The notes beneath the pieces are model-generated. The model saw only the letters and a program-made list of their open reading frames with translations, was not told the DNA's origin and did no database searches. Source: Candidatus Rokuibacteriota bacterium (GTDB taxonomy: Bacteria > Methylomirabilota > Methylomirabilia > Rokubacteriales > CSP1-6). From it: a stretch of 44,474 nt of DNA. How positions within the stretch are numbered: the stretch's first letter is position 1; each line of letters starts with the position of its first letter. Position numbers and translations under genes: made by a program. Positions 1 to 44,474 of the stretch are shown here, piece after piece. Where the stretch lies: positions 1 through 44,474 of the forward strand of contig QHSI01000137.1 of the NCBI GenBank assembly GCA_003221515.1, written 5' to 3'.

Positions 1-1171
1 TCACCTCGTACAAGGTGGCGTCGCCGAGGCGATGGTCGCTCGTGAGGATGTGTCCGAGCTCGTCGACGATGAAGCCCCGGCGCGGTGGTGGCTGAACCTC
101 CCGGCGTTGCGAAGGTCTGATGTCGACGACCGCGCGCATCAGGACCGAGATCGCCGCTCTGGCCCAGCGGGGAGATTCAGAGGACCACTCGGGCAGATCG
201 CTACGCGGTGACGACGTCCTGCCGAACCGTCGGGGGCCGGGGAGCAGGGCATCGAGCGCAGCGCCTCCGCCTCGGGAAAGTGCTCCTGGAACGGATGCGA
301 CCGTCGGCGTGGGCCCGGGCAGGACCGCCGTCACGCTTTCGCTCGGGGGCGTCGACGGCACCTCAGGCGCCCGCGGTACGACCTCGGCGATGGCCTCACG
401 TGCTGGGGCTGGCGACGGTGCCGTCGGCGACGGCGTGATGCGCGGGTTCTCGCGCCCCGGCGATCCTGGAGGATTCGCGGGCCCGGCGGACTTCGGCGCC
501 ACCGTTGCCTCGCTCGGCGGCGCGATTCGCGCCGCGAGCTGTCCGGCGGCTGGCGCTAGCCGCTCTTCGCGCCGCTCGCCCTCGCGCTGAAGGCGCGCTT
601 GCGCCTCGATGGACAGCGGCTCCTCGGGCGCACGAGGCGGCGGCGGTGCCGGCAGTGCGGGTGGGATCTCGGACGAGGGCGGCTCGGGGACGCGAGCGAC
701 ATTGCGAGGCGCGCGGCTCCAGAAGAACGATGACGTCAAGACCAGCAGGGGGATCGCGACGATCACGCCAGCGGCGATCGTGGCGGGTACGATGACCTTC
801 CGCAGGACGCGGGCGCGGCGCACGAAATCGCGGCCAGAGACAGGGCGAGAGACATCTGGAGGCGACGACGAGAACCCGCGCGAGCGTCCACCACTCGGCT
901 CACGACACCCCGTACAGTCGGGCAACACCACGCGCAGGGGCGCGGCGCAGGGCTCATGATGCTGCCAGTTCTGTGTGCATTCCGGGCAGAAGTGAAAGTG
1001 CAGTCCACGTCGTGCTCCCGGCGCCGGAGCCGCGTCCGCGATCGGGAAGCACCAGGGACAACATGCCACGGCGCCCTCCTCACACGCGCCGTCGTGATCC
1101 CAGTCGCCCTCGCAGATATTGCAATAATGCGAGTGCAGTCCCGCCGCGGTCGTCACGTGCTCCTCGCTCAC
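1..1171 (-). CDS. Membrane-anchored protein, Cys-rich N-terminus and S1C-like C-terminal segment (partial)
   Basis: Reading the minus strand from a GTG at 1171 gives about 390 uninterrupted codons running off the left edge. The first ~90 residues hold about eleven Cys (near 17, 20, 30, 37, 38, 41, 62, 65, 75, 86, 89) in CxxC-type pairs with many His, which looks like tandem zinc ribbons. A single hydrophobic segment follows at about 126-151, then ~200 Pro/Ala-rich residues. The last visible stretch, GFIVDELGHILTSDH, resembles the region around the catalytic His of DegP/HtrA-like peptidases (GFVID..G.ILTN.HV), but here Asp sits before His and the rest is missing. The start lies 3 nt past the stop of the upstream TPR gene, so coupling is likely. 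A second GTG five codons in is an alternative. Protease function is inference. Confidence 0.6.
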   Translation of the reverse strand, partial: MSEEHVTTAAGLHSHYCNICEGDWDHDGACEEGAVACCPWCFPIADAAPAPGARRGLHFHFCPECTQNWQHHEPCAAPLRVVLPDCTGCREPSGGRSRGFSSSPPDVSRPVSGRDFVRRARVLRKVIVPATIAAGVIVAIPLLVLTSSFFWSRAPRNVARVPEPPSSEIPPALPAPPPPRAPEEPLSIEAQARLQREGERREERLAPAAGQLAARIAPPSEATVAPKSAGPANPPGSPGRENPRITPSPTAPSPAPAREAIAEVVPRAPEVPSTPPSESVTAVLPGPTPTVASVPGALSRGGGAALDALLPGPRRFGRTSSPRSDLPEWSSESPRWARAAISVLMRAVVDIRPSQRREVQPPPRRGFIVDELGHILTSDHRLGDATLYEV

Positions 1172-1174
1172 CAG

Positions 1175-3268
1175 CTAGCTCGCTCGACGGAGGCCTTCGA
1201 GCGCGGCCTCGTTCCCGGGCCCGAGCTGCAGCGCCCGTTGAAACGCAGCGCGCGCCTGCGCCTTCTGACCGAGCTGGATGTGGCACCAGCCGATGCCTAC
1301 CTGGAACTCGGCATCGTTCGGCGCTGCCGCGCTCGCACGGGTGAACGCCGCCAGCGCGTCGCGATAGCGGCGGACGTAGTAGAGGCTCCATGCCACCTTC
1401 GCTCTCAGCGCCGCCGCTTCCACCGGTTCGTCGCCGAAGAGAGGCCGCGACCTCCGGAGCGCCTTCTCGAGCGTCGGCAGAGCGAGGTCGTATTGGCCCA
1501 GCTCGAAGTGGGCCGAGCCCAAACCATTCAGGGCGTCGGCGTAGTCCGGATTGCGATCCAGCGCCGGCCGGAACGCGGCGATCGCGAGGTGATATCGCTG
1601 GAGCCGAACCCGACTCCATCCCAGGCCGTCGTACAAGCCTTCCCAGGTAGGCTGGCGACGGAGCGCGCTCTTGAACGTGATGATCGCGCTCTCGAAGTCA
1701 CCGACGAAGTACTCGGACCAGGCGAGCAGGGCTCGCGCCTGGTCGTGGTTCGGATACAGGATGATGGTTTCGCGCAGAAGGTCTCGCGCCTCGCGGAACT
1801 TGCGCGCCTCGAGAAGGGCCCGGCCCTGGTTGAAGGTCGTCTCTGCCCGCATGCTCCTGCGCGCATCCTGGAGGAAGCCCGGAGGTGCCGTCGCGAGAGA
1901 GGACGCCGACGCGATCGACGCGGGGCGATCGGCAGCCTCCTCCGCCGCCTCCCACGCGCGCTCGGCCGCGTCCCGCGCGCGGAGCGCCGCGAGGCGCGCG
2001 AGGCCATCGGCGTTGGGCTGGGACGAGGTCGCGAGACGCGCTGCCTCTGCGGCGGCCTGCTCGGCCTCGCGGGCCGCGTCGGCCGCGGCGCGGGCCGAGT
2101 CCATCGCGGCATCCGCAACTTCGCCGGCGTGCTGGACCTGCGGTCCGGGCCGGACTTCGGCCGCGTGCCGCTCGCCGATTCGTTGGGCCGTCTCCGCCGC
2201 CTGCGATGCGAGACGGGCGGCTTCGGCGGCGGCCCGCGCCGCGAGTAACGCCGCGCGTTCCGTGAACGACACGATGTCGCCGGCATCAGGCTCGGATCCC
2301 AAGATGCCGGCCGGCGACTGTGCGCGACCATCGCTCACGGCCGGCGGGACCGCTCGGGCGTGCTCCGCGCGTCCGATGCTCCGCGTCCGGTAGGCGTTTG
2401 TTCTGACGCCGGTCGCGCGCGGGCTGCCCGCTCCGGCTTCCGAATCCAGCACGCTGTTCAACGAGATTCCTGCGCTCACTCCGCTGCTGTCGGTGGTCGA
2501 GCCGACCCCGGCGCTGACACCAGAGCTGCTGACGCCGGCGGTTCCGCTGACGCCGACGCCCGCGGCACTGGCGCCGACCCCGGCGCTGACACCGCTGCTG
2601 CCGACGCCAGCTGTTCCGCTGACGCCCACCCCGCCAGCCGAGGCGCCGACCCCGGCGCTGGCGCCCGAGCCGCTGACCCCCGCGGTTCCGCTGACACCGA
2701 CGCCGCCAGCCGAGGCGCCAACCCCGGCGCTGGCGCCACCGCTGCCGACGCCCGCAGAACCACTGACTCCAGCGGCCCCGGCCGAGGCGCTGCCCCCGGC
2801 GCTGACACCGCTACTTCCGGCACTGGTCGCGCCACTCACGCCAGCGGCCCCGGCTGAGGCGCTGCCTCCAGCGCTTGCGCCGCTGCCCCCGGCGCTGGCC
2901 GCGCCGCTGACCCCCGCGGCCCCGGCCGAAGCGCTGCCCCCGGAACTGGCGCCGCTACCTCCGGCACTGGCCGCGCCACTGACCCCCGCAGCGCCGGCGC
3001 TTGCTCCACCGCTAGCACTAGCCCCGCCACCGCTGACTCCAGCAGCGCCGCTGACACCGACACCGCCAGTGGAGGCGCCCACGCCGGCGCTCGCGCCGCC
3101 GCCCCCCGCCGAGGCGCCGACCCCCGCGGCAGAAGCGCCTACTCCCGGCCCTGCTGCGGGCGCACTTCCGGCTCCGAGCATCTGAACCACATCGGGGAGG
3201 GGCGAAAGGAGGAGAGTGAGCGCCAAACCGAGAGCGCAGGCACGCGACGAACCAGTCCCGGTAGTCAT
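1175..3268 (-). CDS. Secreted TPR protein with Gly/Ser/Ala-rich 24-residue repeats
   Basis: This 697-residue protein has an N-terminal signal-like hydrophobic segment (about 9-28). Residues 62-253 are eight tandem 24-residue repeats of the type GGSASAGAAGVSGAASAGGSGASA, almost free of charged residues. An Ala/Glu/Arg-rich, probably helical region follows (about 330-450). The C-terminal ~230 residues are TPR repeats (ALLEARKFREARDLLRETIILYPNHDQARALLAW; GLGSAHFELGQYDLALPTLEKAL). TPRs mediate protein contacts. The low-complexity block may be a surface or cell-wall-spanning linker, which is inference. The ATG at 3268 has GGAG 7 nt upstream. The gene is followed by the Cys-rich membrane protein at 1171, a likely partner. 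No enzymatic domain is recognised. Confidence 0.8.
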   Translation of the reverse strand: MTTGTGSSRACALGLALTLLLSPLPDVVQMLGAGSAPAAGPGVGASAAGVGASAGGGGASAGVGASTGGVGVSGAAGVSGGGASASGGASAGAAGVSGAASAGGSGASSGGSASAGAAGVSGAASAGGSGASAGGSASAGAAGVSGATSAGSSGVSAGGSASAGAAGVSGSAGVGSGGASAGVGASAGGVGVSGTAGVSGSGASAGVGASAGGVGVSGTAGVGSSGVSAGVGASAAGVGVSGTAGVSSSGVSAGVGSTTDSSGVSAGISLNSVLDSEAGAGSPRATGVRTNAYRTRSIGRAEHARAVPPAVSDGRAQSPAGILGSEPDAGDIVSFTERAALLAARAAAEAARLASQAAETAQRIGERHAAEVRPGPQVQHAGEVADAAMDSARAAADAAREAEQAAAEAARLATSSQPNADGLARLAALRARDAAERAWEAAEEAADRPASIASASSLATAPPGFLQDARRSMRAETTFNQGRALLEARKFREARDLLRETIILYPNHDQARALLAWSEYFVGDFESAIITFKSALRRQPTWEGLYDGLGWSRVRLQRYHLAIAAFRPALDRNPDYADALNGLGSAHFELGQYDLALPTLEKALRRSRPLFGDEPVEAAALRAKVAWSLYYVRRYRDALAAFTRASAAAPNDAEFQVGIGWCHIQLGQKAQARAAFQRALQLGPGNEAALEGLRRAS
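2510..3085 (-). repeat. Eight tandem 72-bp (24-codon) coding repeats
   Basis: Codons 62-253 of the TPR gene form eight in-frame 72-bp units. Units 2-5 share the core SAGAAGVSG, and units 1 and 6-8 share GVGAS.GGVGVSG.AGVS. This suggests two subfamilies that expanded by unequal crossing-over. The opposite strand is open across the repeat and would encode a Pro/Thr/Leu repeat, a by-product of the GC-rich codons. Confidence 0.85.
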
Positions 3269-3292
3269 TTCAGGCTCCTATTTTCAGGCTCC
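3268..3292 (-). repeat. Tandem duplication of the RBS of the TPR gene
   Basis: On the minus strand the 11-mer GGAGCCTGAAA occurs twice, 14 bp apart (3282-3292 and 3268-3278), immediately before the ATG at 3268. The proximal copy is the ribosome binding site. The distal copy is followed by AAT instead of ATG, so it looks like a recent local duplication of the RBS/start context. Confidence 0.6.
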
Positions 3293-3399
3293 GACTTGGG
3301 TCTGAGGTTATGGACCCGACGGTCCCAGCAGTCGGGCTAGGGGACAATGAGGGGATACCTTGAGTCCGAGCAGAGGAAATCCCCAGGGGATAGAATCCA

Positions 3400-3412
3400 G
3401 GTCTCGGAGACC
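3400..3412. promoter_or_regulatory. 13-bp perfect palindrome upstream of amidohydrolase
   Basis: GGTCTCGGAGACC is a perfect inverted repeat ending 5 nt before the amidohydrolase ATG. It contains the only GGAG-like ribosome binding site (3406-3409). It could be an operator or a small hairpin that hides the RBS. The role is inferred from position only. Confidence 0.25.
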
Positions 3413-3417
3413 CAGCG

Positions 3418-4446
3418 ATGGAACCAATCGGGCGGCGCCAGTTTCTGACCGGGACCGCGATGCTCGGCGCGCGCGCGCTCCTCCCCTGGCACGAAGCGGA
3501 GGCGCAGATGTCGACAGCGAAGCCGCACCGGATCGACGTGCACCATCACCACACGCCGCCCCCTTACCTCGCGGCGATCACGGCCAGGAACATTCCCGGG
3601 CCGGTGCGCGACTGGACGCCGGAGAAGTCGATCGCCGACATGGACAGAGCCGGCGTGGCGACGGCCATGACGTCGATCACGACCCCGGCGATGCGCTTCC
3701 TGGACGACGCGGATGCCCCCAAATTGGCGCGGGCGTGCAACGACTACACGGCCCGGCTGGTCGCCGACTCCAGGGGCCGTTTCGGCATGTTCGCGGTGAT
3801 GCCGATGCCTTACGTCGAGGGCACGCTGCGCGAGATCGCGTACGCGCTCGACACGCTCAAGGCTGACGGCATCGCGCTGCTCACGAGCTACAGTGACAAG
3901 TGGCTCGGCGACCCGACTTTCACGCCGGTGATGGAGGAGCTCAATCGCCGGCGCGCGATCGTGTACACGCATCCCACGACCGCCAATTGCTGCGGCAACC
4001 TCATTCCGGACGTCCCGGAGTCGATCATCGAGTGGGGCACCGACACGACGCGGACGATTGCCAGCCTGGTGTTCAGCGGCGCCGCAGCGCGCTTCCGCGA
4101 CGTGAAGCTGATCTTCTCCCACGGCGGCGGCACGCTGCCGTTCCTGACGGAGCGCTTCGTGCGCTTGCCGCAGATCAACAAGAGCCTGGCCGCGCGCGTG
4201 CCGAACGGCGTGGAGGCCGAGCTCAAGCGCTTCTACTACGACACCGCGCAGGCCGCCCATCCATACGCACTGGCCTCGCTCACCCGGCTGATCCCTGTCT
4301 CTCAGATCGTCTTCGGCACGGATTTCCCGTATCGTACGGCGATCGATCACGTGAAGGGGCTGACGGACTACGGATTCAGCGCCAACGACCTGCAAGCGAT
4401 CGATCGCGACAACGCGGTGCGGCTCATGCCGCGGCTGAAGGCGTAG
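3418..4446 (+). CDS. Amidohydrolase family protein with twin-arginine-type signal
   Basis: This 342-residue protein opens with MEPIGRRQFLTGTAMLGARA, a twin-arginine-like export signal with a cleavage-like AEAQ near 30. The mature part starts RIDVHHHHTPPPYL, the metal-binding HxH region of the amidohydrolase-2 (ACMSD/decarboxylase-like) family. FSHGGGTLPFLTERF and FGTDFPYRTAIDH are the conserved His and catalytic Asp segments of the TIM barrel. Members hydrolyse or decarboxylate aromatic or lactone substrates; the substrate here is unknown. The ATG is preceded by GGAG 8 nt upstream. An ABC-type binding protein starts 10 bp after the stop, so the two may be co-transcribed for uptake and breakdown of the same compound (inference). 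Confidence 0.85.
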   Translation: MEPIGRRQFLTGTAMLGARALLPWHEAEAQMSTAKPHRIDVHHHHTPPPYLAAITARNIPGPVRDWTPEKSIADMDRAGVATAMTSITTPAMRFLDDADAPKLARACNDYTARLVADSRGRFGMFAVMPMPYVEGTLREIAYALDTLKADGIALLTSYSDKWLGDPTFTPVMEELNRRRAIVYTHPTTANCCGNLIPDVPESIIEWGTDTTRTIASLVFSGAAARFRDVKLIFSHGGGTLPFLTERFVRLPQINKSLAARVPNGVEAELKRFYYDTAQAAHPYALASLTRLIPVSQIVFGTDFPYRTAIDHVKGLTDYGFSANDLQAIDRDNAVRLMPRLKA

Positions 4447-4456
4447 TCTCGCCTGC

Positions 4457-5443
4457 GTGATCGACCGCCGTACGTTCCTCGCCGGCGTCTTCCTGGGCTC
4501 GCTCGCCGTCCCACGGGGCGCCCGCGCGCAGGCGGACAGGAAGGCCGCGCGCGTCGGGTTCATCTCGAACGCCGTCGGCGCGCTGCCGGACTCCTGGTGG
4601 GATGCGTTCGTGGCCGGCCTGCGAGAGCAGGGCTGGGTGGAGCATCAGAACCTCGTTATCGAGCGTCGATACGCCGAGCTCCGGAGGGAGGCGTCCCTCG
4701 CGGCGGCTGAGGAGCTCGTCCGCCTCAAGGTCGACGTCATCGTCGTCTCGAACACGCTTTCGGCGCTCGCGGCGAAGCAGACCACCTCGACCGTCCCCAT
4801 CGTCATGACCGTGCCCGCGGATCCCGTGGCCAACGGCCTCGTGAAGAGCCTGGCGCGACCCGGCGGGAACGTGACCGGGTTGAGCTTCGTCGGCACCGAG
4901 CTGGCCGGCAAGCAAGTCGAGCTGCTGAAAGAGGCGGTGCCGGGGCTGGCGAGGATCACGGTGCTCGCGAACCCCAACAACGCGTCTCACCAGCCGCGGA
5001 CGAAGGAGATCGCGGACGTCGCGAGGGCGCTGAAGCTCAAGAGCGACGTCCTGGAGGCGAGGACGCAGGCGGAAATCAGGCAAGCTTTCGCGACGATGGC
5101 GAAGCGCCGTCCAGGCGCGGTCATCGTGCTGGGCGATCCCCTGTTCGTCGTCGAGGCGAGCAACATGGTGCGGTTCGCCGCCGACCATCGGCTGCCCGCG
5201 ATGTACGGGCTCAAAGAGGTCGTGGTGGCCGGCGGCCTCATGGCCTACGGCGCCAGCTTCACCGACCTGTTCCGCCGCGCCGCGATCTACGTGGACAAGA
5301 TCCTCAAGGGCGCCCGGCCGGCCGATCTCCCGGTCGAGCAGGCGTCGAAGTTCGAGCTCGTGATCAACGCGAAGACCGCGAAGGCGCTGGGGCTGACGAT
5401 CCCGCCGTCCCTGCTGGCGCGAGCCGACGAGATCATCCAGTGA
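4457..5443 (+). CDS. ABC transporter substrate-binding protein (ABC_sub_bind family)
   Basis: This 328-residue protein starts at GTG 4457 with MIDRRTFLAGVFLGSLAVPRGARAQ, an export signal with RR and an ARAQ cleavage-like site. The body (RVGFISNAVGALPDSWWDAFVAGLREQGWVEHQNLVIERR, and later GGNVTGLSFVGTELAGKQVELLKEAVP) is typical of the PF04392 family related to TrpX/YtfQ-like periplasmic binding proteins. No permease or ATPase gene lies nearby, so it is an orphan binding component, a common arrangement in soil bacteria rich in such proteins. It directly follows the amidohydrolase. The ligand is unknown. Confidence 0.88.
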   Translation: MIDRRTFLAGVFLGSLAVPRGARAQADRKAARVGFISNAVGALPDSWWDAFVAGLREQGWVEHQNLVIERRYAELRREASLAAAEELVRLKVDVIVVSNTLSALAAKQTTSTVPIVMTVPADPVANGLVKSLARPGGNVTGLSFVGTELAGKQVELLKEAVPGLARITVLANPNNASHQPRTKEIADVARALKLKSDVLEARTQAEIRQAFATMAKRRPGAVIVLGDPLFVVEASNMVRFAADHRLPAMYGLKEVVVAGGLMAYGASFTDLFRRAAIYVDKILKGARPADLPVEQASKFELVINAKTAKALGLTIPPSLLARADEIIQ

Positions 5444-5481
5444 CGCGCTGCGAGCTCCCCGCCTTCAGCGAGCGCGGACGG

Positions 5482-6465
5482 TCAGTCGCGGTCGGTGGCG
5501 ATGACCGGCTTGTAGCCGTGGGACTTTAGAGTTTGGAGCTTGGCGGCTGCCTCGGCGCGGTCCGTGAACGGGCCGATACGCACCCGTAGCAGCAGCTGGC
5601 CCCGCAGACCCGTGGGTGCCTTCACCGCGTCGATCGCGAGCGGCAGGCTCTCCTCGAGGAGGCGTGACGCGAGCTCGCCGGCGACCGTGTTCGTGAACGC
5701 GCCCATCTGGATCCAGAACGAGCCGGGGGCCGGCCCAGCAGCCGGCGGCACGGCCGGCCCCAGCTCGGGGACCGTGCGCAGAGCGACATCGGTGAGGGGC
5801 TCGAGGACCGGCGCCGGGCTTGCGTCGACGCGGGCCGCGGGAGGTTCGACAGCCACCGTCGCGACGGTCGCCGGCATCGCGACCTTCGTCCTCAGCTCGG
5901 CGACGAGCTCCGGGTACGACGAGCGCCGCAGCACCCGCTGGAACTGGGCGCGGTAGTTCTGCACGAGCTCGACGCCCTCGATCGACACGTCGTAGACCAT
6001 CCAGCGGTCGCCCTGCCGGATCATCCGATGCTCGAGCGGGACCTCGCGGCCGTCCCGACTCTCGATGGTGGCGGTGACGGTCGCCCGGTCGCCCTCGATG
6101 ACCTCATCGATGTAGCGCACGGCCAGCCCGGGGCGCACGGTCGCCCGGGCGGCGATCCGCGAGATGTAGGCGCTCTCGACGAGCTCCTTGAACAGCTGGA
6201 CGAACTCCTCGCGCTCGGCCGGCGTCCGGATGTCCCAGTCGCGCCCGAGGACGAGCCGTGCGGCCAGACGCGCCTCGAAGCGATCGGCCACGACCGCGCG
6301 GATCGCGGTGTGTAAGTCCTCCGGCTTTTCGCGGAGCGTGGGATCCTCGAGCAGGCGATTCACGGTCGTCACGACCGCGGTGAGAGTCTCGGTGGGCGGC
6401 CCCGCCCCCGCTTCACCGCTGAAGGCGAGCACCACCGTCAGGACGGCCGCGGGCCACCGAGCCAT
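5482..6465 (-). CDS. MlaC/Ttg2C-like phospholipid-binding protein fused to a SPOR domain
   Basis: This 327-residue protein has a signal peptide (1-21, ending GEAGA), then an MlaC (toluene tolerance, Ttg2C) domain at about 25-205. Typical segments are RLVLGRDWDIRTPAEREEFVQLFKELV and VPLEHRMIRQGDRWMVYDVSIEGVELVQNYRAQF. A Pro/Ala linker follows, then a C-terminal SPOR domain from about 250 (FWIQMGAFTNTVAGELASRL ... VRIGPFTDRAEAAAKLQTLKSHGYKPVIA). MlaC shuttles phospholipid between outer and inner membrane. SPOR binds denuded peptidoglycan, often at septa. E. coli MlaC (about 211 aa) has no SPOR part. No mlaABDEF genes are in the window. The gene lies 67 bp downstream of the peptidase gene. Confidence 0.85.
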   Translation of the reverse strand: MARWPAAVLTVVLAFSGEAGAGPPTETLTAVVTTVNRLLEDPTLREKPEDLHTAIRAVVADRFEARLAARLVLGRDWDIRTPAEREEFVQLFKELVESAYISRIAARATVRPGLAVRYIDEVIEGDRATVTATIESRDGREVPLEHRMIRQGDRWMVYDVSIEGVELVQNYRAQFQRVLRRSSYPELVAELRTKVAMPATVATVAVEPPAARVDASPAPVLEPLTDVALRTVPELGPAVPPAAGPAPGSFWIQMGAFTNTVAGELASRLLEESLPLAIDAVKAPTGLRGQLLLRVRIGPFTDRAEAAAKLQTLKSHGYKPVIATDRD

Positions 6466-6482
6466 AGACCTTCATAGCCCGG

Positions 6483-6524
6483 CCACCTCGCCGGGACAGA
6501 GCTTTTTCTTCCCGGCCGAGGTGG
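6483..6524. other. Imperfect inverted repeat between peptidase and MlaC-SPOR genes
   Basis: CCACCTCGCCGGG (6483-6495) pairs with CCCGGCCGAGGTGG (6511-6524), with one bulged base and a 15-nt A/T-rich loop. It lies in the 67-bp gap between two minus-strand genes. No T-tract follows the stem on the minus strand, so it is not a canonical intrinsic terminator. It may attenuate transcription or protect the peptidase mRNA 3' end. Confidence 0.4.
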
Positions 6525-6532
6525 GGCGTCGG

Positions 6533-7618
6533 TCAGGGACGGTCGGGCGAGAACCCTCGGGCGGCGACGATCTTGTAGTCCAGGAGCCGGATCTCGTACG
6601 TGCCGCGGACGTAGTCGCTGCCGGCGCCCCACGTCCGGAACCCCTTGGTGAGAATGGGGATGGACACCTGCTTCGCGAGCCCGGGCGGGATCACCGCGCC
6701 CTTGATGTCGCGCAGGTGGAAGTCCAGGACGTCGCCGCGCGCGTTCTTGACCACGACCAGGACGCGCAGGTCAGCGATCGTGTCGTTGGTCTTGTTCTGG
6801 ATGGAGGCGGTGAGGGACGCCAGGGTGCTCCCCTCGGCGAAGAGACCGAACTCCTCGATGACGTTGTTGAAGAAGACCAGGTCCTTGCTGCGGTCGATCT
6901 CGCGCAGATCGACCGCCGCCGGCTTCGCCGCCGTGAAGGCGACCGTGGAGGGGGGCAGCTCTCGCAGGAGGTTGACCGGCAGGGCGAAGTTCAGGTTTTG
7001 CCCCTTCGCCGACGTGGCCGTCGCGACGCCGACCACGCGCCCCTGGGCGTCGAACACCGGCCCGCCGCTGCTGCCCGGGCTGATCGGCGCCGTGATCTGC
7101 AGGAACTTCGTGTTGTTCAGCGTCCGCAGCCCGCCCACGATTCCGGTCGAGACGGTTCCTTCCAGGCCATGGGGATTGCCCAGGACGACGACGTCCTGGC
7201 CGACCGACACCGCCTCCGAATCGCCGAGCAAGACGGACGGCGTGGTCGTGAACGAGGTCTGGATGGTCACCAGATCGTGCTTGCGGGAGAAGTTCACGAT
7301 CTTCAGCGCGGTCCCGCTCTGCCCGCGCCAGCGCAGCAGAACCTTGGCCGCTCCGCCCACGACGTGCGCGTTGGTCACCACCACGCCGTCGCGCGTGATG
7401 AAGAATCCGCTGCCGAGCGCCAACGGCTGGTCGTGGTCGTCGACGGCGATCAGCGTCACGACCGAGGGGAGGTTCTCGCGGGCGACGCGCGCGGCCGTCG
7501 ACTCTTGCGCGTAGGCCGTGCGGTGAAGCCCGAGGGGCAGCAGCGCGGTGAGCGCCAGACCGGCCGCGAGACCGGCGCGCGCGAGCGATGGCGGGCCGTC
7601 GACGATCGCTGTTCTCAT
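6533..7618 (-). CDS. Trypsin-like (S1C/HtrA-type) serine peptidase, secreted
   Basis: From the ATG at 7618 this is 361 residues with a signal peptide (LAAGLALTALLPLGLHRTAYAQ). The chymotrypsin fold shows all three catalytic residues: His in VVVTNAHVVGG, Asp in RKHDLVTIQ, Ser in PISPGSSGGPVF. There is no recognisable PDZ domain; the C-terminal ~130 residues look like a beta-rich domain (ASIQNKTNDTIADLRVLVVVKNARGDVLDFHLRD). It probably acts in the periplasm in protein quality control or processing. The 7618 start is chosen because AGAGGGGG precedes it at good spacing and because a good promoter (7671-7699) lies within the longer reading frame that begins at 7699. Confidence 0.85.
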   Translation of the reverse strand: MRTAIVDGPPSLARAGLAAGLALTALLPLGLHRTAYAQESTAARVARENLPSVVTLIAVDDHDQPLALGSGFFITRDGVVVTNAHVVGGAAKVLLRWRGQSGTALKIVNFSRKHDLVTIQTSFTTTPSVLLGDSEAVSVGQDVVVLGNPHGLEGTVSTGIVGGLRTLNNTKFLQITAPISPGSSGGPVFDAQGRVVGVATATSAKGQNLNFALPVNLLRELPPSTVAFTAAKPAAVDLREIDRSKDLVFFNNVIEEFGLFAEGSTLASLTASIQNKTNDTIADLRVLVVVKNARGDVLDFHLRDIKGAVIPPGLAKQVSIPILTKGFRTWGAGSDYVRGTYEIRLLDYKIVAARGFSPDRP

Positions 7619-7670
7619 GTTCGCCCCCTCTGGGCACGGCACGACGTTCTTGACGAAACCGTAGCTAACT

Positions 7671-7699
7671 TTTTTACACGAAATGCGCAGATCTGACAA
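7671..7699 (-). promoter_or_regulatory. Sigma-70-type promoter for the serine peptidase
   Basis: On the minus strand TTGTCA (7699-7694, 5/6 to consensus) and TAAAAA (7676-7671, 4/6) are separated by 17 bp. Transcription would start near 7664, giving a leader of about 45 nt. A poly-A/T-rich -10 region stands out in this GC-rich sequence. Confidence 0.5.
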
Positions 7700-7738
7700 G
7701 GGTGAGGAACTACCAACTTCCGGAAACTATTGTTCCCC

Positions 7739-7768
7739 TTGACTCAGCGCCGGCCGGCGCGCTATCAG
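7739..7768 (+). promoter_or_regulatory. Candidate promoter with embedded palindrome, upstream of lipoprotein
   Basis: TTGACT (7739-7744) and TATCAG (7763-7768) are spaced by 18 bp. The spacer contains the perfect palindrome GCGCCGGCCGGCGC (7747-7760), a possible operator. The -10 match is poor and lies only 8 nt from the ATG at 7776, while the purine-rich GGGAGGG just before the ATG would serve as RBS, so transcription may start further upstream. Confidence 0.25.
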
Positions 7769-7775
7769 GGAGGGC

Positions 7776-8327
7776 ATGCAATCCACCGCCCGCGCCTTCG
7801 GTCTGGCGGTCGTGGCCGCTCTCCTGCTGGTCGGCTGCGGCAAGCATTACTGGAACAAGCCCGGCGCCGGCGCGGAGGACTTCGCGAAGGACAGCAGCGA
7901 GTGCGCGCGGGCCAACGCCATGTACATGAGCACGAACAAGGAGTACGGGATCGTCCTCGAGGACGCCTACAAGAGCTGCCTGAGGATGCGCGGCTGGAAC
8001 CGCGCCCAGCACCACGAGCCGCCGGCCGACTGGTTCCGCGGGATCGAGACTGAAGATCCGGTCAGGCTCGATGGGCCGGTGCCGGCGGCCGCACCGCGTT
8101 CGAGCCAGCCGGCCACTCTGGCCGACGGCGCCGAGCTGATCGGCACCTGGGCGGGGCAGTTGGAGCGGCCGATCCCCGGCGGCCGCCGGTTCTATCCGGC
8201 CGTGCTGAAGATCACCGAGGACGGCAGTCGGCTCCGCGGCGAGCTGGACGTCACCGGCAAGAGCCTCGAGGCGGCCGGGCTCGGCGCCGACAACCTGCTC
8301 TATCGCCTCGCGCTCCAGAAGCGCTAG
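7776..8327 (+). CDS. Putative lipoprotein of unknown function
   Basis: This 183-residue protein has a lipoprotein signal: hydrophobic AFGLAVVAALLL followed by the lipobox LVGC (Cys 21). The first ~80 mature residues contain two further Cys (SSECARANAMYM, AYKSCLRMRGWNR) like small outer-membrane-associated lipoproteins with a conserved C...C-RGW pattern. The second half (ELIGTWAGQLERPIPGGRRFYPAVLKITEDGSRLRGELDVTG) resembles a small beta-barrel or lipocalin-like repeat of 'extracellular ligand' type. RBS GGGAGGG lies 4 nt upstream. The family is not named. The next gene starts 6 bp later. Confidence 0.75.
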   Translation: MQSTARAFGLAVVAALLLVGCGKHYWNKPGAGAEDFAKDSSECARANAMYMSTNKEYGIVLEDAYKSCLRMRGWNRAQHHEPPADWFRGIETEDPVRLDGPVPAAAPRSSQPATLADGAELIGTWAGQLERPIPGGRRFYPAVLKITEDGSRLRGELDVTGKSLEAAGLGADNLLYRLALQKR

Positions 8328-8333
8328 CGCGCC

Positions 8334-9293
8334 GTGCTGACCGAAGACATTCGCGATCGCCGAGCCTGGAAGCGCAGGGATCTGTCGCCACCCGATTGGT
8401 TGGTTCCGCTGCCTCAGCGCTGCCTCGATGAGCTGGACGCGGCCGCACGCCAGGTGCGGCACGACCCGTTGCCGCCCGTGCTCCTGGATCCGGCGCAGTT
8501 CGCGCTCGGCGCGTGCGCCGAGGTGATGGCGCAGGTGCGCGACACGCTCCGCGCGGGGATCGGGCTGGCGGTGCTGGACCGGGTGCCGGTGGAGCGCTAC
8601 ACGGGCGAGGAGAATCGGGCCCTCGCGTGGCTGCTCGGGAGCTTGCTCGGCCGGCTGGTCGCCCAGAAGTGGGATGGCACCATGATCTACGACGTGCACG
8701 ACACCGGCCGGGCCCTCGAGTACGGCGTGCGACGCTCGGTGACGAGCCTCGACCTCACGTTCCACACCGACGCGCCGTGGCTCGATCTTCCTCCCGAGCT
8801 GGTGGGGCTCTATTGCATCAACCCGGCGCTCGAGGGGGGAGTGAGCCGGTTCGTGAGCCTCTGCAGCGTGCACAACGAGCTCCGCCGTCGGCATCCGGAG
8901 CGCCTCGCCCGCCTCTACCGGCCGTTCCCCTGGGATCGTCAGGCCGAGCACGCGCAGGCCGACGGCAAGACGACCCGGCGCCCGATCTTCCGCTACGCCG
9001 GCGGCGCCTTCACGGCCGCGTTCAACGAGAAGCTCGTCGCGACCGGCGCGGACCTGGCCGAGAGCCCGCTCGACGACGAAGGGCGCGAGGCCCTGGAGGC
9101 CATGCGGACGATCGTCGACTCGCCCGAGCTATGGGTCGAGTTCACCATCGAGCGCGGCCAGGTCCAGTTCATCAACAACCGCCAGTTCGCGCACAGCCGC
9201 ACCGACTTCAAGGACTCCGCCGAGCCGCAGCTCAAGCGCCACCTGATCCGCCTCTGGACGCGCGAGGAAGGCCGCCGAACGTTTCACGCCTGA
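8334..9293 (+). CDS. TauD/TfdA-family Fe(II)/2-oxoglutarate dioxygenase
   Basis: This 319-residue protein starts at GTG 8334. FHTDAPW supplies the HxD iron ligands, NRQFAHSRTDF the distal His, and RHLIRLW the Arg that binds 2-oxoglutarate. VPVERYTGEENRALAWLLGSLLGRLVAQKWDG is typical of the N-terminal part of the family. These enzymes hydroxylate or desaturate small acids such as taurine or gamma-butyrobetaine. The substrate cannot be told, and no sulfonate transport genes are nearby. It sits 6 bp after the lipoprotein gene. Confidence 0.82.
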   Translation: MLTEDIRDRRAWKRRDLSPPDWLVPLPQRCLDELDAAARQVRHDPLPPVLLDPAQFALGACAEVMAQVRDTLRAGIGLAVLDRVPVERYTGEENRALAWLLGSLLGRLVAQKWDGTMIYDVHDTGRALEYGVRRSVTSLDLTFHTDAPWLDLPPELVGLYCINPALEGGVSRFVSLCSVHNELRRRHPERLARLYRPFPWDRQAEHAQADGKTTRRPIFRYAGGAFTAAFNEKLVATGADLAESPLDDEGREALEAMRTIVDSPELWVEFTIERGQVQFINNRQFAHSRTDFKDSAEPQLKRHLIRLWTREEGRRTFHA

Positions 9294-9385
9294 GCGCGCT
9301 CGTGGACCGCCTCGGCGACGTGTGCGGCCCCGTCGAGCGTGATGACTCGACCGGCGAACAGGATCAGATCGGCGCGCGACCTCAA

Positions 9386-10111
9386 ATGGGCGGAGTTCGC
9401 GGGCCCTCATGGTACAACTTGAAAACGGTGGTCGATCTCCACACCTTTTCCATCACGGCGCGCGATCCGGAGGCGGGTGCGTTCGGTATCGCGGTCGCGA
9501 CGGCGCGGCCCAACGTCGGCGGCCTGGTCCCGTGGGTCTCGGCCCGCGGCGCGATCGCGACGCAGGCGCGCGTCAACACCGAGCTCGGCCGTCAGGGGCA
9601 GGCGCTCCTCGCCCAGGGCGTGCCGATCGACGTCGCATTGAGCGCCCTTCTCCGCAAGGACGGCGATCGCGAGATCCGTCAGGTGCACGGCCTCGATGCC
9701 GAGCGCGTCTTCGGCCACACCGGCGCCGGGTGCGTGCCGTGGTGCGGCCATCAGGCCGGCGAGGCATTCACGGTCGCGGGCAACATGCTCGTGGGCCCCG
9801 AAGTTCTCGCGGCGATGGAGCGCGCGTTCAAGGCGAGCGACGGCGCGCAGCGCGACCTGTCGGATCGCCTCCTCGCGGCCCTCGAAGCGGGACAGGCGGC
9901 CGGCGGCGACAAGCGCGGCAAGCAGTCGGCGGCGCTCCTCGTGGCGGCGGGCCGCGACCCGCGCATGTACCACAATCTGCGGGTCGACGACCACGTCGAC
10001 CCGGTCGCCGAGCTGCGGCGCATCTGGCAGGTCGTCGTCGATCATTCGAAGCAGATCGAAGCGGAGTACGGTCCCGCCGCAGTCCGGCTCTTCGGCCGGG
10101 TCAAGCATTGA
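9386..10111 (+). CDS. DUF1028 family protein
   Basis: The core DLHTFSITARDPEAGAFGIAVATARPNVGGLVPWVSARGAIATQA, followed by DREIRQVHGLDAERVFGHTGAGCVPWCGHQAGEAFTVAGNMLVGPEVLAAM, matches the DUF1028 family (PF06267), which has an Ntn-hydrolase-like fold and lacks a settled function. The full family length (about 225 residues) is present. The start is uncertain: ATG 9386 is used, but GTG 9428 would give the more typical short N-terminus just before TFSI. The reading frame is also open further upstream through the dioxygenase gene, which is not taken as coding. Confidence 0.8.
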   Translation: MGGVRGPSWYNLKTVVDLHTFSITARDPEAGAFGIAVATARPNVGGLVPWVSARGAIATQARVNTELGRQGQALLAQGVPIDVALSALLRKDGDREIRQVHGLDAERVFGHTGAGCVPWCGHQAGEAFTVAGNMLVGPEVLAAMERAFKASDGAQRDLSDRLLAALEAGQAAGGDKRGKQSAALLVAAGRDPRMYHNLRVDDHVDPVAELRRIWQVVVDHSKQIEAEYGPAAVRLFGRVKH

Positions 10112-10143
10112 GACCTCGAGACGCCTCGAGAGGGAGGATCGCG

Positions 10144-11043
10144 ATGATCCGGGCGATTCCGTGGCTCCTCGGGCTGAGCGTGCTGACGTATGGCTGGACG
10201 GTCGAAGTCGAAGCCAAGACCTATCGGTGGGTCAACGAGCAGGGCGTCGTCACCTACTCCGATCAGCCGCCGCTCCTGCGGCCGGCCGAAGGCGAGCGCG
10301 ACGCGCTCATCGCCGAAGCGCTGGAGCTGTCGGGGACGAAGAAGGCCCTGGCATCGGTGCCGGCGCACATCAAGCTGCAGCTCGACCCTCGCCAGACGAC
10401 GCTCAAGCCGCCCGACAAGGCGCGGGCCACCAAGATCCTCGCCGACGCGTTTCGTCCGGTGGTCCTCTACGGCGCGGTCCGCGACGCGTTCCGGTCGAGC
10501 TACGACCCGCAGCGCATGGGCGTCGTCATGGCGCAGCTCCGCTCGCCGCTCTTCAAGAAGATCGCGGCGCTCGAGCTCGCGGCCGGCGAGCCCAGCGCGA
10601 AGGCTGATCTCGAGGTCTTCGCCCAGACGCTCGCGCGCGACGTCCCGACTCCGGCGCGCGTGGACCTCGTCCAACGGCAAGAGGCGGTCGTGCGGAGCGC
10701 GGCCTTGCAGATGGATATGAGCGTCATCGCCTTCAAGGCGGTGCTGCGGGCGCTCGAGCCGGCGGTGCCGGCCGAGAAGCGCCTCACCACTCGCGAAGTC
10801 GAGTTCGCCGAGCAGACGCTGCGGGCGCAGCAGGACGCGCTGACCCGGGGGGCCCTGGTCCGCGCGCTCTACACGTATCGCACGCTGAGCGACGAGGAGC
10901 TGGCGACCTACGTGGAGTTCAGCGAGTCGGACGCCGGGCGGTGGTTCGTGGCCGCCCAGCGCAAGGGCTTGCTCGACGCGATGCGGATCGCGATGGACGC
11001 GGCGGCGCGCCAGATGACCGCCGCGTTCCCCGCGAAGCGCTGA
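10144..11043 (+). CDS. DUF4124-containing secreted protein
   Basis: This 299-residue protein has a signal peptide (1-24, ending VEAKT). KTYRWVNEQGVVTYSDQPP is a DUF4124 motif, found at the N-terminus of many periplasmic proteins of unknown role. The C-terminal ~200 residues are mainly helical (LKPPDKARATKILADAFRPVVLYGAVRDAF ... LSDEELATYVEFSESDAGRWFVAAQRKGLLDAM), a DUF2059-like pattern. The RBS AGGGAGGA (10131-10138) is well placed. The gene converges on the TPR gene, with a strong palindrome in the gap. Confidence 0.75.
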   Translation: MIRAIPWLLGLSVLTYGWTVEVEAKTYRWVNEQGVVTYSDQPPLLRPAEGERDALIAEALELSGTKKALASVPAHIKLQLDPRQTTLKPPDKARATKILADAFRPVVLYGAVRDAFRSSYDPQRMGVVMAQLRSPLFKKIAALELAAGEPSAKADLEVFAQTLARDVPTPARVDLVQRQEAVVRSAALQMDMSVIAFKAVLRALEPAVPAEKRLTTREVEFAEQTLRAQQDALTRGALVRALYTYRTLSDEELATYVEFSESDAGRWFVAAQRKGLLDAMRIAMDAAARQMTAAFPAKR

Positions 11044-11048
11044 GCTCC

Positions 11049-11068
11049 GCGCGGCCCGCGGGCCGCGC
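11049..11068. terminator. 20-bp perfect palindrome between convergent genes
   Basis: GCGCGGCCCGCGGGCCGCGC lies in the 27-bp gap between the convergent DUF4124 and TPR genes. It could act as a bidirectional hairpin end signal. No T-tract is visible on either side, so any termination would be non-canonical. Confidence 0.4.
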
Positions 11069-11070
11069 CG

Positions 11071-11763
11071 TCAGCGCGGCTGGCGCTGCTCGAGGAGCTG
11101 GATGAAACGGGGATCCTTCCGAAGCCCGGCCAGCGACGGGTCGACCTTCACGTACTCCAGCCGGTCGTAGCCGAGGTCGAGTGCCTTGGCGAGCCACGAG
11201 AACGCGGCGTCCTGGTCACCCAAGCGGGAGAAGACGCGCGCCGCCGCGTACGCGGCCTGCGGATCGGCCGGCTTGGCCGCCGCCGCCTGGAGCGCGCCCG
11301 AGACCTGGTCCTGCTTTTCCTGCGTGAGCGCCCGGTTCTTGGTGGCGATCTCGAGGTTGCTCTTGGCCGCCGCATTGTCCGGATCGCGCCGGAGGAGCTC
11401 TTCGAACTCGCGGGTGGCCTCTTCGTACTGCCCCTGTTTGCTCAGGAGGTTGCCGAGGTTGTTACGGGCGATGTTGTTGCCCGGCTCGAGCTCGAGCACC
11501 TTGCGATACGCGGCGGCGGCCTCGTCGACCTTGCCCTGCTTGTCGTACGCGAAGCCGAGGTTCGCGTTGATGACGGCGGACGAAGGGGCCAGCTCCGCCG
11601 CCCGCTTCAGCTCGGTGAGCGCTTCGTCGAGCTTGCCTTCACGCAGTAGCGTGACGGCCCGCTCGTTGAGGCGGGTCGCCTCGCCGCTGAGCTTCTTCTC
11701 CTGGCCCTCCGCCGCCCCGATCAGGAGCGTGCAGAGGGCCAGGAGGATGAGCGGTGACTTCAC
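11071..11763 (-). CDS. TPR-repeat protein at the end of the pilus operon
   Basis: This 230-residue protein starts at GTG 11763. The GTGA overlaps the stop of the PilY1 gene by 4 nt, so it is translationally coupled. A signal peptide (SPLILLALCTLLIGAAEGQ) is followed by TPR units (ATRLNERAVTLLREGKLDEALTELKRAAELAPSSAVINANLGFAYDKQGKVDEAAAAYRKVLELEPGN) and a C-terminal TPR-like end (WLAKALDLGYDRLEYVKVDPSLAGLRKDPRFIQLLEQ). By position it may help assemble or stabilise pili in the periplasm, as PilF/PilW-type TPR pilotins do. That role is inference; it lacks a lipobox. Confidence 0.82.
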   Translation of the reverse strand: MKSPLILLALCTLLIGAAEGQEKKLSGEATRLNERAVTLLREGKLDEALTELKRAAELAPSSAVINANLGFAYDKQGKVDEAAAAYRKVLELEPGNNIARNNLGNLLSKQGQYEEATREFEELLRRDPDNAAAKSNLEIATKNRALTQEKQDQVSGALQAAAAKPADPQAAYAAARVFSRLGDQDAAFSWLAKALDLGYDRLEYVKVDPSLAGLRKDPRFIQLLEQRQPR

Positions 11764-14639
11764 TGGATGCGCTCGCGCCAGGAGCGAACCTGCTTCAAGA
11801 ACGGAGGCGCCGGCACCGGCGTGCTCGGCAGCTGCTGGTTCGTCGTCGCGGTGATGGCCGCCGCCGACGCCGAGCCCAACCCCGTCGGCGGGGTCACGAT
11901 GACGACCGGCATCGAGGCGATACCCGAGCCGATGGTGATGCCGCGCGCCACCGTCGCATCGGTCGACGTGAGAGCCTGACCGGTGCTGAAGTTCATCGCG
12001 GCGTAGCCGGTGTTCACCTGGACCGAGTAGAGCTTGGCCGTCCCACCGCCGCTGGTGCACGTCACGACGGCGGTCGGCGTGAAGCCGGAGAAGAGGACGT
12101 CCATGTTGAAGACGTTGGCCGGGGCGAGCACCTTCTCGTTGGTGCCCATCTGGAAGAACCAGCCGGCGGCCGCGCTGGCGCTGGAGCTGGTCACGTTCGC
12201 CAGGCTCGACTCCGTCAGCGTGGCGCCGTTCGTCATGGTGGTCGTGTCCTTGATGCCGTAGAACCGGTTCGTCGCGGTGGCGACGGGGTGATTCCGGTCG
12301 CCGGTCCCGAAGAAGGCCCAGAGCGCCCCCGTGGTGTCGAGGGCCATCGCCGGCGCGCCATAGATGGCCTGGGCCGGATAGTACTCGCCGACCGCCGGCG
12401 GGTTCGTCTGGCCCGAGTCGGCGGCGAAGAGGCGCTTGCCGGACCAGCTGGTGGTCGCGGTGGCCGAGACGTCGAACTTCCACAGCTGACCGCCGACGTC
12501 GCCGATGTACACCTTGTCGGTGTATCCGTTGTTGTCGAAGTCGATCGCCGTCGGGTTCGCGGCGAGGCTGAAGCCCATGTACTGCCGGTCATCCGACGCG
12601 CCGTCTTTGTAGTACTCCCAGAGCTTCGCGCCGTTGGAGAGGTCGATGGCGAAGAACGCCTTGCCGAGGTCGTTGTTGGTGCCGGTGTCGTAGCCGCCGC
12701 CGACGAATGCCGCGAACTTGGCGGTGCCGCCGATGTTCACCTTGCCGATGGCGGGCTCGGACCACGTCTCGCCCATCTTCGAGTCGGTGAAGCTCCACAT
12801 CCACTGCGGGTTGGTGGTGTCCGTGATATCCAGCGCGTAGTAGTAGTTACCGCCGCGCCGCAGGCCGAAGACGACGATCGTCTTCCAGGTGCTGCCGACC
12901 TTGATGTCGACGGCGATGGGGCTGGCGTCGACGTAGTACCGGTGATCCCCCGAGCTCGAGTGGAGATTTTGCAGGCCGGTGAGCAGCTGCGGCGGGATGA
13001 AGGCCCAGAGCTCCGCGCCGTCGCTCTCCCGGAACGCGTGGATCATGCCGTCGTTGGCGCCGGCGATCAGGACCTTCGTGCGGCTGGCCTGGGCCGTCTT
13101 GAACGACTGGTAGCTCGCGTCGTTCAGCGCCAGGACCGGCGGCGTGACGAGGACCGGCGTCGAGTGGAAGATGTCACCGAGCTTCCAGCTCCGCTCCTCC
13201 GACGTGTTGCCGTCCTGGTCCTCGTCGAGGACGTCGAGGCCGCGGACGAAGTCGATGGTCTTGTCGCGGTCGGTGCTGCTCGCGACGCCGAGGAGGCTCT
13301 GGCTGATGTTGGAGTTGCTCTTCGTGAACAGCTCTCGGGTCCCGCTGACTAGGGTGTAAATCGTCCGGCTCGAGGCCGCGGCGCCGCTCAGCACCTGGCC
13401 GGCCTCCCAAACGAGGGCCGAGCTCAGGGGCACGCCGGTGGCGTCCACCGGCACCAGGCCGCTCGAGTCACGCTGGTAGGCCTTGAGGTAACCCTTCCAG
13501 AACGGGCGCGACGCATCGGACTGAAAGGCCGCGAGATAGGCCTTCGTGCTTCCCGTCGTGCTGGTCGTCGGCACCACCGGCGTGGCGAAGGTGAAGGTCG
13601 CCTGGATGATCCGGCGGATCGCGTCCTGAAGAGCCTCCTCGAGCTGGGGCTCGCTGTTGGTGTCGTAGAACTGGCCGCCGCCATTCTGGGCCGCCGTGCG
13701 GAGGACATCATTGGCGGCGACAACGTTTCCGGGTTCGCTCGCGCTGATCCCGAACCCGACGGTGTGGACGATGACGTTCTGAGTTCCCGTGAACGAGGAC
13801 GCATGATCCTGCGTGCGGCGATTGGTCGCCTCCGTCCGCACGTCCATGGTGCCGTTCTGAAGCCCGTCCGAGATGAAGATGATGAAGTTCGGCTGGCACT
13901 CGCCGATCGAGGCCTGGATCGGGCTCGCGTGGACTTCCCCGTTCCGGAACGCCAGCCCCTTGAAGTACTGGCCGCCATCGTAAAGAAACTCGCCCAGAGG
14001 GGTGTACCCGGAAGGCGTGATGTTATCGACGGCCGCCTTCATCGTGGTGACGTTGGTCCCGATCTCCGCGACCATCGTGCCCCCGCCCGCGCCGGGCGAG
14101 CTGTTGTTCGTGAACTGCATGACCCCGAACCGAACACCCGCCACGCTGTCGAGCAGATTGTTGATGACGCGCTTGGCGATGCCCATCTTGGCGTTGGGGC
14201 AGCTTACGCCCACGCAGCCCGCGTACTGGTAGTTGATATAGTTGCCGACGTAGAGGTTCACCGCGGAGCCGCTGATCGTTCCCGACCAGTACCCGGTCGT
14301 GGACAGGGCAGTTTGAGCGCTCGCGCTGTTCACGGCCGAGATGCTGTTGGCGTAACTCAAGTACGTGTGCCAGGAGGGGCTCCGGTAGACCTTTGCGGAG
14401 GCGCATGCGGAGTTAAAACTGCTCCCGCAGGTGCTCACGGTGGCATAGGTGGTCGCAGGGGCATAGGACTGCGAGTTGACGTTGTCGCTCATGCTGAGGG
14501 AGTTATCCAGCATGATCAACACGTTCGGCTTGATGTTGGCGCCGAAGATGTCGCTGTCGTCGGCGAACGCCGCCGGCGCCGCCAGCAGCATCATGGCGGC
14601 GATGAGAGAGACCGCGGTCACTCGGTTCACGGTGTTCAT
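11760..14639 (-). CDS. pilY1: PilY1-like type IV pilus tip-associated protein
   Basis: From the ATG at 14639 (GAGGAG upstream) this is 959 residues with a signal peptide ending PAAFA. The N-terminal half is a von Willebrand A domain: NVLIMLDNSLSMSDN gives a complete MIDAS DxSxS (45-49), with FIIFISDGLQNG later. The C-terminal half is the PilY1 beta-propeller (KVLIAGANDGMIHAFRESDGAELWAFIPPQLL; GGNYYYALDITDTTNPQWMWSF), including a calcium-loop candidate DFDNNGYTDKVYIGD. A second acidic loop, DEDQDGNTSEE, lies before the propeller. PilY1 promotes pilus extension and surface sensing/adhesion. It follows the minor pilin genes in the usual fimT-pilVWX-pilY1 order. Confidence 0.92.
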   Translation of the reverse strand: MNTVNRVTAVSLIAAMMLLAAPAAFADDSDIFGANIKPNVLIMLDNSLSMSDNVNSQSYAPATTYATVSTCGSSFNSACASAKVYRSPSWHTYLSYANSISAVNSASAQTALSTTGYWSGTISGSAVNLYVGNYINYQYAGCVGVSCPNAKMGIAKRVINNLLDSVAGVRFGVMQFTNNSSPGAGGGTMVAEIGTNVTTMKAAVDNITPSGYTPLGEFLYDGGQYFKGLAFRNGEVHASPIQASIGECQPNFIIFISDGLQNGTMDVRTEATNRRTQDHASSFTGTQNVIVHTVGFGISASEPGNVVAANDVLRTAAQNGGGQFYDTNSEPQLEEALQDAIRRIIQATFTFATPVVPTTSTTGSTKAYLAAFQSDASRPFWKGYLKAYQRDSSGLVPVDATGVPLSSALVWEAGQVLSGAAASSRTIYTLVSGTRELFTKSNSNISQSLLGVASSTDRDKTIDFVRGLDVLDEDQDGNTSEERSWKLGDIFHSTPVLVTPPVLALNDASYQSFKTAQASRTKVLIAGANDGMIHAFRESDGAELWAFIPPQLLTGLQNLHSSSGDHRYYVDASPIAVDIKVGSTWKTIVVFGLRRGGNYYYALDITDTTNPQWMWSFTDSKMGETWSEPAIGKVNIGGTAKFAAFVGGGYDTGTNNDLGKAFFAIDLSNGAKLWEYYKDGASDDRQYMGFSLAANPTAIDFDNNGYTDKVYIGDVGGQLWKFDVSATATTSWSGKRLFAADSGQTNPPAVGEYYPAQAIYGAPAMALDTTGALWAFFGTGDRNHPVATATNRFYGIKDTTTMTNGATLTESSLANVTSSSASAAAGWFFQMGTNEKVLAPANVFNMDVLFSGFTPTAVVTCTSGGGTAKLYSVQVNTGYAAMNFSTGQALTSTDATVARGITIGSGIASMPVVIVTPPTGLGSASAAAITATTNQQLPSTPVPAPPFLKQVRSWRERIQ

Positions 14640-14647
14640 CACGCTCC

Positions 14648-15106
14648 TCACTGGGCGACCGGGCCGAAGGAGGCCTGGACGTCGACAATCCGCTGGGCGC
14701 TTCTCGGGCCGGTGCCCGTGCCGACCAGCGCGTACGTATAGAAAGCAAACCCGCCCGGGTTGTAGCCGGTCCCGGAGCCGATCGAATAGCCGGCCTGGCG
14801 GGTGGTGCCAGCGAACTGGATGGTGCCCGTCGGCGTGAAGGCGCCGAGCGTCGGCGGAGCCGGGCTCAGGGCCGTCGCGGTCGGATTGCTGCTGGCCGGC
14901 GACATCTGGTCGAGCCCGACGTTGATGGCGGCGTCGGCCGCGTGGAAGCTGCCTTCCGCCCACATGGCGCTGTAGGCGATGTCACCCTCGGTCGCGGACA
15001 TCCGCACCAGGAAGACACCGGCCACCAGCATCATGATCATGACGAAGATGGCCACCACCGAGACCATGCCGCGCTCGTCGCCGAACGGACGCCACAGTGC
15101 ACGCAT
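14648..15106 (-). CDS. pilX: PilX-like pilus assembly protein
   Basis: This 152-residue protein begins MRALWRPFGDERGMVSVVAIFVMIMMLVAGVFLVRMSATEGDIA, one N-terminal membrane helix after a short basic leader. The pattern RGMVSVVAIFVMIMMLV matches PilX_N proteins, which lack the strict prepilin GFTLIE site. AYSAMWAEGSFHAADAAIN is the typical following 'AL.AAEAA' helix. Minor pilins of this type prime pilus assembly and carry PilY1. The start at 15106 is preferred over the ATG at 15121 because GGGAGG lies 7 nt upstream. Confidence 0.8.
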   Translation of the reverse strand: MRALWRPFGDERGMVSVVAIFVMIMMLVAGVFLVRMSATEGDIAYSAMWAEGSFHAADAAINVGLDQMSPASSNPTATALSPAPPTLGAFTPTGTIQFAGTTRQAGYSIGSGTGYNPGGFAFYTYALVGTGTGPRSAQRIVDVQASFGPVAQ

Positions 15107-15120
15107 GCTGGAGCCTCCCA

Positions 15121-15804
15121 TCAAGGATTCCGAAGCCTGACGTCGGAGGCCAGGTCGTAAGTTTGCGCCGGCTGGCCGGGCACGTTCTCCCGCGCCGTCA
15201 GCTTGATCACGATCCGCGCCACCGCCGCCCGCTGCGTCGTCGTCGCGAAGGCCGGGGCACCGCCGAGCGCCTGGTTGTCGAGGTTGTAAGCGGCCGTCGG
15301 CGGATTCGGGATCGGGTTGTTGGCCGCGTCGAAGTACGCGAAGCTCAGCGCCGTGACGCTTTCGGCCAGCACGTTGCCGTTGGCGCATATGTAGGACGCC
15401 GCGGTGCCGAGCGGGCCCCGGCCCACCTTCAAGCCGCCGTTGGGGGGGGCTGCGGGGTCGAGACAGAACATGAACACGTTGCTCGAGCCCGAGCCGTCGA
15501 GGTCGCCGGCCACCGCCAGCGCGGACTCGCTGCCCGCCTGGATCCGGTTCGAGACGTCGTTCGCGGCATTGTTGTCGAGGTTCTCCGGGAAGTAGCCCGT
15601 CATCCGGATCTGCCGCACGATCGTGTCCATCGCGACGCGGCCGTTCTGCTGTACGCCGAGCTTGTGCTGGCTGTTGAGGTACGCCTGGTTGCTCGGTTCG
15701 AAGACCTGGAAGACGCCCACGAGGATCAGCAGGAAGATGCTGATGGCGACCATCATCTCGACGAGCGTGAAGCCGTCCTGGTTGCGCAGCTGTGGGTAGC
15801 GCAT
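15121..15804 (-). CDS. pilW: PilW-like minor pilin
   Basis: This 227-residue protein has the class III prepilin signal QDGFTLVEMMVAISIFLLILVGVFQVF: cleavage after Gly, N-methylation of Phe, Glu at +5. The following QAYLNSQHKLGVQQNGRVAMDTIVRQIRMTGYFP is characteristic of PilW-type minor pilins. The ATG overlaps the stop of the preceding pilV gene by one base, indicating coupling. Confidence 0.87.
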   Translation of the reverse strand: MRYPQLRNQDGFTLVEMMVAISIFLLILVGVFQVFEPSNQAYLNSQHKLGVQQNGRVAMDTIVRQIRMTGYFPENLDNNAANDVSNRIQAGSESALAVAGDLDGSGSSNVFMFCLDPAAPPNGGLKVGRGPLGTAASYICANGNVLAESVTALSFAYFDAANNPIPNPPTAAYNLDNQALGGAPAFATTTQRAAVARIVIKLTARENVPGQPAQTYDLASDVRLRNP

Positions 15805-16337
15805 CAGAACATCCTCACGAGAATCGTGCTGAGCGTGACGGTCGTCGGAGCCGGTTGGCCGGGCATCGTGATGGTGACCACCGCCCGGCACGTGGTGGCC
15901 GCGGCGGGGCACGCGTTGCCGGCGTTGTCGACCTGGCGGATCTGCACCTGCGCCCGGCCGCCGAACGGCGTCACGGTGCCCCACGCCGTGGTCTCGGCGG
16001 TAGTGAACGAGAAGCCGCTCCCGGAGCCCGCCAGCATGTAGCGCCAGCGGCGAGCGATCGCCAGCTCCGGATCGGCCGCCGGCAGCGAGCCCGAGCTGTT
16101 CGAGTCGAAGTTGTCGAGGTTGCGAACGCTCGTGAAGGGCACCGAGCCCAGATCCTCGAGGACGTGGTTGGCGCCGTTCGTCGCGAGCGTCAGCCGGCCC
16201 GCGTCGGCGATCTGCTTGTACCCCGTCGGGAACATCGTGGCGAGGGTCAGCAGCGCGACGGTCAGGATCATCGCCGCGACCAGGACCTCGACCAGCGTGA
16301 AGCCACGATCGTTTTTCATCGTTGTGGTCTTTCTCAT
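15804..16337 (-). CDS. pilV: PilV-like minor pilin
   Basis: A prepilin of 177 residues from ATG 16337, or 171 from ATG 16319. The first start overlaps the upstream stop as ATGA; the second gives the more typical short leader MKNDRGFTLVEVLVAAMILTVALLTLATMF. The RGFTLVEVL site has Gly-1, Phe+1 and Glu+5. The C-terminal body (QVRQ-like QVQIRQVDNAGNACPAAATTCRAVVTITM) carries a Cys pair able to form a disulfide loop. It is part of the co-translated minor pilin set. Confidence 0.85.
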   Translation of the reverse strand: MRKTTTMKNDRGFTLVEVLVAAMILTVALLTLATMFPTGYKQIADAGRLTLATNGANHVLEDLGSVPFTSVRNLDNFDSNSSGSLPAADPELAIARRWRYMLAGSGSGFSFTTAETTAWGTVTPFGGRAQVQIRQVDNAGNACPAAATTCRAVVTITMPGQPAPTTVTLSTILVRMF

Positions 16338-16837
16338 GGGCAAGAGACCGGAGCCGTGATCCGGATGCGACCGGACGGGCTCACCACCACGTCGAGGCAG
16401 CCGGTTTGGGACGAGTTCTGGACCCGCAGCGTGCCGGAGGCCGTCGCCGCGCCCAGCGAGCTGAACGTGATCGTCGGAGCCTGCACGATGCGCGATCCGT
16501 TCTCCAGGCTGTGCCACCCCGACCCATCTCCCCCCGCCATCACCACGACGTTGGCGGAGGCGCATGGGCTCGCGGTTCCGGAGCAGAAGCGCGCCCGGTT
16601 GTTGGGATTCGTCTGCGCCTCGACGGTGTGCGAGGTGCCGCGCGTGATCGCGTACTGGCGCGCCTGGTTCAGCTCCACTATGATCGTGCGCGCCGCGCCA
16701 TTGGTCTCCTGCGCCCGCGTGTAGCTCAGATAGAGCGGGAAGGTGACCGCAGCGACGACCGCGATGACGCCGATCGTGATGACGAGCTCGACGAGCGAGT
16801 ATCCGGATGCCAAGCCACTGATTCTCCAGAGCTTCAT
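16334..16837 (-). CDS. fimT: GspH/FimT-family pseudopilin
   Basis: This 167-residue protein starts at ATG 16837 (AGGGA upstream). SGYSLVELVITIGVIAVVAAVTFPLYLSYTRAQETNGAARTIIVELNQARQYAITRG is the GspH/FimT signature, with cleavage expected at G^YSLVE. The C-terminus holds conserved Gly/Cys (GCLDVVVSPSGRIRI, SCP). FimT-like minor pilins have been linked to DNA binding and pilus priming. It is the first gene of the operon and lies 74 nt downstream of the sigma-54 promoter. An upstream ATG 20 codons earlier is possible but lacks an RBS. Confidence 0.83.
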   Translation of the reverse strand: MKLWRISGLASGYSLVELVITIGVIAVVAAVTFPLYLSYTRAQETNGAARTIIVELNQARQYAITRGTSHTVEAQTNPNNRARFCSGTASPCASANVVVMAGGDGSGWHSLENGSRIVQAPTITFSSLGAATASGTLRVQNSSQTGCLDVVVSPSGRIRITAPVSCP

Positions 16838-16910
16838 GGTTCCCTCGCGCGTGCTGGGCGTGGATGACATAGGTTTCGCGGCAGTGTAAGTACCCACCGG
16901 CGAACTTCAG

Positions 16911-16926
16911 AGCAATGGAGATGCCA
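16911..16926 (-). promoter_or_regulatory. Sigma-54 (RpoN) promoter of the pilus operon
   Basis: On the minus strand TGGCATCTCCATTGCT matches the -24/-12 consensus TGGCAC-N5-TTGCW, with GG and GC exactly 10 nt apart. It lies 74 nt before the first pilin ATG. RpoN-driven pilin transcription is well known in Pseudomonas, Myxococcus and Geobacter. The activator gene is not in this window. Confidence 0.6.
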
Positions 16927-16976
16927 CGCCGGCGATGTCTAGGAAACGCGAACTTAGCGAGCCGAGCGCGGACTCA

Positions 16977-17005
16977 GTGACAAATTGCGATGCGCAACGT
17001 GACAA
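16977..17005. promoter_or_regulatory. Candidate enhancer-binding site upstream of the sigma-54 promoter
   Basis: The inverted repeat TTGCGATGCGCAA (16985-16997) is flanked by two direct copies of GTGACAA (16977-16983 and 16999-17005). Its centre is about 65 bp upstream of the -24 element, a usual spot for NtrC-family activator sites. No other structure was seen in the 427-bp gene-free stretch 16838-17264 except the sigma-54 element and a -10-like TATACT at 17241. Confidence 0.4.
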
Positions 17006-17240
17006 GAATTGGCCAGCCATTCCGGAAAGATAGACGTCGGGCTTGCAGATAGACCGAGCTCGTTCACCAGGTTTTCGCCTCTCCGGGGCCGAGCGCGCGG
17101 ATCACGTTCGACTCCGCTCGTTGAGGACCGACGTCTCGTGGGATCGGGACGCGGAGCTCGCGCAGGCGCGCGACGGCGACTTCACCACGGCGAAACGTGA
17201 GCGCCCGCGATCGGCATCGGCTCCTCCGGCGGGCCGAGTG

Positions 17241-17246
17241 TATACT
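17241..17246 (+). promoter_or_regulatory. -10 element of tRNA-Ser promoter (candidate)
   Basis: TATACT is a 5/6 match to the -10 consensus, preceded by GTG and lying 18 nt before the tRNA. No clear -35 hexamer is seen at 16-18 bp upstream. Confidence 0.35.
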
Positions 17247-17264
17247 AAGCCCCGCTTGACCCTT

Positions 17265-17358
17265 GGAGAGGTGGCCGAGTCGGCCGAAGGCAGCCGCCTG
17301 CTAAGCGGTTACAGAGGCAAAACCTCTGTCCCGGGTTCGAATCCCGGCCTCTCCGCCA
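17265..17358 (+). tRNA. tRNA-Ser(GCT)
   Basis: Acceptor GGAGAGG pairs with CCTCTCC. The anticodon arm CCGC-CTGCTAA-GCGG shows GCT. A long class II variable arm (AGAGG...CCTCT) fits Ser, and the T arm is CCGGGTTCGAATCCCGG. The 3' CCA is encoded (17356-17358). Confidence 0.97.
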
Positions 17359-17408
17359 TTCAACTCGCACACCGTCCGTCTGGACATACCAGCCAGGAGG
17401 AGCTGAGC

Positions 17409-17594
17409 GTGGTTGCGAAACCGGGCACTGGCTTGATGATGGCCGGTGCGATCGTCGCGTTCTCTGGCCTCTGCATCGTTCTGGTCGAGGTGTTGCGTGT
17501 GCCCCCCTACGCGGTCCTGCTGGTCGTCGGCGTCGGCATGTTCGTGCTCGGCCTCATCCGTCGATTCAGCCGCGAGGATCGGGACAGAATCTGA
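17409..17594 (+). CDS. Small two-helix membrane protein
   Basis: This 61-residue protein starts at GTG 17409 with AGGAGG (17395-17400) 8 nt upstream. It contains two hydrophobic segments (GLMMAGAIVAFSGLCIVLVEVL and YAVLLVVGVGMFVLGLI) and a charged tail, RRFSREDRDRI. It sits between two tRNA genes. No family is recognised; the strong RBS and clean membrane topology support a real gene. Confidence 0.6.
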   Translation: MVAKPGTGLMMAGAIVAFSGLCIVLVEVLRVPPYAVLLVVGVGMFVLGLIRRFSREDRDRI

Positions 17595-17646
17595 CCCGCT
17601 CGAGGCTCGCCCCGGCGCGCCGGGTGGTGTATCGTAAGGCGCCGTT

Positions 17647-17723
17647 GCGCCCTTAGCTCAGGTGGACAGAGCGTCGGACTACGAATCCGAAGGCCAGAGG
17701 TTCGAATCCTCTAGGGCGCACCA
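17647..17723 (+). tRNA. tRNA-Arg(ACG)
   Basis: Acceptor GCGCCCT pairs with AGGGCGC. Anticodon loop CTACGAA reads ACG (inosine at 34 after deamination). The T arm is AGAGGTTCGAATCCTCT, and the 3' CCA is encoded (17721-17723). The tRNA adenosine deaminase gene that modifies this very anticodon lies 354 bp downstream. Confidence 0.97.
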
Positions 17724-17766
17724 CTACTTCTATCCCCAGCGCAGTGACTGACAGAAGGAGGATCCC

Positions 17767-18508
<742 letters not shown>

Positions 18509-18512
18509 GCCG

Positions 18513-19643
18513 CTAGAGCCTCGCCACCGCTGGAATCACCTTCGCACCCATCAGCTCGATCGAGCGCATCGTCGTGGGGTGGTCCATGCGCGATTCCTGA
18601 GCCTCTAGGAGCAAGTGGCCGACGCCGAGCTCGCGCCGCACGAGCGCGAAGCGCTCGGCGACCTCGTCCGGGGTGCCGGCGATGATGAAGTGGCCGTCGC
18701 GCAGCTCCTCGTAGCTCATCGTCGCCAGCGACCGCGGCCGCGCGCGCAGGGCGAACTGCTGGCCCGCGCGTGAGCGCATTCCGACCGGCGCGAACCACTC
18801 GACCGGCGCCCGGAGCGTCGGGCCCATCCGCCAGACGAAATGCTTCCCCGCCTCGACCGCCCTGGCGGTGGTGTCGGCCGTGACGGCGCAGATGAGGAAG
18901 CCGAGGTTGTCCGGCGTCACCGTACGTCCCACTTCGGCCGCGCCCTGGCGGTAGTAGTCGAAGAGCTCGCGTGCGATGTCGAACGGCACCAGGAACGGCA
19001 CGTAGGTGTAGCCCCGGCGTCCGGCCCAGATGGCCGTCTCCGGGCTCGCGGTGCCCGGGATCCAGATCGGCGGGTGCGGCTTCTGGAGCGGCAGGCACCA
19101 CGGGTTCACGTGGCGGAAGTGGTAGTGGCGCCCCTCCCACCGGAACGGCCCTTCCGCGGTCCAGCATTTCAAGATGAGATCGTGGCACTCCTCGAAGCGC
19201 TCGCGGTTGTGCACGGGATTCGTGTTGGCCCACCACGTCTCGACGCCGACCCCGCGCACGAAGCCCGAGAGGACGCGGCCGCCCGAGATCAGATCAGCCA
19301 TCGCGAGCTGCTCGGCCATCCGCACCGGGTTGTCCTCGATGGGCAGGATGTTGCCGAGCAGCAGGATCTTCGCCCGCTGCGTCGTGCGCGCGAGCACCGC
19401 CGCGGTCATGTTGACCCCGACGTTCACGCACGAGGGCGTCGAGTGATGCTCGTTGATCATCAGACCTTCGAAGCCGACCTGATCGGCCAGCTCGTACTCG
19501 GTCAGGTAGCGCCGGTAGTTCTCGGCGGCCTTGTTCCGGTCGAAGAACCGGTTCGGGAACTCGAGCCGGAGCGACGGATACTTGTCGCCCTCCGCGTCGG
19601 GGAACTCGTGGTGCGGCATCTCGCTGAAGTAGTAGAGCTTCAT
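18513..19643 (-). CDS. LLM-class flavin-dependent oxidoreductase
   Basis: This 376-residue protein begins MKLYYFSEMPHHEFPD. The luciferase-like monooxygenase barrel shows EGLMINEHHSTP, TQRAKILLLGNILPIEDNPVRMAEQLAMADLISGGRVLSGFVRGVGVETWW and PHPPIWIPGTASPETAIWAGRRGYTYVPFL. It uses reduced FMN (or F420) to oxidise an unknown substrate. Its ATG overlaps the stop of the alpha/beta hydrolase gene (ATGA), so the two form a coupled pair, typical of small catabolic units that oxygenate then hydrolyse a compound (inference). Confidence 0.87.
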   Translation of the reverse strand: MKLYYFSEMPHHEFPDAEGDKYPSLRLEFPNRFFDRNKAAENYRRYLTEYELADQVGFEGLMINEHHSTPSCVNVGVNMTAAVLARTTQRAKILLLGNILPIEDNPVRMAEQLAMADLISGGRVLSGFVRGVGVETWWANTNPVHNRERFEECHDLILKCWTAEGPFRWEGRHYHFRHVNPWCLPLQKPHPPIWIPGTASPETAIWAGRRGYTYVPFLVPFDIARELFDYYRQGAAEVGRTVTPDNLGFLICAVTADTTARAVEAGKHFVWRMGPTLRAPVEWFAPVGMRSRAGQQFALRARPRSLATMSYEELRDGHFIIAGTPDEVAERFALVRRELGVGHLLLEAQESRMDHPTTMRSIELMGAKVIPAVARL

Positions 19644-20434
19644 CGACGCGATTCTCCTCCGAGAAAGTCGAGCACCAGGCGCGCGAAGGCGTCGGGCTGC
19701 TCGATCGGCGGCAGGTGGCTGCACTTCTCGAGCACGGTGAGGCGCGCGTTGGGCAGAAGGCGACGATACTGCTCGCCGCACTCGACGGGCACGATCTGAT
19801 CCTCGCGGCCCCACACGATCAGCGCCGGGTTCGTCACACGCGGCAGGAAGTGCGCCAGCCGGGGATTGTGCATGTACGGCTTCCAGGTGAGGCGGGCGGT
19901 CATCTCGCGATTGCGCTCGGCGATCTCGAGCTGCGCCGGTGTCGGCGGAGTGCCGTAGAGCGCGTCCCACTCGGGCACCGTCTTGGGATCGTGGATGGTC
20001 TTCGCCAGCAGCTGCGCCGGCGAGTAGAAAAAGATGTCGAGGATCTCGCCCGTCTCCGGTTTGAGGCCGACCGGTGCGACCAGGATCAACCGGTTGATCG
20101 CGCCCGGGCTCATCGCCGCCATCTCCGCCGCGGTCCAGCCACCGATCGAGTGGCCCAGCACGTGCGGCCGGCCCAGTCCGGCGGCGTCGATGAACCAGAG
20201 GTGGAACCGTGCGAGGTCGTCGATACCGTCCATCCAGTCGGCGTCGCCCGAGCGCCCGAAGCCCGGGTGGGTGGGCGCCCACACCGTGAAGCGCTCGGAC
20301 ACCAGGTCGAGCCAGCGCGTCCAGCCGCGGTTGCCGCCGGCGCCGTGCAGCACCAGCAGCGGGTCGCCCTGGCCGCCGATCCACGTGTGCACCCCGATGC
20401 CGCCGACCGTGATCGTCTCCTCGCGTGGTCGCAT
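19640..20434 (-). CDS. Alpha/beta hydrolase
   Basis: This 264-residue protein from ATG 20434 begins MRPREETITVGGIGVHTWIGGQGDPLLVLHGAGG. The oxyanion-loop HG motif is LLVLHGAGG, the nucleophile elbow GHSIGGW, the acid in WGREDQIVP and the His in EKCSHLPPIEQP. This is the C-C hydrolase/haloperoxidase-like branch of the fold. Longer in-frame starts exist up to 20551 but add unrelated residues. It is coupled to the downstream LLM oxidoreductase. The substrate is unknown. Confidence 0.85.
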   Translation of the reverse strand: MRPREETITVGGIGVHTWIGGQGDPLLVLHGAGGNRGWTRWLDLVSERFTVWAPTHPGFGRSGDADWMDGIDDLARFHLWFIDAAGLGRPHVLGHSIGGWTAAEMAAMSPGAINRLILVAPVGLKPETGEILDIFFYSPAQLLAKTIHDPKTVPEWDALYGTPPTPAQLEIAERNREMTARLTWKPYMHNPRLAHFLPRVTNPALIVWGREDQIVPVECGEQYRRLLPNARLTVLEKCSHLPPIEQPDAFARLVLDFLGGESRR

Positions 20435-20665
20435 GCGGCGCATTATGCACCGCGGAATGGCGCTGGTCGACGCCTTGCAAATCGCCCGCGCTTGCGGCAT
20501 AAGGGGCTCGTGATCCTGCGTGTCCGGTGCCGAGACTGCATCTGTCGCCAACCCGAAGACCGCTGTCGATCGGAGTCGAGCGGGTAACGGCCGGATTCAG
20601 GCGAGCAGGCTGTCCGAGCGCCCACGGCCACCGGCCGCGGGCGTTCGTGTTTCAGGGGGGCAACG

Positions 20666-21259
20666 ATGCTGAAGACGATTCAGGAGGACATCCAGGCGGT
20701 GAAGCGCAACGATCCGGCCGCCCACGGCTGGCTGGAGATCGTGCTCTGCCACCCGCCGCTGCACGCGATCCTGGTCCATCGGATGGCGCACTGGATCTAC
20801 ACGCGCCTGGGCCTGCGCCTTCTGGCGCGACTCGTTGCCGTCGCCAACCGCTTCTGGACCGGCGTCGAGATCCATCCGGGCGCGCGCATCGGCCGCGGCT
20901 TCTTCATCGACCACGGCGCGGGCGTCGTCATCGGGGAGAGCGCGGTGGTCGGCGACTACTGCGTCATGTTCCACAACGTGAGCCTTGGCGGCACCGGCAA
21001 GTACAACGGCCAGCGGCATCCGATCGTCGGCAACCACGTGTTCATCGGGACCAACGCGATCCTGCTCGGTCCGATCAGGGTGGGGGACCACGCGAAGGTG
21101 GGCGCGAACGCCTTCGTCATCAACCGCGACGTGCCGGCGTACTGCACCGTCGTCGGCACGCCGGCCCGCATCGTGCGCCGCTTCGGCGAGCGGGTCGACG
21201 AAGAGCTGCCGCGGACGGTGCCGCCGTCGGGCGCGGTGCCGGTCGAGCTCGAGCTCTAG
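20666..21259 (+). CDS. cysE: Serine O-acetyltransferase
   Basis: This 197-residue protein shows the SAT N-terminal helix set (DIQAVKRNDPAAHGWLEIVLCHPPLHAILVHRMAHWIYT) and the left-handed beta-helix hexapeptides with catalytic signature GVEIHPGARIGRGFFIDHGAGVVIGESAVVGDYCVMFHNVSLGGTGK. It makes O-acetylserine for cysteine synthesis in the cytosol. It is shorter than E. coli CysE (273), fitting the short bacterial SAT class. A purine-rich RBS (AGGGGGG) precedes the ATG. The 231 bp upstream hold no recognised feature. It stands alone, without cysK. Confidence 0.92.
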   Translation: MLKTIQEDIQAVKRNDPAAHGWLEIVLCHPPLHAILVHRMAHWIYTRLGLRLLARLVAVANRFWTGVEIHPGARIGRGFFIDHGAGVVIGESAVVGDYCVMFHNVSLGGTGKYNGQRHPIVGNHVFIGTNAILLGPIRVGDHAKVGANAFVINRDVPAYCTVVGTPARIVRRFGERVDEELPRTVPPSGAVPVELEL

Positions 21260-21277
21260 CGCGCGGCGCGTGCCCGA

Positions 21278-22126
21278 CTACTTCAGGACGGCGGCGGCGA
21301 TCCGCGAGAGCTGCGCCGCCATCTCGGGCTCGGTCGCGACCGCGTCCAGCCGCACGACCACCCGCGTCGCGCCGGCGTCGAGGAAGCGTCGGATCAGATC
21401 GCGGTCGGGCGGCTGGCCGTAGACCGAGATCGTGATCGCGGACGGATCGCGGCCGGCGTCCTTGGCCAGCCGGTCGAGCGTGGCGCGGCTCCCGGCGACT
21501 TTCTCCGGCGTGATCCGGTTCGGGAGCCAGCCGTTGCCCCACTCGATCACGCGCTGCAGGACGTTCTTCGCGGCGCCGCCCAGGAGCACCGGCGGATGCG
21601 GCTTCTGCGCCGGCTTGGGGAACGACTTCACCGGCGGGAAGTCGTAGTACGTGCCGTGAAACTCGGCCGCCGGCTTCGTCCACAGCTCCTTCATGGCCAG
21701 GATCGACTCGCGCGTCTGCGTCCAGCGGTGGTCGAAGTCGCCGCCCATGATCTGGGTCTCTTCGCGCAGCCAGCCGGCGCCGATGCCGAACATGAACCGT
21801 CCGCCGCTGAACAGATCGAGCGTCGAGATCTCCTTGGCCAGCAGCAGTGGGTGACGCTCGGGGACGAGCACGATCCCGGTCGCGAGCTTCAGCGTCTTCG
21901 TGACCGCGGAGGCGCGCGCGAGCGCCACGAAGGGATCGACGAAGTGCGAGTAGCTCTCGGGGATCACGCCGTCGGGTGAGCCGGCGAAGCGGCTGGTCGA
22001 GTGCACGGGGATGAACGGATGCTCCGCGCACCAGAACGACTCGAAGCCGAGCCCCTCGGCGGTCTTCGCCATGAATGCCGGGTCGACCTGGTAGGCGGGC
22101 AGCGGAACCGAGATGCCGACGTTCAT
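21278..22126 (-). CDS. LLM-class oxidoreductase, probably F420-dependent
   Basis: This 282-residue protein resembles F420-dependent LLM proteins: MNVGISVPLPAYQVDPAFMAKTAEGLGFESFWCAEHPFIPV, then TLKLATGIVLVPERHPLLLAKEISTLDLFSGGRFMFGIGAGWLREE and PHPPVLLGGAAKNVLQRVIEWGNGWLP. It is the last gene of the nitrile hydratase operon, 26 bp after the HSL-type hydrolase. The F420 assignment rests on family resemblance; no F420 biosynthesis gene is present. The substrate is unknown. Confidence 0.85.
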   Translation of the reverse strand: MNVGISVPLPAYQVDPAFMAKTAEGLGFESFWCAEHPFIPVHSTSRFAGSPDGVIPESYSHFVDPFVALARASAVTKTLKLATGIVLVPERHPLLLAKEISTLDLFSGGRFMFGIGAGWLREETQIMGGDFDHRWTQTRESILAMKELWTKPAAEFHGTYYDFPPVKSFPKPAQKPHPPVLLGGAAKNVLQRVIEWGNGWLPNRITPEKVAGSRATLDRLAKDAGRDPSAITISVYGQPPDRDLIRRFLDAGATRVVVRLDAVATEPEMAAQLSRIAAAVLK

Positions 22127-22152
22127 CGTGACTCTCCTCTATCGTCGCTCGC

Positions 22153-23094
22153 TCAGCGAAGCGTCTGCCGCAGCGTCGCGGCGATGTGAGAGACCGCGCG
22201 GTTGCCGGTCTCGATCAGCTTCCCCATCCCCGCGAAGCCGTGGATCATGCCGCCGTAGCAGACGTAGTCCACGAGGACGCCGGCCTGCTGGAGCTTAGCC
22301 GCGTACGCCGCGCCCTCGTCACGCAGTGGATCGAACCCCGCGGTGACGACGAGCGCCGGCGGCAGCCCGGCGTGCGACGACGCGCGCAGCGGCGACACCC
22401 GCCAGTCGTTCGCCTGGCCCGCGGCGGCGAGATAGTGCGCGGTGAACCACCGCATGCTCTCGCGGGTGAGCATGTAGCCCTCGGAGAAGTCCTGATACGA
22501 GCGCGACTCGGCGGCCACGTCGGTCACCGGATAGACGAGCACCTGGAGCTTGATGATCGGCGCGCCCGCGTCGCGCGCTTGCAGCGCGACGACCGCCGCG
22601 AGGTTGCCACCGGCGCTGTCGCCACCAACGGCCAGGCGACTGGCGTCGACCCCGAACTCGCTCGCGTGCGCCACGGTCCAGCGCGTCGCGGCCCACGCGT
22701 CGTCTGCGGCGGCCGGGAACTTGTGCTCCGGCGCCAGGCGGTAGTCGACGTTGACGACGGTGACGCCGGCTTCCGCGGTGAGCTGCCGGCACAGGACGTC
22801 GTGCGTGTCGAGGTCGCCGATCACCCAGCCGCCGCCGTGGAAGTACATGAGCCCGGGCAGCGCGACCGACGCGGCGACGCCCGCGGGACGGTAGACGCGT
22901 AGCGGAATCGGCCCACCCGGGCCGTTCGCGACGAGATTCCTGACGGCGCCGATCTCGGGCGGCGTCGGCGTCGACGCCGGCCGCGTCTCGCGGAAGAGCT
23001 GACGGGCGTCCTTGGGCGACAGCGTGTTGTACGCCGGGCGCCCGGACTTGATGACGAGATCGATGACGGCCTGGGCCTGGGGATCGAGAGCCAT
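22153..23094 (-). CDS. Alpha/beta hydrolase, hormone-sensitive-lipase (HGGG) family
   Basis: This 313-residue protein has the HSL-family oxyanion motif YFHGGGWVIGDLDTHD, nucleophile GGDSAGGNLAAVV, acid in VTAGFDPLRDEGAAYA and His in GGMIHGFAGM. These are all catalytic residues of bacterial esterases close to lipases and arylesterases. It follows the nitrile hydratase accessory gene by 12 bp. The context suggests it could hydrolyse an ester or the amide product of the hydratase, but amide activity is not typical of this family. Confidence 0.88.
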   Translation of the reverse strand: MALDPQAQAVIDLVIKSGRPAYNTLSPKDARQLFRETRPASTPTPPEIGAVRNLVANGPGGPIPLRVYRPAGVAASVALPGLMYFHGGGWVIGDLDTHDVLCRQLTAEAGVTVVNVDYRLAPEHKFPAAADDAWAATRWTVAHASEFGVDASRLAVGGDSAGGNLAAVVALQARDAGAPIIKLQVLVYPVTDVAAESRSYQDFSEGYMLTRESMRWFTAHYLAAAGQANDWRVSPLRASSHAGLPPALVVTAGFDPLRDEGAAYAAKLQQAGVLVDYVCYGGMIHGFAGMGKLIETGNRAVSHIAATLRQTLR

Positions 23095-23106
23095 GGAGTC
23101 CTCCTG

Positions 23107-23445
23107 CTAGAACACGTCGTCGCGGCGGCCGGTCTCGAAGTCGTGGGTGCGCTCGGCGAGGGCCGCGGCGTCGAGCAGCCCTTTGTCGGCCAGCAGTCGC
23201 TCGAAGGCGCGCAGCCAGCGCTCGTAGTAGCTCGACGACTCGCCGACGCGCTCCGCGCGCGCGATCTCGTCGATCAGTCGGGCCTGAAACTCGCTCCACC
23301 CGAAGCTGGCGTCGTGGCTCATCGCCACGGTCATGCCGAAGATGCGGCCCTGCCACGCCTCGTCGAACACCAGCTCGCCGTTCTTGCGCGGCAGCGCGGC
23401 CGGGCCGGCCATGTCGGCGATCTCGCGGCTCGGAACGGCTTCCAT
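23107..23445 (-). CDS. Nitrile hydratase accessory protein
   Basis: This 112-residue protein ([65 protein letters not shown]...SSSYYERWLRAFERLLADKGLL) is a typical Co-type nitrile hydratase activator/accessory subunit. Such proteins resemble the N-terminal part of the beta subunit and aid cobalt loading by swapping alpha subunits. Its ATG overlaps the nthA stop by one base. A GTG one codon earlier (23448) is an equally coupled alternative start. Confidence 0.88.
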   Translation of the reverse strand: MEAVPSREIADMAGPAALPRKNGELVFDEAWQGRIFGMTVAMSHDASFGWSEFQARLIDEIARAERVGESSSYYERWLRAFERLLADKGLLDAAALAERTHDFETGRRDDVF

Positions 23446-24077
23446 CACTCCGCCCCAGCCCCGCGACGGCTTGCGGCGCCCACTTCAGCGCGCGGCGGGC
23501 GCACCACCGCCACGCCGATCATCGAGTCACGGGTCACCAGGTCGGCCAGCTCGGTCTCGCTCAGCTGCTCGGTGCCGGCCGGGCGCTCCGGGAGCACCAG
23601 GTAGCGCAGCTCGGCGCTCGAGTCCCAGATGCGGATCTCGGTGTTCTCGGGCAGCTCGACCCCGAACTCGCGCAGGACCACGCGCGGCTCCCGCACCGCT
23701 CGCGAGCGGTACTCGAACGATTTGTACCAGGTCGGCGGAAGCCCGATGAGCGCGTGCGGGTAGCAGGAGCAGAGCGTGCAGACGACGAGGTTGTGCACGC
23801 CGGGCGTGTTCTCGACGACGCGCAGGTCGACGCCGCCGAAGCCGAGCTCCTCGATCGCCTCGGTGCCGTCGGCCAGGAGCCGCTGCTTGTAGGCCGGGTC
23901 GACCCAGGCACGGGCGACGACCTTGGCGCCGTTGTGGGGGCCGATGTCCTCTTCGTAGGCGCTGACGATGCGATCGACCGCCTCGCTGGCGACGAGCCGC
24001 TTCTCGACCAGCAGCGACTCGAGCGCGCGTACGCGGAGGGACAGGATCGATTCGGGCTCGCGGTGGTGATGGCTCAT
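23445..24077 (-). CDS. nthA: Nitrile hydratase alpha subunit, Co-type
   Basis: This 210-residue protein contains the metal claw VCTLCSCYP (Cys 100, 103, 105). The Thr in CTLC marks the cobalt class; the iron class has [30 protein letters not shown] and [25 protein letters not shown] are family hallmarks. The enzyme hydrates nitriles to amides in the cytosol as an alpha/beta heterodimer. After the claw, PHALIG stands where most family members have PWPVLG, a possible pocket change. ATG 24077 follows AAGGAA. The order beta-alpha-accessory is the usual Co-type order. Confidence 0.95.
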
Positions 24078-24089
24078 CAAGGTTCCTTT

Positions 24090-24773
24090 TCAGCGCTCGG
24101 GAGGCGCCGCCTCCAGGTAGCGCTCCCAGAGATCGATGTGGACGGGCGCCCACGACTCGGCCGACACGCCCCACAGCTCGGCGGCGTGAAAGCGGACGCT
24201 ATAGAGCGGATGGGCCTGGTGCCCGCCGTCGTGGGCGTTGGTGTCGGGGAAGATATAGGACCCGTGCGACCGTGCGATGACGCCGTGCTTGCCGCGCGCG
24301 TAGCGTGGCAGCCGCGTGTGGCCGACGGGCGCGTCGTGCCGCGTGACGATGTGATCGCCCGCGTTGAAGCGCGGGGGCGGGCCGGGCTGGCGGAAGTGCG
24401 GGCGCTCGGTGAGCGTACGCACCATGCGGGCCTGCAGATCGGGATCGGTGTGCGCCGGCGCCGGGTCGCGCCCCGCGGCCAGGTCGGCCATGCGACGCTC
24501 CAGCTCCTCGCGCGTGATCACGCCTTTCTCGACCAGCAACCGCACGTTGCGATCGAGCCAGCGCTCGTAGTAGCTCGAGGCCAGGTAGTCGCCCGGCGCC
24601 ATCCGCTCGATCGCGTGACGGCTCTCGTCGATGTTGAAGATCCCCTGGACGCCGCAGGCGCGCGTGAGGCCGAGCACCCGGCTCTCCCAGCGCGAGTGGA
24701 AGACGGGCTCGTTCGGCTCGGGCTCGACGGGCCCGAATCCGTGCATGCCGCCCATGTCGTGGATGCCGTTCAT
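24090..24773 (-). CDS. nthB: Nitrile hydratase beta subunit
   Basis: This 227-residue protein begins MNGIHDMGGMHGFGPVEPEPNEPVFHSRWESRVLGLTRA, the standard beta-subunit N-terminus. YYERWLDRNVRLLVEKGVI and HTRLPRYARGKHGVIARSHGSYIFPDTNAHDGGHQAHPLYSVRFHAAELWG are the conserved core that packs on the alpha claw with its Arg residues. It precedes nthA by 12 bp and follows an alpha/beta hydrolase gene by 16 bp. Confidence 0.95.
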   Translation of the reverse strand: MNGIHDMGGMHGFGPVEPEPNEPVFHSRWESRVLGLTRACGVQGIFNIDESRHAIERMAPGDYLASSYYERWLDRNVRLLVEKGVITREELERRMADLAAGRDPAPAHTDPDLQARMVRTLTERPHFRQPGPPPRFNAGDHIVTRHDAPVGHTRLPRYARGKHGVIARSHGSYIFPDTNAHDGGHQAHPLYSVRFHAAELWGVSAESWAPVHIDLWERYLEAAPPER

Positions 24774-24789
24774 ACTCGTATTGATAGCC

Positions 24790-25476
24790 TTATAGCAAAA
24801 GCCGGGTGAGCTCCTCGGGCTGGCTCAGCATCGGATAGTGGCCGGTGTCCAGCTCGTGCCAGGCGCCCTTCAGCCGCTCGGCGGTGCGCCGCTGGTGCGC
24901 CTCGGGCGGGTTCGCGGCGCGGCGACAGCGGATCACGGTCGTCGGCCAACCCTGGTTCCAGAAGTTGCCGAGCTCCACCGGCGCCTCGAGCGCGGCGACC
25001 GGATGCGGCGTGTATCGCGCGAGGGCCCAGGCGCGTGTGTCGGGATCGAGATCGGCGAACAGCCGCTTCTCGGCGTCGGCGCGATTGGGGCCGGTCGTGA
25101 TCGCGGTCGTCTCGTTGGCCGCCACGCGCTTGACGATGTCACCGACCCGCTCGCCAGCCATCAGCGCCAGCGCGTCGACGAAGACGAGCCGCGCGATCCG
25201 GTCACGGGCCAGCTCGGCGGCCTTGCAGATCACCATGCCGCCGGAGCTCGTCCCCACCAGGACGACCTGGGTCAGGTCCTCGTAGAACAGGAGCCGCGCG
25301 ATCTCTTGCGCGTGCGTCGCCACGGTGATGCCGGGCCGCGCCAGGTGGTGGCGCTCCGCGCAGCCGTCCAGCGTCGGCGCGTACACGCTATGACCGGCAG
25401 TCCGCAGGCGTTCGATCACGGGTTTCCAGATCCAACCGCCCTGATATGCGCCGTGAACCAGCACATAGGTCGCCAT
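24790..25476 (-). CDS. Alpha/beta hydrolase (first gene of nitrile hydratase operon)
   Basis: This 228-residue protein from ATG 25476 (AAGGAG upstream) begins MATYVLVHGAYQGGWIWKPVIERLRTAGHSVYAPTLDGCAERHHL. It resembles the small salicylate/jasmonate-esterase-like hydrolases with VHGA oxyanion motif. The nucleophile is GTSSGGMV and the terminal His is in ELDTGHYPMLSQPEELTRLLL, so the active site is complete except that the acid is not certain. It heads the six-gene operon. The family includes esterases and hydroxynitrile lyases, and the latter would generate or consume cyanohydrins next to a nitrile hydratase; that link is inference. Confidence 0.85.
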   Translation of the reverse strand: MATYVLVHGAYQGGWIWKPVIERLRTAGHSVYAPTLDGCAERHHLARPGITVATHAQEIARLLFYEDLTQVVLVGTSSGGMVICKAAELARDRIARLVFVDALALMAGERVGDIVKRVAANETTAITTGPNRADAEKRLFADLDPDTRAWALARYTPHPVAALEAPVELGNFWNQGWPTTVIRCRRAANPPEAHQRRTAERLKGAWHELDTGHYPMLSQPEELTRLLL

Positions 25477-25656
25477 GAGCCAGACTCCTTGATGTAGATG
25501 GGGGGCCTCGGCGGGCCCCCCCCCAGCCCCCCCAACGCTCGGAAGCGCCGCGGCGGAGCCGTGGCGCTCCTCGACGGCCCTCCGCGCGGCGCGGCGAGCC
25601 GCAGTGTACACGAGGAGCGTCTTGAAATCCCGCCGTCATCCACCTACGCTTCCGCC

Positions 25657-26787
25657 GTGGCTGTGCCCCTCGTCCCGCTGGACGCCGACGCCCCGTCGAT
25701 GACCACGGCACCGCTGGTCTTCACCGGCCGCGGCGGCGAGTACTTCCGCATCTGGGTCGTCAACCTCCTGCTGACCGTGATCACGGCCGGCCTCTACTCC
25801 GCGTGGACGAAGGTGCGCAAGGCGAAGTACTTCGCCCAGAACACGCGCCTCGATGGGCACGTGTTCGGCTACCACGGCAACCCGAAGGCGATCCTGCGCG
25901 GTCGGATCATCGCGCTCGTGCTCCTCGGAGCCTACACGTGGGGGTTCCAGTTCTCGCGGGTCGCCGGGCTCGTGACGCTGATGGTGCTCTGCGCGGCGGG
26001 GCCGTGGCTGTTCATGCGATCGCAGCAGTTCAAGCTGGGCAACACGAGCTTTCGCGGGCTGCGCTTCGGCTTCGACGCGCGGGTGGGCGAGGCGTATCGA
26101 ATCATGCTGCCCATCCTCGTGCTGTGGTTCGCGCCGGCGGTGGTCACGGCGTTGACCGCCGACGAGGGCTGGCAGCTCGGGCTGGTGGGGCTCCTGACGA
26201 CGCTCGCGATTCCGTGGATGCATCACCGGCTCAAGGCGTATCAGCACGGCCGCGCCGTGTACGGCGACCGGTCGTTCGCGTTCCTGGGGGCGCGGCGGAA
26301 GTTCTACGGCGTGTACCTCAAGGGCGCGGGCCTCGTCGTCCTCGCCGTGCTGCTCGGCACCACGGTCGCGTTCGTGATCGCCTGGTTCCGCGGACCCGCC
26401 TCCCAGTTCCCCGGGACGGGATTCGAGGCGGCGATCTACGGCGGCATCATCGTGCTGCCGGTGTACGTGTTCGCCTGGCCCTTTCTCGCCGCGCGACTTC
26501 AGCAGGCCGTGTGGACGAGCACGCGCCTCGGGGACGTGCGGTTTCGCACCGAGATCAAGGCGCGGGCGCTGTTCAAGATCGTCTTCAAGAGCGTCATGCT
26601 GACGCTCCTGACGTGTGGGCTCTACTGGCCGTTCGCGGCGGTGGCGCTCGCGCGCTATCGGATCGAATGCGTGCGGGTCGACTCCGAGCTGCCGTTGACC
26701 GCCATCGCCGCCGATCTTCACGGGCGACCGGTGGCCGCCCTCGGGGAAGGGGCGGCCGACACGTTCGGCCTGGATCTCGGCCTGTGA
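25657..26787 (+). CDS. DUF898 (YjgN-like) multi-pass membrane protein
   Basis: This protein is about 376 residues. VFTGRGGEYFRIWVVNLLLTVITAGLYSAWTKVRKAKYFAQNTRLDGHVFGYHGNPKAILRGR, repeated in weaker form near the C-terminus (GDVRFRTEIKARALFKIVFKSVMLTLLTCGLYWPFAAVALARYR), is the DUF898/YjgN signature, with about eight hydrophobic segments. Function is unknown. Its stop overlaps the GTG of an M48 peptidase gene, so the two are coupled. The start is uncertain (GTG 25657, GTG 25663 or ATG 25699); none has a good RBS. The frame is open upstream to 25498 but that part is low-complexity. Confidence 0.82.
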   Translation: MAVPLVPLDADAPSMTTAPLVFTGRGGEYFRIWVVNLLLTVITAGLYSAWTKVRKAKYFAQNTRLDGHVFGYHGNPKAILRGRIIALVLLGAYTWGFQFSRVAGLVTLMVLCAAGPWLFMRSQQFKLGNTSFRGLRFGFDARVGEAYRIMLPILVLWFAPAVVTALTADEGWQLGLVGLLTTLAIPWMHHRLKAYQHGRAVYGDRSFAFLGARRKFYGVYLKGAGLVVLAVLLGTTVAFVIAWFRGPASQFPGTGFEAAIYGGIIVLPVYVFAWPFLAARLQQAVWTSTRLGDVRFRTEIKARALFKIVFKSVMLTLLTCGLYWPFAAVALARYRIECVRVDSELPLTAIAADLHGRPVAALGEGAADTFGLDLGL

Positions 26788-27812
26788 GGGCGAACGAGTT
26801 CCGCGCCTGGTTCTTCTCTGGCCGCGATGGCGAGGCGGCGGCGGTGGTGATGCGCGTGGACGGCGAGCGGGTCGTGGTCGAAGCGACCGATGGCACGGTG
26901 CGCGAATCGGAGCCGCTCACGACGGTGATGATGTCGGAGCCCTTCGACCACGCGCCGCGGCTCATCACGCTCCGCAGCGGCGGAACCCTCGAGGTGGAGG
27001 AAGAGGGGGGCCGGCTCGCGCGCGCGCTCGCCAGGGCCGGCGTGGCCGTCTCTCCGGTCGTGCAGCTGCGGCGCTGGTGGCCGGCGGTGCTGGTGGCGCT
27101 CGCCGGCCTCATCGCGCTGGTGTCGCTGGCCTACCTCAAGGGCCTGCCGCTCGCGGCCCACTGGGTGGCCGACCGCCTGCCGGCCGGCATCGAGGGCCGA
27201 CTGGGCGATCAGATGCTGGTGGCGCTCGATCGGCACTACCTCGGGCCGAGCCAATTCGACGCCGAGTGGCGCGAGCGCCTGGCGAGGCGATTCGCCGACG
27301 CGGCGACGAAGGCCGCGCCGGGCGTGCCGTACCGACTCGAGTTCCGCGCCACCTCCGAAGAATCCATCAACGCGTTCGCGCTCCCCGGCGGCGTCGTGAT
27401 CGTGCTCGATGGACTCGTGCGGTTCGCGGGCGACGAGGCCGCGGTCCTGGGCGTGCTGGGTCACGAGCTGGGCCACGTGGCGTACCGGCATTCGACGCGC
27501 CAGGTGCTTCAATCGGTCGGCGTCGGCATGCTGGCCGGAATGCTCTGGGGCGATTTTTCCGGCACCGCCGCGAGCGTGCCCCTGGTCCTCGGCGTGCTGA
27601 AGTATTCCAGGGGATTCGAGCGGGAGGCCGACGACTTCGCGATCGCCTTCCTGCGGGCGAACGAGATCTCCATCGAGCCCTTCTACGACGTGCTCGTCCG
27701 GTTGGTCGAGCGCGAGGAGCGGCGAGGAATCGCGACGCTGCCCGACTTCATCTCCACGCATCCGTCGCTCGCCGAGCGCATCGAGCACGTGTTCAAAGCG
27801 CTCGACGAGTAG
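26784..27812 (+). CDS. M48-family membrane metallopeptidase
   Basis: This 342-residue protein starts at GTG 26784, overlapping the DUF898 stop (GTGA). A cytosolic or beta-rich N-terminal ~95 residues is followed by one transmembrane helix (99-116). The peptidase domain has HELGH (227-231) and the third zinc ligand in FEREADDFAIAFL. ISTHPSLAERIEH is the conserved C-terminal motif. M48 enzymes such as HtpX and BepA degrade misfolded membrane proteins. The tight link with DUF898 suggests the two act together (inference). Confidence 0.9.
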   Translation: MRANEFRAWFFSGRDGEAAAVVMRVDGERVVVEATDGTVRESEPLTTVMMSEPFDHAPRLITLRSGGTLEVEEEGGRLARALARAGVAVSPVVQLRRWWPAVLVALAGLIALVSLAYLKGLPLAAHWVADRLPAGIEGRLGDQMLVALDRHYLGPSQFDAEWRERLARRFADAATKAAPGVPYRLEFRATSEESINAFALPGGVVIVLDGLVRFAGDEAAVLGVLGHELGHVAYRHSTRQVLQSVGVGMLAGMLWGDFSGTAASVPLVLGVLKYSRGFEREADDFAIAFLRANEISIEPFYDVLVRLVEREERRGIATLPDFISTHPSLAERIEHVFKALDE

Positions 27813-27904
27813 CCGGTCGAATCTGCGATACTCGGCGGCACCGAGGCGTAGACGGGAAGCCCCATCACCAAGGTGGCGCGGCGATACACGAAGGAGGCGT
27901 GCGT

Positions 27905-28657
27905 ATGAGACTCGCGGGTAAGGTAGCGCTCATCACGGGCGGAGCGAGCGGCATGGGTCAGAGCGAGGCGACGATCTTCGGGCGGGAAGGCGCCCGCGTC
28001 GTCGTGGCCGACGTGCTCGAGTTCGAGGGCCGCCAGGTGGCCGAGAAGATCGCGGCGAGCGGCGGGCAGGCGCGGTTCGTGAAGCTCGACGTCACGAGCG
28101 AGGACGATTGGCAGGCCGCGGTGAAGACGGCCGTGACGGCGTTCGGCAAGCTCGACATCCTCGTGAACAACGCCGGGATCAGCGGCACGTTCGATCCCGA
28201 TACGACGAGCACGTCGGCCTGGGACATGCTGATGAACGTGAACGCCAAGGGCGTCTTCCTCGGGATGAAGCACGCGGTCCCGGCGATGCGCGAGGCGGGC
28301 GGCGGCGCCATCGTCAACATCTCGTCCATCTCGGGCTTCGTCGGGCAGGACCGGCTCCACATGGGCTACAACGCGTCCAAGGGCGCGGTGCGGATCATGA
28401 CGAAATCGGGCGCCGTCCAGTTCGCCCAGCACGGCATTCGCGTCAACTCCGTGCACCCGGGCATCATGCCCCCGATGCGGACGTCCAAGCTCTCGGCCGA
28501 CCCGGCCTGGCGCGAGAAGTCGCTCCGGTTCGTCCCGTTGAAGCGCGAGGGCAGGGTTGAAGAGGTCGCCAACGCCGTGCTGTTCCTGGCGTCGGACGAG
28601 GCGTCGTACATCACCGGAACCGAGCTGGTCGTCGACGGCGGCTACCTGGCGGTATGA
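27905..28657 (+). CDS. SDR-family oxidoreductase
   Basis: This 250-residue protein has the classical SDR pattern: TGGASGMGQ (cofactor), NNAG, a catalytic Ser in SSISGFVGQ, YNASK (Tyr/Lys), and the C-terminal FLASDEASYITGTELVVDGGYLAV. An Asp at the end of strand 2 (VADVLE) favours NAD. RBS GAAGGAGG is 6-7 nt before the ATG. Its stop overlaps the methyltransferase start (ATGA). Likely oxidises an alcohol to a ketone; the substrate is unknown. Confidence 0.93.
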   Translation: MRLAGKVALITGGASGMGQSEATIFGREGARVVVADVLEFEGRQVAEKIAASGGQARFVKLDVTSEDDWQAAVKTAVTAFGKLDILVNNAGISGTFDPDTTSTSAWDMLMNVNAKGVFLGMKHAVPAMREAGGGAIVNISSISGFVGQDRLHMGYNASKGAVRIMTKSGAVQFAQHGIRVNSVHPGIMPPMRTSKLSADPAWREKSLRFVPLKREGRVEEVANAVLFLASDEASYITGTELVVDGGYLAV

Positions 28658-29715
28658 GCGAGTTCGACCGGGCGAAGGCGAGAGCGTTCAGCCAGCTCAT
28701 GGTCCGCCACCTCGAGGGCGCGTCGGTCGCCATCATGATCGAGGTGGGCCGCCGCGTGGGACTCTTCGAGGCGATGGCGAAGATGAGCGCGGTGACCAGC
28801 GACGCGATCGCGGCGAAGACGAGCCTCAGCGAGCGATACGTCCGCGAGTGGCTCGGGGCCATGGTGTGCGGAGGGATCGTCGAGTATGCCGCCGGCGAGA
28901 AGACCTATCGGCTGCCCCCCGAACACGCCGCCATGCTCACCGGCCCGTCCAGCCGGAACCTCACGGGCATGGCGGAGATGCTGCCGCTGATGTCTCGCGT
29001 CATCCCCGACGTGGCCGAGGCGTTCCGCTCGGGGCGCGGGGTCCCGTACAGCGCGTATCAGCCGGACTTCACGGGCCTCATGGATCGCCGGAGTCGTCCG
29101 CGCTACGACGAGCTCCTGTTCAGCGCCTACCTCGCGAAGCCGGAGGGCCTCATCCCTCGCCTCGAGGCGGGCATGCGCGTCGCGGACGTCGGATGTGGCA
29201 CCGGGTATTGCATCGCCTTGATGGCCCGACGCTTCCCGAAGAGCACGTTCGTGGGCCACGACATCTCGGAAGAGGCGATCGGGGAGGCACGCGCCGCGGC
29301 GCAGGGGCTGACCAATGCGTCGTTCGTCGTGCAAGACGTGGTCCGGCTCGAGACGCCGACGCCGTACGATCTCGTCACCGCGTTCGACGCGATCCACGAC
29401 CAGGCCGATCCGGCCGGGGTGCTGCGTCGCATCCGCGACGTCCTGGCGCCGGGCGGCACCTTCCTCATGGTCGACGTGTGCGCCTCGAGCGAGCTGGCCG
29501 ACAACGTCGGAATCCCGATGGCGCCGTACCTCTACACCATGAGCACGATGCACTGCATGAGCGTGTCGCTCGCCGGGGGCGGCCCGGGGCTCGGCACCGC
29601 GTGGGGCCACCAGCTCGCCACGCGGATGCTGCGCGAGGCCGGCTTCGCCGACGTCCAGCTGTTCGAGCGAGTGGAGCCGGCGAACTCTCTCTACGTCGCG
29701 CGCGCGACCGGCTGA
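28654..29715 (+). CDS. SAM-dependent class I methyltransferase with N-terminal winged helix
   Basis: This 353-residue protein has an N-terminal dimerisation/winged-helix region (AIMIEVGRRVGLFEAMAKMSAVTSDAIAAKTSLSERYVREWLGAMVCGGIVEY). The Rossmann domain then shows motif I VADVGCGTGYCIALMA, GHDISEEAIGEAR and LAPGGTFLMVDV. The layout resembles the Rv2258c/O-methyltransferase-like family. It probably methylates a small molecule; the acceptor is unknown. It is coupled to the SDR gene by ATGA overlap and lies 9 bp before the molybdoenzyme gene. Confidence 0.88.
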   Translation: MSEFDRAKARAFSQLMVRHLEGASVAIMIEVGRRVGLFEAMAKMSAVTSDAIAAKTSLSERYVREWLGAMVCGGIVEYAAGEKTYRLPPEHAAMLTGPSSRNLTGMAEMLPLMSRVIPDVAEAFRSGRGVPYSAYQPDFTGLMDRRSRPRYDELLFSAYLAKPEGLIPRLEAGMRVADVGCGTGYCIALMARRFPKSTFVGHDISEEAIGEARAAAQGLTNASFVVQDVVRLETPTPYDLVTAFDAIHDQADPAGVLRRIRDVLAPGGTFLMVDVCASSELADNVGIPMAPYLYTMSTMHCMSVSLAGGGPGLGTAWGHQLATRMLREAGFADVQLFERVEPANSLYVARATG

Positions 29716-29724
29716 GGCTCGGCG

Positions 29725-32049
29725 ATGGGCGAACGCCTCTTCGGCGCCAGCGTGCGCCGCCGCGAGGACGCGCGTCTGGTCACGGGCCGCGGCCGCTACG
29801 TCGCCGACGTCGCCCTGCCGGGGCTACTCCACGTCGCGGTGCGCCGGAGCCCGCACGCGCACGCGCGCATCGTCCGGATCGACGCCGAGGCGGCTCGTCG
29901 GCGCCCTGGGGTCGTCCGCGTCCTCGTGCCCGCCGACGTGGCCGCGCTCGGGCGGCTGCCGCTGCTCGTTCCGCACTCGAGCTTGATCGCGCCGGCCTGC
30001 CCGGAGATCCTTCCCCAGGAGATCGTCTCGTATGCGGGGCAGCCGGTGGCCCTCGTCGTCGCCGAGAGCGCCGTCGCGGCGGCGGACGCGCTCGACGCGC
30101 TCGTCGTCGAGTACGAGCCGCTGCCGGCGGTGGTAGCGGCCGACGACGCGCTGAAGTCCGACGGGCCGCGCGTGCATCCCGGCGGCAACGTGGCCGCGCG
30201 CTACACCCAGCGCGTGGGCGATCCGGCCGGGGCGCTCGGGGGCGCCCACCTGGTGTTGCGGGAACGCTTCCACCTGCACCGCGGCGCCGGGATGGCGATC
30301 GAGACGCGGGCGATCGCGGCGCGCTGGGACGTCGACCTCGGCCAGGTCACCGTGTGGTCGACGACGCAGGCGCCCCAGATCCTGCGCCGGCTGCTCGCCC
30401 GCTCCCTGAAATTGCCCGAGCACGCGGTGCGCGTGGTCACGCAGGACATCGGCGGCGGCTTCGGGCCGAAGGCGATCGTGTACGCCGAGGACATCCTGGT
30501 GCCGTATCTCGCGCGCGCGCTCGAGCGCCCGGTGCGATTCGTCGAGACGCGCCGCGAGCACCTGCTGGCGGTCACGCAGGAGCGCGACCAGTGGCACGAG
30601 GTCGAGCTGGGCGTCGCGCGCGACGGCCGGATCGTGGCCCTTCGCGACTCGTTCGTGCACGACTGCGGCGCCTTCGTCTCCTGGGGCGTGATCGTGCCGA
30701 TCCTCACCTCGGTCACGGTGCCCGGGCCCTATCGCGTGCCGAACTACGAGGTGGCGCTGACCGCCGTCTACACCAATCGCGTCCCGGTCACGCCGGTGCG
30801 CGGCGCCGGCCGGCCCCAGGCCGTGTTCGTGATGGAGCGCATGCTCGATCTCGCGGCCGAGCGCCTCGGGCTCGATCGGATCGCGATCCGCGCGCGCAAC
30901 CTGATCCAGCCCCACGAGTTCCCGTACGACGTCGGCCTGATCTCACGCGACAACGGTCCCCGGCGCTACGACAGCGGCAACTATCCCGAGTGCTTGCGGC
31001 GCGTCGCCGCAGCGGTCGGCGCCGACGGCTTCGAGGCCGAGCGCGAGCGTGCGCGCGCCGCGGGCCGCGCGATCGGTATGGGCTTCGCGCTGTTCGTCGA
31101 GGACACCGGGCTCGGCCCGTACGAGGGCATTCGCGTCCGCGTCGATCCGCTCGGGCGCGTGTTCGTGTTCTCGGGCACGTCGAGCCAGGGGCAGGCCCAC
31201 GAGACGACGCTGGCCCAGATCGTCGCCGACGGGCTCTCGGTGCCGCTCGACCAGGTGGTCGTGGTGCCGGGCGACACGACGGGTCTGCCCTATGGCGTCG
31301 GGACCTTCGCGAGCCGGGTCGCCGTGCTGGGGGGCGCCTCGGCGGCCCACGCCGCCGACGAGGTGAGGAAGAAAGCGCTCGCGGTCGCCGCCGACCATCT
31401 CGAGGCGGCGCCCGCGGATCTGGTGCTCGAAGACGGACGCATCTCGGTCCGCGGGTCGCCGGGCCGCGGGCTCTCGCTCGGCGACGTGGCGGCGATCGCG
31501 GCGGCGCCGCGGCCTGGCTACGCGCTGCCCGGCGGGATGGACCCAGGTCTCGAAGCCACTGGCTACGTCCACGTCACGCAATCGACGTACTCGAACGGCG
31601 CGCACGCCTCGGTCGTCGAGGTCGATCCGGAGACCGGCGCGGTGCGCCTCCTGAAGTACGTCGCGGTCGACGACTGCGGCACGATGATCAACCCGATGGT
31701 GGTCGAAGGCCAGATCCACGGCGGCATCGCCCACGGGATCGGCAACGCGCTGACCGAGGAGATCGTGTACGACGACGCGGGCCAGCTCGTGTCGGGCACG
31801 CTGATGGACTATGCGCTGCCGCGCGCGATCGACGTGCCGCGCCTCGAGGTGCACCACGTGGTGACGCCGTCACCGCTCAATCCGCTGGGCGTCAAGGGCG
31901 CCGGCGAAGGCGGCACGCTGCCGGCGCCGGCGGCCATCGCCAACGCCGTGGCCGATGCGCTGCGGCCGCTGGGGGTCGCGATCACCGAGATGCCGCTGAC
32001 GCGCGAGCGTCTGTGGCGACGCGTGCGCGCCGCGCAGTCGCGCGGTTGA
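29725..32049 (+). CDS. Xanthine dehydrogenase/CO dehydrogenase-family molybdopterin-binding subunit
   Basis: This 774-residue protein begins GERLFGASVRRREDARLVTGRGRYVADVALPGLLHVAVRRSPHAHA. QDIGGGFGPKA and RGAGRPQAVFVMERMLD are molybdopterin-contact motifs, and GVKGAGEGGTLPAPAAIANAVADAL holds the catalytic Glu of the family. The RGAGR loop lacks the Cys of true (form I) CO dehydrogenases and matches form II-like hydroxylases. Such enzymes hydroxylate aldehydes or N-heterocycles and normally need FAD and 2Fe-2S subunits; neither gene is nearby. Partner subunits must be elsewhere or electrons leave differently. Confidence 0.92.
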   Translation: MGERLFGASVRRREDARLVTGRGRYVADVALPGLLHVAVRRSPHAHARIVRIDAEAARRRPGVVRVLVPADVAALGRLPLLVPHSSLIAPACPEILPQEIVSYAGQPVALVVAESAVAAADALDALVVEYEPLPAVVAADDALKSDGPRVHPGGNVAARYTQRVGDPAGALGGAHLVLRERFHLHRGAGMAIETRAIAARWDVDLGQVTVWSTTQAPQILRRLLARSLKLPEHAVRVVTQDIGGGFGPKAIVYAEDILVPYLARALERPVRFVETRREHLLAVTQERDQWHEVELGVARDGRIVALRDSFVHDCGAFVSWGVIVPILTSVTVPGPYRVPNYEVALTAVYTNRVPVTPVRGAGRPQAVFVMERMLDLAAERLGLDRIAIRARNLIQPHEFPYDVGLISRDNGPRRYDSGNYPECLRRVAAAVGADGFEAERERARAAGRAIGMGFALFVEDTGLGPYEGIRVRVDPLGRVFVFSGTSSQGQAHETTLAQIVADGLSVPLDQVVVVPGDTTGLPYGVGTFASRVAVLGGASAAHAADEVRKKALAVAADHLEAAPADLVLEDGRISVRGSPGRGLSLGDVAAIAAAPRPGYALPGGMDPGLEATGYVHVTQSTYSNGAHASVVEVDPETGAVRLLKYVAVDDCGTMINPMVVEGQIHGGIAHGIGNALTEEIVYDDAGQLVSGTLMDYALPRAIDVPRLEVHHVVTPSPLNPLGVKGAGEGGTLPAPAAIANAVADALRPLGVAITEMPLTRERLWRRVRAAQSRG

Positions 32050-32157
32050 CGCTCGCCGCGAGCGTCTGCTACGGTCGCGCCGCTGAGCTTACCTCGGCCG
32101 GCGGGGCCCCAGCCCCGCGACGGCGTGCGGGGCGCACATCTGACAGGGAGGTCAGTC

Positions 32158-33384
32158 ATGCAACGCGAAGCGTGTGATCGGCGGGAGGCCAAGATGATGT
32201 CGCGGCGCACGATGATGAAGGCCATGGGAGCGGCCGCCGGCGCGGCGGTCGTGGTACCCGGCGTCGCCCTGGCTCAGGGCAAGCCGGCCGAGCCGCCGAG
32301 CACGGTGACCACGCCGCCCCGAGACTTCGGCCCCAATGCGCCGCCGAACGTCTACTTCACGGACCCCGACGTCATCACGATCGATCCGATGTTCAACGGC
32401 CTGCGGCAGCCGAACGCGCCGATCCAGCGCCTGTGGACGGGCGCGCTCTGGTCCGAAGGGCCCGCGTGGTCGAGCCAGGGCCGCTACCTCGTCTGGAGCG
32501 ACATCCCGAACAACCGGCAGCTGCGCTGGCTCGAGGACGACGGCCGGGTGACGGTTTTTCGGATGCCGTCGAACAACAGCAACGGCAACACGTTCGACTT
32601 CCAGGGCCGCCAGCTCTCGTGCGAGCACCTGACCCGGCGCGTGGTGCGCTACGACAACGACGGGTCGATCACGGTGATCGCCGACCGCTACGACGGCAAG
32701 CGGCTCAATTCACCGAACGATGTGGTCCCGCATCCCGACGGCAGCTACTGGTTCACCGATCCGCCGTACGGCGGACAGCTCTACGAGGGCGCGCCGGACG
32801 CGGCGGGCGGCCCCAGCAATCACGCCGGCCGGCTCAAGCCGCGCCTGGGCCAGGCGGCAGGTCTGGGCAACGACAAGCGCGAGCTGCCGACCAACGTGTA
32901 TCGCGTCGATCCCAGCGGAAAAGTCGACCTGGTCGTCAGCGAGAGCCAGGTGCCCGATCCGAACGGGCTCGCGTTCTCGCCGGACTTCAAGAAGCTCTAC
33001 GTGGTCAGCACCGGCCGCGGCCCCGGCGACACCGGACCGGGCGGCAAGGGCGACATGCACGTGTTCGACGTCGGCGCCGACAACAAGCTCTCGAACCAGA
33101 AGCTGTTCAGCGACTTCATGGTCGACGGTGTGAAGTGCGGGCCGGACGGCGTGCGCTGCGACGTGGACGGCAACGTGTGGTGCTCGAGCAACGCGGGGCG
33201 CGCCGTGGGCTACAGCGGCGTGACGGTGTGGACGCCGGAGGGCAAGCTGATCGGTCGCATCCGTCTGCCGGAGGTCTGCGGCAACGTGTGCTTCGGCGGT
33301 CCCAAGCGCAACCGCCTGTTCATGGCCGCGAGCCAGTCGCTGTACGCGGTCTACGTGGCCACGCAGGGAGCGGCGGCCGGCTAG
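32158..33384 (+). CDS. SMP-30/gluconolactonase family protein with twin-arginine-type signal
   Basis: This 408-residue protein starts at ATG 32158, favoured by AGGGAGG 7 nt before. SRRTMMKAMGAAAGAAVVVPGVALAQ is a twin-arginine export signal. The six-bladed propeller shows LWSEGPAWSSQGRYLVWSDIPNNRQLRWLEDDG, LNSPNDVVPHPDGSYWFTDPPYG and DPNGLAFSPDFKKLYVVSTG, with metal-site Glu, Asn and Asp as in lactonases. It hydrolyses a sugar or other lactone in the periplasm. It lies 108 bp after the molybdoenzyme gene, so it may be separately expressed, and converges on an IlvD/Edd dehydratase gene. Confidence 0.9.
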   Translation: MQREACDRREAKMMSRRTMMKAMGAAAGAAVVVPGVALAQGKPAEPPSTVTTPPRDFGPNAPPNVYFTDPDVITIDPMFNGLRQPNAPIQRLWTGALWSEGPAWSSQGRYLVWSDIPNNRQLRWLEDDGRVTVFRMPSNNSNGNTFDFQGRQLSCEHLTRRVVRYDNDGSITVIADRYDGKRLNSPNDVVPHPDGSYWFTDPPYGGQLYEGAPDAAGGPSNHAGRLKPRLGQAAGLGNDKRELPTNVYRVDPSGKVDLVVSESQVPDPNGLAFSPDFKKLYVVSTGRGPGDTGPGGKGDMHVFDVGADNKLSNQKLFSDFMVDGVKCGPDGVRCDVDGNVWCSSNAGRAVGYSGVTVWTPEGKLIGRIRLPEVCGNVCFGGPKRNRLFMAASQSLYAVYVATQGAAAG

Positions 33385-33408
33385 ACCGGCGCCGCGGGCC
33401 GCAGCGGG

Positions 33409-35112
33409 TCAGGCCTTTCGCAAGAAGTCGAAGTCGCAGCCGTGCTCGGCCTGGAGCACGTGCTCCATGTAGAGCTTCGCGTAGCCGCGCGCCGGCGCCG
33501 CCGCCGGCCGCGGCAGCCCCGCCCGCCGCCGCGCGAGCTCCGCGTCGTCGACCAGCAGGTCGAGACGGCGCTCGGTGACGCTCAGGCGGATGCGGTCCCC
33601 GTCGCGCACCAGGGCCAGCGGCCCGCCGACCGCCGCCTCCGGCGAGACGTGCAGCACGATCGTGCCGTACGCCGTCCCGCTCATGCGGGCGTCGGAGATG
33701 CGCACCATGTCCTTGACGCCAGCCCGCGCCAGCTTCGCGGGAATGGGCAGGTAGCCGGCCTCCGGCATCGCGTAGCCGCTCTTCGGCCCGGCGTTCTGGA
33801 GCACGAGGAAATCGTCCGGCCGCACGTCGAGCTCCGGCGTGTCGATGCGCGCCGAGAGCTCGTCGAGCGAGCTGAAGACCACCGCGCGGCCCTCGCGCTC
33901 GAAGAGCGCCGGGTCGGCGGCCGAGCGCTTGATGATCGCGCCGCCGGGCGCCAGGCTGCCGAAGAGCGCGGCGAGCCCGCCGACCTTCAAGTATGGATCG
34001 CCGAGCGGGCGCACCACGTCGCGGTCGACCCAGGTCTCCTCCGCGGCGAGCCGCTCGCCGAGCGTCTGCCCGGTCACGGTGACGCAGTCGAGGTGGAGCA
34101 GCGGCGCCAGCTCGCGCAGCACGGCGCCCAGGCCGCCGGCGGCGTTGAGGTCCGACATGTAGTGCTGGCCGGTCGGCTTGAGGTCCACGAGCACCGGCGT
34201 CTCGTCGCTCAGCGCGTTGAGCCGTCGCAGCGAGACCTCGACGCCCACGCGCCCGGCGATCGCGGTGAGATGGATGACGGCGTTCGTCGAGCCGCCGATC
34301 GCCAGCAGCACGCGCAGCGCGTTCTCGACCGAGCGCGCCGTGATGATCTGGCTCGGCCGCAGCCGCGTCGCGCCGAGCGTGACCGCCCGCCGCCCGCTCG
34401 CCTCCGCCGCGCGCAGGCGGTCGGCGTGCACGGCGGGAATCGCCGCCGTCCCCGGCAGCGCCATGCCGAGCGCCTCGGCGATCGCGGCCATCGTGCTGGC
34501 CGTGCCCATCACCGCGCAGGTGCCCGCGGTCGTCGCGAGGTTCTGCTCGATCTGGCAGATCTCTTCCGTCGTGACCCCGCCGGCACGGTACTTGGCCCAG
34601 AAGCGCCGGCAGTCCGTGCAGGCGCCGAGCCGCTCGCCCCGGTACGCCATCGGCATCATCGGTCCCGCCAGCAGCTGCACCGCCGGCACGTCGGCCGACG
34701 CCGCGCCCATGAGCTGCGCCGGGACCGTCTTGTCGCAGCCGCCGACCAGCACGACCGCGTCCATGGGCTGGGCGCGGATCATCTCCTCCACGTCGATGGC
34801 CATCAAATTGCGGAACATCATGCTGGTGGGGTTCAGGAACACCTCGCCCAGCGAGATCGTCGGGAAGTCGAGCGGCAGGCCGCCGGCCGCGAGCACGCCG
34901 CGCTTGACGGCGTCGATCAGCTCCGGGAAGTGGCGGTGGCAGTTGTTGAAACCGCTCGCCGACTGTGCGATGCCGACCACCGGCCGCGCCAGCATCTCGC
35001 GCGAGTAGCCCATCGACGTCGCGAAGGAGCGGCGTAGATATAAGGAGAAGTCGGGATCGCCGTAGTTGGTGAGCCCGCGCGCGAGCCCGCCGGGCCCGTC
35101 CGTAGTCGTCAT
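33409..35112 (-). CDS. IlvD/Edd-family dehydratase
   Basis: This 567-residue protein has the Fe-S dehydratase Cys residues: GFNNCHRHFPEL, VGGCDKTVPAQLMGA and TAGTCAVMGTASTMA, plus GGSTNAVIHL and NAGPKSGYAMPE. The family includes dihydroxyacid dehydratase (valine/isoleucine synthesis) and sugar-acid dehydratases (arabonate, xylonate, gluconate). The motifs GERLGACTDCRRFW fit the sugar-acid branch better than housekeeping IlvD, and the convergent SMP-30 lactonase supports a sugar-acid route (inference). ilvD cannot be excluded; no other ilv gene is nearby. Confidence 0.88.
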   Translation of the reverse strand: MTTTDGPGGLARGLTNYGDPDFSLYLRRSFATSMGYSREMLARPVVGIAQSASGFNNCHRHFPELIDAVKRGVLAAGGLPLDFPTISLGEVFLNPTSMMFRNLMAIDVEEMIRAQPMDAVVLVGGCDKTVPAQLMGAASADVPAVQLLAGPMMPMAYRGERLGACTDCRRFWAKYRAGGVTTEEICQIEQNLATTAGTCAVMGTASTMAAIAEALGMALPGTAAIPAVHADRLRAAEASGRRAVTLGATRLRPSQIITARSVENALRVLLAIGGSTNAVIHLTAIAGRVGVEVSLRRLNALSDETPVLVDLKPTGQHYMSDLNAAGGLGAVLRELAPLLHLDCVTVTGQTLGERLAAEETWVDRDVVRPLGDPYLKVGGLAALFGSLAPGGAIIKRSAADPALFEREGRAVVFSSLDELSARIDTPELDVRPDDFLVLQNAGPKSGYAMPEAGYLPIPAKLARAGVKDMVRISDARMSGTAYGTIVLHVSPEAAVGGPLALVRDGDRIRLSVTERRLDLLVDDAELARRRAGLPRPAAAPARGYAKLYMEHVLQAEHGCDFDFLRKA

Positions 35113-35200
35113 AGTCCGCGATGCTACCCCATCTGGGGCCGCTCGCGCATCGGCCCAGGAAATTCATGCTTCCCCTGATCCTCGGCTAGACTGAATGGAA

Positions 35201-35217
35201 CGATAGTTTGTCTATCG
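35201..35217. promoter_or_regulatory. Hairpin/inverted repeat upstream of DUF2167 gene
   Basis: CGATAG-TTTGT-CTATCG is a perfect 6-bp inverted repeat with a 5-nt loop, 12 nt before the RBS GGAG (35230-35233). It is the only AT-rich patch in the 127-bp divergent intergenic region. It may be an operator or an mRNA leader hairpin. Confidence 0.35.
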
Positions 35218-35239
35218 GCTTATCCTCCTGGAGTCGGTG

Positions 35240-36091
35240 ATGACGAAGACCCTGGCTCTGCCCGTCGTGTTGCTCGCGCTGCTCGTCGTGACGCTCCCCG
35301 CCGCGGCGCAGCAACCGCGCGATCCCCAGGACGTCGTCAAACAGATCCAGGGACTCGGATGGGTGCACGGCCCGGCCGACGCGAACATCGGCGGTCTCGC
35401 GACCATCACGGTGCCGAAGGGTCTGTCGTTCCTCGACGGGCCCAACACGCGGAAGTTCCTCGAGCTGAACCTGAACCCGCCGCGCGATGATCACTACACG
35501 CTGTCGTCACAGGACCTCTCCTGGTTCGCGGTGTTCTACTTCGAGAGCGTCGGCTACGTGAAGGACGACGAGAAGCTCGATCCGGACGCGCTGCTCAAGT
35601 CGCTGCAGGGGAGCGACGACCGCGCGAACGCCGAGCGCAGGCGTCTCAGCATGCCCGCGATCAACACCGTGGGCTGGCACGTCCCGCCGCACTACGACCC
35701 CGAGACCAAGCGGCTCGAGTGGGGCGTGAAGCTTCGTCAGTCCGACGTCGGCACGGACGTCGTCAACTACACGATCCGCATTCTCGGCCGCCGGGGCGTG
35801 ATGCACGTGACGCTCGTGTCGGATCCGCAGGAGCTCGACAAGGACATCGTCGCCTTCAAGGGCGCGCTCGGTGGCTACGGCTTCGTGGCCGGCGAGAAGT
35901 ACGCCGAGTTCAAGGCCGGCGACCGGGTCGCCGAGTACGGCCTGGCCGCGCTCGTGCTCGGGGGCGCTGCCGCGGTGGCCACGAAGACCGGCTTCGGCAA
36001 GGCGCTCATCAAGTTCATCGGCATCGGCGTCGTGGCGCTCTTCGGCGCCGTCGCGGCCTTCTTCCGCAAGTTCGCGCGCCGAACCGCCTGA
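35240..36091 (+). CDS. DUF2167 membrane protein
   Basis: This 283-residue protein has a signal peptide (LALPVVLLALLVVTLPAAAQQ), then the DUF2167 core: GPADANIGGLATITVPKGLSFLDGPNTRKFLELN, LSWFAVFYFESVGYVKDDEKLDPDALLKSLQ, MPAINTVGWHVPPHYDPETKRLEWGVKLRQSDVGTDVVNYTIRILGRRGVM. Two C-terminal hydrophobic segments follow (AALVLGGAAAVATK; LIKFIGIGVVALFGAVAAFFRKF). Family function is unknown; it is probably periplasmic-facing. ATG 35240 is preferred over GTG 35237 because of RBS spacing. It is the first gene of a three-gene unit. Confidence 0.85.
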   Translation: MTKTLALPVVLLALLVVTLPAAAQQPRDPQDVVKQIQGLGWVHGPADANIGGLATITVPKGLSFLDGPNTRKFLELNLNPPRDDHYTLSSQDLSWFAVFYFESVGYVKDDEKLDPDALLKSLQGSDDRANAERRRLSMPAINTVGWHVPPHYDPETKRLEWGVKLRQSDVGTDVVNYTIRILGRRGVMHVTLVSDPQELDKDIVAFKGALGGYGFVAGEKYAEFKAGDRVAEYGLAALVLGGAAAVATKTGFGKALIKFIGIGVVALFGAVAAFFRKFARRTA

Positions 36092-36097
36092 GGCGCG

Positions 36098-36838
36098 GTG
36101 CTCGACCCGACACACGGCGCCGACTACACGATCTGGATCGTGGCGGCGCTGCTCTACGTGTCCGATGCGGCGAAGCTTCTCCCGCCGCGGCAGCTCCTGC
36201 TGGTCGAGGCCGGCCGCGGGCGCTTCGCGGCCGCGTTCAGCGCGACACCCTACACGATCGCGGGGCGCGTGCTGTCCTTCGCCCCCCTGCTGCTGCCCTA
36301 TCGCGGCGTCTTCGTGGCGTCATGGGGGAGCGCCTGGACTGACGGCGCCCGCCTGAGGAAGGCCCTCGAGTCAATCGAGCGGCTCCGGAGCTCGCTGGGC
36401 GGCGCCCGCGTGCTCGGCATCCTGGGATTCGCGCTGCTGTTCGGCGTAGGACCGGCGCTCACGCTGTGGCTGGGCACCACCGCGGCGATCATCTACACCG
36501 CGGCCGCCCTCTACCCCACGGTGCTCGTCGCGATCGCGTATCTCTGGTGGCGACGCCGCGCCCTGCGGCTCACGACCGGCCGGTCGGTCGGCCTCAGCCT
36601 CGAGATCCTGGTCTGCCCCGCGTTCCTGCCGAACCTGGTCCGGAAGATCACCGCGCTCGAGTCGATCCAGACCGACGGCGCCCAGCTCCTCGTCGCCACC
36701 GCGGCCGCCGACGTCAAGACGGAGTTCCTGTCACGGCTCGAGAGCCGGACCGAGGAGCTGATCGAGGAGACCGACCCGGAAGATCCCGCGCAGGCCGACC
36801 TGCGCGCCTATCTCGCCACGGTGCGCGGCGCGCGATGA
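36098..36838 (+). CDS. Multi-pass membrane protein of unknown function
   Basis: This 246-residue protein starts at GTG 36098, 6 nt after the DUF2167 stop. Hydrophobic segments are seen at about 12-25, 57-80, 105-150; a short charged C-terminal domain follows (TEFLSRLESRTEELIEETDPEDPAQADLRAYLATVRGAR). No family is recognised. Its stop overlaps the start of a rhomboid protease gene (ATGA), so it is translated with its neighbours; it could be a partner or substrate of the protease. Confidence 0.7.
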   Translation: MLDPTHGADYTIWIVAALLYVSDAAKLLPPRQLLLVEAGRGRFAAAFSATPYTIAGRVLSFAPLLLPYRGVFVASWGSAWTDGARLRKALESIERLRSSLGGARVLGILGFALLFGVGPALTLWLGTTAAIIYTAAALYPTVLVAIAYLWWRRRALRLTTGRSVGLSLEILVCPAFLPNLVRKITALESIQTDGAQLLVATAAADVKTEFLSRLESRTEELIEETDPEDPAQADLRAYLATVRGAR

Positions 36839-37455
36839 CGGTCCTGGTCGCGGTCATCCTGGTCAACGTCGTCGTCAGCCTGTTCGGCTTTCGCGTTCTG
36901 CGCGACGGCGCCGCGCACGGCGCCGAGTCGTACCTGTTCATCCCGCATCAGGTGTCCCGCGGCGAGAACGGCCTGGGCATGCTGCTCGCGCATTTCGCGC
37001 ACGGGGGCTTCGCGCACCTGGCGTTCAACATGATCGCGCTCTACTCGTTCAGCGGGACGGTGCTCACCGGTCTCGGCCCGGCCAAGTTCCTGCTGATCTA
37101 CGCGGCCGCCGGCCTCGGCGCCGACCTCGTGGTGTTCGCCCTTCACAAGGAAGACCCGACGTATCGTTGCCTCGGAGCCAGCGGCAGCGTCTTCGCGATC
37201 ATGATGGCCGCGATCGTGCTCGATCCCACGACGTCGATCGTGGCGTTCCTGGTTCCGGTCCCGATCCCGGGCCCGTTCTTCATGCTGGGCTACACGGTCA
37301 TCGCGCTCTTCCTGATCGCGCAGAAGCGCCGGGGCGGCATCAGCCACGAGGGCCATCTCGGTGGCGCGCTCGTGGGTCTCGCGTTGACCGGGGTCCTGGC
37401 GCCGCGCGGTCTCCAGCCGCTGATCCGCTGGTTCGCGCAGTGGTCGTCGTCGTAA
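36835..37455 (+). CDS. Rhomboid-family intramembrane serine protease
   Basis: This 206-residue protein with about six membrane segments has the rhomboid motifs HFAHGGFAHLAFNMIALY (conserved His/Asn of helix 2), CLGASGSVFAIMMA with nucleophile Ser 116 in GASG, and the catalytic His in SHEGHLGGALVGLAL. It cleaves transmembrane segments of membrane proteins. It is coupled by ATGA to the preceding membrane protein gene; substrates are unknown. It ends 16 bp from the convergent formyltransferase-like gene. Confidence 0.9.
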   Translation: MTVLVAVILVNVVVSLFGFRVLRDGAAHGAESYLFIPHQVSRGENGLGMLLAHFAHGGFAHLAFNMIALYSFSGTVLTGLGPAKFLLIYAAAGLGADLVVFALHKEDPTYRCLGASGSVFAIMMAAIVLDPTTSIVAFLVPVPIPGPFFMLGYTVIALFLIAQKRRGGISHEGHLGGALVGLALTGVLAPRGLQPLIRWFAQWSSS

Positions 37456-37471
37456 CGGGGCGGCGGCTAGC

Positions 37472-38401
37472 TCACGAAGCGCCGAGTCGGACGCCCGGTC
37501 GAAGCCCGGAGCTCTTGGCGAACGCCGCCGCGCTGACTTTCTGACCGCCTTCGGGCCGCACGCGCGTCACCAAGATCTGGCCGCCTGTCGCGGAGACCGT
37601 GAGCCCCGTCTCGGCGACGGCGAGCACTTCTCCGGGCCGCCCGGACGTGCCGCCCACGATCTTCTTGGCGTCGTGGAGCAGCACGGTCGTGCCATCGTGC
37701 ATGGTCCAAGCGCCCGGTTGCGGATCGGCGCCGCGAATGAGGTTCCAGATCTCCTGGACGGGTTTCTGCCAGTCGATCTGGACGTGCTCCTTCTTGCACC
37801 AACCCTCGTACGTCGCCTTGGACTCGTCTTGCACGATCTTCGGCGCCTTGCCGGCGCGCACGAGATCGACGCCCTCGAGCAGGGCCGCGACCCCCATCGG
37901 GTAGAGCCGATCGAAGTAGAGGCTGCCCAGGGTGTCGGTGTCCGTGATGTCGATTTCCTTCTGCAGCAGGATCGGGCCCGTATCCAGGCCCTGATCCGGC
38001 CAGAAGATCGTGAGCCCCGTCCGCGTCTCGCCCATGATGATCGGCCAGTTGATCGAGCTGGGGCCGCGATGGCGCGGGAGCAGCGAGGGGTGGTACTGGA
38101 TCGTGCCGCGCGTGGGCGAATTCAGCACCTCCTCGGGCACGATGAGGGTGACGTAGGCCATCACGCACAGGTCCGCCTTGAGCCGCGCGAACTCCTCCCA
38201 CACCTCCGGCTTGTTGCGAAACGACTTGGGCTGGTGGACCGGAAGACCCTTGGCGAGCGCGGCTTCCTTCAGGGGATCGACCCGTCCCCCCTGCGCCGGA
38301 TCGGGCGCGCAGTAGACGCCGACCACGCTTTCCCCGCGCTCCAGCAGGGCCTCGAGCACGCTCTTGCCGAACGCTTGCTGCCCATGAACGACGATGCGCA
38401 T
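37472..38401 (-). CDS. Formyltransferase / 10-formyl-THF hydrolase-like protein
   Basis: This 309-residue protein (MRIVVHGQQAFGKSVLEALLERGESVVGVYCAPD) starts at ATG 38401 with GGAGGG upstream. GTIQYHPSLLPRHRGPSSINWPI and GLTIFWPDQGLDTGPILLQKE are the formyltransferase motifs with the catalytic His and Asp. TYEGWCKKEHVQIDWQKPVQEIWNLIRG is the C-terminal FMT domain. It closely resembles the N-terminal hydrolase domain of eukaryotic 10-formyltetrahydrofolate dehydrogenase (ALDH1L), more than Met-tRNA formyltransferase, because Tyr replaces the Asn two before His. It may hydrolyse 10-formyl-THF or act on another formyl donor. The dehydrogenase domain is absent. Confidence 0.85.
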   Translation of the reverse strand: MRIVVHGQQAFGKSVLEALLERGESVVGVYCAPDPAQGGRVDPLKEAALAKGLPVHQPKSFRNKPEVWEEFARLKADLCVMAYVTLIVPEEVLNSPTRGTIQYHPSLLPRHRGPSSINWPIIMGETRTGLTIFWPDQGLDTGPILLQKEIDITDTDTLGSLYFDRLYPMGVAALLEGVDLVRAGKAPKIVQDESKATYEGWCKKEHVQIDWQKPVQEIWNLIRGADPQPGAWTMHDGTTVLLHDAKKIVGGTSGRPGEVLAVAETGLTVSATGGQILVTRVRPEGGQKVSAAAFAKSSGLRPGVRLGAS

Positions 38402-38566
38402 GGTGTCATCCCTCCGAGAGAAATGGACGATACCACATGGCGAGCGCACCTCGTCACCGCGCCCGCCGCTGCCGCACGTGCAATCACTGGTGCCGTCGGT
38501 GGATCGGATAAGACGGCCAATGGAGTCGGCACGCTCCTGTCGGCCCGGAGGCGCAATCCTGGATCG

Positions 38567-38800
38567 CTACATCATCGAGCGTCTCACCAGCGCCCACCCC
38601 GGTGATCGGAGTTCCCGCGTGATGTCGTGCTGGCGACGCTGCACGTGGCGTCTCTCGGCCGGCGCCGGCCGACGGCGCTGGCGTCGTTCGCTCCCCTCTC
38701 GACGGTCAAGAATCACGTCCCTGCTCTCGTCGGCGAATACGTGCTCGAGATAGCTGTATCGTTGCGCGGTGCGCGACACGATGAGGAGAAACTCTGCCAC
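38567..38800 (-). CDS. Small Arg-rich protein with DRREG motif
   Basis: This 77-residue protein starts at GTG 38800, with GGAGG 5 nt upstream. The N-terminus MAEFLLIVSRTAQRYSYLEHVFADESRDVILDRREG looks like a compact alpha/beta unit ending in DRREGSERR. An Arg/Gln-rich middle (RRRPAPAERRHVQRRQHD) and RELRSPGWALVRR follow. The pattern I/VILDRR-(E/H)G-xERR and a terminal GWxxVR recurs in small uncharacterised proteins of soil bacteria as I recall; this was not checked. Function is unknown; nucleic-acid binding is possible. Confidence 0.6.
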   Translation of the reverse strand: MAEFLLIVSRTAQRYSYLEHVFADESRDVILDRREGSERRQRRRPAPAERRHVQRRQHDITRELRSPGWALVRRSMM

Positions 38801-38834
38801 GAGCGCCTCCGCTCGACTCCGGCCTCGGTCCTGG

Positions 38835-39077
38835 CTAGGAGGCGCGCCTTTCGTGATCCCAGATCTGGAAGCATCGAACGTGCAACTGAAAGGCCTTCCT
38901 GCCGAGGTCCAGCGTGATCCCTTGCATCAGCAACTGGTCCCTCGCGAGGACCGCCTCGCAGGCGTCGCACGTTTCGCCGTCGCTCGGACTACTCCAGACC
39001 CTGGTGATGCCGTCGTGCGGCAGGCGCCTGTCCCGGATCTTGCGCTGGATGAGAAGACGGAGGGATTCCTGGTTCAT
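38835..39077 (-). CDS. Small CxxC protein (GETCDACE motif)
   Basis: This 80-residue protein starts at ATG 39077 with GAGG 6 nt upstream. MNQESLRLLIQRKIRDRRLPHDGITRVWSSPSDGETCDACEAVLARDQLLMQGITLDLGRKAFQLHVRCFQIWDHER combines a basic helix, a CDAC pair and a second HVRCFQIW Cys/His, a plausible zinc-binding unit (Cys, Cys, His, Cys). The same arrangement (LPH...VW...GETCDAC...F.HV.CF..WD.ER) is familiar from uncharacterised small proteins. It forms a minus-strand group with the DRREG protein and the formyltransferase-like gene. Confidence 0.65.
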   Translation of the reverse strand: MNQESLRLLIQRKIRDRRLPHDGITRVWSSPSDGETCDACEAVLARDQLLMQGITLDLGRKAFQLHVRCFQIWDHERRAS

Positions 39078-39301
39078 ATCTGCCTCGCGGATCGTAGCGG
39101 CCGCGAAACGCGCCACATTCACCGGGGTCTTGACGCCAGCGTCAACCCATGAGGCCGGGGTGCAGGCGCGTGGAGCGTAGCACAGATGGCGAGGCAACGA
39201 TACGCCAGCGGGATTGAGCATTCTCGAGAGAAGCTGGTGGCTCCCCACGCGCGTAAGTCATTGGCGGACGTGCCCCGGCCGGCACCTTGCGGCCGCTGCG
39301 G

Positions 39302-39322
39302 AACTTGACTCCAACTTGACTC
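39302..39322 (+). promoter_or_regulatory. Tandem AACTTGACTC repeat upstream of tRNA-Ser(CGA)
   Basis: AACTTGACTC occurs at 39302-39311 and 39313-39322, offering two TTGACT -35-like hexamers 11 bp apart, about 40-56 bp before the tRNA gene. No good -10 is seen at the right distance. It may be a duplicated promoter element for the tRNA/SRP transcript. Confidence 0.25.
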
Positions 39323-39360
39323 GACTGCACGATGGGGCGTCGCGTGCTTCGTAAGTGTGC

Positions 39361-39455
39361 GGAGGGGTGGCCGAGCCCGGTCGAAGGCGTCCGACTCGAA
39401 ATCGGATAGGGGCCCAGAAGGTCCCTCGGGGGTTCAAATCCTCTCCCCTCCGCCA
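39361..39455 (+). tRNA. tRNA-Ser(CGA)
   Basis: Acceptor GGAGGGG pairs with CCCCTCC. Anticodon loop CTCGAAA reads CGA. There is a long class II variable arm and T arm GGGGGTTCAAATCCTCT with minor mismatch; CCA is encoded (39453-39455). Confidence 0.96.
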
Positions 39456-39505
39456 ATTTTCTACTTGTCGTGATGTCCCGCAAACGCGTGATGTCCAGCG
39501 AACGT

Positions 39506-39598
39506 GGAGGGGTGACCGAGCGGCCGAAGGTGCGGCACTGGAAATGCCGTGCACGGGTAACCCCTGTGCCCCGGGTTCGAATCCCGGCCCCTCCGCCA
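39506..39598 (+). tRNA. tRNA-Ser(GGA)
   Basis: Acceptor GGAGGGG pairs with CCCCTCC. Anticodon loop CTGGAAA reads GGA. The class II variable arm and T arm CCGGGTTCGAATCCCGG fit Ser; CCA is encoded (39596-39598). It lies 50 bp after tRNA-Ser(CGA), with which it shares the acceptor stem. Confidence 0.97.
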
Positions 39599-39613
39599 AA
39601 TGTTTCAGCTTGG

Positions 39614-39878
39614 CCGTGCTAGACGGGGAGTTAGCGGTGCCCTGTAACCCGCAACCCGCTTCAGCGGGGTTGAATTCCCTCTCGAGGGCGGAGCGTGTTG
39701 AATGAGCTTCACGGGGCGGCGTTGAAGGTTGGGCCCCACGCAACGAGAATCGTCGAACCCCGCCAGGCCCGGAAGGGAGCAACGGTAAGGCGACCCTCTC
39801 GTGTGCCGTGGGAGTACCTGACCGGAGCAGGTTCCGGGGGGAGATCGCAGTACGAGCCGTTCGAAGGAGGGTGCACGG
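39614..39878 (+). ncRNA. ffs: Signal recognition particle RNA, large bacterial type
   Basis: The domain IV core CCAGGCCCGGAAGGGAGCAA (39763-39782) is the Ffh-binding symmetric loop plus GGAA tetraloop. The 5' part (GTGCTAGACGGGGAGTTAGCGGTGCCCTGTAACCCGC) carries the Alu-like domain of large bacterial SRP RNA. The ends are set by pairing CCGTGC (39614-39619) with GCACGG (39873-39878), giving about 265 nt. With Ffh it targets membrane proteins to the translocon. It lies 16 bp after tRNA-Ser(GGA) and upstream of dnaX, a common gene order. Confidence 0.92.
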
Positions 39879-39926
39879 TCATTGTATTGGAGCTTGAGAT
39901 CGCCTTTCACCGAGGGTGGCGAGTGA

Positions 39927-40078
39927 TAGGTACTGGTGGCTCCGCACGTCGGATCAATCCTTGGGTTATCGAGTGGGCTCCGCTCGTCGAGGCAACCGGT
40001 GAGTTATCGAGTGGGCTCCGCACGTCGGGTCAAGCCTTGAGTTATCGAGTGGGCTCCGCTCGTCGAGTCGTCCGGTGA
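39927..40078 (+). repeat. Four tandem 38-bp repeats ending at the dnaX start codon
   Basis: GTTATCGAGTGGGCTCCG recurs at 39965, 40003 and 40041 with an exact 38-bp period. A degenerate copy in register begins at 39927 (matching from its 13th base, GCTCCGCACGTCGG...CCTTGG). The dnaX beginning (GCTATCAGGT at 40079) is the next unit in phase. Within units 2 and 4, CGAGTGGGCTCCGCTCG can fold into a 7-bp hairpin. The array fills the SRP RNA-dnaX gap. Confidence 0.85.
39961..40078 (+). other. Chain of three overlapping 13-codon mini-ORFs leading into dnaX
   Basis: The repeats spell three short reading frames: TTG 39961-TGA 40002 (MGYRVGSARRGNR), GTG 39999-TGA 40040 (MSYRVGSARRVKP) and TTG 40037-TGA 40078 (MSYRVGSARRVVR). 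Each overlaps the next by 4 nt (GTGA/TTGA), and the last overlaps the dnaX GTG at 40075. Fourteen codons minus four bases is exactly the 38-bp period. The peptides resemble the DnaX start MSYQVLARKWRPQ. DnaX lacks a clear RBS, so stop-start coupling through this chain is possible. Whether they are translated is unknown. Confidence 0.5.
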
Positions 40079-41835
40079 GCTATCAGGTTCTGGCCCGAAA
40101 GTGGCGGCCGCAGACATTCGACGCGGTCGTCGGTCAGGATGCGATCACGCGGACGCTGCGCAACGCGCTGGCGTCGGGTCGCATCGCCCATGCCTATCTG
40201 TTCGCCGGCCCGCGCGGCATCGGCAAGACGACGACGGCGCGCCTGCTGGCCCGCGCGCTGCTCTGCCTCGATCGCAAGGGACCGGAGCCCTGCGGCAAGT
40301 GCGCGGTGTGCGTCGAGGGGCAGGCCGGGACGCTCGTGGACGTGATCGAGATCGACGGGGCCTCGAACCGCGGCATCGAGGAGATCCGGACGCTCCGCGA
40401 GAACGTGAAGTACACGCCGGCCCGCGGGCGCTTCAAGGTCTACATCATCGACGAGGTTCACCAGCTCACCGAGGCGGCGTTCAACGCGCTGCTGAAGACG
40501 CTGGAGGAGCCGCCGCCGCACATCGTGTTCGTGCTCGCCACGACCGACCCGCGCGACATCCCGCCGACCGTGCTGTCGCGGGTGCAGCGCTTCGACTTCC
40601 GCCCGATCGCGCCCGACGCGCTCCGCGATTCACTCGAGCGCATCCTGGCGGCCGAGCAGATCCCGTTCGACGCTGGCGCGCTGCCGGTCATCGTGCGCGC
40701 CGCGGAAGGCTCGCTGCGCGACGCGCTCTCGCTGCTCGACACCGCCATCGCCTACGGCAACGGAAAGCTCGAGGCCGAGACGGCCGCGAAGCTGCTGGGC
40801 GCGACGGCGCCCGTCGCGGTGCGCACGTTCGCGGCGGCGGTGATCGGGCACGAGACGGGCGTGGCCCTCGAGGCGATCGACCGCGCGGCGCGCGACGGCG
40901 AGGACCTGCTGGCGTTCGCGCGGGACGTCATCGAGCTGCTACGGCTCACGCTGGTGCTCAAGGCGGCACCGAACGCCAAGCCCGCCGAGCTCACGCATTC
41001 CGAGGGCAACGAGCTGCGAAAGCTCGGTGAAGCGGTGAGCCTCGACGAGATCCTCTACGCGCTGCGGGCGCTGCTCGAGGCCGACGCGCTCATGCGCGAG
41101 TCGCCTCATCCGCGTGTCGAGCTGGAGATCGCGACCGTGCGGGCCACGCGGCGGCCGGTGCCGCAGGCGCTGGAGGACGTGCTGAAGCGCGTCGACGAAG
41201 CGCAGCGCGAGCTTCGGCAGCAGGCACTGTCCACGCCGTCGACGGCGGCCCCGACCGCGCAGGCGAGCCTCTTGCCCGGGGCCGAGGCGGCGCCGCGCGC
41301 CGAGATGCGGCGCGCGGCAGCGCCCGTCGCGCCGAGCGTGGAGCGTCCCCGCGCGACGGAACCGCCGTCACCAACCGTGGCGGCTCCGACGACGGCGGCC
41401 GCGCCAGCGCCCGTAGCCGAGGGACCGCGTGCGCCAGCTCCGAGCGGCTCGCCGCCGCGCGCCCAGGCGCCGTCGGTCGACGCCGATCTCGCGACGGCGT
41501 GGGAGCGCGTGGTCGACGAGGTCATGCGGAAGAAACCGACGCTCGGCGCCGTGCTGATGCAGGTGCGGCCGAGCGCGGTCAGCGACCGCGAGCTGACCGT
41601 CGTGCTGGCCGGCAACAATTTCCATCGCGAGATGCTCGCCGACGCCGCGAACAAGGAAGTCGTCACGCAGGCCGTTCGGCGCTGCGTCGTCGGTGCCGAG
41701 CGCTTCAAGGTCGAGTCCGGGGGTGAGACAACCGGCGCCGTCGCGACGCATCCGGCGGTCCAGGCGGCGATCGCTGAATTCCAGGGTGAGGTGGTCGCGG
41801 TGCGCCCGCGCCTGCCGGAAGGAGAAGGCCAGTGA
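40075..41835 (+). CDS. dnaX: DNA polymerase III subunits gamma/tau
   Basis: This 586-residue clamp-loader ATPase starts at GTG 40075. It shows Walker A GPRGIGKT (45-52), the zinc module Cys 64/73/76/79, Walker B-like IIDEVHQLTEAAFNALLKTLEEPP, and sensor 1/SRC motif TVLSRVQRFDF. An Ala/Pro/Thr-rich linker (about 385-465) joins a C-terminal domain (ATAWERVVDEVMRKKPTLGAVLMQ...RFKVESG). It loads the sliding clamp at replication forks. No A-rich slippery heptamer for a gamma frameshift was seen. Its stop overlaps the ybaB GTG (GTGA), and recR follows: the classic dnaX-ybaB-recR operon. Confidence 0.96.
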   Translation: MSYQVLARKWRPQTFDAVVGQDAITRTLRNALASGRIAHAYLFAGPRGIGKTTTARLLARALLCLDRKGPEPCGKCAVCVEGQAGTLVDVIEIDGASNRGIEEIRTLRENVKYTPARGRFKVYIIDEVHQLTEAAFNALLKTLEEPPPHIVFVLATTDPRDIPPTVLSRVQRFDFRPIAPDALRDSLERILAAEQIPFDAGALPVIVRAAEGSLRDALSLLDTAIAYGNGKLEAETAAKLLGATAPVAVRTFAAAVIGHETGVALEAIDRAARDGEDLLAFARDVIELLRLTLVLKAAPNAKPAELTHSEGNELRKLGEAVSLDEILYALRALLEADALMRESPHPRVELEIATVRATRRPVPQALEDVLKRVDEAQRELRQQALSTPSTAAPTAQASLLPGAEAAPRAEMRRAAAPVAPSVERPRATEPPSPTVAAPTTAAAPAPVAEGPRAPAPSGSPPRAQAPSVDADLATAWERVVDEVMRKKPTLGAVLMQVRPSAVSDRELTVVLAGNNFHREMLADAANKEVVTQAVRRCVVGAERFKVESGGETTGAVATHPAVQAAIAEFQGEVVAVRPRLPEGEGQ

Positions 41836-42146
41836 AGGGGTTCGGGAACATCATGAAGGAAGCGCAGAAGCTGCAGGCGCAAATGGCGGCGCTGCAGGAA
41901 GAGGTCGGCAAGCGCAAGGTCGAGGCGACGGCGGGCGGCGGCATGGTGACCGTCGAGGCCAATGGCAAGCAGGAGCTCACCGCGGTCAAGATCGATCCCG
42001 AGGTCATCAATAAGGACGACGCGCAGATGCTCGAAGACCTGGTGCTCGCCGCGTGCAACGAGGCGCTCAGGAAATCGCGCGAGTTGGTCCAGCAGGAGCT
42101 CGGCAAGCTGACCGGCGGCATGAAGATCCCCGGTCTCGGAATCTAG
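41832..42146 (+). CDS. ybaB: YbaB/EbfC nucleoid-associated protein
   Basis: This 104-residue protein (MKGFGNIMKEAQKLQAQMAALQEEVGKRKVEATAGGGMVTVEANGKQELTAVKIDPEVINKDDAQMLEDLVLAACNEALRKSRELVQQELGKLTGGMKIPGL) is full length for the family. Its dimer binds DNA like tweezers and may help DNA repair with RecR. The GTG start overlaps the dnaX stop by 4 nt; recR begins 7 nt after its stop. Confidence 0.96.
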   Translation: MKGFGNIMKEAQKLQAQMAALQEEVGKRKVEATAGGGMVTVEANGKQELTAVKIDPEVINKDDAQMLEDLVLAACNEALRKSRELVQQELGKLTGGMKIPGLGI

Positions 42147-42153
42147 GACGTCG

Positions 42154-42756
42154 TTGACGTACTACCCCGAGCCCGTCGCCCGGCTGATCGAGGCCCTCCA
42201 GCGGCTCCCCGGCATCGGCCCCAAATCGGCCCAGCGGATGACGTTCTTCCTGCTCAAGCGCCCCATCGAGGAAGTCCGCGAGCTGTCCGAGTCGCTGGTG
42301 GCGGTGAAGGAGCAGATCGTCTCGTGCGGCACCTGCTTCAACGTCACCGAACAGGATCCGTGCCGCATCTGCGCGGACCCGGCGCGTGACCGGCGACTGC
42401 TCTGCATCGTTGAGGAGCCGAACGACCTGCTGGCGATGGAGCGCACGGGCGAGTATCGCGGCCACTATCACGTGCTGCAGGGTGCCTTGTCGCCGCTCGA
42501 CGGCATCGGCCCCGAAGATTTGAAGGTGCGCGAGCTGCTCGCGCGGCTCGAGGCCAACGCGGTCGCCGAGGTGATTCTGGCGACCAATCCCAACGTCGAG
42601 GGCGAGGCCACGGCGCTGTATCTGGCGAAGCTGCTGCGCCCGCTCGGCCCGCGGGTCACGCGGATCGCCCGTGGGCTGCCCGTGGGCGGCGACCTCGAGT
42701 ACGCCGACCAGGTGACGCTGTCGAAAGCCCTCGAGGGTCGGCGGGAGATTTCTTAG
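42154..42756 (+). CDS. recR: Recombination protein RecR
   Basis: This 200-residue protein starts at TTG 42154. YYPEPVARLIEALQRLPGIGPKSAQRMTFFLL is the helix-hairpin-helix region, CGTCFNVTEQDPCRIC the C4 zinc finger, and LLCIVEEPNDLLAMERTGEYRGHYHVLQGALSPLDGIGPEDL the Toprim domain. RecR acts with RecO/RecF to load RecA at gaps. It ends the dnaX-ybaB-recR operon, 2 bp from the convergent aspartate kinase gene. The rare TTG start likely limits expression. Confidence 0.96.
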   Translation: MTYYPEPVARLIEALQRLPGIGPKSAQRMTFFLLKRPIEEVRELSESLVAVKEQIVSCGTCFNVTEQDPCRICADPARDRRLLCIVEEPNDLLAMERTGEYRGHYHVLQGALSPLDGIGPEDLKVRELLARLEANAVAEVILATNPNVEGEATALYLAKLLRPLGPRVTRIARGLPVGGDLEYADQVTLSKALEGRREIS

Positions 42757-42758
42757 GA

Positions 42759-43970
42759 CTACGGGACGAGCGGGGCGTGCTGCTCGAGAAAGGTGCGGTG
42801 CAGGAGCCGGACGGCGTCATCCAGCCGCGCGCCATCGATCATCCACGTGATGCGAAAGGACGACGTCGCGACGCCGCTCCATCCGATGCCGGCTGAGCGG
42901 AGCGCATCGCAGCCAGTTCTTAGATTTTCGAAGGACGCGTTGATCCCCGCCCCGATGACGCTGAGCGCACCGACGCGCTCGGCCAGCCGGAGCCGGGCGC
43001 CGAACCGCTCCCTCAAGCTCGCCAGCACCCGCTCGCCCTCGTGCAGGTTCTCACGTGAGACCACCACCACGAGATGGTCCGGCGTGGCGTGCAGCTGCTT
43101 GCCCGCCACGTGATGCGCGTCCAGTAGCGCCAGCAGCGCCTCCGTCGGCGCGCTCGACTCGATCACCAGCACGTCACGCTCGCTGGCGACGCCGACCACC
43201 CGGCCCGGCATCTTCGGCGGATGGCGCCGGACGACCGTGCCGTCCGCCGACGGATCGGCGCCGGGAAGCGGCGATGCCGTCGCCCGCGCGTAGATCGCGA
43301 TGCCCTGCTCCTTGGCGAACTCGACCGCCTGGGCATTCAGCACGCGGGCACCGGCTTCGGCCAGCTCCTGGGTCTCCTCGTACGACAGGGATGGAATCCG
43401 GCGGGCGTTCGGCACCACGCGGGGATCGGCGGTGTAGACGCCGTCGACGTCGGAGCAGATCTCGCAGTACGCGGCGCCGAGGGCCGCCGCCATCGCCACG
43501 GCGGTGGTATCGCTGCCGCCGCGGCCGAGCGTCGTCACCTCACGCCGGTACGACACGCCCTGGTAGCCCGCGATGACGACGATCTTCCCGCGGGCGAGCT
43601 CGTCCTGGACCCGGAACGGGCGCACCTCGATGATGCGGGCGTCCACGTGGCGGTCATTCGTGACGATGCCGGACTGGCTTCCGGTGAAGCTGATGGCGTC
43701 GCCGCCCAACTCACGAATGGCCATCGACAAGAGCGCCATCGCGATGCGTTCGCCGGCCGTGAGCAGCATATCGAGCTCGCGCCGGTCAGGGTTGGGCGAC
43801 ACCTGCTTGGCGAGGGCCAGCAGCTCGTCGGTCGTGTCGCCCATCGCCGAGACGACCACGACGACGTCGTGGCCCTGGCGCTTGGTTCGCATGACGCGCT
43901 CGGCGACCCGCTGCATCCGCGAGACGTCGGCGACGCTGGATCCGCCGTACTTCTGGACGACGATCGGCAC
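42759..43970 (-). CDS. lysC: Aspartate kinase
   Basis: This 403-residue protein from GTG 43970 has the kinase N-terminus [45 protein letters not shown] and [27 protein letters not shown]. The C-terminal regulatory region has ACT units ([74 protein letters not shown]). It makes aspartyl phosphate for Lys, Thr and Met synthesis. The longer frame to 44045 is rejected because it would run through the groEL terminator at 44001-44034. Confidence 0.93.
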
Positions 43971-44000
43971 CAAACCATCGTACGCCAGAAGCGTCCCCAC

Positions 44001-44034
44001 AAAGAAAACGGCCCGGACCATGACGGCCCGGGCC
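44001..44034 (-). terminator. Intrinsic terminator downstream of groEL
   Basis: On the minus strand GGCCCGG (44034-44028) and CCGGGCC (44016-44010) form a 7-bp GC stem with an 11-nt loop, followed directly by GTTTTCTTT. This is a canonical Rho-independent layout ending the groEL transcript about 30 bp before the aspartate kinase start. Confidence 0.65.
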
Positions 44035-44106
44035 GGCGCCCACACATCGCGTGGGCTGAAACGCGCCCTCCCCGCCTCGCCGCCTACCGTCGAGTGCCGG
44101 GGGAGT

Positions 44107-44129
44107 CTGAGGGGGGTCGCCCCCCTCAG
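44107..44129 (-). terminator. Strong hairpin 5 bp after the groEL stop
   Basis: CTGAGGGGGG (44107-44116) pairs perfectly with CCCCCCTCAG (44120-44129) around a 3-nt loop. No T-tract follows on the minus strand, so it is more likely an mRNA 3'-end stabiliser or pause site before the intrinsic terminator at 44001-44034. Confidence 0.5.
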
Positions 44130-44133
44130 CTAA

Positions 44134-44474
44134 CTAGAAATCTCCGTGCGGCATCGGCGGCGCCGCCGGCGCCTTCTCCTCCGGCAGATCCGTGATCAGC
44201 GCCTCGGTGGTGAGCAGCAGCGACGCGACCGAGGCGGCGTTCTCCAGCGCCACCCGCTCCACCTTGGTCGGGTCGATGATGCCCGCCTGGATCATGTCCA
44301 CGAAGGTCATGCTGTCGGCGTCGTACCCGCGGGAGGTCGCGGTCTCGTTCTTCACCTTCTCGACGATCACGCTGCCCTCGAGGCCGGCGTTCTCGACGAT
44401 CTGGCGAATCGGCTCCTCGAGCGCCCGCTTCACGATCAGGGAGCCGACCTTCTCGTCGCCTTCCAGCTTGAGGG
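44134..44474 (-). CDS. groL: Chaperonin GroEL, C-terminal part (partial)
   Basis: The last ~113 residues are visible ([43 protein letters not shown]...[51 protein letters not shown]), unmistakably GroEL equatorial domain. The C-terminus ends PPMPHGDF instead of the common GGM-repeat tail, so the usual flexible GGM tail is shortened. The gene runs off the right edge. GroEL folds proteins in the cytosol with GroES. Confidence 0.97.

Follow-up and report, generated by a model that had tools for sequence, protein, structure and literature searches.

A putatively exported TPR protein and its neighbour, a predicted membrane protein carrying an HtrA-like domain with a degenerate catalytic triad, in Candidatus Rokuibacteriota

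The stretch of DNA analysed here (44,474 nucleotides, termed the window) is contig C180, beginning with base 1, from the 191-contig genome of a soil bacterium; its left end carries neighbouring minus-strand genes for predicted cell-envelope proteins. The first gene of a pair occupies positions 1175–3268 (minus strand) and encodes an exported-looking protein of 697 amino acids, which was recognised from its open reading frame and from matches to Pfam TPR families. The second, called the partner gene in the following, opens with a GTG at position 1171 on the same strand, 3 nt past the stop codon of the TPR gene (TAG CTG GTG). The left edge of the window is open, and the first 390 codons of the partner frame (positions 2–1171, minus strand) are followed by the edge of contig C180, which cuts the gene. 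Gene order, strand, coordinates and the 3-nt spacing had been given in a preliminary description of this DNA and were borne out by a check of the reading frames.

The N-terminus of the TPR protein is hydrophobic and resembles a signal peptide, judged by hydropathy and counting only. Self-comparison revealed a block of 24-residue Gly/Ala/Ser/Val repeats at residues 43–258 (positions 2495–3142, minus strand). Their period was as first described, with a lag-24 self-identity of 0.75, compared to a mean of 0.26 and a maximum of 0.36 in 2000 same-residue shuffles; the number of units had to be corrected from eight to nine, the first one being imperfect. An Ala-rich region at residues 334–449 (positions 1922–2269, minus strand) is conserved in the alignment and probably helical. 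Residues 472–697 (positions 1178–1855, minus strand) make up the TPR region, as delimited by Pfam and alignment; tandem TPR motifs scored above the Pfam cut-off (TPR_16, 4.9e-27), in agreement with the TPRs noticed earlier.

The partner protein begins with two clusters of Cys and His residues. Cluster 1 (HSHYCNIC..W.H..C..CCPWC; residues 13–43, positions 1043–1135, minus strand) and cluster 2 (HFHFCPEC..NW.H...C..C..C; residues 58–89, positions 905–1000, minus strand) have Cys/His columns which are invariant in 8/8 sequences, except for the last Cys pair of cluster 2, which is not conserved in the related genome G002. Two clusters are present in the window's partner and in that of G002, and three in some members. 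They had been described as zinc-ribbon-like; the clusters are there, but a Pfam search gave no convincing match to a Pfam family or to a known zinc-ribbon family. Matches of the cluster profile to trefoil factors in the PDB (E 0.015 and 0.038) were judged to be due to chance. Structure models were too poor for use, with a mean pLDDT of 36 for a full-length relative of 493 residues (6-row alignment) and of 49 for a three-cluster region (8-row alignment).

A single transmembrane segment was predicted at residues 126–144 (positions 740–796, minus strand; KD19 value 2.61 at residue 126, from hydropathy and counting only), flanked by seven Lys or Arg residues on its N-terminal side versus three on its C-terminal side. 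An excess of Lys and Arg before a transmembrane segment argues for a cytosolic N-terminal side, and Cys clusters prefer a reducing compartment; because of both, the clusters are probably cytosolic. The adjoining Pro-rich linker (positions 197–724, minus strand, with 13 Pro in 60 residues) is very variable in length in the alignment of the relatives. Hydropathy and counting thus recovered the signal-peptide-like N-terminus, the one membrane segment and the linker of the preliminary description. In genome G007 (L029 7733–9913) the linker is enlarged by internal repeats with units of about 50 residues, and in G006 (L027 2692–4587) by internal repeats with NTAGTNTADANTAG-like units.

An HtrA-like domain starts at positions 2–196 (minus strand) of the window; its remainder was assigned to contig C118 of the same genome (L005:8581–9216). 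This contig matched window positions 1–362 at 98% and 493–575 at 99%, and its copy is without 141 bp of the Pro-rich linker, in frame (about window positions 363–503); the missing piece is bordered by a direct repeat of 11 bp. C118 ends inside the partner gene and C180 begins inside it. In G002, one single contig carries, in this order, the C118 neighbours (luciferase-like and methionine-synthase-like genes, named from reading their translations), the partner gene, the TPR gene, and the amidohydrolase and ABC substrate-binding genes of the window. Because both sets of neighbours are united there, the missing end of the partner gene very probably lies on C118, a conclusion reached by comparison and not from an assembled join. 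The C118 copy stems perhaps from a slightly different strain, and the length difference of 141 bp together with the direct repeat is the likely cause of the break in the assembly. L005 also encodes a FecR-domain protein (736–2058, plus strand) that ends C-terminally in a tandem repeat rich in Pro. The window also matched contig C25 at the DNA level; this match was discarded, as it falls in an unrelated TPR-bearing gene region.

The segment GFIVDELGHILTSDH, for which HtrA-like character had been suggested, is the start of an HtrA-type domain according to Pfam, NCBIfam and PDB matches. The C118 fragment matched Trypsin_2 (Pfam, 1e-16), DegP-like and HhoA entries of the PDB (2e-17 and 7e-16, respectively), and the NCBIfam HhoA/HhoB/HtrA model (9.3e-21, 74.5 bits, far under its cut-off of 450); other HtrA models also scored, far under their cut-offs. 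No PDZ domain was found in the fragment by Pfam, where only Trypsin_2 was above cut-off, and the protein ends shortly past the domain. The partner thus shares protease-domain homology with HtrA proteases of the DegS/HhoA type, and DegS is also membrane-tethered; it differs from them by the absence of a PDZ domain and of the triad, and by its additional N-terminal clusters and long tether.

For comparison of the catalytic residues, six members with the domain were aligned with 14 ordinary HtrAs (L037–L050; related genomes, from genus to class) and with the protein encoded at window positions 6536–7699. The His-Asp-Ser triad was kept in 14/14 control HtrAs and in 0/6 domain members, whose columns read H/G/V in the window's genome (G000), Q/D/V in G002, K/D/I in G004, R/D/V in G006, Q/D/V in G007 and R/D/A in G008. 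The catalytic Asp and the GNSGGP motif, for which a search had been proposed, are Gly and EGVGGP in the window's gene. The catalytic His position (H, Q, K, R, Q, R) lies in conserved surroundings and, given this variety, would appear to be unconstrained. Judging from these alignments, the domain is not a protease by the usual triad, and of the envelope pair with a role in proteolysis suggested before, the pair and the HtrA relationship stand and the proteolysis does not; a part in sensing or in recruiting a partner, suggested along with it, is still conceivable. The relatives of the partner gene are from metagenome-assembled genomes, in which assembly errors could produce single frameshifts, but hardly a Ser replacement in 6/6 members. 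An unusual protease, active with other residues, is extremely improbable: His is kept in the window's copy and the homology to HtrAs is strong, but Ser is replaced by V, I or A, none of them nucleophilic, in all six, and a complete triad is found in no copy.

A search with the N-terminal part of the partner protein yielded matches in 8 of 39 genomes, among them the window's own, all from the window's genus. Among 95 genomes from the phylum, a profile of the Cys module was positive in eight, which once more all belong to this genus; eight of its nine genomes were positive and G001 was not. A scan of contigs from 84,980 species, based on two short peptide patterns which distant kin can escape, and perhaps leaving out the window's own genome, returned eight loci, all from Candidatus Rokuibacteriota metagenome-assembled genomes and, by their length and position, evidently the contigs already known. 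The TPR gene is located directly upstream of the partner gene in 8/9 loci, with spacings from a 1-nt overlap to a 15-nt gap, so that the two genes are indeed conserved as neighbours. The exception is G008, which showed no TPR gene upstream and has a frameshift in its Cys region; at the G006 C120 locus the TPR gene is much shorter.

Two types of loci can be distinguished. In type 1 (6/9 loci) the HtrA-like domain is present; in type 2 (3/9 loci: G003, G005 and G006 C120) the partner ends just before it, and G006 carries both types. The peptidase domain suspected in the left gene exists, via C118, as an HtrA-like domain; it is without triad and is absent from three of the nine loci. A search of G001, G003, G005 and G008 with a domain profile detected the domain only in G008; G003 and G005 gave only weaker matches at the level of ordinary HtrAs, and G001 none at 1e-30. 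The end of the tether, a PGAP-like stretch, is common to partners of both types. Since type 2 partners are without the domain, the core function cannot depend on it and must reside in the clusters, the tether end and the TPR protein, with the HtrA-like domain adding something. Type 2 loci provide a natural control, as they possess the rest of the partner and the TPR protein, and their comparison with type 1 would test the contribution of the domain.

In trees of seven paired TPR rows and eight module rows (the short G006 C120 TPR gene was left out), type 1 and type 2 were split (support 100/99) in the TPR tree and likewise in that of the Cys modules, as is expected of co-inherited partners. 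Solo TPR rows fell within the type 2 side of the TPR tree. The TPR family is broader than the pair, with 13 of 95 phylum genomes positive at 1e-30. Downstream of the TPR homologues in 11 further stretches (frames of at least 150 codons, up to 3 kb), no Cys-cluster/HtrA partner was seen; several of these stretches are at contig ends, and L079 has no downstream sequence. Because of such homologues the TPR protein appears to be older than the pairing. They include exported TPR proteins or lipoproteins from the same phylum (G025, G039–G043), which have a homologous TPR region (best E per genome 4e-52 to 4e-117) but, unlike the window's protein, no such partner within 3 kb downstream in the stretches fetched. 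In G003 (L024 1692–3964) two tandem copies of the TPR gene were noticed, the second of which is preceded by what is left of the first Cys cluster of a partner.

The six degenerate domains formed one clade (support 100/100) with a long stem of 2.06. Pairwise dN/dS values (Nei-Gojobori) were 0.28–0.38 in the ten pairs without G008 and 0.43–0.57 in the five pairs with G008, which is frameshifted upstream. It could be argued that an HtrA fusion is being lost and that the domain has no present role, considering its absence from type 2, the frameshifted Cys region and the higher ratios of G008, and the drift of the catalytic His position. This explanation is unlikely, since the ratios in the other ten pairs are low, 58/228 columns are invariant in the alignment of the six domains, and the domain frame is open in 6/6 members (that of G004 being cut by its contig). 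From these values the domain is under purifying selection, and its retention seems to be for binding.

In the literature searched, MamO is the sole HtrA pseudoprotease from bacteria whose role has been worked out. MamO (PMC4794232) is an HtrA relative of magnetotactic bacteria which has lost catalysis and gained non-catalytic roles; it carries a TauE transporter domain at its C-terminus and binds metal at a site made of two histidines (H148, H263). Both proteins are trypsin-like HtrA relatives with a degenerate triad and a non-catalytic role, proposed here for the partner; the partner differs by its N-terminal Cys/His clusters and Pro-rich tether, whereas MamO has TauE. No TauE domain was found by Pfam in the partner's end. 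The position of H148, compared at this first His only, is Asn in 6/6 members. MamO is the nearest precedent for how the partner works, although the partner itself is not a MamO; it was filed as a new architecture of an HtrA-derived pseudoprotease, and would be the second one beside MamO.

The precedent bears on two other explanations. The degenerate domain might be a decoy that modulates the many active HtrAs of the cell, either by entering their complexes or by competing with them, in the way that MamE is activated by MamO. Genomes of the genus contain at least 10 domain matches each (15 in the window's genome, the gene's own pieces included), and MamO itself is an example (PMC4794232). No active HtrA was consistently linked, however, the trypsin-like protein at 6536–7699 being unmatched in the G002 and G007 loci (with partial coverage of the neighbourhoods), and the activation by MamO requires the TauE domain, which the partner does not have; such a regulator is possible, but doubtful. 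A metal sensor, in which transition metals are bound both by the degenerate domain and by the clusters in the cytosol so as to signal metal status, is rather improbable. Invariant Cys/His columns of both clusters in 8/8 sequences (G002's last Cys pair excepted) and the metal-binding pseudoprotease MamO (PMC4794232) would fit such a sensor, but the residue preceding the catalytic Asp, which is His148 in MamO, is Asn in all six members, and the clusters have no Pfam or convincing PDB match.

Our preferred interpretation, tentative at a probability of about 0.45, is that the pair, one member of which is the exported TPR protein, constitutes a non-catalytic scaffold, receptor or sensor of the envelope. 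The partner would be a bitopic inner-membrane protein with two or three Cys/His modules in the cytosol, probably zinc-bound, and with one helix followed by a long disordered Pro-rich tether reaching into the periplasm. There the HtrA-derived domain would not cut, but would be retained for binding. The TPR protein, presumably translationally coupled to the partner and exported, could bind the degenerate domain or the conserved end of the tether, and the complex may link something periplasmic to the cytosolic modules, as scaffold or receptor. In favour of this interpretation are the HtrA homology, the triad loss in all six members, the variable His position, the single clade with its low dN/dS values, the TPR gene upstream in 8/9 loci, the parallel split of the types in the two trees, and the G002 contig on which both sets of neighbours are united. 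Type 2 loci without the HtrA domain, the G008 exception, the short G006 C120 TPR gene and the solo TPR proteins speak against it.

A more specific version, a speculative one, would be a lineage-specific transmembrane receptor, in which an HtrA domain that now reads misfolded periplasmic proteins instead of cutting them drives cytosolic Cys/His (zinc) modules with a signalling or binding role inside the cell, with a repeat-bearing TPR protein as partner; these parts were not described together in the literature searched. Searches on HtrA pseudoproteases, MamO, Rokubacteria TPR proteins and zinc ribbons, with subscription papers mostly outside their scope, gave no description of the pair. Conflict systems reportedly contain trypsin-like and TPR domains, and a link to the pair is conceivable.

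Two neighbouring genes in the window may be mentioned. The gene at positions 6536–7699 (minus strand) lies at a distance of 3.3 kb from the pair and encodes another trypsin-like protein, secreted-looking and with an H/D/S triad that is apparently intact. It was considered as a component of the pair's system and set aside, because neither the G002 nor the G007 locus gave a match to it. The gene at positions 5485–6465 (minus strand) encodes an MlaC domain and a C-terminal SPOR domain, and would thus combine lipid transport and peptidoglycan binding in a single protein.
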